Both the position numbers and the translations under genes were made by a program. Under the pieces are notes generated by a model. It did no database searches, had not been told where the DNA came from, and saw nothing but the letters and a program-made list of their open reading frames with translations. 40,056 bases of DNA. Origin: a virus. Location of the stretch: positions 1 through 40,056 of the IMG/VR virus record IMGVR_UViG_3300041412_000016; one strand, given 5' to 3'. Shown piece after piece: positions 1 to 40,056 of this stretch; positions within the stretch are counted from its first letter, which is position 1; the number at the start of each line of letters is the position of its first letter.

Positions 1-247
1 TCGTAAGTGTCACGGACTGGTAGCTCATGGGTGACATTCTCACCCCATTGAGTTTGGTTGTAAGTTTGAGATTGCAAGCTAGTTAGTTTGTAGAGAGTAG
101 TCATTGTCTTAGGCTCCTATGTAGGGAAGTTCAAGTTGGTCTGGCTAAGTTAGTAGCGATTTGAGGTGTTGTCAAGGGCTTTAGGTAGTTTAGCTAAAGT
201 CCGCGATGAGGTAAGGAAGCTGGCGGCCACGGGCACCCGTGGAAGGG
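1..247. other. Left-edge stretch without a gene
   Basis: I find no convincing gene on either strand; open frames here lack a ribosome binding site and are shadows of the leftward gene that ends at 248. The only clear structure is the inverted repeat at 227-242. The stretch is downstream of the leftward genes, so it may hold their 3' untranslated region. Confidence 0.5.
227..242 (-). terminator. Hairpin just past the leftward coiled-coil gene
   Basis: CCACGGG and CCCGTGG form a perfect 7-bp stem around two bases. It begins 5 bases beyond the stop codon of the leftward gene ending at 248. There is no T-run after it in the leftward direction, so it is at best a weak or Rho-assisted terminator or an mRNA 3'-end stabiliser. 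Confidence 0.3.
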
Positions 248-832
248 CTAAGCGTCCTTAAACGCCCCGCCTGCTTGGTCATAGGCGCGGTGCATCTCGT
301 CGTGTGCGGCCTGTCGAGCCCGATTGTAGGCTGCCTTGGCCGCTGCTTGGTCTTGCTCAAAAAGCTGCTCGCAAGCGAGCTTGGCTTCGGCGACGGTTGC
401 AGCATAAACCCGGTTCGCTTGCTCGCGGGCTTGGTAGCGGGCGGAGTGTGCCGCATCGCGAGCCTGCTTGTATGCGAGCTTGGCTTCCGCGGCAGCGCGG
501 CTGCCCCCCACTGCCTCATAGACTTGCTTGGCTTGGCCGTAAGCCTGCTTAGCTTGGGAGTAGGCTTGCGAGCGTGTTAGATCATGAAGCTGCTTAGCTT
601 GTTTCTCTGCTTGGGAGTAGGCACGCGTGGTGCGTTCAATGGAAGCCTCGACGGCTCGAATACGATCCTTTTCAGCTCGTTTCTCTGCTTGCTTGTAGCG
701 CGCATCCGTTGTGCGGGAGCTATAGAGATAAGCCCGCTGGTTCTCCCGTTGCTGCTTGCGGCTTTCCGTCTCTTGCTGCTGCTCCAATTGCTTCTGTTGG
801 CGCTGCTGTTGTCTTTCTCGATGCGTAGGCAT
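248..832 (-). CDS. Repetitive coiled-coil protein of unknown function
   Basis: This 194-residue protein is almost entirely predicted helix. A Gln/Arg-rich N-terminus (about residues 5-35) is followed by repeated Tyr-x-Gln-Ala-type units (for example AYSQAKQAYGQAK around residues 90-105) spaced roughly every 7-11 residues, with many Ala, Gln, Lys and Glu. This is typical of long coiled coils or amphipathic helices. I see no signal peptide, membrane segment or enzymatic motif and do not recognise a family. The start ATG at 832 follows a purine-rich AAAGGAAC. It lies 12 bases downstream of the next leftward gene (845-1246), which is also helical, so the two are probably one operon, transcribed away from the control region at 1.25-2.1 kb. 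It could be structural or DNA-associated; I cannot decide. Confidence 0.7.
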   Translation of the reverse strand: MPTHRERQQQRQQKQLEQQQETESRKQQRENQRAYLYSSRTTDARYKQAEKRAEKDRIRAVEASIERTTRAYSQAEKQAKQLHDLTRSQAYSQAKQAYGQAKQVYEAVGGSRAAAEAKLAYKQARDAAHSARYQAREQANRVYAATVAEAKLACEQLFEQDQAAAKAAYNRARQAAHDEMHRAYDQAGGAFKDA

Positions 833-844
833 GTTGCGGTTCCT

Positions 845-1246
845 TTAGATAGAGATTTCCCTGTAGGCTTGCCATGCTAGCTTTATTAAACGGTGCACCC
901 CCATTAAAGGAGATGGCTGCTTGAATAGCCACCTCCTTATAAAGGTCAAGGCTTCCGCCTCGTCTACAATTGCTAGGGTCGCCACCGATTGCGTGCAAGC
1001 GGTGTAGTAGTCCTCCTTAGCTATTTTATGAGTAGCGAGAATGCTATCATAAATACGCTCAGCCTCATTATACTCGGCTTGCGCCTTGTCTATGAGCCTA
1101 TTGGTTTGAGCTACTAAAGCCGGGCTTACAGGTTTGCCCCCTTTAGCATACCTAAGATTGGCCGTAGCCCGCTTAAGAGCCATTTTAGCCTTAGGCAACT
1201 CGTCTTGCACACGGTTGAGGGCGCGTTTCGCCTCTGCGATATCCAT
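845..1246 (-). CDS. Helical hypothetical protein, first gene of the leftward operon
   Basis: The 133-residue product starts MDIAEAKRALNRVQ. I chose the ATG at 1246 because GGAAAGGGGACAAA lies directly upstream; a frame extension 14 codons further up has no comparable site. The first 75 residues are charged, with heptad-like spacing of Ala, Leu and Lys, suggesting a coiled coil. The C-terminus is less charged and has an aromatic patch (RRWLFKQ). No family is recognised. Its neighbour at 248-832 has similar helical character, so the two may form a complex. The stretch upstream contains a 16-bp palindrome (1332-1347) and a tandem 9-mer (1362-1379) that could control this transcript. Confidence 0.65.
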   Translation of the reverse strand: MDIAEAKRALNRVQDELPKAKMALKRATANLRYAKGGKPVSPALVAQTNRLIDKAQAEYNEAERIYDSILATHKIAKEDYYTACTQSVATLAIVDEAEALTFIRRWLFKQPSPLMGVHRLIKLAWQAYREISI

Positions 1247-1457
1247 TTTGTCCCCTTTCCGGAAAACAGGTGGCTGCACTAGGTCCAATCAATATTCCCA
1301 AGCTAATGGTTACTAGGTAGCAATGCAAGGGAAAAGTGCTCACTTTTTGGTGAACTCGGTGCAATTAGGTCAATTAGGTAATTTGGTTATTCTAGAAGTA
1401 TTAGTATCTTGGGGGCGGGATGGCCGTTTTAGGCCCGTGGCTCTAGGAGAATGAGCC

Positions 1458-1532
1458 ATGCGTGACTTTTATGTTGCGAGCTTACTAAAAAATAATAAGA
1501 ACAAGTTGGCGCGCCAGGGAGCGAAATTTTGA
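1458..1532 (+). CDS. Possible 24-residue basic peptide
   Basis: An ATG at 1458 is preceded by AGGAG (1445-1449) with 8-base spacing and opens a 24-codon frame ending in TGA. The peptide begins MRDFYVASLLKNNKNK and is strongly basic. The AGGAG lies in the loop of the TGGCTC/GAGCCA hairpin whose 3' arm reaches the start codon, so initiation could be structure-controlled. It resembles nothing I recognise and may be chance. Confidence 0.25.
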   Translation: MRDFYVASLLKNNKNKLARQGAKF

Positions 1533-1780
1533 GCAGATTGTACAGTCGGAGCCAGAAAGTTTTTGTGTATTATTATTAGATAATAGAGATATATATACCA
1601 CCTCTCTTTTTCCACAGACAAATTTCCCAATGATTTCAACGGGGTGCCCGTGAACGGACGCGGAACGTAGGTGCTACAATAGTAACTTTAAACCTTCCAC
1701 CTAAAGTTACATTTTGTCACCCGATTTTCTATCTCTGCGGGGTGCCGGGCCGTCTCGCACGCCAAGCGTGTAGGTACAAT

Positions 1781-1907
1781 CTCGACTAATAGTAGAGCAC
1801 TATATTAATATATGTGTACTCGACTAAGAGTATTTACTAATAGGTGGATAGTATTAGTGATTACTATTAGTCGAGACTATTAGTGTGCTGCTCACCTAAT
1901 AGTGGAG
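1781..1907. promoter_or_regulatory. Four copies of a 17-bp imperfect palindrome (operator/iteron-like)
   Basis: The first copy, CTCGACTAATAGTAGAG (1781-1797), is a palindrome of arms CTC-ACTA and TAGT-GAG around a central base. Variants occur at 1819-1835 (CTCGACTAAGAGTATTT), inverted at 1859-1875 (GATTACTATTAGTCGAG) and at 1891-1907 (CTCACCTAATAGTGGAG), with starts 38, 40 and 32 bases apart. Copies one and three together give a perfect 15-bp inverted repeat (1780-1794 and 1862-1876). Repeated dyads in an AT-rich intergenic region normally bind a dimeric repressor or an initiator protein. The only small DNA-binding protein visible here is the winged-helix protein at 37,794-38,048; linking the two is speculation. 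Confidence 0.6.
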
Positions 1908-2136
1908 CTAGCAGGTGGAAAGGCAGAACATAGTGAGAACTTGGGGTGTTAGGGGAGGTACCGGACGCCGGGGGGTTTGTATCTTTCCCATTCCCCGCAA
2001 GTTGCAGCTATTTTTGGTAAGTTCTTGTTTTGTTCCACTACAACTATTTCCATAGTTTTTACCCAGGAAACATCCTTGACGGCGGGCACGAATCAGCTTA
2101 GCGGTTGCATAGAACCCAAACTTAAGGACAACTTCG

Positions 2137-2334
2137 ATGACTACCTTTATATCCTTACTTCGTGGACTTGGACTAGTCTTTGTGATATTCTTTTTACGTC
2201 CTACAATAGTGTGCATTGTAGGATACTGTACGCATGGCGGCTCTGTCTTCATCATAGTCCCGGTAGTGTTTCTAGGGTTCTGTTTCATAGCAGCTATCAA
2301 TGTGCTCGCCGTAGCACTTGGCGTATTTGAATAA
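2137..2334 (+). CDS. Small two-helix membrane protein
   Basis: This 65-residue protein starts at ATG 2137, with AAGGA about 8 bases upstream. Two strongly hydrophobic stretches (about residues 5-31 and 37-62) are separated by a short polar turn (CTHGG), giving a helical hairpin in the inner membrane. A small protein with two membrane helices in a phage could be a holin, but the recognisable lysis genes are 5.5 kb away, so this is only an option. A superinfection-exclusion or early host-takeover membrane protein is equally possible. It is the first gene of the rightward series after the non-coding control region. Other frames overlapping it lack a ribosome binding site. Confidence 0.5.
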   Translation: MTTFISLLRGLGLVFVIFFLRPTIVCIVGYCTHGGSVFIIVPVVFLGFCFIAAINVLAVALGVFE

Positions 2335-2398
2335 AGCTAGCCAGCAAGTTCGCTGGGTGCTAACCTACCTCCATCCACCCCAACTAAAGGAGCCTGGA

Positions 2399-2770
2399 AT
2401 GCCTACAACCTCTCTCACGGGCACGGTTGCCTCAACCGTCCTCTCTTCCCTCCAGACCTCGAACACCGCATCCACAACCGGCAACGCCAACCTATCCGGC
2501 CTCATCGGCAACCTGGCATCGGCCCAAACGCAGGCGGGCCTGGACGCGGGCTGCCGTGCCATCCTGGCTACCCCCAACGCAGGTGCCGTGGGGACTATCG
2601 CTGAAGCTATCCTTCAGGTTACGACCCTGGGCGAACCTACTTACATTGCCGACGCCAATATCCGGTCCTTGCTCGTCGCGCAGAAGATCGCGGGCATGCA
2701 GGCCATCGCCGCGAGCCAGACGAAAACAAACGGCGTAATCTCCAGCTTCCTTGCGGGTTTGGGCCTCTAG
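2399..2770 (+). CDS. Small Ala/Thr/Leu-rich protein of unknown function
   Basis: The start is the ATG at 2399, 8 bases after AAAGGAG; the frame is open further upstream but has no other good start. The 123-residue product begins MPTTSLTGTVASTVL and is rich in Ala, Thr, Gly, Ser and Leu with few charges. It alternates short helices and turns and has a Gly-Leu-Gly-Leu end. It has no signal peptide or clear membrane helix. The composition and compactness resemble small phage virion or decoration proteins, and another small protein of similar style sits at 27,555. It is followed after one base by the candidate structured RNA at 2772. I do not recognise a family, and it does not look like a small terminase subunit, although it lies where one might be expected. 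Confidence 0.65.
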   Translation: MPTTSLTGTVASTVLSSLQTSNTASTTGNANLSGLIGNLASAQTQAGLDAGCRAILATPNAGAVGTIAEAILQVTTLGEPTYIADANIRSLLVAQKIAGMQAIAASQTKTNGVISSFLAGLGL

Positions 2771-2771
2771 T

Positions 2772-2919
2772 GCTATCCTATCTGTGCTACCGGCATGGTG
2801 CCGGCAGTTGCAGGCAGGAGGCCGCAAAGCATGAAGGCTTAGCAGGAGCGCGCGGATAGCGTGCAAGTTCGGAGTTAGGATTTTTAGACTTGAGGGGCTT
2901 GACCGCCCCTTCTTTTTTT
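2772..2919 (+). ncRNA. Candidate structured non-coding RNA ending in an intrinsic terminator
   Basis: Between the stop codon at 2770 and a strong terminator the sequence folds by eye into a closed multi-branch structure. An outer stem GCTATCC (2772-2778) pairs with GGATAGC (2854-2860). A second stem TGCTA (2785-2789) pairs with TAGCA (2840-2844). Inside are a 6-bp hairpin CCGGCA-TGG-TGCCGG (2790-2804), a short TTGC/GCAA stem (2808-2811 and 2824-2827) and AAGC/GCTT. No tRNA T-arm or anticodon arm is present. It could be a phage small RNA, a processed 3' UTR, or a regulatory leader for downstream genes. The fold was found by inspection, without energy calculation. Confidence 0.4.
2893..2919 (+). 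terminator. Rho-independent terminator
   Basis: AGGGGC (2893-2898) pairs with GCCCCT (2905-2910) across a 6-base loop and is followed by a run of seven T (2913-2919). It ends the transcript of the small genes and the candidate RNA. Confidence 0.85.
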
Positions 2920-3000
2920 GCTACTCTCTTCTAGCCATGGGTTTTGACCCCTTCCCCATGTGCATTAAGTAGCCTCCAAGTTGTGATGCGTTCCCCCCGG

Positions 3001-3032
3001 CCCTCAGGTCTCCCCCGGCCTGAGGGTTTTTT
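3001..3032 (+). terminator. Second rho-independent terminator before the terminase block
   Basis: CCCTCAGG (3001-3008) pairs perfectly with CCTGAGGG (3019-3026), followed by six T (3027-3032). Two strong terminators about 80 bases apart insulate the early-side genes from the virion block. A promoter for the latter should therefore lie at about 3,033-3,070 or inside the HNH gene, unless antitermination occurs. Confidence 0.85.
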
Positions 3033-3070
3033 CTAACCATGTTTAGTGTACACCACACCACGGAAGTGCC

Positions 3071-3562
3071 ATGAGAACTGGAAGGCCCCCGGTACCAGCG
3101 GTAGACAGGTTCACCGCCAAGTATAGTATAGACCCTACAACCGGTTGTTGGGTGTGGCTAGCTAACACCAGCAAAGACGGGTATGGTAAGTTCAAGATAA
3201 AGGATAAAACTATTAGGGCACATAGGGCTTCTTACGAGCTGTTTGTGTGCGACCCTGGTAAGGCGCAAGTTTTACATAGATGCGACAACAGGCTATGCGT
3301 GAACCCAAAGCATTTGTTTTTAGGTACGCATCAGGATAATATGGATGATATGGTTAGTAAGAAAAGACAAGCTAGGCTAGACACGCATGGCCGAGCATTG
3401 CTAACTAAGGAGGACGTTAGGGCGATACATTTGCTGAATAGACAGGGCATTAGCTATGATAAGTTAGCTAAGAAGTATAGCGTGCATAAAAGCACCGTGG
3501 CGCTTATAGTACAAGGAAAGCATTGGGTAGATATCTACAGAGAGTTCCATGTTGGTTCATGA
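3071..3562 (+). CDS. HNH homing endonuclease (free-standing)
   Basis: The 163-residue protein carries an HNH_3-type nuclease fold. A Gly-Cys-Trp-Val-Trp motif (about residues 24-29) is followed by Asp-Gly-Tyr-Gly-Lys-Phe, Ala-His-Arg-Ala-Ser-Tyr-Glu-Leu (about 51-58) and the catalytic stretch LHRCDNRLCVNPKHLFLGT (about 78-96). The C-terminal part (about 115-155) looks like a helix-turn-helix that would give DNA specificity. Such genes cut a target lacking the gene and spread by repair. It sits directly upstream of the terminase and its end overlaps the terminase start by 14 bases, a typical free-standing homing insertion. GGAAG lies just before the ATG. Confidence 0.88.
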   Translation: MRTGRPPVPAVDRFTAKYSIDPTTGCWVWLANTSKDGYGKFKIKDKTIRAHRASYELFVCDPGKAQVLHRCDNRLCVNPKHLFLGTHQDNMDDMVSKKRQARLDTHGRALLTKEDVRAIHLLNRQGISYDKLAKKYSVHKSTVALIVQGKHWVDIYREFHVGS

Positions 3563-5486
3563 TGAGGTGCTAGATTTTATCCTACGGGACCCGGTAGCTG
3601 CGCACCAATATTTCTTTGCCCATCGCCATAGCGACCTCTCCCCTGAGTGCCATGAAGAAGTTATCCTAGATATCTACGACTTTGACAAGCCTAAGGTACT
3701 GGAGATGATGTTCAGGGGATCGGGTAAGTCTACTATACTAGAGGAAGCCTCCGTACTCTTATCCTGCCTCCAAATCATTAAGAACGGCATCATTATTGGC
3801 GAGTCTGAAACCCGCGCGGCTGAGCGGCTAACTTCCATCAAGTACGAGTTAGAGACGAATGACAAGCTCCTTGATACCTTCGGTCCCCTTCGTTCCGAGC
3901 CTTGGACTAATACGCGTGCCCTTCTTACTAACGGCTGCTATCTACAAGCCTACGGTAGAGGGCAATCCCTCCGGGGTGCCAAACACTTGGATCAACGTCC
4001 TAACTTTGCTTTCCTGGACGATATTGAGTCAGAGGAGTCTACTAATACTCCAGAGGCTATTTACAAAACCATGCGTTGGCTTACTGCCACCCTTTATCCT
4101 GCTCTTGCAAAAGAGGCTTTCGTTAGGATGGCCGCTACGCCGCTACACCCTAATGCTGCATGTGTGCAACTTGCCAAAGACCCCTCGTTCTTAGTTCATA
4201 CAATCCCGGTATACTCTTATGTCAACGATACCCTTACATCCTCTTGGCCCGCTCGCTTCCCCCTCGCTCAAGCCCTACAGAAGAAGGAGGAGTACGAGCG
4301 CCTTGGCATGGCGCGTGAGTTCGCTCAAGAATACTTATGTGAGGCTGAGCATTCTGAGACGAAAGCTTTTGACGTTACCACTATCAACCTTGTTCCACTC
4401 GTCCATACGTTCGAGCCAACTGTTCTCATTGTGGACCCTGCTAGAAGTACAAAAGCTTCATCGTCTCTTACTGGCTATGTCGTCGCCTCCCTTACCAACT
4501 CCCGTATTACGGTTTGGGAGGCATTCGGGGGTACACACCGTCCTAGTGACATCATTGATACGATCTTTAGTATCTCACAAAGGTATAACCCTACTTTCAT
4601 CGGAGTTGAAAGGGATGGGCTTGAGGAGTTTATATTCCAACCTTTGCGTAGTGCAATGGTTGAGCGAGGTATATTCCTACCCATCCAACCAATCAAAGCC
4701 CCCAAAAACAAGCTTGAGTTCATCCGCAGCCTTCAACCCTTCATCACTTCCGGCGACCTTGTTTCCGCCAAGCCGCTCCCACAATTAGCAACGCAGCTCC
4801 AGAATTTCCCCTCCGGCAAAATTGACGTTCTCAACGCCTTAGCCTATGTTCCTCGCATGTATCCAGGCGAGCCCATATATAAGGGGTTTGATCCCCTTCT
4901 CCATACTCTGAATAACCCCTTGGACGAGATACGTCCCTCTGCAAAGGTGATTTATGCCATCAACGCTACTTCGACCGATACTGCCGCGGTGGCAATCGCC
5001 TACCATAAATCAAGACTTGTTGTCCTTGATGACGTTGTTATTGAGGGTGCCCCCGCGTCCGCAATCCCGGAGGCCCTATCTTATATCCGGGCGCAAGTCG
5101 CTCACCCTGGTTCGCTCGTCATCCCCCGGCCTCTCCAGCTCTACGATACCCTTGGACTAAAGGCGATCTTGCGCTCTCAGGGAGAGGCCCCTTCCATGGG
5201 TGCCGATCCCGCTCGTTCTCGTGCCCTCTTGCAAACACAGATCGACACTTCTAAACTCGCGGTTGCCCAGAACGCTCTTTGGACCTTGCGCGCCTTAACT
5301 TCTGGCTATGCTTATATGCCCAATACTAAAGAGCCTAAGAAGAATTCTTATGCTACGCTCATGCAAGCAATCGAGGCAGCCCTTCCAATATTCCTTAGCC
5401 AGAACGAGGACTTAGCCGCGCACTACACAGTAGACTCAAGATCAGGGGTTAAGCATCTCACATCAAGGCCGGATAGACATGGCTGA
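3549..5486 (+). CDS. Terminase large subunit (packaging ATPase and nuclease)
   Basis: This motor protein translocates DNA into the prohead and cuts the concatemer. Walker A is FRGSGKST (residues 55-62) and Walker B is FLDDIES (about 155-161). The RNase H-like nuclease has acidic residues in LIVDPARS (Asp296), FIGVERDG (Glu354) and KIDVLNAL (Asp426). At 645 residues it is longer than most: about 200 residues after the nuclease form an extra C-terminal domain (about 445-645) of unknown role. The start ATG at 3549 lies inside the end of the HNH gene and has only a weak AGAGAG upstream. The end overlaps the portal start by 8 bases, so the two are translationally coupled. No small terminase subunit is recognisable nearby. 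Confidence 0.93.
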   Translation: MLVHDEVLDFILRDPVAAHQYFFAHRHSDLSPECHEEVILDIYDFDKPKVLEMMFRGSGKSTILEEASVLLSCLQIIKNGIIIGESETRAAERLTSIKYELETNDKLLDTFGPLRSEPWTNTRALLTNGCYLQAYGRGQSLRGAKHLDQRPNFAFLDDIESEESTNTPEAIYKTMRWLTATLYPALAKEAFVRMAATPLHPNAACVQLAKDPSFLVHTIPVYSYVNDTLTSSWPARFPLAQALQKKEEYERLGMAREFAQEYLCEAEHSETKAFDVTTINLVPLVHTFEPTVLIVDPARSTKASSSLTGYVVASLTNSRITVWEAFGGTHRPSDIIDTIFSISQRYNPTFIGVERDGLEEFIFQPLRSAMVERGIFLPIQPIKAPKNKLEFIRSLQPFITSGDLVSAKPLPQLATQLQNFPSGKIDVLNALAYVPRMYPGEPIYKGFDPLLHTLNNPLDEIRPSAKVIYAINATSTDTAAVAIAYHKSRLVVLDDVVIEGAPASAIPEALSYIRAQVAHPGSLVIPRPLQLYDTLGLKAILRSQGEAPSMGADPARSRALLQTQIDTSKLAVAQNALWTLRALTSGYAYMPNTKEPKKNSYATLMQAIEAALPIFLSQNEDLAAHYTVDSRSGVKHLTSRPDRHG

Positions 5487-7680
5487 TAGTAGCATAATTT
5501 ATCTTGAGGACTACATTGAACCTGAGCACCTGCTAGGTGATGAGGACATAGATGAGCAGCTTGTTAAGCTTTACGAGCGAGCGCGCAAAGCTTTTGAGGA
5601 TCAGAAAGAGCGCGCTGACGATCTAGCTGACTATTGGGACATTTATAACTGTAAGATAAACGAGCATCAGTTTTACGCTGGTGACTCTAAGGTCTTTGTT
5701 CCTCTTGTTAATGCCGCGATCCAAGCAAGGAAAACTCGCTTTGTCAATCAAATCTTCCCCCAATCCAAGCGACACGTTGAAGCCATTACTACGGATGGTA
5801 CGATACCTGACTCTTTGCTCAGCCTCGCAGAGCACTATATTAGCTCAACTAGACTCCGTACAGAGATTATGCCAGCGCTCTGCGTCAATGGCGACGTGGA
5901 GGGCTCTTACCACCTCAGCCTCTCTTGGCGCTCCTTTAGGCGCACTATCAAGAAACGAGTCCGTTCCCCAATAAATCCCCAGTCGGGTGCCACGCAACCT
6001 CAAGGTAAAGATGAGGCTATTGTAACCGAGGAGATTCTGGATGGACGCCCAGAGATCGAGGTATTACACGATAGCGATATTGTTATCTTCCCAGCAAGTG
6101 CAGACTCTATTGAGGACGCTCTTGAAAGGGGTGGAGGGGTCGCAATTATTAGACGCTACTCTAAGGCTGAGATTGAGAGACTTAAAGACGAGGGAGTATT
6201 CGACAAAGAAGCCGGGGAAGACCTTATAGAGTCTTTAGAGGATGTCCGGCAAAAGATACCTGAGAAGAATATAAAGAAGAAGCTTACGGAGAACTTGGGT
6301 ATAAAGCTAGGTAAGGGAGAGCCGCTAGAGGTTTACGAGGTATGGACGAAACTAAAGCTCAAGGAAGAGTCTCCTGCTCCGGAGTCACAGCCTCATGGAA
6401 AGAAGGATACCAAGCCAAAAACATCTCGGAAACTTTGCCAAACTTTTATCAAGGCAGATGGTGTAGCACTTGGGTGCCGGGAAACCATTTATTGGAACAG
6501 CAAAGTCCCCATCCTTTCATGCCCAGTCGTCAAAACCGCAGGTGTATTCAAGGGTGACTCACGAGTTAAGTTCTGCGCCGACATGCAGTACAAGGCTAAC
6601 GATGCTGTCAACATAGCTATGGACTCGGCTATGTACTCGCTCATGCCTATTGTCATGACCGATCCTAACGACAACCCTCGTGTAGCCTCCATGATAATGA
6701 GCATGGCAGCTATATGGGAGTGCAACCCTAACTCAACTAAAGTTATCCAGTTCCCCGATCTTTGGGAGAAAGGTTTCGCAATTGCCGCAAGCGCGAAGGA
6801 TACCATTCTTCAAATACTCTCAGTCACCCCAGCGACTATTACACAGGGTGCGAGCAAAAAGAAGCCAACTCAGGCGGACATTGCCAACGAGCAGATGGTG
6901 GATATCCTTACAACGGCTGATGCTGTTACGACTTTGGAGGAAGGGATACTAACTCCCCTCCTTCAATGGTTCATTGATTTGGACTATCAGTTTAGGGACC
7001 GCGAGCTTACGATTAAGAAGTACGGCCCCCTTGGTGTTGAAGCCCAGATGGAGGAAGTTGAGCCTCTTCAAATGAACGAACGGGTAGAGTTTCGCTGGTT
7101 AGGCGTAGAGGCTGCAAGGAACGCGCAACAGATACAGCAGCAAATAGCTGCTATGAACATTCTACGCGGGGTGCCTCCACAGTTCTATGAGGGTTATACC
7201 CTCACTCTCCAGCCCGCTATTGCCCAGCTTATCGAGTCTACATTTGGCCCACGCCTCTCTAGGCAGATATTTAGGCCCTCTGCTCTTACGCAGTCTTTAC
7301 CGGCTGAGCAAGAGAACCTTATGCTCATGGATGGTTTTCAGGTTCATGTCTCCCCTCTTGACAACGATCAGGAACACCTCCAGTCTCATCTCAACTTCCT
7401 CAAGACTGGCGGTCCTATTGCCGACAGCCATGCAACCTTGCGAGCACATATCCAAGAACATATGGTAAGCCTTCAGAAAAAGCAGATGGCTGCCGCACCT
7501 GGGGGCCAGCCAGGCACCCCAGGGGGCCAGCAAGGGCGAGGAATGCCAGGCCAGCCCCGGCAGGGGGCAATGCCTGGAAGGCTGCCCACGGGTACGCAAT
7601 CGCCTCCTGGGGCCATTCCTGCCGATCAAATGAACCCAGCCGCGCGAGCTGCAAGACCACAGCGCGGCGGTTCAGCTTAG
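5479..7680 (+). CDS. Portal protein
   Basis: The 733-residue protein lies directly after the terminase (8-base overlap), the standard place for the dodecameric portal through which DNA passes. The first 60 residues are acidic and helical. FVPLVNAAIQARKTRFVNQI (about residues 74-93) and the following region resemble portals of large podovirus type, with a central region containing a Lys/Glu-rich stretch (about 245-320). The C-terminal 75 residues are Pro/Gly/Gln-rich and probably disordered (PGGQPGTPGGQQG around 665-680), as seen in many phage portals. The assignment rests on size, position and general similarity; no short diagnostic motif exists for portals. It is followed by a strong AGGAGG site for the peptidase gene. 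Confidence 0.8.
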   Translation: MADSSIIYLEDYIEPEHLLGDEDIDEQLVKLYERARKAFEDQKERADDLADYWDIYNCKINEHQFYAGDSKVFVPLVNAAIQARKTRFVNQIFPQSKRHVEAITTDGTIPDSLLSLAEHYISSTRLRTEIMPALCVNGDVEGSYHLSLSWRSFRRTIKKRVRSPINPQSGATQPQGKDEAIVTEEILDGRPEIEVLHDSDIVIFPASADSIEDALERGGGVAIIRRYSKAEIERLKDEGVFDKEAGEDLIESLEDVRQKIPEKNIKKKLTENLGIKLGKGEPLEVYEVWTKLKLKEESPAPESQPHGKKDTKPKTSRKLCQTFIKADGVALGCRETIYWNSKVPILSCPVVKTAGVFKGDSRVKFCADMQYKANDAVNIAMDSAMYSLMPIVMTDPNDNPRVASMIMSMAAIWECNPNSTKVIQFPDLWEKGFAIAASAKDTILQILSVTPATITQGASKKKPTQADIANEQMVDILTTADAVTTLEEGILTPLLQWFIDLDYQFRDRELTIKKYGPLGVEAQMEEVEPLQMNERVEFRWLGVEAARNAQQIQQQIAAMNILRGVPPQFYEGYTLTLQPAIAQLIESTFGPRLSRQIFRPSALTQSLPAEQENLMLMDGFQVHVSPLDNDQEHLQSHLNFLKTGGPIADSHATLRAHIQEHMVSLQKKQMAAAPGGQPGTPGGQQGRGMPGQPRQGAMPGRLPTGTQSPPGAIPADQMNPAARAARPQRGGSA

Positions 7681-7688
7681 GAGGTAGT

Positions 7689-8174
7689 ATGTTACGGTTA
7701 GTAACCTTAGCCCTAGTTCTTCTCTTCTCAACTTCGGTGGAAGCAAAGCACCACCATCGTCATGCCCACCATTACCATCACGTTCACCATCATGCTCATT
7801 ACTTCACTCCCCCCGGACTTAACTTGGTGACTGTTCAAACTGCCGCTAACAAGCAGATCGTAGTTGCCCGCCATCTAGCTACTCGCTTCCAGTCTCTAAT
7901 CGCCGATTTAACCTCTGCCGGTTATCGTCCCCGTTCTATCCATTGCTTCTCTCTTACTGGCCATGTTCGTCACTCTCTACACCATGTGGGTGCCGCTTGT
8001 GACTTTGATGGCTCTCTTAGCCGTTCCGCTTTTATGCGTTCCTCTATAGCTAACCGCATCATAGTTAAGAATCGCTTCCGCAACGGTTGTACTTTCTATA
8101 GTAGCGGGGTTAGGGACTGCGGCCATGTAGATGAAGGCTTCAACTATCATCGTCCCCATAGGAGGGCTCGCTAA
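7689..8174 (+). CDS. Secreted His-rich M15-type peptidase (lysis)
   Basis: An N-terminal signal peptide (MLRLVTLALVLLFSTSVEA) exports the protein. Right after it comes a stretch with 12 His in 17 residues (about 21-37). The catalytic domain has SLHHVGAACDFD (His98 and Asp105), matching the zinc-binding SxHxxGxAxDF motif of M15 D-Ala-D-Ala peptidases, and CGHVD (His146) as the third ligand. Such enzymes cut the peptide bridges of murein. At 161 residues it is compact. AGGAGG precedes the start. Its neighbours are an HNH gene and a GH24 lysozyme, so it belongs to the lysis module despite sitting between portal and scaffold. The His run may bind or store metal; this is inference. Confidence 0.75.
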   Translation: MLRLVTLALVLLFSTSVEAKHHHRHAHHYHHVHHHAHYFTPPGLNLVTVQTAANKQIVVARHLATRFQSLIADLTSAGYRPRSIHCFSLTGHVRHSLHHVGAACDFDGSLSRSAFMRSSIANRIIVKNRFRNGCTFYSSGVRDCGHVDEGFNYHRPHRRAR

Positions 8175-8651
8175 ATGGATGCTTCTACTATAGAACGTTT
8201 TGAAGAGAAGTCAATACCTGAGCCAAATAGCGGTTGTCATTTATGGATGGGTGCCGTGGATAAGGATGGGTATGGCCAGTTTCAACTACGAACACGAAAG
8301 ACAGTAAAGGCTCACAGGTTTGCTTATGAACTTCACACAGGGGTAGCGCCAGGTAAGTTAAAAGTTTGTCATTCTTGTGATGTTACTTGTTGCGTTAACC
8401 CAAAGCATTTGTTCTTGGGCACAACTAATGACAACAATAAAGATATGGATAAGAAGGGTCGTAGTTATTATAAAGGAAAAGCGCTTATAACTCCAGTGCA
8501 AGCAAAAGAAATAAAAAAACTTTATCGTCGTCATTGTCGCACTGATAGGCTTGATGGTATAGAGTGGGCGGAAGAAGTAGCTAAACGATATGGTGTATCC
8601 AAAAGTTGTGTATGGCATATTTGGTTAGGTCATACTTGGGGGGAGGTCTAG
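8175..8651 (+). CDS. HNH homing endonuclease (free-standing)
   Basis: This 158-residue HNH_3-type nuclease is a distant relative of the one at 3071. It has Gly-Cys-His-Leu-Trp (about residues 20-24), KDGYGQFQL, AHRFAYELH (about 46-54) and the catalytic VCHSCDVTCCVNPKHLFLGT (about 64-83). A C-terminal helix-turn-helix-like segment (about 135-150, VAKRYGVSKSCVWHIW) probably contacts DNA. Its ATG follows the peptidase stop immediately (TAAATG), with GGAGGG upstream inside the end of the peptidase gene. Its own 3' end supplies the GGGAGG site of the lysozyme. It therefore splits the lysis pair without disturbing either frame, as expected for a homing insertion. Confidence 0.88.
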   Translation: MDASTIERFEEKSIPEPNSGCHLWMGAVDKDGYGQFQLRTRKTVKAHRFAYELHTGVAPGKLKVCHSCDVTCCVNPKHLFLGTTNDNNKDMDKKGRSYYKGKALITPVQAKEIKKLYRRHCRTDRLDGIEWAEEVAKRYGVSKSCVWHIWLGHTWGEV

Positions 8652-8652
8652 C

Positions 8653-9513
8653 ATGGTAAGCCTTCCACTTGAGCAGTTTATTGAATCCGAAGAGTGGGTA
8701 GGCAAAGAAGGCCGGCTTCCTGATGGCCGCTACAAGTCTACTTGGGACGCTATTGGCGGAGTTTGGAACATAGGACCAGGGCTCACTAATGGTGTTACTC
8801 GCGATACGGTAATGACCAAGGAGCAGATAGACCAGGCTTATGCAAAGGAACTAGGACCTTTTGAAGAAGGGGTGCGCAAGTATGTTAAGGTTCCTGTCAC
8901 GAATAACCAGTTTACAGCTCTTGTTTCGTTCGCTTACAACGTGGGACTTTCTGACTTCCATAGCTCTACTCTTCTTCGTTTACTTAATTCTGGAGAGGCT
9001 AACGAAGTTCCCGCTCAACTAAAGCTATGGGTGCATGGCCGCGCTACGGGAAAGAAAGTAATTCCCGGCCTCGAAAACCGGCGCCGGGCTGAGTGTGAGA
9101 TGTGGAACACGCCGGACGGACCCTCTATGCAGCCGCAAGATTATGTGCCACATTATGACCCAGCTTCCCCCGTACCCAAGGGTGCCGCAACTTTGGAGAT
9201 GAAGATGAGTAGTCCTAGTACTATGGTAAACGTTCCGCTTAATGCCACTACCGCTATCATCAGCCAGCTCGGGCATAAAGTAGTTACTGCTACCCAAGGG
9301 GGACTTATCGCAATTATCGCCTATGTTTTTACACACTTTAATAGTGTGTGGGACTTACTTAGCTTGAACTCTTCTACTATATCCGTGTATGCTGCTACCG
9401 CTATAGTAGGTGGTATTGAGTGGTACAAGCATACATGGGTGCAGAACTCTAATGAAACAACAGCAGCTATCATAGATAGCTTGGAGGCTAAACTTAAGGA
9501 ACTAGAGCATTGA
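8653..9513 (+). CDS. GH24 lysozyme with C-terminal membrane hairpin
   Basis: Residues 1-150 are a T4-lysozyme-like glycoside hydrolase that cleaves murein. Glu19 in GKEG is the likely catalytic acid and Asp32 lies in WDAIGGVWNIG. VPVTNNQFTALVSFAYNVG (about 81-98), STLLRLLNSGEA and GLENRRRAE complete the family signature. The usual GYGHT is GPGLT, and Asn39 stands near the position where Thr is common. After a Pro-rich linker (about 152-190), two hydrophobic segments (about 216-236 and 241-256) end in a short coil. GH24 endolysins are normally about 165 residues without such a tail. The 286-residue form may anchor the enzyme, act as a holin, or be a virion-associated lysozyme. GGGAGG precedes the ATG. 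Confidence 0.85.
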   Translation: MVSLPLEQFIESEEWVGKEGRLPDGRYKSTWDAIGGVWNIGPGLTNGVTRDTVMTKEQIDQAYAKELGPFEEGVRKYVKVPVTNNQFTALVSFAYNVGLSDFHSSTLLRLLNSGEANEVPAQLKLWVHGRATGKKVIPGLENRRRAECEMWNTPDGPSMQPQDYVPHYDPASPVPKGAATLEMKMSSPSTMVNVPLNATTAIISQLGHKVVTATQGGLIAIIAYVFTHFNSVWDLLSLNSSTISVYAATAIVGGIEWYKHTWVQNSNETTAAIIDSLEAKLKELEH

Positions 9514-9602
9514 CGGGTGCTTTGCGGCTCCCCCGTCAAGGACCGGGCTGTTATTGAGTGCTAGTAGCTTAGGCTTCTTTCGTAGCTCTAACAGTCCGGT
9601 CC
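9510..9602 (+). other. Two strong hairpins between lysozyme and the membrane/coiled-coil gene
   Basis: TTGACGGG (9510-9517) pairs with CCCGTCAA (9532-9539). Immediately after, GGACCGGGCTGTTA (9540-9553) pairs with TAACAGTCCGGTCC (9589-9602), 14 positions with one G-U pair and a 35-base loop. There is no T-run, so these are not classical terminators. The second resembles an acceptor-like stem but no tRNA arms follow, so I rejected a tRNA. An mRNA processing site or regulatory RNA is possible. Confidence 0.55.
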
Positions 9603-9622
9603 ACTAACATAAAGGTAGTACC

Positions 9623-9976
9623 ATGGTAGATGTACCTCGTTCAAGCATTGATCCCGTTAAGGTCATAACTGAGCATGACTTACTTAAGTGGGTGGGAACT
9701 GCTTTAACAGCCTTGATAGTGCCCCTTATGTTTTGGGTAGTTACTAGCCAGAGTTCTAGGTTAGACAGACTAGCTGAGGGGCTTAATCAATTACATGAGC
9801 AAGTTGCGGTTTTACAGGTTAAACTCAAGGTTCATTCCGAGCTTACAACTGCGGAGTTTGACGCTACCAAGTCGCAAATAAGAGCCGTAGGGGATAAAGT
9901 TCAAGGACTTAGGGAAGACGCGGGGAAGTTGCTTCAAGTTGTTAGTATAAAAGCTGCAAAAGGTAAAAGACCATGA
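9623..9976 (+). CDS. Single-pass membrane protein with coiled coil (spanin- or holin-like)
   Basis: The 117-residue protein has one N-terminal membrane segment (about residues 22-45, LLKWVGTALTALIVPLMFWVV) followed by a heptad-patterned helix (about 50-105). This N-terminal anchor plus coiled coil is the architecture of an inner-membrane spanin subunit (Rz-like), and some holins look similar. The position after the lysozyme supports a lysis role. No outer-membrane lipoprotein partner is recognisable beside it. AAAGGTAG precedes the ATG. Its stop overlaps the scaffold start by 4 bases, coupling lysis and head genes. The family is not certain. Confidence 0.6.
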   Translation: MVDVPRSSIDPVKVITEHDLLKWVGTALTALIVPLMFWVVTSQSSRLDRLAEGLNQLHEQVAVLQVKLKVHSELTTAEFDATKSQIRAVGDKVQGLREDAGKLLQVVSIKAAKGKRP

Positions 9977-10755
9977 TGCCAGGCGATGATGAAGATGATC
10001 TCGAACAGTTAGAGGGCCCGCTCAATGAAGATGAAGAAGATGAAGGAAACGAAGGACCCGGCGGCGAAGGCGGACAAGAAAGCTTCGAAGACGAAGACCC
10101 CGATGCACCGGGACCGGACGAAGCCGAAGACGAGCCGCAACGGCCGAACCGCGTAGAGGTCCAGCCTTCTCAGCAGCGCCGGTCACAGACGCGTTGGCAA
10201 GCACGCGAGAAAGAGCTTGCGGAAACCCGTAGGCGGGCGGAAGAAGCAGAGGCTAGGGCAGCCCAGCTTGCGGCCCAACAGCAGCGGGAGCAAGCCCAGA
10301 GGCAACATGCGCAGCTTGCGGAACGGGAGCAGCGCCGGGCGGCGATGACACCTGAAGAGCGCACCGCCGATGAGCTGCAAGAGATTCGCGCGCAGATGAA
10401 TTTTCAGCGCGATATGGATGCCTTCTACCGCAACGATGCTGCAGACAAAGCACAGTATGACGCTAAGGCCACTGTAAATAAGGTTTACAAGCGGCATCAA
10501 GGTACGGTAGAGAAGAAATTGCAGCAAGCCCGCAACAATGGTTGGAACATTCCCAGGGAGCAGATACTCGCTAACGTGATCGGAGAAGAAGCTTTGAAAA
10601 TGGCAGAACAGTCCAGCAAGCCCACTCCTACGCGTCGTAAGCCAGTCTCCAAACCTAGTAACTCGCGGGGTGACGGTGCCTCTACGCCAGGTCGCCGTAA
10701 CTCTTCGTCAGATAAAGAAGCTCTTAAAAAGAGATTGGAAAACATACCCCTCTAG
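9973..10755 (+). CDS. Capsid scaffolding protein
   Basis: The 260-residue protein lies immediately before the major capsid gene, as scaffolds do. Residues 1-60 are extremely acidic (long Glu/Asp/Gly runs). About 65-130 form a long Glu/Arg/Gln/Ala coiled coil. The C-terminus (about 205-260) is basic with Ser/Pro/Arg, the usual place for the helix-turn-helix that grips the coat protein. No enzyme motif is present. Scaffolds line the prohead interior and leave before or during packaging. The nucleotide sequence of the acidic and coil part is clearly more GC-rich than its neighbours. ATGATG overlaps the previous stop. Confidence 0.78.
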   Translation: MMPGDDEDDLEQLEGPLNEDEEDEGNEGPGGEGGQESFEDEDPDAPGPDEAEDEPQRPNRVEVQPSQQRRSQTRWQAREKELAETRRRAEEAEARAAQLAAQQQREQAQRQHAQLAEREQRRAAMTPEERTADELQEIRAQMNFQRDMDAFYRNDAADKAQYDAKATVNKVYKRHQGTVEKKLQQARNNGWNIPREQILANVIGEEALKMAEQSSKPTPTRRKPVSKPSNSRGDGASTPGRRNSSSDKEALKKRLENIPL

Positions 10756-10790
10756 CGTAGTAGGATGGGGTTACAGGCAGGAGTAAGCTT

Positions 10791-12134
10791 GTGACCAATA
10801 CTTCCACTAATTTCAGTAGCGACATTCAATCTTATATCGCAACTGAAACCCTTCCTCTTGTCCGGCGTCAGCTTGTTGTCTATCGTTTGGGCGATCCGCT
10901 TACGTTGCCTAAAGGTAGTGGCAACACTTACACGGCTACCCGGTTCAACCGTGTTCCGCTGCCTTACCAGCCACTTACCGAGGGTTCGCCACCTCCAGGC
11001 GAGTTAATGACGTTGGCCCAGGTGACGGCTACTGCCCAGCAGTGGGGCGATCAAATCATCATTACTGATGTTGCTGAGTTGACGATCAAGCATCCTCTGT
11101 TCAAGAAGGCTATCGAGCTAACTGCTCTCCAGGTCTCTGAGACTCTTGAGCGTAATTGCTTCAATGCGATTATGGCCGGAACACAGGTTGACTACATCGG
11201 TGCTGGTGGCTCGCGTGCTAGCCTCGCCTCCGGTAACGTCCTTACAGGTCAGGCATTCAACCGTATTTTTGCTCAGCTTGTAGCCTTGGGTGCTCCGCGC
11301 TTCAATGGCGACGAGATGACGGACATCGTGCTTGACGCCGAGGGCGGCGGAGCTAAAGCCTCCGATAGTCCTCGTGGCATGCCTCACTATGTCTGTGTGA
11401 TGCACCCCTTCGTCATGGCTGACTTGTACGCGGATACGACGATCACTAACGCCCTTTCTTATAGTGACATTAACCGTCTCTATAACTATGAGTTTGGCGA
11501 ATGGCGCGGCATCCGCATGTGCGTGTCCAACATGGTGCCTTTCTGGACAGGCTATGCGGCTGTAACTCCTTCCTCCGTTGGTAGCGGCGGAACCCTAAGC
11601 GGCACGTATGCGGTCCAGGTTACTGGTTCCGATACACAGAATCAGTATGAGTCCTATGTAGCAGTAGTGTCTACTGGTAACTCTATCACTGGTTCATTTA
11701 CCATTACCACTCCTAACGTCCCCGGATATACGTTTAACGTGTACGTGAGCGCGGCGAGTAGTTCTGTACCTACATACCTTGGGCTCTGCACATCTGGACC
11801 TAGCCAGGGACCATTCACGGGCCAAGCTATTCAGCTTCCCGCTAACACGACTGTTACCATTACGGGGCTTGGGCTCGCACAGGTTCCGCCTGCCTTCCCA
11901 GGTAACACAACCGGGCTCACGGTCTACCCAACGTTCGTGTTCGCACGGGGTGCCTACGGTCAGGTTGTTCTTGACGATGTTAGCTTTAGCTATCTCAAGG
12001 ATGCCGACAAGTCCGATCCTCTCAATCAGAAAAGGCAGTTGGGTTGGAAAACCTACTATGGTACGCTCATCGAAAACCAGGACTTCTTTGGGCGTATTGA
12101 GTCTGTCTCTGCTTATGGAGCAGTGTTCAAGTAG
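10791..12134 (+). CDS. Major capsid protein, N4-gp56 family, with inserted Ig-like domain
   Basis: The 447-residue protein forms the icosahedral shell (HK97 fold). Family hallmarks are GDPLTLPKGSGNTYTATRFNR (about residues 34-54), EGSPPPGE, QWGDQIIITDVAEL (about 84-97), HPFVMADLYAD (about 205-214) and the end TFVFARGAYGQVVLDD with DPLNQKRQLGWKTYYG. Between about 260 and 370, a Ser/Thr/Gly/Val-rich beta-type segment interrupts the family alignment. It looks like an immunoglobulin-like or fibronectin-like domain displayed on the capsid. The start is GTG at 10791 after AGGAG. Such inserted domains are known to bind surfaces or stabilise shells. A GC hairpin follows the gene. Confidence 0.9.
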   Translation: MTNTSTNFSSDIQSYIATETLPLVRRQLVVYRLGDPLTLPKGSGNTYTATRFNRVPLPYQPLTEGSPPPGELMTLAQVTATAQQWGDQIIITDVAELTIKHPLFKKAIELTALQVSETLERNCFNAIMAGTQVDYIGAGGSRASLASGNVLTGQAFNRIFAQLVALGAPRFNGDEMTDIVLDAEGGGAKASDSPRGMPHYVCVMHPFVMADLYADTTITNALSYSDINRLYNYEFGEWRGIRMCVSNMVPFWTGYAAVTPSSVGSGGTLSGTYAVQVTGSDTQNQYESYVAVVSTGNSITGSFTITTPNVPGYTFNVYVSAASSSVPTYLGLCTSGPSQGPFTGQAIQLPANTTVTITGLGLAQVPPAFPGNTTGLTVYPTFVFARGAYGQVVLDDVSFSYLKDADKSDPLNQKRQLGWKTYYGTLIENQDFFGRIESVSAYGAVFK

Positions 12135-12140
12135 TCTTGT

Positions 12141-12158
12141 GGGGGGCTAATGCCCCCC
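12141..12158 (+). terminator. GC-rich hairpin after the capsid gene
   Basis: GGGGGGC (12141-12147) pairs with GCCCCCC (12152-12158) around four bases. It is followed by TAACCTTT rather than a clean T-run, so it probably attenuates transcription or protects the abundant capsid mRNA end and lets some transcription pass into the next genes. Confidence 0.6.
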
Positions 12159-12176
12159 TAACCTTTAAGGTGCAAT

Positions 12177-12737
12177 ATGGTTGCTCGTCGCCACGACACT
12201 TACGCTAAGCTCTCTAGGAAGGAGATAACCGTTGCTCCTTCCCTAGACGATAGTTCATACGATGGTCTTCTTTCTTCAGAGGAGCGGGCAGAACTTATTT
12301 CGGAGATCGAAGATGAGATACACGCGGAAGAAGCAAAGAAGGCTAAGGTTGAGTTTAAAGACAAAGCTCGAACCGCTATTCGTATTCAGAAAGGACTAGA
12401 AGAGGAGCAAGTTACTTTCCTCATAGACCTTCCTGGACACTCGAATAGGATAAGGATAGACAATCAGTATTACTATCACGGCTTCACCTATACTCGTCCC
12501 TATTCCGTTGCGCAAACTGTGTTCAACATGATGGACCAAGCATGGCGGCATGAGGAAACCGTAGGCGGGGCGAACAAAGATGCCTATCGGAAACCAAGGC
12601 ACACTGGTTTGTCTGCAACACGCGGTGTTACAAATGCACCGACGCCGCAAGAAGTCCTTAGCCCAATGTCTGCGGGCCGTGCGGGGCCAGCCGTGAAAAT
12701 GACAACCTCTACTAACATAGGACAGAAGCCGCTATGA
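12177..12737 (+). CDS. Hypothetical virion-region protein
   Basis: I do not recognise a family for this 186-residue protein. Residues 1-75 are charged with an acidic helix (EERAELISEIEDEIHAEEA around 36-54). The middle (about 80-115) has a compact beta-rich stretch, IRIDNQYYYHGFTYTRPY. The C-terminus (about 140-186) is Gly/Pro/Thr-rich and probably flexible. It sits between capsid and adaptor genes, so a head-completion or minor virion protein is likely. AAGGTG precedes the ATG, and the end overlaps the next gene by 4 bases (ATGA). Confidence 0.7.
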   Translation: MVARRHDTYAKLSRKEITVAPSLDDSSYDGLLSSEERAELISEIEDEIHAEEAKKAKVEFKDKARTAIRIQKGLEEEQVTFLIDLPGHSNRIRIDNQYYYHGFTYTRPYSVAQTVFNMMDQAWRHEETVGGANKDAYRKPRHTGLSATRGVTNAPTPQEVLSPMSAGRAGPAVKMTTSTNIGQKPL

Positions 12738-13225
12738 CGATACAGAAGCCGCAAGTAAAACAGGTAAGAGACGTTAAAGCTCCGGGTTCTTCAACTCCTC
12801 AGGTTGTAGAGCCGGGGGTGACTTATGCCTTCAACATCGTTCTTGATAAAGTTGGGAGCACGGCTGTTGCCCAGTTCCACCTTCCTTTGAACATGTCTGT
12901 AGAAACTATGCAGGCATATACTAAGAAGGCCCTTGAAGTTATCGAGATGCAGCAGCTTAGGTTTGATGCTCAGAAGCTTAAGGTTGAGATCAAACTTTCC
13001 GCTGTAATGCTGGATCAAATCAAACAAGAGTTTGAGGAAGTACGTAGCAAGAATGAGAAAGAGGCTAGGTTGTCTGGTAATGGCAAGGTAGCTAAGCCCC
13101 TTAATCAGCAGCTTGTGGCTATGGACAATAACTATCGGCAGTCGCAACGTAGGCATGACGCCATGATTGCCGATCTGACTCAGATGGAAAAGAAACTTGG
13201 CACAGTCAGCAGCAACCCTAATTAA
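12734..13225 (+). CDS. Hypothetical coiled-coil protein of the head-tail region
   Basis: The 163-residue protein has a short basic N-terminus, a possible beta segment (about residues 28-55, VTYAFNIVLDKVGSTAVAQF) and then a long amphipathic helix with Lys, Glu, Gln and Leu in heptad spacing (about 65-160). No family is recognised. It is coupled to the preceding gene by ATGA, and its 3' end overlaps the adaptor gene by 29 bases. It may be a minor virion protein or an assembly factor. Confidence 0.7.
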   Translation: MTIQKPQVKQVRDVKAPGSSTPQVVEPGVTYAFNIVLDKVGSTAVAQFHLPLNMSVETMQAYTKKALEVIEMQQLRFDAQKLKVEIKLSAVMLDQIKQEFEEVRSKNEKEARLSGNGKVAKPLNQQLVAMDNNYRQSQRRHDAMIADLTQMEKKLGTVSSNPN

Positions 13226-13907
13226 CTTAGCTTGCTCTATCGCCAAAACGCCCGGCATGTTAACTCAGGCCGGGCAGTTCATGAACATTATTCTTGAAGA
13301 GCTTTCGCTTATCAAAGACCTCGAAATTAATCGAGGTCTTTGGTCTGTCAATACTGGGGCTCCTAGCGGATATCTTACTACCTCTGGCATTGCGTATTAC
13401 AATCTTGCTACCGATCATCTACGGGTTTTAGAGGATGAATGTTTTTATTTGGTTGAGGGGGTGCCTTACACCCTTATCCAGAAACAACTTAGTGACTTCG
13501 ATCAGCTCATAACGACTACAGGCTTCAATGCTCAGATGTTATTTTATGCGGTTGACGATAGTACGACCCCTTCCCAGATTGTTTTTTGGCCCCCGCCTAA
13601 TGCCTCCTATACTGTTTTTATTCGGTATGAGAAGCTAGTGGCGGATATGTCCAGCCCACAAACTTCTTCCTCCGTTCCTAGATTTCCCCTACAGCAATAT
13701 CTTATTTGGGAAGTTGCTGCTAGGATGATGGATATTTCAGACGACGATAGGGTGAACAATTTCCACAAAAGGGCTGCGGAGCTTCTTCGTAAATGGGAGA
13801 TTATGCAGCGGGATATGGAAAGTACGGTTCTTAGGGTTAAATTGGATAGGAATAGGTTCTCTACTCCTTGGGACTTGCTCAAGAACACTAAAGAAGTCGG
13901 GTTCTAA
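13197..13907 (+). CDS. Head-tail adaptor / tail tube A-like protein
   Basis: The 236-residue protein begins at TTG 13197. That start keeps the typical N-terminus of these adaptors (SAATLINLACSIAKTPG, then QAGQFMNIILEELSLIKDLEINRG). A later ATG at 13257 would remove it. The rest alternates strands and helices, with IVFWPPPNASYTVFIRYEKL (about residues 123-142), then a C-terminal helical part. Proteins of this kind sit under the portal and close the head or join it to the tail nozzle in short-tailed phages. The start lies inside the previous gene, with GGAAAAG upstream. The function is inferred from position and general similarity to gp4/gp11-type adaptors. Confidence 0.7.
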   Translation: MAQSAATLINLACSIAKTPGMLTQAGQFMNIILEELSLIKDLEINRGLWSVNTGAPSGYLTTSGIAYYNLATDHLRVLEDECFYLVEGVPYTLIQKQLSDFDQLITTTGFNAQMLFYAVDDSTTPSQIVFWPPPNASYTVFIRYEKLVADMSSPQTSSSVPRFPLQQYLIWEVAARMMDISDDDRVNNFHKRAAELLRKWEIMQRDMESTVLRVKLDRNRFSTPWDLLKNTKEVGF

Positions 13908-13909
13908 AT

Positions 13910-13960
13910 ATGGATTACTTCGAACTGAAGGACCTGGAAGACTACCTCATAGGATGGTAA
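13910..13960 (+). CDS. Possible 16-residue micro-gene
   Basis: Between the adaptor stop (13907) and the next start (TTG 13965) an ATG opens a complete frame MDYFELKDLEDYLIGW followed by TAA. It fills the gap exactly. The peptide is acidic and amphipathic. The upstream sequence has no strong ribosome binding site, but translation could continue from the adaptor gene and re-initiate, coupling the next gene. It may be chance. Confidence 0.3.
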   Translation: MDYFELKDLEDYLIGW

Positions 13961-13964
13961 AGCC

Positions 13965-15590
13965 TTGGCGTTACGGAAGTCCATACCAGTTAGTTGGAAG
14001 CCTGAGGGCCTAAGCGAAGCTCCTAGTATGGACTTGGGCTTTCCCGGCTGCATGTCTTCTCTCCAAAACTTGATCCCCGATCCTGGTTCAAACGGCCTGT
14101 GGCAATGCCGCCCCGCTGATGTGAGGCTAACCAATTTTACAGGGTTCAATACTCCCGGTTTTATTTCTTGCCTTTTAGTTGTGGGAACTAGAATTTATGG
14201 CATGATAGCTTCCGCTGCTAATACTGGGCACGACGAACCCTTTGTTTACGATACAACTTCAAGCACATTCATAGCTATAACGGGTGCTACAGCCGCAAAT
14301 ACGCCAACTTCTCCCGCTACCTCCGGGGCGTGGACCCCTCCGGTAATGTGTCTCGTGGGTGGAAAAATCTTGGTTGCTCATCCAGGGTTTAACCAAGCCG
14401 GGGGCTACTTCTTCGGCGTTCTCGATATCAATAACCCCGCTGCTCCTACATGGAGCGCGGGTACACTCACGGGTGCCGTAACCCTTCCGGCCCTACCTAT
14501 TTCCATAGCTCAGTTTAGTGGTAGAGCCTACTATGCTGTTGAGAACGCTTTAGTTTTCTCGGATACAAATAATCCTATTAATTGCACCGCTGGTACGCAG
14601 GTACTCACACTTGGCACAAACCAAACTATAACTGCGCTTATTGGTATGCCTTTGCAGAACCAAGTGCAAGGTGGTATCATCCAGTCACTCATAGCTTTTG
14701 TGGGTGACATTATCATGTACCAGGTTACTGGTGATGCGGCTCTATCGACCTTATCACTTAACCAGTTAAACGTAGCTACAGGTACTTATAGCCAGCTCTC
14801 TGTCTGTGCTACGCCAATCGGGATATGCTTCATTTCTCCTGAGGGAGTGAGGTTTATAAATAGCACCGCGGCTGTTAGTGAGCCTTTGGGGAACTATGGT
14901 AAGGGGCTGGCTAGAATATTCTACAATGCAGTTACTCCTACCCGAATAGTAGTTGCCTACGCGGGTGATGAAATTAGAGTTAGCTTACAGAATGCCTTGG
15001 TTAGTGGTAACCCTAACCAAGAATATTTTTATCACATGTCTGGCAAGCGGTGGAGTGGACCCCATACATTCCCCGCATCTCTGATACAAGGGCTAGGCTC
15101 GCAATTTATCAAGGTCCCCATAGAGGTCACAGCTTCATTGTGGCAAGCGGTAACTATTCCTAACTCTACAAGCGGGTTTGTGGAGAATGGTAGTCAGTTA
15201 CAATTTGGGTTCGAGACTCCCTTGCTACCAACAACGGATGATATGTCTATGCACTCTGTTGTTGAGCAAACTATTAACCTACAGATGAGCAGTACCGATA
15301 ACTATAGTTTTTTTGTTTACGATGAACTGAACAATTTATTAGCCTCCACTACGATAAATATAGGAGCAGTCCCTACTATATGGGGTTCGTTTACTTGGGG
15401 TGCCGCACCTTGGGCTGGGACAGTTGAGGCATATGCTACCTATGCACTAGATTATGCTATCCCCATAGTTTTTAAACGTGCTTACTTTGCAGGTAAGGGT
15501 AACTCTTCTCCTGTCTTCAGACTAGGTTCGTTCGATACCAGAATAGAGAAACTTGGTTATAAGTTAAACTACAGCGCTGTTGGAGCTTGA
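13965..15590 (+). CDS. Tail structural protein (nozzle/tail tube B-like)
   Basis: This 541-residue protein is almost wholly beta-strand, with repeated Gly/Ser/Thr and short hydrophobic strands such as FISCLLVVGTRIYGMI (about residues 66-81), SLIAFVGDIIMYQV and RIVVAYAGDEIRV. That pattern suggests a beta-propeller or stacked beta tail protein. Its position after the adaptor and before the fibres matches the tail nozzle of podoviruses. The start is TTG 13965, with AGGA about 10 bases upstream. The stop is followed after two bases by the next start. There is no recognisable enzyme motif. Confidence 0.7.
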   Translation: MALRKSIPVSWKPEGLSEAPSMDLGFPGCMSSLQNLIPDPGSNGLWQCRPADVRLTNFTGFNTPGFISCLLVVGTRIYGMIASAANTGHDEPFVYDTTSSTFIAITGATAANTPTSPATSGAWTPPVMCLVGGKILVAHPGFNQAGGYFFGVLDINNPAAPTWSAGTLTGAVTLPALPISIAQFSGRAYYAVENALVFSDTNNPINCTAGTQVLTLGTNQTITALIGMPLQNQVQGGIIQSLIAFVGDIIMYQVTGDAALSTLSLNQLNVATGTYSQLSVCATPIGICFISPEGVRFINSTAAVSEPLGNYGKGLARIFYNAVTPTRIVVAYAGDEIRVSLQNALVSGNPNQEYFYHMSGKRWSGPHTFPASLIQGLGSQFIKVPIEVTASLWQAVTIPNSTSGFVENGSQLQFGFETPLLPTTDDMSMHSVVEQTINLQMSSTDNYSFFVYDELNNLLASTTINIGAVPTIWGSFTWGAAPWAGTVEAYATYALDYAIPIVFKRAYFAGKGNSSPVFRLGSFDTRIEKLGYKLNYSAVGA

Positions 15591-15592
15591 GT

Positions 15593-17197
15593 ATGACTAG
15601 GTTTTTAGCTGCTTTCTTGATATGGTTAGGGTTATCCACTGCTCAAGCGCAGATTATTGGTTCTCTACCCTATACCTTGACTAATGGTACGACTGCCGAT
15701 GCTGGGCAAGTCATGGCTAATTATGCGTACATAACTAGCCAAGTAAATGCTAATGCTGCTAAAGCAGGGGCTAACTCTAACATTACCTCTATCGTAGGGT
15801 TGACTACTCCATTGTCTAAAGGCCAAGGGGGTAGTGCTACCTATGCAGGGGGTACATCTACAGGCACTGCAAATGTGCAAGCGGTGGCAACGGGAATAAC
15901 TCCATCTGGGTTTACATTAAGTGCTGGCAATACAGTAGAGTTCATTGCGGGATATACGAATACAGGGGCTTTGACGCTAGCCTACAATGGTACTCCTGCA
16001 ACGGCAGTTTTGAAGTTGTCAGCAAGCGGCCTTATACCTCTCTCCGGCGGTGAGATCGTTGCAGGAAACCCGGTAGTTGCTTTCTTCGATGGTACGCAAT
16101 TCGATCTTCTTACACCTTATGCTTTTAATTTGTTTGGTAAAGTATCAACTCTATCCTCTAACACTACAACCGATCTTGGAACGTCTCCTACCCACATCAT
16201 TAGCATATCAGGTGCCACGACTATTACTAGCTTTGGGTCTTCCGCCCAAACGGACTATCCTTTGTACCTCTTGACTTTCTCTGGCTCGCTAACTTTAACC
16301 TACAATGCCACTAGCCTCATACTACCTGGGAAAGTGAGTATTGTTACACAGGCTAACGACTCGGCAACGGCTATATATTTAGGTTCGGGTAACTGGCTAG
16401 TGACAAGCTATACACCCTTTGCCGTGCCCCCGGCATCTATGGGTCTAGCTTTAGCATCAGCTATGGGCTTTGTACAAAGTAACAATGCCAGCACACCTAC
16501 TACTAAAGTAGATTTAAATGTAGGAAATATTATAGTAACTAATTCTAGCAATCGGGGTATAGCTTTTTCCTCTCCATCTACTTGTACTATTGACTTTACT
16601 ACTACTGGTGCTGCTGGACTTGATACGGGTAGTCTGACAACTTCGACGTGGTATTACACTTACTACATATCGAATGGAGCGGTGCTTAGCTGTTTGGGTT
16701 CTCTTTCTGCAACGTCTCCTTCTATGCCCTCAGGTTATACATTCTCTATGAGAGTAGGGGCTATAAGCACAGACGGTAGTAGCCATTTCTACAATACTTT
16801 ACAGAAGGGTAAAAGAGCCGGGTATGTAACGAGTGGTTCTGGCAATACCACTGCATTTCCCTTTACTATCTCCGGTTCTACTAGCGGATGGACCGCTTTT
16901 CAGGTAACGGGTAATGCGTATGGTAGTCCTGCTACAGCAACGGAGTGTATCGTAGAGTTGGGTACACCTGCTACGTCCAATATTGCAGTGGCTCCTAGTA
17001 CGCATTATAACTATGGTACACTTGGGTCTGCTGCTTATGAGAACCCTGCTCCAGTATATCTCCAGGTTCTAGCAAGCGAAGTTGCCGCAACGAAAACTAA
17101 CATCTTGCTAGAGTCTAATAGTATCTACTACCAAGCCAGCGTTGCTGGTGGGCATGTAGACGTAGTAGGTTGGGTAGACTCAGTTAACACGTTTTAA
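15593..17197 (+). CDS. Tail fibre-like protein with a signal-peptide-like N-terminus
   Basis: I chose ATG 15593 (TGGAG about 8 bases upstream). The first 20 residues, MTRFLAAFLIWLGLSTAQAQ, look like a Sec signal peptide ending in Ala-Gln-Ala. Then follows a fibre-like sequence: GTTADAGQVMANYAYITSQV (about 30-49), a Thr/Gly/Ala-rich beta body and many Asn/Ser/Thr repeats. The 534-residue size suits a fibre that binds the host surface. A secretion signal on a virion part is unusual because phage assembly is cytoplasmic. The last codons (DVVGWVDSVNTF) lie in the 115-bp direct repeat whose second copy is at 19,658. The next gene starts at GTG 17209 after GGGAGG. Confidence 0.75.
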   Translation: MTRFLAAFLIWLGLSTAQAQIIGSLPYTLTNGTTADAGQVMANYAYITSQVNANAAKAGANSNITSIVGLTTPLSKGQGGSATYAGGTSTGTANVQAVATGITPSGFTLSAGNTVEFIAGYTNTGALTLAYNGTPATAVLKLSASGLIPLSGGEIVAGNPVVAFFDGTQFDLLTPYAFNLFGKVSTLSSNTTTDLGTSPTHIISISGATTITSFGSSAQTDYPLYLLTFSGSLTLTYNATSLILPGKVSIVTQANDSATAIYLGSGNWLVTSYTPFAVPPASMGLALASAMGFVQSNNASTPTTKVDLNVGNIIVTNSSNRGIAFSSPSTCTIDFTTTGAAGLDTGSLTTSTWYYTYYISNGAVLSCLGSLSATSPSMPSGYTFSMRVGAISTDGSSHFYNTLQKGKRAGYVTSGSGNTTAFPFTISGSTSGWTAFQVTGNAYGSPATATECIVELGTPATSNIAVAPSTHYNYGTLGSAAYENPAPVYLQVLASEVAATKTNILLESNSIYYQASVAGGHVDVVGWVDSVNTF

Positions 17198-17271
17198 GGG
17201 AGGTCCTCGTGAGTGGTCTTGTAGTAACCCCTGTAAAGGATACGCCCAAACTCGTTACTGTTCTTTCGGAT
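17157..17271 (+). repeat. Left copy of the ~115-bp direct repeat around the spike cassette
   Basis: This segment covers the last codons of the fibre gene, the GGGAGG site, the GTG start and the first about 20 codons of the 91-residue gene. It matches 19658-19772 at a constant offset of 2501 bases with only scattered substitutions (best in the first 60 bases). Confidence 0.88.
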
Positions 17272-17484
17272 AGTAAAAACGGGTGGTTTATCATAAAAAG
17301 TACTAATAATTCACTTTATGATCTGGATAACATTAACACTGTCCTTAGTGTTGCTGGATTAACCGGGGCTATTTCGGCCTCTGATCTAATCAATGCCTTA
17401 GTAGCAAGCCTCCCAACATCGAACCCACATGTTGTCGGGCACCCATGGGTCAACGGGTCTTTGGTCGCAATATCGCAAGGGTGA
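17209..17484 (+). CDS. Short copy of a paired fibre-region protein (MSG family)
   Basis: The 91-residue protein begins MSGLVVTPVKDTPKLVTVLSD, nearly the same as the protein at 19710 (MSGIVVSPVKNTDQLVVVLSD), and then diverges. The shared part covers about 45 residues; this copy ends with a different, short C-terminus. GTG start after GGGAGG. It is presumably a connector or chaperone for the fibre/spike, the constant N-terminal part fitting the particle and the variable part fitting the adjacent receptor-binding protein. The stop is 5 bases before the spike start. This is one half of a duplication. Confidence 0.75.
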   Translation: MSGLVVTPVKDTPKLVTVLSDSKNGWFIIKSTNNSLYDLDNINTVLSVAGLTGAISASDLINALVASLPTSNPHVVGHPWVNGSLVAISQG

Positions 17485-17489
17485 TCGAC

Positions 17490-19388
17490 ATGAAAATTTT
17501 AGGCAAACTAGCAGTGGTAATGCTGACGCTGTTTTCGCTACCCGCAGTAGCGCAGAATGCTATACCAATGCTTGGCATACCTGGAACGTTGGCGGGTGGC
17601 GTAGGCTTAGCTAATGGTGGGGCCAGTGGTGCCTTCGTCACCATTTTGAACCCTTCCGCGGCGGGAGCGTACAATTTCAACTTGCCTGCTACTGCGGGAA
17701 CTTCTGGATATTTATTCACATCGGCTGGTGGTGGTAGTTCGCCAGCCACATGGACTAGCCCCACGGTCACAGTCAATGGGGCGGATTGCACACTCGGGGC
17801 TACCTGCTCGCCTACTGCTGTGGCAAGCTCAATCGTCGTAGGCACGACGGCTATAACCAGCGGATCGAGCGGTTATATCCTGTATGATAATGGCGGGAAG
17901 GTTGGAGCTGCTACGGCGACATCATGGTTCGATTCGGCCTACTGCAATAGCATTGGCTACCTTATCGTGCGATGGACTGGTGCATGGACGTGCTCGAATT
18001 CGGTCGCGGCGAACCCAGTATGGTGGGGTGCTGATCCTACTGGCTCCGCGGACAGTACAGCGGCGATCAACAGCGCGTTGGCGGCAAATTCATATGTGCA
18101 GTTTCCGGCCGGAATTTTCAAGGTAAATTCCGCTATATCCTACACGATTTCCTCTGGAACGAAATCGGTCACGATCATTGGCGCGGGTCAGGATAATACT
18201 ATTTTGAACTGGCCGAATAATTCAGGCGGCATATTAATCAACTACAACTCATATACGAGTTCAGCGCACATCCGCGACCTGACGCTTACGACCTCGAATA
18301 CGACAAGTTCCGGAACGGCCATTTGGTTGAATTATTCTGTTACCGATTCAAACCCGGCAATATTTGCAGAATCTGACATAACCAGGGTTACTGCCAGAGG
18401 TAACGATGGATATGCTGTTACAGATTATTGGCAAATCGGCGTAGTGGTTAACAATGTATCGAACGTAAACTTTACCGCATTATCTGTGTTCGGCCCATCT
18501 GGAGGTACCGCTGGAAATGGAGTGATATTAAGCGGTAATCCAGCAAGTGCCACATATGCCGTTGGGTTCAACTTCGTGTCATGCAATCTATCTAGCCTAA
18601 ATGTAGGTTTACAATACGGATCCTATGTGCAGGGCGTTGTCGTGGCTAGCAGTAATTTTACTGGCGACTTCTACGGCATATTCGTTCCAGCCAGCGATAC
18701 GGGAAACTTGTCCCAGTTAACCGTAGTAGGAAGTCAATTCGCTACAAACTCGGCAAACTATGCTACAAGTATTGAAGTGTCGACTGCGGTAACTCCGGTA
18801 CAAATAATCGGTAACTTATTTTTACCTCAGGCAACATTGCAAGAAGGTATAGTGTTAAATCAGGCTGCAGGTTTCGTTATCGCCGATAACGTGTTTGATG
18901 CTTTAAATGGTGTAGCAAATAACTCTGCTATAGAAATAGGTACCGTAGAGAATTCCCCCCCATTGGGAGGAATAATACATGATAATCAAATCTACAATTT
19001 CAATGGAACGAATTCAAGGTGCATACTACTCGATGCTGCGTCGGCTTCAGTTACGGTTCATGACAATTACATTTATGCCTGCACGCTTCCAGTCGTAAAT
19101 AGCGGGGCTGTGTCAAGTTATCCAAATGTCATCTATAATAATACCGGCTATAATCCCGTGGGAGCGGCGTCCATTTCCACAGGCGGCTCGCCTTTCACAT
19201 ATAAAACTGGCTCTTCACCCGAGACAGACTACTGGTCAGCAACTACAATCACGGACGTAACGGAAGGCGGAGTTTCGATCTTGCCGGCAGCTCTCGGTAC
19301 AACCGATTTCACTACTGAGGCCGGCCCGAACGAAACTTTTGTGATAACCTACACCGGCACGCTGGTTGGCAAGAAAATGGTGCACTGA
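17490..19388 (+). CDS. Pectate-lyase-like tail spike with signal peptide
   Basis: I chose ATG 17490, since it directly follows the preceding stop and gives a clean signal peptide (MKILGKLAVVMLTLFSLPAVAQ). A Gly/Ala/Ser-rich linker leads to VWWGADPTGSADSTAAINSAL (about residues 170-190), the entry motif of right-handed beta-helix spikes (Pectate_lyase_3 type). Repeats of short beta strands with Asn, Ser and Val follow over about 400 residues. Such spikes bind and often cut surface polysaccharides. I cannot identify catalytic residues. The gene is the core of a cassette flanked by direct repeats and uses GC-ending codons more than the flanking fibre genes, suggesting recent acquisition. The next gene overlaps by one base. 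Confidence 0.8.
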   Translation: MKILGKLAVVMLTLFSLPAVAQNAIPMLGIPGTLAGGVGLANGGASGAFVTILNPSAAGAYNFNLPATAGTSGYLFTSAGGGSSPATWTSPTVTVNGADCTLGATCSPTAVASSIVVGTTAITSGSSGYILYDNGGKVGAATATSWFDSAYCNSIGYLIVRWTGAWTCSNSVAANPVWWGADPTGSADSTAAINSALAANSYVQFPAGIFKVNSAISYTISSGTKSVTIIGAGQDNTILNWPNNSGGILINYNSYTSSAHIRDLTLTTSNTTSSGTAIWLNYSVTDSNPAIFAESDITRVTARGNDGYAVTDYWQIGVVVNNVSNVNFTALSVFGPSGGTAGNGVILSGNPASATYAVGFNFVSCNLSSLNVGLQYGSYVQGVVVASSNFTGDFYGIFVPASDTGNLSQLTVVGSQFATNSANYATSIEVSTAVTPVQIIGNLFLPQATLQEGIVLNQAAGFVIADNVFDALNGVANNSAIEIGTVENSPPLGGIIHDNQIYNFNGTNSRCILLDAASASVTVHDNYIYACTLPVVNSGAVSSYPNVIYNNTGYNPVGAASISTGGSPFTYKTGSSPETDYWSATTITDVTEGGVSILPAALGTTDFTTEAGPNETFVITYTGTLVGKKMVH

Positions 19389-19660
19389 TGCGGTTCATCA
19401 TCATTGTGGCCTGCGTGGTCATTGCATCTCCGGCATGGGCAGGTTGTCCTCTAATTCACCTCACGCCCTGCCATGAGGTCCACAGGCCATCCGCTACGGC
19501 GCGGGCGGTCAAGAGCCTCACGGCTGCGCATAGGGCTCAGGCAGTCCGCGTTGATGATCACGACCGCCGGATTGCAACGCACGACGCGCAATTCAAAGCC
19601 ATGGCAGCAGCCATCGCCGCGCTTCAGCGGCAGGTCGCTGAATTGAAGGCGGCAAGATAG
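19388..19660 (+). CDS. Small secreted coiled-coil protein of the spike cassette
   Basis: The 90-residue protein starts with a strong signal peptide (MRFIIIVACVVIASPAWAG). It is followed by CPLIHLTPC with two Cys, and its C-terminal half (about residues 45-90) is an amphipathic helix rich in Ala, Gln and His/Arg. Its start codon overlaps the spike stop (TGATG), so the two are coupled and probably act together, perhaps as a spike foldase, trimerisation factor or periplasmic partner. A spanin-like lipoprotein is an alternative, but there is no clear lipobox. The stop TAG is the first three bases of the right direct repeat, so the cassette ends exactly there. Its codons are GC-rich. Confidence 0.65.
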   Translation: MRFIIIVACVVIASPAWAGCPLIHLTPCHEVHRPSATARAVKSLTAAHRAQAVRVDDHDRRIATHDAQFKAMAAAIAALQRQVAELKAAR

Positions 19661-19772
19661 ATGTAGTAGGTTGGGTAGACTCAGTTAACGCATTTTAAGG
19701 GAGGTCCTCGTGAGTGGTATTGTAGTAAGCCCTGTAAAGAATACGGACCAACTTGTTGTTGTTCTTTCGGAT
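19658..19772 (+). repeat. Right copy of the ~115-bp direct repeat around the spike cassette
   Basis: It matches 17157-17271. Its first about 40 bases are a dead remnant of the fibre gene's last codons (DVVGWVDSVNAF and stop), no longer attached to any fibre gene. The rest contains the GGGAGG site, GTG start and first codons of the 162-residue gene. Confidence 0.88.
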
Positions 19773-20198
19773 GAAGGGAACGACAACCTTGTCTTGTCTG
19801 GTACTAAATTCGCAACTTACGATTTAGATAGTATGGGTAGTTCCGCGCTCCAGAACGATCCCCGGCTAACCGGCCTCGGTGGGCCAGTCACGAAAAACGC
19901 AAACTGGACGTTCATCGCAACAGATATCGGCACGCTCTATCGATGCACGGATACCGGCACCCACGCATGGACGATTGACACTTTCGCGAACGCTCCCATC
20001 GCAGCAGGGCAAACGATTGTTGGTACGAACGAGAGCACTGCAACGTTGACTGTAGTAGCCCCTGCGGGCGGCAGTCTTATCCGGCTCGATGGTACAGCCG
20101 GAACCGGAACGCGAACTATCGGGGCCGCAAGCATGTTCACTCTCTTGAAACTCGATGGAGCTAATGCTTGGGGCATTAGCGGAACGGCATTATCATGA
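19710..20198 (+). CDS. Long copy of the paired fibre-region protein (MSG family)
   Basis: The 162-residue protein shares its first about 40 residues with the one at 17209 and then continues with a beta-rich domain. A PRLTGLGGPVTKNANWTF-like stretch (about residues 50-67) and Thr/Ala/Gly-rich repeats (about 100-155) are typical of fibre-attached domains. GTG start after GGGAGG. It is probably the original version of the gene, now displaced from the fibre by the inserted cassette. The stop overlaps the next gene by 4 bases (ATGA). Confidence 0.72.
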   Translation: MSGIVVSPVKNTDQLVVVLSDEGNDNLVLSGTKFATYDLDSMGSSALQNDPRLTGLGGPVTKNANWTFIATDIGTLYRCTDTGTHAWTIDTFANAPIAAGQTIVGTNESTATLTVVAPAGGSLIRLDGTAGTGTRTIGAASMFTLLKLDGANAWGISGTALS

Positions 20199-20983
20199 GC
20201 GGAGCTATAGCGGCAATTGCATCGGGGGTGCCAAGATTATGGACGCCTGCGCAACTTGGTTCGGAGGTGTTTGCTTGGTGGGACGCGTCCTACGCGCCTT
20301 CGATAAGTTTTGGCAGCGGCAGCAATGTTGCCTCATGGACTGATCGCATAAATGGGGTTGTAGCTTCGCAAGGCAATGGCGCTAAGCAGCCTACATGGAG
20401 CGCAACCGCGAATAATAACACGCCAGGGCTAGCTTTTGATATAGCAGGCAGCACTAGCTTGGCCTTTACGCTGCCTAGCGATCCTAGTGTGGGTGGGGAG
20501 CTTTGGGTATGTGTGGCATTAAACAAATCGGCAACCACTGTCACCACCCTGAACACTATGTTCGCAGCTGGAGCCTATGCTACAGGCAAAGGGATAGCTA
20601 TGTCCATAGTTACAGGAGATATAGCTACACTGGACACTTGGAATGTTGGGGAAGTAGGCATTAATGGGGCGGGAGCGGGTAGCCATATACTGTTGGGTGA
20701 TGCTCTAGTAAATGGGCGAGGTGATATGTTCATCGATGGTGTCGAAACGCTAAATACATCTCTACTGGGTCAGTGGGCCATTACGCCTTTGACCGGTGCT
20801 ATAGGATCTCTAGGAGGTTCTTCCTATTTTTTTGACGGGATCATCCAGCAGATAGTTATAGTAACAGGCTCCCTGTCAACGGCTACCCGTCAGAAACTTG
20901 AAGGCTGGCTAGCCTGGACCTGTGGAAGCCAAGGTGTACTTCCAGCGGGGCATCCCTATAAGTCAGCGCCGCCACGCGTTTAA
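20195..20983 (+). CDS. Tail-associated protein with LamG/concanavalin-like fold
   Basis: The 262-residue protein has FAWWDASYAPSISFGSGSNVASW (about residues 26-48), a jelly-roll type middle and the C-terminal signature RQKLEGWLAWTCGSQGVLPAGHPYKSAPP. That ending is common in phage and prophage tail proteins with a LamG-like lectin domain. It probably contacts host surface sugars. Coupled to the preceding gene by ATGA. The Trp-Asp-Ala start of the domain and the GHPYK ending delimit a single complete domain of about 225 residues. Confidence 0.75.
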   Translation: MSGAIAAIASGVPRLWTPAQLGSEVFAWWDASYAPSISFGSGSNVASWTDRINGVVASQGNGAKQPTWSATANNNTPGLAFDIAGSTSLAFTLPSDPSVGGELWVCVALNKSATTVTTLNTMFAAGAYATGKGIAMSIVTGDIATLDTWNVGEVGINGAGAGSHILLGDALVNGRGDMFIDGVETLNTSLLGQWAITPLTGAIGSLGGSSYFFDGIIQQIVIVTGSLSTATRQKLEGWLAWTCGSQGVLPAGHPYKSAPPRV

Positions 20984-21037
20984 TTGCAATTCGAACCAAG
21001 GCCGCACCTAGCAGCCTTTCAGAAAAGGAACGGGAAA

Positions 21038-21301
21038 ATGCCCACAGCAACAGTACAGTCAGCGACGACGCTTGCAATCGGGCAAGCGTTCATCCGCACG
21101 ATTAACGTTTGCGTGGCGGGGTCCGCCGCTGGTACAGTATGCGATGCGGCCTCTACGGGTGCCGCAGCGAGTTCAAACGCGGTAGCGGGCTTGCCCGCGG
21201 TGGCGGGGGGATTATCCCTCGTAAAGATTATCAGGTGCGTCAATGGTATCACTGTAGTGCCCGGTACGGGACAAACTATCTGGATCGATTGGGAAAACTA
21301 G
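21038..21301 (+). CDS. Small Ala/Gly/Thr-rich hypothetical protein
   Basis: I chose ATG 21038 (AAGGAA upstream) over a TTG at 20984. The 87-residue product (MPTATVQSATTLAIGQAF...) is rich in Ala, Thr, Val and Gly, with two Cys in CVAGSAAGTVC (about residues 26-36) and one near RCVNG, and has a predicted beta/flexible structure. No family is recognised. The position between fibre genes and internal virion genes suggests a minor virion protein. Confidence 0.6.
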   Translation: MPTATVQSATTLAIGQAFIRTINVCVAGSAAGTVCDAASTGAAASSNAVAGLPAVAGGLSLVKIIRCVNGITVVPGTGQTIWIDWEN

Positions 21302-21310
21302 GAGCAAACT

Positions 21311-21499
21311 ATGTCTAACTCTGGTAGCACTGGTAAGGGTCATCAGCATAGCATTCATGAGGGGCTTACTTCTTCAGCCGCTCCTCAAATGGACTCTTCT
21401 AGGAAGATCCATAATAAGCGTTCTGTAAACGAGGGTGCAACTCGCGATAGCGTTGCAACTACCTCTGGCACGGGTCAAGATGGTGGCAAGCTTAAGTGA
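21311..21499 (+). CDS. Small hydrophilic hypothetical protein
   Basis: The 62-residue product starts at ATG 21311 with AGGAG upstream. It is rich in Ser, Gly, His, Lys and Thr and looks disordered (GKGHQHSIHEGL, then RSVNEGATRDSV). No motif is recognised. It overlaps the acetyltransferase start by 4 bases (GTGA), so the two are probably co-translated. Confidence 0.6.
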   Translation: MSNSGSTGKGHQHSIHEGLTSSAAPQMDSSRKIHNKRSVNEGATRDSVATTSGTGQDGGKLK

Positions 21500-21963
21500 G
21501 CCTCACTTATCGAATAATAGGCTTGGGCGATTTAGCCCGAGCCACTAAGCTTTTAGAGATGGGGTACAATGAAGTTGCCTCAAGGGCCAAGCTGCATCCA
21601 CTTAAAGTAAACTGGCAACAGTACCAAAGGTTTGTAGATGCTAATTTGCTCCAGATTTGCGGATGCTTTGACAGGGACACCCTTGTTGGCTTTGTGGGTC
21701 TTATTAAGCTTATGGAGCTCTGGGGTTCTGATAGTTATGTTGCAGAGGTGCAGACTATTTACCTCCATCCTAGTTACCGTAAAGGGCTTAATGGTTACAA
21801 GCTTATCAGGTTCGCGGAGAAAGTAGCCCTAGCCATGGACTGTAAGGAAGTTAAACTTCCTGTTTCTTGCCGTTCTAAGAATCATCTTGGCAAGCCTAGA
21901 ACTCATTTGTTCGCTAGTTTAGGATACCAGTTTAGGGAAGCTGTGTTTATAAAGAGGCTGTAG
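21496..21963 (+). CDS. GNAT-family N-acetyltransferase
   Basis: The 155-residue protein has the GNAT fold. An N-terminal strand (TYRIIGLGDL) is followed by ICGCFDRDTLVGFVGLIKL (about residues 54-72). Motif A, EVQTIYLHPSYRKGLNGYKLIRFAEKVA, has the acetyl-CoA-binding Arg-Lys-Gly-x-x-Gly variant around 95-100. A C-terminal SLGYQFREAVFIKRL carries the conserved Gly-Tyr. GNAT enzymes move acetyl groups from acetyl-CoA to amines; the substrate cannot be told. Such genes occur among virion genes of phages with N4-type capsids, where they may modify host or virion proteins. GTG start overlapping the previous stop. Confidence 0.85.
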   Translation: MSLTYRIIGLGDLARATKLLEMGYNEVASRAKLHPLKVNWQQYQRFVDANLLQICGCFDRDTLVGFVGLIKLMELWGSDSYVAEVQTIYLHPSYRKGLNGYKLIRFAEKVALAMDCKEVKLPVSCRSKNHLGKPRTHLFASLGYQFREAVFIKRL

Positions 21964-21965
21964 CT

Positions 21966-22790
21966 ATGAGTTCTTCAGTGCCTTCTGTCCCGATGGACCC
22001 AAACTTGGGTGCTGCTCAATCTGGGGCCATGAGCAATATATCTAACCAAGCTCAGTATACTCCTCAGTTTCAGCAAGCCTATTATAGTCAAGCTAATAAC
22101 CCTTATGCGGGACAAGCTGTTCAAGGTGCGCAAGCTGGCGGACAAGCTATGCAGGCTCAAGGCGCGCAGAATATCGGCACGTCTAATATGTTTGCTGGCA
22201 TCCCTGGACAATTGACCCCAGCTATCCAGGCTACGCTTAGTACGGCCTATGACCCCCAACAGCAGTTGTATAACCAACAGCAGCAGCAAAATACAGATGT
22301 GACTAACGCTCAACTTGCTCAAGCCGGACTTGGCTATACACCTTGGGCTAGCGGAGTTAGCAATCAGTCTAATCAGACGTTCAATACGAACTGGCTACAG
22401 ACTCAGCTAGGCCGGGAGCAAACCGGCGCAGCTACGATTGCGCAGCTTCTGGGTGCAGGCGAGGGTGCGGCTACTACTGGCGCCTCGCTTGGCAATCAAG
22501 GTGCTGGACAGCTCTATACAGGAGCTTCCATGCCTTATAATGCGCAAACTGATATCAATGCTAACATAGCACAGATGCTACCCTATCTCACAGCCGATCA
22601 GCAGCAGCAGGCCCAGGACTATCTCCAGTATTATCAAGCGGCTAACCAGAACACAGCTAATGCTGTCAGCGCTGGTAATGCGAATAATAACTTTGCAGCT
22701 CAAATTGGTCAAGGTCTTGGCGCTGCAGCTAGTAGCGTCGGCACTTTCGTAGCTACTAACCCAGAAGTGCTAGGATTAGTAGCGGCCTAA
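21966..22790 (+). CDS. Gln/Ala/Asn-rich internal virion protein
   Basis: The 274-residue protein is dominated by Gln, Ala, Asn and Gly (for example QQQLYNQQQQQNTDV around residues 97-111). Low-complexity repeats lead to a C-terminal AAQIGQGLGAAASSVGTFVATNPEVLGLVAA with a hydrophobic tail. This composition and position, before two larger Gln-rich proteins, is typical of ejected inner-core proteins of short-tailed phages that cross the host envelope with the DNA. There is no enzymatic motif. AGAGG precedes the ATG; the next gene begins 11 bases after the stop, with AAGGAG. Confidence 0.65.
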   Translation: MSSSVPSVPMDPNLGAAQSGAMSNISNQAQYTPQFQQAYYSQANNPYAGQAVQGAQAGGQAMQAQGAQNIGTSNMFAGIPGQLTPAIQATLSTAYDPQQQLYNQQQQQNTDVTNAQLAQAGLGYTPWASGVSNQSNQTFNTNWLQTQLGREQTGAATIAQLLGAGEGAATTGASLGNQGAGQLYTGASMPYNAQTDINANIAQMLPYLTADQQQQAQDYLQYYQAANQNTANAVSAGNANNNFAAQIGQGLGAAASSVGTFVATNPEVLGLVAA

Positions 22791-22801
22791 GGAGTTAGAC
22801 T

Positions 22802-24094
22802 ATGGCTGGTTTCTCTTGGGGTGGTATGGCGGCGGCTATACCTGGGGGCTACCTGGAAGCTCAGAAGCAACAGCAGCAGATGGCCGACGAGATGATGCGG
22901 CGCAAGCTGATGCAGCAGCAGTTTGCCACGACCCAGCGGCAAGCTCCCCTGCAAGATCAGCTTCTCCGCGCGCAAGTCCAGCATATGCAGCGGCCGGACA
23001 TCAATGCTCAGCGCTTCGCACAGGAGAACCAAGCGGCGCAGTATGGACTCGGCTTCATGGGCACTCCCGGTGCGCAGCCGATGCCTCAACCCCCACAAGG
23101 CGGGGTGCCCCAGGCGTTCCAAGGTGCGCAGCCGATGCCGGGGGTAAGCGCTGGCCAGCCTCAAGGTATGCCCCAGGGCCAGCCGGGCATGCAGCCCAAT
23201 CCGTTTGCACAAGCTCCTCAAGGCCAGCCACAGGGACAACCTCAGGGCATGCCTCAAGGCCAGCCACAGGGACAACCTCAGGGTATGCCTCAAGGTCAGC
23301 CTCAGGCGACGGACCCGTTGGCCGCTCAGGAACAGCAAGCTATGAACGCGCTGCGCCAGCGTGTACAGCAAGAGCTACCCTCGATCCCGCCGCAACAGCG
23401 GGCGGCTTACGCCATGGCGGTGCAGCAGGCGCAGCAGCAGATTCAGTCGCAGGCAAATGAAGCTCGTAAGATGGCTATGGAGCAGCTTAGCCAACGTAAG
23501 CAGCAGTCATTAGAGAGTTGGCGAGATCAAATGCGAACCCAGAAACAGGGTGCCGAAGGACGTAAGATGGCTATGGAGCAGTCATTAGAGAGTCGGCGGG
23601 GCCAAATGCTAACTCAGAAACAAGAGGCTGCTACGGCTGCCGAAGCTCATAAGATGGCTATGGAGCAGCTTAGCCAACGTAAGCAGCAGTCATTAGAGAG
23701 TTGGCGGGGCCTAATGCTAACTCAGAAACAGGGTGCTGCTACGGCTGCCGAAGAACGTTCTGAGCGCTCTAGTTTAACCTCTCAGCGCGATACAGATATG
23801 CGAGGATTAGACCAAGCCCGTGCTAGCGGCATGATCTCCGATGAAGTCTATCAGGCGGGTAAAGCGCAGATAGAGCAGAAATACAGTGCTGTTGCTCCTA
23901 AAGAAGCTATGAAAACTCCAGGCATGGCAATACCCGATAAGGTTTACAACAGACTTGTAGATGCAGCTAAGACCCAGTTCGGGGAAGAAGCCGATCCTGC
24001 AAAGGTAGTTGGTAAAACTATCCAGGATACTGATGGGCAGCAATACAAAATAGTTGAGCACGAGGGAAAGCTTGACTTTGAGCCGGTGGAGTAA
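22802..24094 (+). CDS. Gln/Pro-rich internal virion protein with repeats
   Basis: The 430-residue protein has four parts: a Gln/Met helix (about residues 15-85); a Pro-Gln-Gly-rich tract (about 95-175) with an exact 36-base tandem repeat; a long helix (about 180-330) containing repeats of Lys-Met-Ala-Met-Glu-Gln and Leu-Glu-Ser-Trp/Arg-Arg; and a C-terminal globular part (about 345-430). This resembles inner-core/ejection proteins. The repeats are so recent that the DNA copies are nearly identical. It overlaps the 1149-residue gene by one base. AAGGAG precedes the ATG. The GC-rich tract at about 22,850-23,450 stands out from the neighbours. Confidence 0.65.
   Translation: MAGFSWGGMAAAIPGGYLEAQKQQQQMADEMMRRKLMQQQFATTQRQAPLQDQLLRAQVQHMQRPDINAQRFAQENQAAQYGLGFMGTPGAQPMPQPPQGGVPQAFQGAQPMPGVSAGQPQGMPQGQPGMQPNPFAQAPQGQPQGQPQGMPQGQPQGQPQGMPQGQPQATDPLAAQEQQAMNALRQRVQQELPSIPPQQRAAYAMAVQQAQQQIQSQANEARKMAMEQLSQRKQQSLESWRDQMRTQKQGAEGRKMAMEQSLESRRGQMLTQKQEAATAAEAHKMAMEQLSQRKQQSLESWRGLMLTQKQGAATAAEERSERSSLTSQRDTDMRGLDQARASGMISDEVYQAGKAQIEQKYSAVAPKEAMKTPGMAIPDKVYNRLVDAAKTQFGEEADPAKVVGKTIQDTDGQQYKIVEHEGKLDFEPVE
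23216..23300 (+). repeat. 36-bp tandem repeat encoding a Pro-Gln-Gly tract
   Basis: Two consecutive identical 36-base units (23216-23251 and 23252-23287, the second with a C/T change in its last codons) are followed by a partial third. Each encodes a 12-residue PQGQPQGQPQGM unit inside the virion protein at 22802. Such repeats expand or shrink by slippage. Confidence 0.85.
23468..23706 (+). repeat. Near-identical 56-bp direct repeats, 183 bp apart
   Basis: The 56 bases at 23468-23523 recur at 23651-23706 in the same frame (183 bases = 61 codons apart), with a shortened variant between them around 23569-23600. They encode repeated Lys-Met-Ala-Met-Glu-Gln helices and mark a recent internal duplication. 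Confidence 0.85.
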
Positions 24095-27000
24095 TGGCGC
24101 TTGAGTTTGTCAGGGATACGGATACCACAACTGTTAGTAAAACGGATAAGTACAAACCTGTCCAATATATAGAGCCCAAGAAAGTTATTAAGGCTGGTGC
24201 GGAAGGGCAGCCTCCTACTCTAGGCATGGCTACCCGCGCGCCCCTCCAGTTCGCTCCTTCCGGAGAGAAGATCACTCCTACTGCTAAAGGCTGGCTTAAT
24301 GAGAACGTAGCCCGGCCCGCTGCGGGCACCGTGCTAGGCTTGGACCCTCTCTCGCAAATGACGGGGGGCCAGTACAATCTTGGGGGTGCCGTCGATCCCC
24401 TTGCCCATTTCCTTAGCTACTACAAGTCGCAATTGACCGGCGCTCCAGTACAGGGTCCGCAAGCCGTATCTCAAGGCGAGCGAGCCCTGCAAGCCGAGAC
24501 GCCACCTTGGGTCCAGGCGGGCATGGAAGCCTACATGGGGGGCCATCCTTATGGGCTCGGGCATCAGTTCCAAGGCGCGCAGCCGATGCCGCGCATGGCC
24601 CCCGAACCCCCCTCGCGCTTCAAGAATGCCACGCCAGAGGTGGTAAAAGCGGCCACTACGGCGGAGATGGACCGGCTAGAGCGCACCGCGCCGCCGCCAG
24701 CTCAACGTCAGGCTACACCTGAGCAACGCCAGCGCCTCGAAACGATCATGACGCGGCAGGCGGAGTCTCAAGCCCTGGGCCGGGGCGCGGGTAGGGAAGT
24801 CACGAACCCGGCTCGCGAGGCACAGCGTCTTGCGGACACCGCAGCGCGCGAGCGCAACCGCGCCATGCGCGAAGCGAGGAAGGGCGGCACTTACACGCGG
24901 ACGAAGGAAGCGGCAGCTCAGGAGGCCAGAACGCTCTTAGGTCCGAGCCCTGGCACGTTCGAGGAGCGCGCGGCAAGCGCCGTTGCAGACACACTTCCGC
25001 CTGAGCAAGGCATGCGCGTGGCTGCCAAGCTCCCCAAGCAGGAGCGCATGGGACCGGAACTGACAGTTGGCCGTCAGCCGCGCGAGGCCCGCCATCATCG
25101 CGAGTTCCAGTCTCTCTTCACCGAACGCTACCCTACCGCAGCGCGAGGGATGCCGGGAGCGCCTGAGGCTGGCGCGCGCAAGCCAGGCAAGATAATTACG
25201 CGCGGCTCAATCGGCCCCAAGCAGCCTAAGCCTCCTGCGCCGTTGACGAAGGGTCCGGCCCGGTCTTCGGGCATGCAGCCTGTAGCAGGTCCGCGAGGTG
25301 GAAAAGTTGGCCTGCGCGACCCCGCCCGCGCGCTTAGAGGCGCACGCGTCCCCTCTAGCAACCCGCTTAAGGAGACGTGGCATAGCGTCCAAGCGTATCT
25401 ATCGCCCTCTACGGCTTCGGAGGGTGCCCGTGGCGCGCATCAGATTGTTCGCTCTTCCCTTGGTGAAAATCGGCGCACTTTCATCCAAGAGGCTACTAGG
25501 CTAGATGCCTATCGCAAGGAGATTAATGCTCTTGACCCTGTAGCTAAGAGAGCCGTCCGTGATTATATTCAGGGTTATCAGGACGTAGTTCCTGCGCTTA
25601 ACATGCTCAAGGCGTCTTGGTTGCCATTTGTTAAGGCGCTCAAGGATGCGAATGAGGGTATAGCTAAGAAGTTTCAGAAACTGTCTGCTTTTGAGAAGAA
25701 GGAATTTGAGGAAAATTACCTTTCCCAATACTGGCAGGAGTCTATGCGTGATCGTAAGCGGATGTCTGCTAGGGGTCACTTCATGGAGAAGAAATATGAG
25801 ACATATCGGCACGGTGAAGCGGCTGGGTTGCATCCTAAGTTCGACGATCCCATAGAGATACAGTTTCAGTATATGAAGGATGTCTATAATTTCCTCGCTA
25901 AGGAAGACTCCTTAGAGGAAATGTTGCGCCTGGATTATGCTAAGAAACTAGGCAAATTTGAGCGTGAGCCTATAGGCACTACGCTTCTTAAGCATGTTGG
26001 CAGGCGTCGAATTTATGCGGCGGATGATGTAGCCCGCGTTTGGGAGAACTCATGGGGGCCAGGTATCCGTGAGCATACCGATATGGGTAAGCTCTATATG
26101 GGTGTAGTGCAGGCGCTTAATGCTAGCACTGGCTTCGTTCTTGGTCTTAGTGGCTATCATGCACTTAATATCGTTCATGGCGCGATAGAGATGGGCGTGC
26201 AGGGTGCTATAAAAGCAGCAAGCGAGGGTAAACCTTGGACAGCGGCTAAGAAACTGGCAGTCGCTCCCGCTGCACCCTATGCTCTTTTCCGTAAAGGTTC
26301 TGCGCTGCATGATGTGTTCACAGCTAGAACTATTCCTACTATTCCGGGTATAGGAAATATTGCGGACTTGCTCGCTCAGTCTAACATGACTGTGGCTGAG
26401 TTCGAGCCGATCTATCGCGCCTCCGGGCAGGTGAACTGGGTTGAAGCCTATAAGCGTGGGGTATTGGGTAAAGAGCTTAAAGAGGGGATTAAGGGCGCAA
26501 TAGGTGTAGACCCTAACCGTAATCCTCTAGGTTCTACTTATAGCTTGGTAGCCCGTACCCTCGACTCAACTATGCACCCCTTATTCGCCTATTTCATACC
26601 CAGAGTTAAAGCGGGTGCGTTCTTTGAGAAGATGAATAGCTTCATAGAGAGCAATCCGGGAGCTATCAGAGAGGAGCAAGTAAGAGAAGCGCAGAGGATA
26701 GCGGACTCTATTGAGAACGTAGAAGGTTTGCTGACGCAGCAGAACGTCATGGTGGCCCCGCTTCTCAAGCAAACTGCTAACCTTCTTATGATGGCCCCAG
26801 GCTGGACCTTCGGTGCTTTGCGGGCTTATGGGCAGGGTGCCATAGATATAGCTCAGTATACACATAAAGCCGCCACAGGCAAGTATGAGCCGCTAACTCA
26901 GAACGCGGCCTATGTTCTCTCGGCTGCTGTTACCATGGGTGCCCTAAGCGCCGTTGCACAGATGTATATGTGCGGGGAGCCTCCTAGCAGTCCGCTTGAC

Positions 27001-27543
27001 TTAATCGCCCCCCGCACAGGTGGTAAGAACCCCGATGGTTCTCCCGAGCGGCTTTTGATGCCAGGTAACTTTAAAGACTTGCTAGGCTACTATCACGATC
27101 CAGTTGGCGAGTTAGCTAACAAAGTCCGTCCCCCTTGGAAGGCTGCTAAAGAGGTGGTTATTGAGAATAAGGACTGGGCTAATCACCCTATCCGTAATAC
27201 TAACGATCCCCTTTCTAAGCAAATAGGGCAAGCTGCTAGCCATATCATTAAAACGATAGGTGAGCCGATAGCAATTCAACAAATCGGTTCAGCTACGCAA
27301 GGAAGCGCGATCCCGAGCGGGGCTCGCTGGATGGGCGTGCGGCCGGTAGGCGGCTGGCTTGCGAACGCGGAGCGTACAGGGCGCTTGGAAAAGCGCGCTG
27401 CCACAAAGGAGTGGCAGAAAAAGCTACGGTTCGAGCGCCGCCAAGAGAATCGTAAGGTGCCCGTGACAAAGCCCTTAGCTTTTGCTAGACCGGGAAGTGC
27501 GCAAACGCCCCGGCAACCCTTGCGGTTTGAGTACCGCCAATAA
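24094..27543 (+). CDS. Large internal virion / DNA-ejection-type protein
   Basis: At 1149 residues this is the largest protein of the window and the last of the virion block. The first about 430 residues are Arg/Ala/Pro/Gln-rich, basic and probably disordered or helical. From about 440 on, the sequence is a compact helical protein with amphipathic or hydrophobic stretches (STGFVLGLSGYHALNIVHGA around 675-694 and AYVLSAAVTMGALSAVAQMY around 946-965). Large proteins of this kind in short-tailed phages leave the head with the DNA and bridge the cell envelope. I see no lytic transglycosylase or protease motif. The DNA of the N-terminal part (about 24,450-25,450) is markedly more GC-rich than the rest, hinting at a chimeric origin. 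The ATG overlaps the previous stop. Confidence 0.65.
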   Translation: MALEFVRDTDTTTVSKTDKYKPVQYIEPKKVIKAGAEGQPPTLGMATRAPLQFAPSGEKITPTAKGWLNENVARPAAGTVLGLDPLSQMTGGQYNLGGAVDPLAHFLSYYKSQLTGAPVQGPQAVSQGERALQAETPPWVQAGMEAYMGGHPYGLGHQFQGAQPMPRMAPEPPSRFKNATPEVVKAATTAEMDRLERTAPPPAQRQATPEQRQRLETIMTRQAESQALGRGAGREVTNPAREAQRLADTAARERNRAMREARKGGTYTRTKEAAAQEARTLLGPSPGTFEERAASAVADTLPPEQGMRVAAKLPKQERMGPELTVGRQPREARHHREFQSLFTERYPTAARGMPGAPEAGARKPGKIITRGSIGPKQPKPPAPLTKGPARSSGMQPVAGPRGGKVGLRDPARALRGARVPSSNPLKETWHSVQAYLSPSTASEGARGAHQIVRSSLGENRRTFIQEATRLDAYRKEINALDPVAKRAVRDYIQGYQDVVPALNMLKASWLPFVKALKDANEGIAKKFQKLSAFEKKEFEENYLSQYWQESMRDRKRMSARGHFMEKKYETYRHGEAAGLHPKFDDPIEIQFQYMKDVYNFLAKEDSLEEMLRLDYAKKLGKFEREPIGTTLLKHVGRRRIYAADDVARVWENSWGPGIREHTDMGKLYMGVVQALNASTGFVLGLSGYHALNIVHGAIEMGVQGAIKAASEGKPWTAAKKLAVAPAAPYALFRKGSALHDVFTARTIPTIPGIGNIADLLAQSNMTVAEFEPIYRASGQVNWVEAYKRGVLGKELKEGIKGAIGVDPNRNPLGSTYSLVARTLDSTMHPLFAYFIPRVKAGAFFEKMNSFIESNPGAIREEQVREAQRIADSIENVEGLLTQQNVMVAPLLKQTANLLMMAPGWTFGALRAYGQGAIDIAQYTHKAATGKYEPLTQNAAYVLSAAVTMGALSAVAQMYMCGEPPSSPLDLIAPRTGGKNPDGSPERLLMPGNFKDLLGYYHDPVGELANKVRPPWKAAKEVVIENKDWANHPIRNTNDPLSKQIGQAASHIIKTIGEPIAIQQIGSATQGSAIPSGARWMGVRPVGGWLANAERTGRLEKRAATKEWQKKLRFERRQENRKVPVTKPLAFARPGSAQTPRQPLRFEYRQ

Positions 27544-27554
27544 AGGAGTAAGTT

Positions 27555-27770
27555 ATGTCTGCAACTTGTACAGTCACTATCGCGGCCACGACGACAACCT
27601 CAGGCATCACCGATGCGTACTTCACCGACGCCTCGCTTGTCTCGCGCATCGTAGAGGACGTGGCTAACTACATCAACGTGGCGAATACCCCCGTTAGTGC
27701 GGGTACAACGATCAAGGTCAACATTAACAACATTGACTACTCTATTGTCTACACGGTCGCCAATACGTGA
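27555..27770 (+). CDS. Small Thr/Val-rich hypothetical protein
   Basis: The 71-residue product starts at ATG 27555 with AAGGAG upstream. It alternates Thr, Ala, Val, Ile and Asn in a beta pattern (CTVTIAATTTT, then TIKVNINNIDYSIVYTV). It has no signal peptide. It follows the internal virion gene by 11 bases and could be a small decoration or minor virion protein, similar in style to the protein at 2399. No family recognised. Confidence 0.6.
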   Translation: MSATCTVTIAATTTTSGITDAYFTDASLVSRIVEDVANYINVANTPVSAGTTIKVNINNIDYSIVYTVANT

Positions 27771-27814
27771 AGCTAAGAAGAAATGGGCTTAATCATTTGT
27801 TAATCGAGGTGTGG

Positions 27815-27841
27815 TACCCCCTAGCTAACAACTAGGGGGTA
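27815..27841 (+). promoter_or_regulatory. Perfect hairpin covering the ribosome binding site of the HNH gene
   Basis: TACCCCCTAG (27815-27824) pairs perfectly with CTAGGGGGTA (27832-27841) over a 7-base loop. The 3' arm contains the only Shine-Dalgarno-like sequence (AGGGGG), 9 bases before the ATG at 27849. The stem should hide it and lower translation of the endonuclease. With no T-run it is not a classical terminator, though it also follows the end of the virion block. Confidence 0.6.
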
Positions 27842-27848
27842 GCAACAA

Positions 27849-28349
27849 ATGGAACTTACTATAGATCGGTTAAAAGAAGTGCTTAAGTATGACCCGGTAA
27901 GTGGTAAGCTTTTCTGGGCGAAGAAAATTAGCGTGAAGGTAGTAGTTGGTGCTGAAGCTGGGAATGCCTATAAAGGTACTGGTAAAAGTTTATACTTACG
28001 AGTGGGCATATTTGGCAAGAGCTACGGAGCACATAACTTAGCTTGGGCGATATATTATGGTACTTGGCCAGAGGGTGAGCTAGACCATAAGGACTTAGAT
28101 GGACTTAATAATGCTATTGATAATTTACGAGACGGAACCCACCAAAATAATGCGTGCAACATTGGTATCCAGGCTAACAACACTACTGGATTCAAGGGTG
28201 TATCTAAGAAAAAAGGAAAATACAGAGCCTATATAAATAAATCTGGTAAGCAGTATCATTTAGGAACATATGCTACTCCAGAAGAGGCTCATGTAGTTTA
28301 TTGCTTAGCAGCTAAAGAGCTGCATGGGGAGTTTGCTCGTGTCGCTTAA
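27849..28349 (+). CDS. HNH-AP2 homing endonuclease (free-standing)
   Basis: This 166-residue protein has an HNH_3 nuclease (about residues 55-98, HNLAWAIYYGTWPEGELDHKD, then LNNAIDNLRDGTHQNN) followed by an AP2-type DNA-binding domain (about 110-158, TTGFKGVSKKKGKYRAYI, then HLGTYATPEEAHVVY). The C-terminus LHGEFARVA is also the end of the leftward HNH gene at 34,826, so the two are related copies. It cuts recipient DNA lacking the gene. The 3' end overlaps the PurD-like gene by 11 bases and provides its GGGGAG site. The upstream hairpin may repress it. Confidence 0.88.
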   Translation: MELTIDRLKEVLKYDPVSGKLFWAKKISVKVVVGAEAGNAYKGTGKSLYLRVGIFGKSYGAHNLAWAIYYGTWPEGELDHKDLDGLNNAIDNLRDGTHQNNACNIGIQANNTTGFKGVSKKKGKYRAYINKSGKQYHLGTYATPEEAHVVYCLAAKELHGEFARVA

Positions 28350-29628
28350 ATTCGTGTTGCTCGATCCTGATGGACTGGCTTTAGATGTAGCATTATTAGC
28401 GCAGAGTCAAGGTGCTAACGTTGTTCATTTTATTAAGGATACTTCTCACACTAGGACTATAGGGGACAACGTAGTTAAGCGGGTTCGTGGAAACCTAGAT
28501 CGCGCTATCAAAGATGCAGACGTTGTTTTTATTGCTGACAACGCTAACCTCATGCACACCTTCGACAAACTTAGGGAGCTAACGCCTAAGTCTACTGTCT
28601 GGATAGGTCCAACTAAGGAACACGCGAGGTGGGAAAGTGACCGTCAGTACGGCCAAGATTTGCTTGCTCGTTATGCTATTCCTGTGGCCCCCTACAAAGT
28701 CTTCTCCGACTACGGCCAAGCCATCGCCTACGTGCAAAAGCGAGACACACGTCTTGTGTCCAAACCATTCGGTAACGATCAAGACGACAAATCACTGACT
28801 TACGTTGCCAAGTCACCCGAAGACATGGTATACATGCTTCAACGCTGGAAGAAGCTTGGTAAGCTTAAGCAGCAGTTTATGCTACAAGACTTCATAGAGG
28901 GGATAGAATTCGGTGCAGAAGGCTGGTTCGACGGTGAGGGATGGAGTGGACCTTTCCATGAGTCCTTTGAGCATAAGAAGTTCCTGGCTGGCGATATCGG
29001 CCCTGCTACAGGGGAGATGGGAACGATTAATGCCGCTTTTAGATCGTCACCCTTCGCTGATAGTGTTCTCACTCCTCTTACTGAGCACTTACGCAGTCAC
29101 AGGTATTGTGGCTTTATTAACCTCAACTGTATTGTAGCTAACAATGGCAAAGTGTACCCGCTTGAGTTCACTTGCCGTCCGGGATGGCCGTGCTTTCAAC
29201 TCCAAGTCTCCATTAACAAAGGAGACTTCGTTGAAAATCTCTATCACCATCGCGCTCCTACTTTTAAGCCCAACGTTGTTACTTGCGGTGTTGTACTTGC
29301 TATTCCAGACTTTCCTTATTCTCATCTAACGGGTAAGGAAGTCAACGGGATACCCGTCTTTGGGTTTTCCGAGGACAACCTTCACCACCACCCCTACCAG
29401 ATGAAGAAGACAAGAGAGGGCGAGTGGGTGACGGCCGGGGACAACGTGTGCTGCATCACCGGCCACGGGGCGACGATCAAAGAGGCATCCGATAATGCCT
29501 ATGCGAACGTCAAGGAAATCCACATCCCCAATTCTATGATGTTCAGGAATGATGTTGGATTTTGCCTTAAGAAGAAACTCCCTAAGCTCCAAAGGCACGG
29601 GTATGGGTTGCAATTTCGCTATAAGTAG
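28339..29628 (+). CDS. PurD-like ATP-grasp ligase
   Basis: I chose GTG 28339 because GGGGAG lies 7 bases upstream; an ATG at 28324 would overlap the HNH gene more. The 429-residue product follows the phosphoribosylamine-glycine ligase (PurD) plan: WIGPTKEHARWESDRQYGQDLLARYAIP (about residues 88-115), an ATP-grasp core with LQDFIEGIEFGAEGWFDG (about 182-199), HKKFLAGDIGPATGEMG (about 212-228) and VYPLEFTCRPG (about 272-282). Bacterial PurD has EFNxR there; here Asn is Thr, at a metal-binding place. PurD joins glycine to phosphoribosylamine in purine synthesis. No other purine gene is present, so a changed substrate (a base, nucleotide or DNA modification) is possible. Confidence 0.75.
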   Translation: MSLKFVLLDPDGLALDVALLAQSQGANVVHFIKDTSHTRTIGDNVVKRVRGNLDRAIKDADVVFIADNANLMHTFDKLRELTPKSTVWIGPTKEHARWESDRQYGQDLLARYAIPVAPYKVFSDYGQAIAYVQKRDTRLVSKPFGNDQDDKSLTYVAKSPEDMVYMLQRWKKLGKLKQQFMLQDFIEGIEFGAEGWFDGEGWSGPFHESFEHKKFLAGDIGPATGEMGTINAAFRSSPFADSVLTPLTEHLRSHRYCGFINLNCIVANNGKVYPLEFTCRPGWPCFQLQVSINKGDFVENLYHHRAPTFKPNVVTCGVVLAIPDFPYSHLTGKEVNGIPVFGFSEDNLHHHPYQMKKTREGEWVTAGDNVCCITGHGATIKEASDNAYANVKEIHIPNSMMFRNDVGFCLKKKLPKLQRHGYGLQFRYK

Positions 29629-29655
29629 GCTATATACTCCCTAAGGAGTAAAGCC

Positions 29656-30108
29656 ATGTGCACCGTTCAACCTTTAGATATCATCGACCTGGAAGCCCTA
29701 GAGGCCGCTGAGGGCACCTGTCCCTGTTGCGGGGGTGCCCGCAAGGCTGCCAAGCCTTCTGCCCAATATCTCGCGGCTACCGTAGGCGACGTGCTCGAGC
29801 GGGACAAGGAAGCGCGATTCTCGCGGGTGCAGCTCGAATGCTTCCGGCAGGTAGAGCAGATTATTTCCTTGCCTGCTAAGTTCTGCGGGACCATCTGGGC
29901 TAAGGAGCAATCGAGGTGGCGCGAGCTGTTCATGCTTCAGGACTTCAAGCGCGATGAAATCTCCTATACCGCCAAGAAGGCGAAGGAGGTCCAAAGGGAC
30001 CACCTTGCCGCGTTGCGTGCAATCCGCGCGGAGCAACCTCATTTATACCGCTTGAGAGACGCGAGGGAAGCGGAATACAAAGCAACTCTGGAGCTTAAAG
30101 CTACTTAA
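29656..30108 (+). CDS. Hypothetical protein with CPCCGG zinc-binding-like motif
   Basis: The 150-residue product begins at ATG 29656 with AAGGAG upstream. After about 20 residues it has CPCCGG (about 22-27), a rubredoxin/zinc-knuckle-like Cys motif without a second obvious Cys pair. A charged helical body with many Glu, Arg and Lys follows. No family recognised. It is the last rightward gene and faces the primase-helicase gene end to end, with 11 bases between the stops. No terminator is visible in this gap. Confidence 0.6.
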   Translation: MCTVQPLDIIDLEALEAAEGTCPCCGGARKAAKPSAQYLAATVGDVLERDKEARFSRVQLECFRQVEQIISLPAKFCGTIWAKEQSRWRELFMLQDFKRDEISYTAKKAKEVQRDHLAALRAIRAEQPHLYRLRDAREAEYKATLELKAT

Positions 30109-30119
30109 TCCTGGCAAAC

Positions 30120-33011
30120 TCACCCCCTCATCCATTTCTCTATTACGTCTCTAGGAAACCTCCAACAAGGCTCCTCACCACGTTCATAGTTAATGTAACC
30201 GCTAACTCTGTGCAAGACTTTCTTCGTCACCCCTTCTTTTAATAGCCTCTCTATCTCGTTCGTAAAGCCCCTAGTCCCCATACGCTTATTGTGGTACGAC
30301 ATCAAAGCGTTATGCGGAATATAGTGCATCCTGATATCAGTGACGAAGCTGTTAGTAGCCTCCCCGTTCCTAATTCTAGGCAAGTCGTCGTTCGTCGGGC
30401 GCATCTCCTTCATGCGCCTTTGTGCGGCTACTTCCCCCTTTGGGTAGCTATTATAGATTGCGCACTTGTCTTTATTATCATCCAAAAAGTTAAGGATCGA
30501 TTGCTGAATAGCGGGCAACGCATGCACCGCCTTGCTCTCTTTCGTATGGCCTACCTGGCTCTCAAAGTAATAGTCCATGACCTCCCTAGCTGGGAACTTG
30601 ACCATTCCCAAACACCCATCTTCAAGCCACATCGGCCGGGACTCGCTCCATAGCTCCTTCATGGTCCACTCCATGAGCGCAGCCAGCCGCACGAGGTACC
30701 GGGCCTCCTGTGGCAGTTGGTCGCACTTATAGCCCGCGACGAACGCATTGAGGCTCGCCTGGACGCTCGGCTTGCACAGATGGCGCACCCAGCGCGGCCC
30801 AGCGAGCCCGCAGAGCCTCGAAAACGCGCTGTAGTCCTGCGATCTCAGGCAATCCATATGCGCTTTCTCCTCGGCCCCCGGCAGCGGCAGCTCCACGACG
30901 CGCATCTCAGCCGCCCGCACATCGTCCTGGCCTCCATGGGCTCGCATGAGGTCCACATAGCGCTCGTTCGCCGCAGTCAACGCCAGCGTGTTCCAACTCT
31001 TCGACGGCCGGGGGGTGCCGTCCGCGTTCATTCTCGCTGGCGAGCTGCCATCCGCGAATGACTTCACGAAATCGTGAATGGCCTTGGCCCCGCCCTTGAC
31101 GATTTGCGAGGACGTGAACTCGTCAATGCAGATAGGGAGGTTCGGGGTGCAGCTTATAGCATGGTAGAGTGCGGCTTCGGAGATGTTGATTGGGAGGATC
31201 AGCTTCGGCCGTCCGTAGATGCCGGTTGCGGCTGTGAGGGCAAGGGTTTTTCCCCAACTGGTTTCTCCCCAGATGTTGGCAACAAGTCCGCCGAATTGAT
31301 GGCCTTCCGCAATAAGCCGCACGGTAGGTGCAACGAACCCAAGGAGAAAGAATACCTTGCAACCCATGGGCACACTTGCGTCATGAGCATATTCACATGC
31401 CAGCACTTGCCAGTCTTGATACAGGCGCTCAATTGTGGCCGGCTCATTTTCCCCCACCTCCATCAAGTTAGTTAGCTCACTCATTCTAGGGTTGCTAGAA
31501 TCAACTATTACCCTATATACTCCCTTCTCGCTTATTACCTTGTCCCCGTAGTTGAAGCAATACTCACCCTTGGTACTCTTATGCCAGCCCATGTACTTAA
31601 CTACGGGGAGTAGGCTGTCTCTTCCTTCGTCCATGATACGCCGCTCATAACAACTGAGTGAGTCGAAAATGTAGGCTCTAGCCCTATCGGTTATTGCAAG
31701 ATGGTTGCCAAAGCATTGCATCGGTTGAGATAGAGCTTTGCTCTGAGGTGCTGAGATCGTTTTCCATTCCTTCCCGTTACTTTCGAGGTAGCGCAAAAGA
31801 ACTGTCTTTGCATGGCTCGCCTCATCGATGTAGAGGCCATCGACCATGAACGGGGTGGAGGCGACCGGTAGCCCATTTTGGCCTTTGAGGACTGGGTTAT
31901 TCTGCCCAACGACGATTTTACCGTTGAGGTGGCTATAGCCTTCCGGGAGCGGGATATCGGCCGGTTCGATAATAGGAAGACTCGATTGTATACCCTGCAA
32001 CGATTCCTTAAGAGGATTCGTAGAACGCCCGCACGCTTTACACCCCTCGCACGCACTACTGACGCTAGCTTCCAGAAATCTCTCGCATGTTTGCGCGTCT
32101 TGACCCGTAAGTGAGTCCATCTTTTCTTCCGCAACATCGTAGTCGAACCTTTCTTTGTCCTTAGCGCTCCACTCTAGGAACCTCTCCCGGCCCCCAGGCA
32201 CGCGCCTAAGCACTGAAGCACAGCCCAGCCACTCGTTGTAAGTTTGTCTCTCAGGGTTATCCCTAAGCTGACGAAGCTGGGCACAATGATCCAAGACAAG
32301 CTCCGGCGTTAGGTGCTTGTAACGCCGGTCTTGGTTCTTCTGGTCTTCCTCAGTAAGGTCTATGGCTATTTGCGGGATGTATCTTGGGGTTCGTTCGCAA
32401 TCATGCCATCTAATAAGCTCAACTGGTCGCTGGTACTTTTCGTTGATAGACCCTGGCACACGAAGTAACCGGGTGCGATCTCTTGCAACCGGGCTGTCAT
32501 GTCCTTTGATTTCGAAGCGTCGAAATAACGTTTCTCGATAAAGACAATCACTCCACCAAGTGTTATTGTCAACCCCCTGGGTGTAAGGCCAATAGAGATG
32601 GACTCCACTTCCGCTCCAGATAACGATAGCTCTCTGGTTAAGCTCATTTTCAAGAGGTTCAATTCCTCGCATAACTCCGTCAATGTCAGCATAGCTGTCC
32701 TCCCCTTCTCTGATGTCTATCTCGTTATGTCCACACTTGCTCCACAGAACTAGCTGCTTAAACCGCCTTAGCTCTCCTAGTTTTACCCCTTCCTTAAGCC
32801 TGTCCCCCGCGTCTACTCTCCGGTACGTGGCTACACTATGGAACATGGACGGGTGCCGTAGCCGGTACTTATGGGTAGACAGCAGCTCGTCCGTAGTAGC
32901 CCCCCAAAAATGCTGAAACCCCTTGCCACTTGGGTAAGGCTGCGCCAAGCAGCGATGCCCGGCCGGTCCCCACAACGCGCTGTAGAACCGTGCTAACTCA
33001 TGCCCGTCCAT
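30120..33011 (-). CDS. Primase-polymerase fused to DUF927-like helicase
   Basis: The 963-residue protein combines a priming and an unwinding part. The N-terminal archaeo-eukaryotic primase domain shows NEIDIREGE (about residues 96-104, the metal-site strand), IVIWSGSGVHLYW (about 129-141) and DRTRLLRVPGSINEKY (about 178-193). A PriCT-like helical part follows, then a Cys cluster CEGCKACG (321-328). The C-terminal half is a DUF927-type ATPase with Walker A GETSWGKT (about 582-589) and Walker B ICIDEF (about 627-632), preceded by MGWHKSTKGEYC. It would prime and open the phage replication fork ahead of the family A polymerase. The start ATG 33011 has GGGGGAG upstream. A terminator lies between it and the gene before it (33071). 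Confidence 0.85.
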   Translation of the reverse strand: MDGHELARFYSALWGPAGHRCLAQPYPSGKGFQHFWGATTDELLSTHKYRLRHPSMFHSVATYRRVDAGDRLKEGVKLGELRRFKQLVLWSKCGHNEIDIREGEDSYADIDGVMRGIEPLENELNQRAIVIWSGSGVHLYWPYTQGVDNNTWWSDCLYRETLFRRFEIKGHDSPVARDRTRLLRVPGSINEKYQRPVELIRWHDCERTPRYIPQIAIDLTEEDQKNQDRRYKHLTPELVLDHCAQLRQLRDNPERQTYNEWLGCASVLRRVPGGRERFLEWSAKDKERFDYDVAEEKMDSLTGQDAQTCERFLEASVSSACEGCKACGRSTNPLKESLQGIQSSLPIIEPADIPLPEGYSHLNGKIVVGQNNPVLKGQNGLPVASTPFMVDGLYIDEASHAKTVLLRYLESNGKEWKTISAPQSKALSQPMQCFGNHLAITDRARAYIFDSLSCYERRIMDEGRDSLLPVVKYMGWHKSTKGEYCFNYGDKVISEKGVYRVIVDSSNPRMSELTNLMEVGENEPATIERLYQDWQVLACEYAHDASVPMGCKVFFLLGFVAPTVRLIAEGHQFGGLVANIWGETSWGKTLALTAATGIYGRPKLILPINISEAALYHAISCTPNLPICIDEFTSSQIVKGGAKAIHDFVKSFADGSSPARMNADGTPRPSKSWNTLALTAANERYVDLMRAHGGQDDVRAAEMRVVELPLPGAEEKAHMDCLRSQDYSAFSRLCGLAGPRWVRHLCKPSVQASLNAFVAGYKCDQLPQEARYLVRLAALMEWTMKELWSESRPMWLEDGCLGMVKFPAREVMDYYFESQVGHTKESKAVHALPAIQQSILNFLDDNKDKCAIYNSYPKGEVAAQRRMKEMRPTNDDLPRIRNGEATNSFVTDIRMHYIPHNALMSYHNKRMGTRGFTNEIERLLKEGVTKKVLHRVSGYINYERGEEPCWRFPRDVIEKWMRG

Positions 33012-33025
33012 CTCTCCCCCCTCGA

Positions 33026-33051
33026 CAAAATAAGGGGGCCACTGGCCCCCC
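33026..33051 (-). terminator. Rho-independent terminator, leftward
   Basis: On the minus strand, GGGGGCC and GGCCCCC form a 7-bp stem around three bases (33034-33050), followed by TTATTTTG. It lies between the stop of the gene at 33071 and the primase-helicase start, so the latter needs read-through or its own promoter. Confidence 0.7.
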
Positions 33052-33070
33052 TCAGGCTGTCAGGGAGAGT

Positions 33071-34090
33071 TTACGAGCGGCCCATGCTCGCCCGCGCGCG
33101 TTGCTGGGCAATCTCGACGGGTGTCAGCTTACGCTCACCTTGCCGGGCACCAAGGGCGCGCGCCTCGGCGAGGGCCTTGCCAGGAACGGGCTCGTCTTCC
33201 CCGCGCGAATGCCTGCTTGACCGGCCTACAGGCTCCTTTGCCGTCTCAAGCGCTTCCGTCCTTGAACGTGGGCGTGATCGTGCGGGCTTTTCCTCGATTA
33301 CTTCAGCCTCCTGGACAGCCGCGGGGTCAGGCCGCTTGGCGGGTGCCGCCAGCCGTTGATGCTGTTCACGCGGCTGCGCCGCAATTGTGGGATATGCTTG
33401 AGACTGGCTATCAAGGCCAATCCAGCTCTCGAACTCGTTAGCCTCTTTGAGTTCGGCAACATAAACGCACAGGTCTTCATCGAGGAAGTCAACGAACTCA
33501 AAGCCCATGACATTCTTGTCAGCCCAGCTAGCCCTAGTAATAACAAGATCGGGGGTTAGCTCGGAGAGCCCACACTCCGCGCCGATCTTACGCAGCTCGT
33601 TGAGGTAACGGCTCCAATTCTTAAGCGCACCGGGAGAAATGCGAAACTGGTGCACCCCTTGGACTTCATTGTGCAAAGGCTCCACCGCGAGCATTTTAAA
33701 GTCCTGGCAGGCTTTGATATCCTTGCCCGTCATGTTGGACTTTGCCGAGCCCCAACGGTTATGCGGGCACAATGTACACGATTCGCATTGGGGTGCCGAC
33801 GAGCGTACATCCGGGTAATAGCCATTGTGCGAGTAGCAATCGGGCGGGGTATCGCTACCGGGCACATAAGGGCCGTCGAAGTGAATTTTCGAGGTGGCCG
33901 GGTTGCTCGCCACGGTGACAAACTCGAAATTGTCGAGGCCAAGCAGCGTCTCTTCGCCTTCGGCATCGACGGCAGTAAACCGTTCCTTGCCGATGGAGAT
34001 ACGTGGGAACGCTTGGCCTTGCGGCATTGCGAACTGGCTCACGGAGTTAAATTTCTGTGCGAACTTAGCGAGATGGGTGGGTATTTGCAT
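33071..34090 (-). CDS. Cys-rich protein, likely single-stranded-DNA-binding
   Basis: The 339-residue protein has a beta-rich N-terminal part (residues 1-100) and a CESCTLCPHNRWGSAKSNMTGKDIKAC-type Cys segment (about 102-128) that could bind zinc. A helical region (about 150-190) follows, then a disordered, charged C-terminus (about 240-339, Pro/Arg/Glu/Ala-rich). Proteins with the C-x2-C-x-x-N-x-WGSA pattern are frequent beside replication genes in podoviruses and are annotated as ssDNA-binding. The long low-complexity tail could recruit partners. The role is inferred. AGGAG precedes the ATG. Confidence 0.6.
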   Translation of the reverse strand: MQIPTHLAKFAQKFNSVSQFAMPQGQAFPRISIGKERFTAVDAEGEETLLGLDNFEFVTVASNPATSKIHFDGPYVPGSDTPPDCYSHNGYYPDVRSSAPQCESCTLCPHNRWGSAKSNMTGKDIKACQDFKMLAVEPLHNEVQGVHQFRISPGALKNWSRYLNELRKIGAECGLSELTPDLVITRASWADKNVMGFEFVDFLDEDLCVYVAELKEANEFESWIGLDSQSQAYPTIAAQPREQHQRLAAPAKRPDPAAVQEAEVIEEKPARSRPRSRTEALETAKEPVGRSSRHSRGEDEPVPGKALAEARALGARQGERKLTPVEIAQQRARASMGRS

Positions 34091-34102
34091 GTTTGCTCCT
34101 GT

Positions 34103-34414
34103 TTAGTTCTTAGTCATAGCTTTGATAGATTCTTGAACGAGTCGCACAGTTTCAGCGTGCGCGGCTTGGTGCAGCACTTGTTGCAAGTTCATACCTTCCG
34201 CTTTAATAGCCTCAGCTAGAAGGTTTATCCTTGTAAGGGGATCAGGGAGGGTATTGGTGCTAACTGTTATCATCTGTCCTTGCTGGCTAATTGCTAGGAC
34301 GATAAAGCTAACCCCCAAGTTCTTCACCGCGATCTCATCAACCGTAGCGCGAACTTGATTAACAAACTTGTTAGTAGCTTCTTGTTGAGGTTCCTTTAGT
34401 TCTTCTAAGCTCAT
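34103..34414 (-). CDS. Small hypothetical protein in the replication operon
   Basis: The 103-residue product starts with a Gln/Glu-rich N-terminus (MSLEELKEPQQEATNKF), a short beta region (SFIVLAISQQGQMITVST, about 36-53) and helices. No family recognised. Its ATG overlaps the stop of the upstream gene by 4 bases (ATGA), and the ssDNA-binding-like gene starts 12 bases after its stop. Confidence 0.65.
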   Translation of the reverse strand: MSLEELKEPQQEATNKFVNQVRATVDEIAVKNLGVSFIVLAISQQGQMITVSTNTLPDPLTRINLLAEAIKAEGMNLQQVLHQAAHAETVRLVQESIKAMTKN

Positions 34415-34812
34415 TGTTTGCTCCTAAAATTTAGCCCCTCCGCTACCTCTACACGTATCCCTGGAGGCGGTACCTTTTCCGCCTCTATGTACTCTTCGAC
34501 TGCCTTCTTGCTCGCGCGAGCCTCCAGCAGCTCCGTCCGGCCAGTCTCCAGTACGAACCCAAAGAACTCTTCGGGACTTTCAACCTTCGCGGAAGTGCGT
34601 TTGGAGGTATAGGCGGTACCCTTGCCGTCGATCTTGACAGAGGTAAGCCTAAGTTCATGGAGCTTAGCAAGCACCATACCCTCAAGCTCTTTAACTGTAG
34701 TCTTATCCTCAGCTAGGGACTCCTCAAAAGCTTTTTCCCGTTCCTTAACATCGTCCCTCAGAGACCTCCAAGCCTCGATAGTCTCTGTTAGGTCATATTG
34801 CGGCTCTTCCAT
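34411..34812 (-). CDS. Hypothetical coiled-coil protein in the replication operon
   Basis: The 133-residue protein has an N-terminal coiled coil (residues 1-60, acidic), then a strand region KIDGKGTAYTSKRTSAKVES (about 61-80) and a C-terminal helix/loop region. Small phage proteins with such a GTAY stretch occur next to ssDNA-binding and helicase genes, but I cannot assign a role. AAGGGG precedes the ATG, and the gene overlaps the next one by 4 bases. An HNH gene separates it from the helicase. Confidence 0.65.
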   Translation of the reverse strand: MEEPQYDLTETIEAWRSLRDDVKEREKAFEESLAEDKTTVKELEGMVLAKLHELRLTSVKIDGKGTAYTSKRTSAKVESPEEFFGFVLETGRTELLEARASKKAVEEYIEAEKVPPPGIRVEVAEGLNFRSKQ

Positions 34813-34825
34813 GTTCCCCTTCTTT

Positions 34826-35329
34826 CTAAGCTACCCTAGCAAACTCGCCATGTAGCTTTATGGCTGCTTCTTGGTATGCCCTACTAGCTGCTTCTATAGT
34901 CTTGTACCTACCAAGGTAAATATGCTTATTGTACAGGTATATCTGTGCTACATAGGCACCCCGCTGCACATGCACGCCCTTAACCCCCAGCTTATTGTTT
35001 CTTTGCGCTCCGCGATTATGCTGATTCTGCGACGCAGTAGCTTCTCTTAAGTTACTTATCCTGTTGTTAAGCCCGTTGTGGTCTTCGTGGTCCACCCTAT
35101 CGGGCCACCTACCATAGTAGAGTGCGAAGGCGATATGGTGCCCACAGTATCCCTTATAGTCTATCATGACACGAAGGTAATAAGTATCATGATCTTTGTG
35201 TGTAGACCCGGCTAGTTTACCCGGCCTACCCTTTGTTCCTTTCTTTACCTTCCACCTAATATCCCCGGTTTCCGGTTCATAGGTAAGCAACTCCCTAAGC
35301 TTATCTATCCCTATCTTGTCGGCTGGCAT
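34826..35329 (-). CDS. HNH-AP2 homing endonuclease (free-standing)
   Basis: The 167-residue protein parallels the one at 27849. It has HHIAFALYYGRWPDRVDHEDHNGLNNRISNLREAT (HNH_3, about residues 65-99), then an AP2-like domain (about 112-157, GVKGVHVQRGAYVAQIYLYNK, then LGRYKTIEAASRAYQ) and the same final LHGEFARVA. The start is ATG 35329 (a GTG one codon upstream is also possible). It overlaps the end of the helicase gene by about 29 bases, so the helicase tail reads through its first codons. It is one of five nuclease genes in this window. Confidence 0.88.
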   Translation of the reverse strand: MPADKIGIDKLRELLTYEPETGDIRWKVKKGTKGRPGKLAGSTHKDHDTYYLRVMIDYKGYCGHHIAFALYYGRWPDRVDHEDHNGLNNRISNLREATASQNQHNRGAQRNNKLGVKGVHVQRGAYVAQIYLYNKHIYLGRYKTIEAASRAYQEAAIKLHGEFARVA

Positions 35330-36764
35330 CACTTAGGCACTCCAGTAGCACGCCTTGGAGAGACTGTCTTTTCTCCAAGCGATCATAAATCTTAGCTTCT
35401 TCGGGGGTTCCGCATAACTGGATGATCGATACGCCCTTCGTCTGCCCCCGGTGAATGGGCCGATCACATGCTTGACGATATACCTCGTTGCTGTCTACGG
35501 GCAAGTAAAAAATAACTGTTCCCGCAGCTGAAAGCTCAACCCCATGACTCAATGTGCGCGGGTCCGCCGCAAGCACGCGGGGGTGCCTCGTGCGCTCGAA
35601 CAAGTCAATGATTCGCCCCCGCTCCTTCGCGCTCACATCGCCGTGGATGCACGCGCACGTATACCCCGCTTTGGTTACGTTTCTATCCACACCTGTACTT
35701 AGGTGACCTTTAGTTACAAACTCCTTAACAAGCTCCAACTGGTTCCGATAGGGAACAAGGATAACTACCTTATCATCCGTATTCTCTAGGATATTTAGGA
35801 CTTCTCTTGCTCGCTCTCCCGGATCGAAGGCGAAGCTTCCATCGCTTGTGTAAGCAGCTCCGCCTGCAATCTGAAGAAGCTTATTTCTAAGAGAAGCTTC
35901 GTGTACAGCAGTAATAGACTTTCCTCCGCCGAGTTGAATGTAGGCTTCTTTTCTAAGAAGCTTGTACGCTTTTTCAGCGTCGCTTCCAAGGCCGACAAGT
36001 CGCCGCTCAGTGGTTGCATCGGGAATTGCATAGCAGTCCTCTCTTAAGACTCTGATAGATGGTTGAAGGATATTGTACACAGCCTCAACAGCATGCTCTG
36101 TAGGCACCCAAGTAAACTGATCTACGTGGGTATGCGTCCGGTTCCTAAACCGGGTCATGGCCTCGCGATAGTCCTGCCGGATTGCCCGGGCTACCCCATA
36201 AGCATTCATGGGGCTATTCGCCATAGGCGTAGCGGTTAATCCCCAAACATTCCTATCTATAGCGATTTCACGAAGGCCAGTATGTAGAGACTGGCTGTCT
36301 CCTTTGTGGTGCTTGTAGTGCTTGAACTTACTACACTCATCTACCACTATCGTGTGTATGTCAGAGGCATGTATAGCATTGCGCACAGCAGTAGACAACA
36401 GACACTCATAATTAGATATGAAAGCGCAACCCGAAGCCTCGGATATTTGTTTAGCGCGTGTAGCATTACTACCAGATAGAACGTAGTAAGAGATACCGCT
36501 ATCCCCGACCAAATTAGCATAATGCTTCTCCCAAACTGTTGTAAGCGTTGTCTTAGGTGCGAGAACTAGGATACTCCCGCCCGCTTGTCTCATTAGATAA
36601 TCAGCCGCCCAGATAGCCGTAGCCGTCTTGCCCGTCCGCGTCTCACTTAAATCGAACGCATACTGGTGGCTTAGGAGGAACTCAACCCTAAGCCGTTGGT
36701 TCTCCATCGGTGCCCAAGGTCCAGGGTACGGATAGTCCGCTATGTCCATGGAGATGCTAGGCAC
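35301..36764 (-). CDS. DEAD/SNF2-type superfamily 2 helicase
   Basis: The 487-residue protein has two RecA-like domains. Motif I is ETRTGKTATA (about residues 41-50; the usual Gly-x-Gly-Lys-Thr is Thr-Arg-Thr-Gly-Lys-Thr). Motif II is VVDECSKF (about 141-148) and motif III GLTATPMANSP (about 175-185). Motif VI is CDRPIHRGQTKG near the C-terminus. Order and sequence match SNF2-like helicases of phage replication modules, which remodel or unwind DNA with ATP. Start GTG 36764 (TAGGAG upstream); an ATG 5 codons later is also possible. Its last codons overlap an HNH gene, so the present C-terminus may have been altered by that insertion. Confidence 0.85.
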   Translation of the reverse strand: MPSISMDIADYPYPGPWAPMENQRLRVEFLLSHQYAFDLSETRTGKTATAIWAADYLMRQAGGSILVLAPKTTLTTVWEKHYANLVGDSGISYYVLSGSNATRAKQISEASGCAFISNYECLLSTAVRNAIHASDIHTIVVDECSKFKHYKHHKGDSQSLHTGLREIAIDRNVWGLTATPMANSPMNAYGVARAIRQDYREAMTRFRNRTHTHVDQFTWVPTEHAVEAVYNILQPSIRVLREDCYAIPDATTERRLVGLGSDAEKAYKLLRKEAYIQLGGGKSITAVHEASLRNKLLQIAGGAAYTSDGSFAFDPGERAREVLNILENTDDKVVILVPYRNQLELVKEFVTKGHLSTGVDRNVTKAGYTCACIHGDVSAKERGRIIDLFERTRHPRVLAADPRTLSHGVELSAAGTVIFYLPVDSNEVYRQACDRPIHRGQTKGVSIIQLCGTPEEAKIYDRLEKRQSLQGVLLECLSDASRQDRDR

Positions 36765-36776
36765 GGGCCAAAGCTC

Positions 36777-37160
36777 CTACTTCTTCGCTCCCACTGTTAC
36801 CCATACTTCCGGTTCCCTTTCTTCGATTGCCCTAATCAGCCCGTCTTCAATCTCCATGTCGTGGACGGTATGCACAAGTGCCGCACCCCCGCCTGCCTTG
36901 CTTACCTGTCTTAGCACCTCACCTTGCGCCCCCGTAGGTTCATCAATCTTAGTGCGCTTCGTCTCGATAGCGACGAACACGCCTAGCGTGGTGCCCGCCA
37001 TCTCCTTAGTGACCTTAATGGGGATACAAGCGAGGCAATCAACTGTGTGGGCACCTATCCCAGACTGAACAGGCCAAAACTGGTAGCATCCCCAACCTTT
37101 AAGAACGGCCTTAAGAGCCTTTTTAACTTTATCCTCTAGGAAGTCTGACTCTTTATCCAT
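36777..37160 (-). CDS. VRR-NUC-like nuclease
   Basis: The 127-residue protein fits the minimal VRR-NUC fold of the PD-(D/E)XK superfamily. FWPVQSGIGAHTVDCLACIP (about residues 28-47) has Asp41; GVFVAIETKRT (about 60-70) gives the Glu-x-Lys core (Glu66 and Lys68); PTGAQGEVLRQVSKAGGGAALV (about 75-96) has the conserved Gln and Gly-rich turn. Such nucleases cut branched or single-stranded DNA. It overlaps the Cas4-like gene by 8 bases and lies beside the helicase, so the three probably process recombination or replication intermediates together. Confidence 0.75.
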   Translation of the reverse strand: MDKESDFLEDKVKKALKAVLKGWGCYQFWPVQSGIGAHTVDCLACIPIKVTKEMAGTTLGVFVAIETKRTKIDEPTGAQGEVLRQVSKAGGGAALVHTVHDMEIEDGLIRAIEEREPEVWVTVGAKK

Positions 37161-37797
37161 TCCCTTTCTTCCCAGTCCAATGTTTGCAACTTGTCAGATC
37201 GCAATAGCCGCACAAACGATTCTTCTTAGCTGTATCGCTCGTATCGACAGCCTTCACCCGCTCAACGAGCCTATGAAAAGTTTGCCCAGGTGATAAGGTA
37301 TGTACCTCTCCTACCTTCCTGTCCTTTAGCCAGATATACATCCCTCGCCAGTGCCTTACTCGCGGGTAATGAGCTTTGACTGCTACAGAGTAGGTGCTAA
37401 GCTGGTCCGGGTCTTCCCAAGGCTTCCCGGTCTTCCAATCTAAAATCCAAGCAATATCCCCACCCTCGATTTGAAGGAAGTCGATCTTAGTTGTGAACCA
37501 AGACTTAGAGTGGGTAAGCTGATTTTGCTCATCGAAGTTGAACCAACGCTCTATGCAGATAATGTCTTCCTCGTACTTCTTACTTGGTATGAAGTCCGTC
37601 ACCCATTCGAGGTCTTTAGGTAGGGCAACCCCGTCTCGTACATAGTGCTCGATAGCGGCATGTACGCGGTTGCCTTCTTTGGCAGCCTCGCTCTCCACAT
37701 AGGGGAGAGTCTTAGAGATGTAGCGGGCATGTCCAAGCTTAGGGCAGCGTTCGAACGTGGTAAGCTTGGTGTAAGACCAAGGAAGCAAGCTTGTCAT
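37153..37797 (-). CDS. Cas4/RecB-like PD-(D/E)XK exonuclease
   Basis: The 214-residue protein starts WSYTKLTTFERCPK (Cys18), has GNRVHAAIEHYV (about residues 43-54), KIDFL (Asp106), then ILDWKTGK (Asp120 and Lys122), the nuclease core, and LCGYCDLTSC (Cys196, Cys199, Cys204) at the end. One N-terminal and three C-terminal Cys are the iron-sulfur cluster ligands of Cas4/AddB-type nucleases. These digest DNA ends in recombination. Start ATG 37797 overlaps the previous stop by 4 bases. No CRISPR array or Cas1/2 is present, so this is a recombination enzyme, not CRISPR machinery. Confidence 0.85.
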   Translation of the reverse strand: MTSLLPWSYTKLTTFERCPKLGHARYISKTLPYVESEAAKEGNRVHAAIEHYVRDGVALPKDLEWVTDFIPSKKYEEDIICIERWFNFDEQNQLTHSKSWFTTKIDFLQIEGGDIAWILDWKTGKPWEDPDQLSTYSVAVKAHYPRVRHWRGMYIWLKDRKVGEVHTLSPGQTFHRLVERVKAVDTSDTAKKNRLCGYCDLTSCKHWTGKKGNG

Positions 37798-38048
37798 TGA
37801 GTACGCTCCAAAATATAGCCCCTACCCCATACGCCAGTAATGGTCCAGCCATGAAGCTTAGGCCGCATACGCCTAATGCTAGAGCGCACACAGTCCTCGG
37901 CTTCAGTTGGTTCAAGATCGGGATCAGGGTAGGCACACTCGACAAGCTCCCCTATTGTCATAAGCCGTGGCGAGTACAAGCCTAATAGGACAAGTATCCT
38001 ACGCTGTTGCTTGCTAAAAGGCTCTAGGTCTATCCCGTTAATCCTCAT
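37794..38048 (-). CDS. Stand-alone winged-helix DNA-binding protein
   Basis: The 84-residue protein resembles the OmpR/PhoB-type C-terminal DNA-binding domain. FSKQQRRILVLLGLYSPRLMTIGELVECAYPD (about residues 11-42) gives the first helices, EDCVRSSIRRMRPKLHGW (about 51-68) the recognition helix, and ITGVWGRGYIL (about 70-80) the wing. There is no receiver domain. It probably regulates phage or host transcription. It is coupled by 4-base overlaps to both neighbours. It is the only small regulator-like protein visible and a candidate for the operator-like repeats at 1.78-1.91 kb, although that link is speculative. Confidence 0.75.
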   Translation of the reverse strand: MRINGIDLEPFSKQQRRILVLLGLYSPRLMTIGELVECAYPDPDLEPTEAEDCVRSSIRRMRPKLHGWTITGVWGRGYILERTQ

Positions 38049-38251
38049 TGTCTCCCCCTAGTTAATCGGCTGCTTACAATCATCCCTAGCACGAAGTCTA
38101 CCATGTTCCTAGCTCCTGCCTCTTTTCCGAGTCTGAGCAGTGTGTTTATTTGCTCAGGCGACATGAGGATACTGCCGTCCTCAAGCTCGGTGAAAGCCTG
38201 ATTAGTTTTCCTCGCTCGTTCGGCTAATAGCCTCACTGCTACTTTTATCAT
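38045..38251 (-). CDS. Small hypothetical protein overlapping the polymerase end
   Basis: The 68-residue product (from ATG 38251; a GTG at 38263 is also possible) is helical and basic at its start (MIKVAVRLLAERARKTNQ) and contains ILMSPEQINTLLRLGKEAG. Its first about 50 bases lie inside the 3' end of the polymerase gene. It is coupled to the winged-helix gene by a 4-base overlap. GGGG lies before the ATG. No family recognised. Confidence 0.55.
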   Translation of the reverse strand: MIKVAVRLLAERARKTNQAFTELEDGSILMSPEQINTLLRLGKEAGARNMVDFVLGMIVSSRLTRGRQ

Positions 38252-40056
38252 ACCTATCCCCACTAAAAAGTTCCGCGGCCAAAGGCAAGTTAGGAGCCCA
38301 CTCGGGCACCGTCACCAAGGCCGTGCCAAGCATATCGAGGCACCATTGCTTATCCGCCAAGGGCACGCAACAGACAAGCTCGTCATGCGTGGAGGTCACG
38401 ACGCGGCAGCCCGCCCGCGCGGCGAACTCGCGCCGGACTTTCAACCACGCATCTGTAAGGACGATCCTAGCTAAGAACTGAACCACATTCTCCATAATTG
38501 TACCGCCCCAAATCCTATCAAGGTTGTCCCCCTCATAGTCAAGAAAAAGACCGTTAGGGCCAATGATCCTATGCCCTATCCAAGAGACCGGGCCAAAAAG
38601 TTCATCCACTACATCATACTTTTTGAGTCGGCTTAATGTTCCATCGAACTTTCGCCAAAGATTGGGTATCTCTCTACGTTTCTTACGAAAAAAGTCTACC
38701 ATCCCATTGCTAACGCTACGCTCAACCTTTATCCCCTTGCTTTCGAGGTAGTAGGCGAACGTCTCTTTGCCCATACCATAACCACAGCCTAAGTCCGTTT
38801 CTTTCATCAACCGGCGAAGTTCTTTATTTATTTCCCTAGTTACCTCGACGCCAAAGAAGTCTGTAGCGTCCTCACTATAGACATCTCTGTTCTCGCGAAA
38901 AGCTCCAAGTAGGCCCTCACAACCTGCCAGCCACGCGGTTAGTCTGAACTCGATCTGCGAAAGGTCACCCCATACAAGGGAAAAACCTTCAGGGGCCAGC
39001 AACCCACTCCTAAGCTTGCTCCCTCTTGGGAGATTTTGGAAATTACAGTTAGAAACTATTCTTCCGTTAGCCCAAAATCTATTTTTTCCTCCGCAGTTAA
39101 TAATGTCGTAGACCGTCTCTTCGTGGCCTTCTTGAACCGTTCGGTATTCCTGCATTGCTCTTGGCGCGTTGCTAGCCGTAGGTTCCCCGGCTCGTAATGG
39201 CCATTGTTGTCCCTCCGGTCTACTTCCAATCCCAAATAGTCCGCTCCTGGAAAAGTCTCTATCACATACTGGATAAAGCCCTTCCTCGTTGGAAACTTGT
39301 TCTGTATTCCCCGTCCCCCGTAGCGGTGATAATGCTTGTGCCGTGAGTTGGTGCACCGTGCTTGGATATTGCTCCAGCGGTTGCCCAGGCTCTTGCTTAT
39401 CTGCTTCGATGGAGCGAGTAGTCCCTTGCAATTCTTGCATTGGGTTGTTCGCTTTTGCCAAAGGTTCCCTATCGGGATTGCTTCCTCTCTTCCGCAGATG
39501 CAACGGCAAAGCACTTTCGCTCCGGGTCGCAACACTATCGGTGCGAACACTAACCAGCTTTCGATTCGCGTCCCCAGGTAATGCTCCACCCATAAGCGAG
39601 ATGCCTCGCTTTTTTGCTTCGCCGATAGAGAGCTTGCTACTACCTTCTGTCCAGCAAACATGATCTGGAGTGGCGATAACACCACACCACTCAATAACTT
39701 CTCTTCGGCCTCGGCATACAAGACCTTCGTGATTAACGAATTCTTCGCCATCCCATACCATCTCCCCCGTTCCTAAGGTATCTAAAGTTTTATAGTACCA
39801 CCCTTCTTGATTCGCAACAATTATCCAAGTGTCCCCCGCAAGGCATTTATCCCCACCTGAGAACCGGCCCGTATGGCAGCCATAATAACGCAAATAGATC
39901 GGCATAGGACCGCGCCCGGCCATGCCTAGAAGCCTTCCTGCCCTAGTTTCATGAATGCTAGTTTTTGCAGCAACTCTTGCTTCGACAAGATCGCGAACTC
40001 GTTCATTAGGGTGCTCCTGTAAGGCTTGAAAGTCTAAGTCCGTCTTAGCGAACGCG
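38202..40056 (-). CDS. Family A DNA polymerase, 5' end cut by the window edge, interrupted by an intein
   Basis: The open frame runs from the right edge (no stop in 39,924-40,056) to 38,202, so this is the C-terminal part of a replicative polymerase. An ATG at 39923 is internal. The mature exteins read ARVAAKTSIHETRAGRL, then YGCHTGRFSGGDK joined to CNFQNLPRGS, the conserved family A motif near the palm. Motif A is WGDLSQIEFRLTAWLAG, motif B RRLMKETDLGCGYGMG and motif C STHDEL, with the two catalytic Asp (in GDLSQ and HDE) present. No exonuclease domain lies in the visible part. A 266-codon intein separates GGDK and CNFQ. The 3' end overlaps the next gene. Confidence 0.93.
   Translation of the reverse strand, partial: AFAKTDLDFQALQEHPNERVRDLVEARVAAKTSIHETRAGRLLGMAGRGPMPIYLRYYGCHTGRFSGGDKCLAGDTWIIVANQEGWYYKTLDTLGTGEMVWDGEEFVNHEGLVCRGRREVIEWCGVIATPDHVCWTEGSSKLSIGEAKKRGISLMGGALPGDANRKLVSVRTDSVATRSESALPLHLRKRGSNPDREPLAKANNPMQELQGTTRSIEADKQEPGQPLEQYPSTVHQLTAQALSPLRGTGNTEQVSNEEGLYPVCDRDFSRSGLFGIGSRPEGQQWPLRAGEPTASNAPRAMQEYRTVQEGHEETVYDIINCGGKNRFWANGRIVSNCNFQNLPRGSKLRSGLLAPEGFSLVWGDLSQIEFRLTAWLAGCEGLLGAFRENRDVYSEDATDFFGVEVTREINKELRRLMKETDLGCGYGMGKETFAYYLESKGIKVERSVSNGMVDFFRKKRREIPNLWRKFDGTLSRLKKYDVVDELFGPVSWIGHRIIGPNGLFLDYEGDNLDRIWGGTIMENVVQFLARIVLTDAWLKVRREFAARAGCRVVTSTHDELVCCVPLADKQWCLDMLGTALVTVPEWAPNLPLAAELFSGDRYDKSSSEAISRTSEEN
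39048..39845 (-). mobile_element. Intein in the DNA polymerase (266 codons)
   Basis: It splices itself out of the polymerase. Block A is CLAGDTWIIV, starting with the first Cys (codon 39845-39843). Block B is VIATPDHVCW, with Thr-Pro-Asp-His (about intein residues 57-66). Block F is VYDIINCGGKNRFWANG and block G RIVSN, followed by the extein Cys (39047-39045). The penultimate residue, usually His, is Ser. The insertion lies between GGDK and CNFQNLP of the polymerase. Between block B and block F about 170 in-frame codons have no LAGLIDADG or HNH motif and no recognisable domain. The same DNA encodes an HNH endonuclease in the +1 frame. A splicing domain needs only about 130-140 residues, so this linker is presumably the by-product of the overlapping gene. 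Confidence 0.92.
39056..39751 (-). CDS. HNH homing endonuclease overprinted inside the intein in the +1 frame
   Basis: The 231-residue product lies wholly inside the intein, shifted by one base from its frame. From about residue 57 it follows phage HNH endonucleases: LGTRIESWLVFAP, a Cys segment VLCRCICGREE with CKNC (82-108, zinc-knuckle-like), RWSNIQARCTNSRHKHYHRYGGRGI (about 125-149) and the nuclease core LEVDRRDNNGHYEPGNLRLAT (about 175-195) followed by RQEQCRN. ATG 39751 has GGGGGAGA 9 bases upstream, so it can be translated on its own. The first about 55 residues come from DNA that also encodes blocks A-B and are probably dispensable. The stop lies 8 bases before the intein's last codon. 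Confidence 0.85.
   Translation of the reverse strand: MAKNSLITKVLYAEAEEKLLSGVVLSPLQIMFAGQKVVASSLSAKQKSEASRLWVEHYLGTRIESWLVFAPIVLRPGAKVLCRCICGREEAIPIGNLWQKRTTQCKNCKGLLAPSKQISKSLGNRWSNIQARCTNSRHKHYHRYGGRGIQNKFPTRKGFIQYVIETFPGADYLGLEVDRRDNNGHYEPGNLRLATRQEQCRNTERFKKATKRRSTTLLTAEEKIDFGLTEE

Follow-up and report, generated by a model that had tools for sequence, protein, structure and literature searches.

The family A DNA polymerase (Pol A) gene of phage record IMGVR_UViG_3300041412_000016, the 40,056-base stretch of DNA that we analysed and call the window, very likely carries a mobile intein whose HNH endonuclease is a separate gene, read in the +1 frame across the linker of the intein and part of the N-terminal splicing (Hint N) subdomain, and made from an internal start. 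According to this proposal, the precursor (polymerase, Hint N, disordered linker, Hint C, polymerase) would splice itself to give the mature polymerase, and ribosomes on the same transcript would start inside Hint N and produce a free HNH-type endonuclease. This nuclease would cut intein-free polymerase alleles, and repair would copy the intein together with flanking DNA. The linker would need only to stay open, its sequence being the shadow of the nuclease. Of these steps, we infer that the precursor splices, that the nuclease is translated and that it cuts at the insertion site.

The partial Pol A ORF occupies positions 38202 to 40055 of the minus strand, on which the intein, its parts and the nuclease ORF with its start signals also lie. 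Its N-terminus falls beyond the end of the record, and its 617 aa, which match the Pfam model DNA_pol_A (2.9e-21), run stop-free through the intein. The intein (39048 to 39845; 266 aa, Cys1 to Asn266) was delimited by comparison with the polymerases of two close intein-free phages, L073 and L074, in which the insert is absent and the empty site reads GGDK directly followed by SNLQNLP; the junction is precise. This comparison and the list of ORFs bore out the intein and ORF coordinates and the frames given in a preliminary description of this DNA. The four splicing blocks named there are all present: A (CLAGDTW) and B (TPDH) in the Hint N subdomain (39570 to 39845), and F (VYDIINCG) and G (SN, followed by the +1 C) in the Hint C-terminal subdomain (39048 to 39134). 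The splice residues are C1, TPDH, N266 and the +1 Cys at 39045-39047, the one departure being the penultimate residue, which is Ser here and usually His. Between the subdomains lies the host-frame linker (39135 to 39569), stop-free and shadowing the HNH gene. The host gene is thus one unbroken ORF, whereas a split intein or fractured gene consists of two.

Structure prediction with AlphaFold, based on an alignment of 14 family members, gave a pLDDT of about 95 across most of residues 6-90, in agreement with the Hint N assignment from alignment A1, and values above 90 for the Hint C strands, predicted at model residues 246-254, 261-264 and 267-270. Nearly all of the approximately 145 intervening residues scored below 50, which is consistent with the earlier suggestion that the in-frame linker is a shadow lacking any known fold: it is predicted to be disordered. 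When the model was compared with the PDB using Foldseek, the top ranks were all inteins or Hint domains (gp41-1, NpuDnaE, VidaL, Ssp DnaB), the best match having an E-value of 3.2e-3 and a probability of 1.00, and none reaching 0.001. A profile also gave a sequence match to PI-MtuI, the intein of Mtu RecA (E 3.5e-4). Taken together, sequence and model identify the insert as an intein that looks competent for splicing.

The HNH-type endonuclease ORF (39056 to 39751, minus strand; 231 aa) reads at +1 to the polymerase across 87% of the intein, and not in the frame of the splicing domain as in a canonical intein. That the +1 frame holds a full HNH endonuclease, as previously claimed, agrees with the matches of its product to phrog_374 'HNH endonuclease' (9.1e-28), phrog_3377 (1.7e-22) and other HNH PHROGs; among the Pfam and NCBIfam models no match was found. 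The zinc ribbon and HNH-like core (39170 to 39505; YGGRGI...DRRDNNGHYEPGN) were recognized from the invariant columns of alignment A5, whose motif residues the window shares with 16 relatives. The nuclease motif DRxDNNGHYEPGN, invariant in the family, has Asp-Arg where His is expected (D-R...N, not H-N-H). The predicted HNH model, which is mediocre (mean pLDDT 70.9), gave no fold match in the PDB, and a profile search of the HNH alignment against the PDB gave chance matches only. The core of the nuclease had been placed exactly between blocks B and F; the ORF does span that interval, but it also overlaps the Hint N subdomain. Such nucleases have been missed because annotation mostly reports one long polymerase, and because Pfam detects the intein/Hint domain in only 1 of 14 family members tested and the HNH domain in 0 of 17.

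For the start of the nuclease, a candidate ribosome binding site, GGGGGAG (39762 to 39768), lies on the minus strand with a spacing of 10 nt before the ATG at 39751. The proposal that the gene has its own ribosome binding site is thus plausible for this pair, but relatives start about 60 nt further in, and TTG 39694 and GTG 39685 (39683 to 39694), near the position conserved in relatives, are possible alternative starts. Across the family, a putative internal start of the endonuclease's own is supported: a ribosome binding site match of at least 5 nt with a start codon occurs in the nuclease frame of 86 of 113 inteins, compared with 15 of 113 in the third frame. The match extends to at least 6 nt in 46, and in 31 of these 46 the start lies exactly 145 nt downstream of Cys1, at Hint codons for K/R-E-V that can read AAGGAGGT. 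The glutamate at this place is encoded by GAG in 66 of 82 cases, against 43% GAG usage elsewhere in the host ORF. The window's start site is weaker than the family's. It is important to note that mini-inteins without HNH retain the same ribosome binding site and ATG, so that they did not discriminate as a no-nuclease control, perhaps because they lost the nuclease recently. Since the signal could be a fossil in them, the ribosome binding site and ATG are not proof of current use.

Special attention was given to the maintenance of two open frames over the same DNA. We held the HNH protein fixed and redrew its synonymous codons in 4,000 draws of each of two kinds. The host frame of the window has 0 stops, where 15.9 are expected from contig codon usage and 7.7 from a shuffle of the gene's own codons; none of the 4,000 draws of either kind left it stop-free, and the third frame holds 15 stops. 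In the viral set of inteins described below, where having no stops is what places an intein in the 'open' class, the overlaps of the 112 inteins scored (23,271 codons) hold 0 host-frame stops where 1,094 are expected, and in a second set, from bacterial genomes and named phages, there are 0 against 434.6 over 9,272 codons. The distribution of stops is two-peaked: split members have 12-30, at or above expectation, and one intermediate, L209, has two. A frame open by chance is ruled out by these shuffles in the window and in both sets, and sequencing error or compensating indels by near-identical contigs on both sides and by the recurrence of the +1 layout, which is found in 113 viral inteins. 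The earlier argument that two open frames speak against chance and error is therefore upheld.

Selection was measured in other members of the family because the window intein has no close intein-bearing relative. Ten close pairs of relatives, some of which share sequences, provided 456 differences in the overlap, and these fall mainly in HNH third positions. Relative to expectation, synonymous changes in the HNH frame occur 2.76 times and nonsynonymous changes 0.47 times (a ratio of approximately 0.17), so in these relatives the nuclease is under protein-level purifying selection. Among HNH-synonymous changes, those that alter the host residue occur at 3.06 times expectation and those that leave it unaltered at 2.78 times. 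Changes that would make a stop are depleted to 0.45, the residual counts coming from pairs that differ at several bases of one codon, with no actual stop present. In the relatives, then, the host-frame linker is constrained only to stay open, with no constraint on its amino acids. The preliminary description held that any mutation would hit two proteins, and itself named purifying selection in only one frame over the linker as the finding that would speak against its reading. By that standard the two-protein conflict fails, since the HNH frame shows purifying selection and the linker frame is neutral except for stops. The overprinted architecture stands, because the openness of the host frame is strongly maintained.

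By HNH and Hint searches of viral contigs, with 80 of 581 confirmed Hint matches entering the sampling, we identified 135 distinct inteins of the window's Hint type. In 113 of them, the window's own copy included, the HNH gene lies at +1 and the host frame is open to Hint C; in seven the HNH gene lies at +1 and the host frame is broken; four run off the contig; and nine lack an HNH gene, eight of these being mini-inteins open to Hint C. One of the remaining two, in the DNA polymerase of Escherichia phage fPoEco01 (Kagunavirus; L077:1927-5079, MT711526), has its HNH gene at +2. The other belongs to Salmonella phage SS3e (Jerseyvirus, L079), where the polymerase is broken and the HNH is fused in frame to the N half. 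As a side observation, for both phages, which infect E. coli and Salmonella, the polymerase intein is listed with its HNH as a +2 overprint. The second set, obtained by scanning genome contigs with alignment A6, comprises 58 inteins from bacterial genomes and four named phages; 47 of them are at +1 and open, nine are mini-inteins of 111-143 aa, and an in-frame HNH is present in 0 of the 58. In neither set did we find an intein that combines an unbroken host gene with an in-frame HNH.

The family is found in Pol A genes, at several different sites, in SF2 helicase genes and probably in the gene of a DnaB-like helicase, which falls slightly short of the curated Pfam cut-off. Named phages in the family are APSE-1, Gardnerella phage AB1, Streptococcus phages and Caulobacter phage RW. 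Similarities among the Hint and HNH sequences of 70 members are correlated (Mantel r 0.68, 0 of 999 permutations), implying that the two mostly travel together. The overprinted +1 layout is the usual form of a large, widespread and mobile intein family, seemingly little noticed so far, and not the oddity of one phage. Three further loci were observed. L154 has two overprinted inteins in one polymerase gene; L002:1231-5328 joins a uracil-DNA glycosylase-like domain to a family A DNA polymerase that also has an overprinted intein; and L062:3893-4372 is an HNH ORF at +1 within a 2,190-aa ORF in which no intein motifs were found, an arrangement resembling the hidden HNH insertion of the ShiLan type discussed below.

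The broken members suggest how split inteins may arise. At the same polymerase site as in the window, L072 has a relative of the window intein (its intein 1) whose host frame is broken, with 26 stops in the overlap. Its HNH ORF lies between the two halves and extends into each; a second, overprinted intein is found elsewhere in the same gene (L072:333-4018). In most of the seven members with a broken host frame, the C half has an ATG, which in four of them follows closely on a ribosome binding site match of at least 4 nt. A stop in the shadow would therefore be a simple route to a split intein, a proposal drawn from the states seen and not from a reconstructed history.

The window also bears the mark of a recent arrival. 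Two intein-free contigs are 99.7-99.9% identical to it over 24.0 kb and 99.5-99.99% over 31.6 kb, and 99.3-99.6% identical next to the polymerase. Comparison with this near-identical phage DNA delimits a diverged tract at about 38568 to 39936, which consists of the intein with approximately 90 bp upstream and 480 bp downstream of its site, and within which extein identity is 57-88%. The last 120 or so bases beyond the patch are identical again in both contigs. Gene conversion from a diverged donor leaves such a patch, and we read it as a co-conversion footprint of recent invasion; this would be the spread into empty alleles that homing requires, with the part played by the nuclease presumed. 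Elsewhere in the window, a 115-bp repeat (17157-17271 and 19658-19772) is 89.6% identical between its two copies, 2.5 kb apart. Positions 1-127 occur twice in the related contig G002 (L243:7996-8122 and 8812-8938), 816 bases apart, and G002 spans approximately 4.6 kb joining both ends of the window. Given this junction and the 127-base repeat, we take the window for an incomplete genome that is probably circularly permuted.

Four other explanations of the overlap were weighed. The nuclease might have no start of its own and be made by programmed frameshifting, with a +1 slip near the end of Hint N that yields a Hint N-HNH fusion. The overlap of the HNH frame with the Hint N region and the constancy of +1 throughout the family would suit such a slip, but the ribosome binding site and ATG stand at a fixed place of the HNH frame in most relatives, and in most members that frame is closed upstream of mid-Hint N, opening at a median of 139 nt after Cys1, which makes frameshifting improbable, though less so for the window itself. 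We regard as very improbable that the +1 gene is a dead relic of a canonical intein, once in frame and shifted by indels, with only the intein still working. Homing endonucleases do often decay, and mini-inteins without HNH exist in this family; nonetheless, the same +1 frame recurs in 113 and 47 distinct inteins, the HNH frame shows purifying selection and conserved start signals, the window intein invaded recently, and 231 codons kept open with all motif residues would be unexpected in a relic.

Very little credence can be given to the idea that the +1 protein, though produced, has a role other than that of a homing endonuclease (a DNA-binding regulator, for instance), the intein spreading by general recombination. 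The deviation of the active-site motif from H-N-H, the zinc ribbon and the lack of a structural match would fit it, whereas the strong PHROG HNH matches count against it; homing agrees with the co-conversion footprint and with the way these inteins are scattered over many genes and sites. A further possibility is a group I or other self-splicing intron in which the open polymerase frame and the Hint resemblance are incidental; in its favor, phage group I introns often carry HNH genes. We give this practically no weight: at gathering threshold no Rfam family, and so no group I catalytic RNA core, was found in the whole window, and the group I intron was rejected on this ground; the Hint fold and splice residues are present; and the strongly constrained stop-free host frame would be needless for an intron. 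An intein with an overprinted nuclease gene remains the explanation that we prefer. On balance, although with less assurance than for the window itself, we also consider it probable that these elements constitute a large class of mobile inteins, undescribed so far, that as a rule encode splicing in one frame and homing in another that overlaps it. In such a class, codons of a Hint strand would double as the ribosome binding site and start of the nuclease, the linker would be nothing but shadow, under selection for the absence of stops alone, and the whole element would move as a unit between DNA polymerase and helicase genes, loss of the nuclease giving mini-inteins and a stop in the shadow giving split inteins.

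In the textbook intein, endonuclease and splicing domain share one polypeptide; this broadly distributed family would decouple them by reading frame, so that the dose of nuclease could be tuned independently of splicing in an element still inherited as a unit. For the study of overlapping genes, these inteins also supply many natural examples in which constraint acts on the sequence of one frame but only on the openness of the other, and they show in concrete terms how a contiguous intein could become a split one. Splicing tools might also be made from inteins whose linker is stop-free, disordered and sequence-free.

The window intein shares with canonical endonuclease-bearing inteins (LAGLIDADG or HNH) the Hint fold, Cys1, the terminal Asn, a nucleophilic +1 residue and an endonuclease in the B-F interval; in those, however, the endonuclease is in frame, whereas here it is out of frame, separately started and outside the excised intein. 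'Fractured genes', in which an endonuclease gene separates the two halves of a split intein, were reportedly described by Dassa et al. in 2009. Intein 1 of L072 is like them in having a free-standing endonuclease gene between IntN and IntC; the window intein differs from them in being contiguous, with its host frame unbroken. Among published elements, the ShiLan domain of a phage methylase comes closest: its HNH is out of frame, and it has no splicing domain (Arsenault, Gosselin, Gogarten 2025, PMC11855218). With this domain and the Pacc40 insertion of actinophage DNA methylases, the window shares a hidden out-of-frame HNH, a host frame left open and a disjunct, homing-like distribution (PMC11855218). 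In contrast to these insertions, which have no Hint domain and no detectable ribosome binding site, the HNH of the window is surrounded and overlapped by a full intein, Hint domain included (PMC11855218). Beside a remark on overlapping frames, the ShiLan authors cite two works on non-canonical inteins, a paper of 1998 and a preprint of 2025 that concerns those of actinophages (PMC11855218). In the open full-text literature, a search that left the Gosselin 2025 preprint and Gorbalenya 1998 outside its scope, we found no intein with an out-of-frame endonuclease, and no text that treats the Pol A P45 of APSE-1 and its nested ORF P46 (RefSeq NC_000935) as one, the original description likewise being outside the search. 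P45/P46 differs from the window in insertion site and host; it belongs to the same family, with a Hint intein and its HNH at +1, and the overprinted layout is already visible there as annotation.
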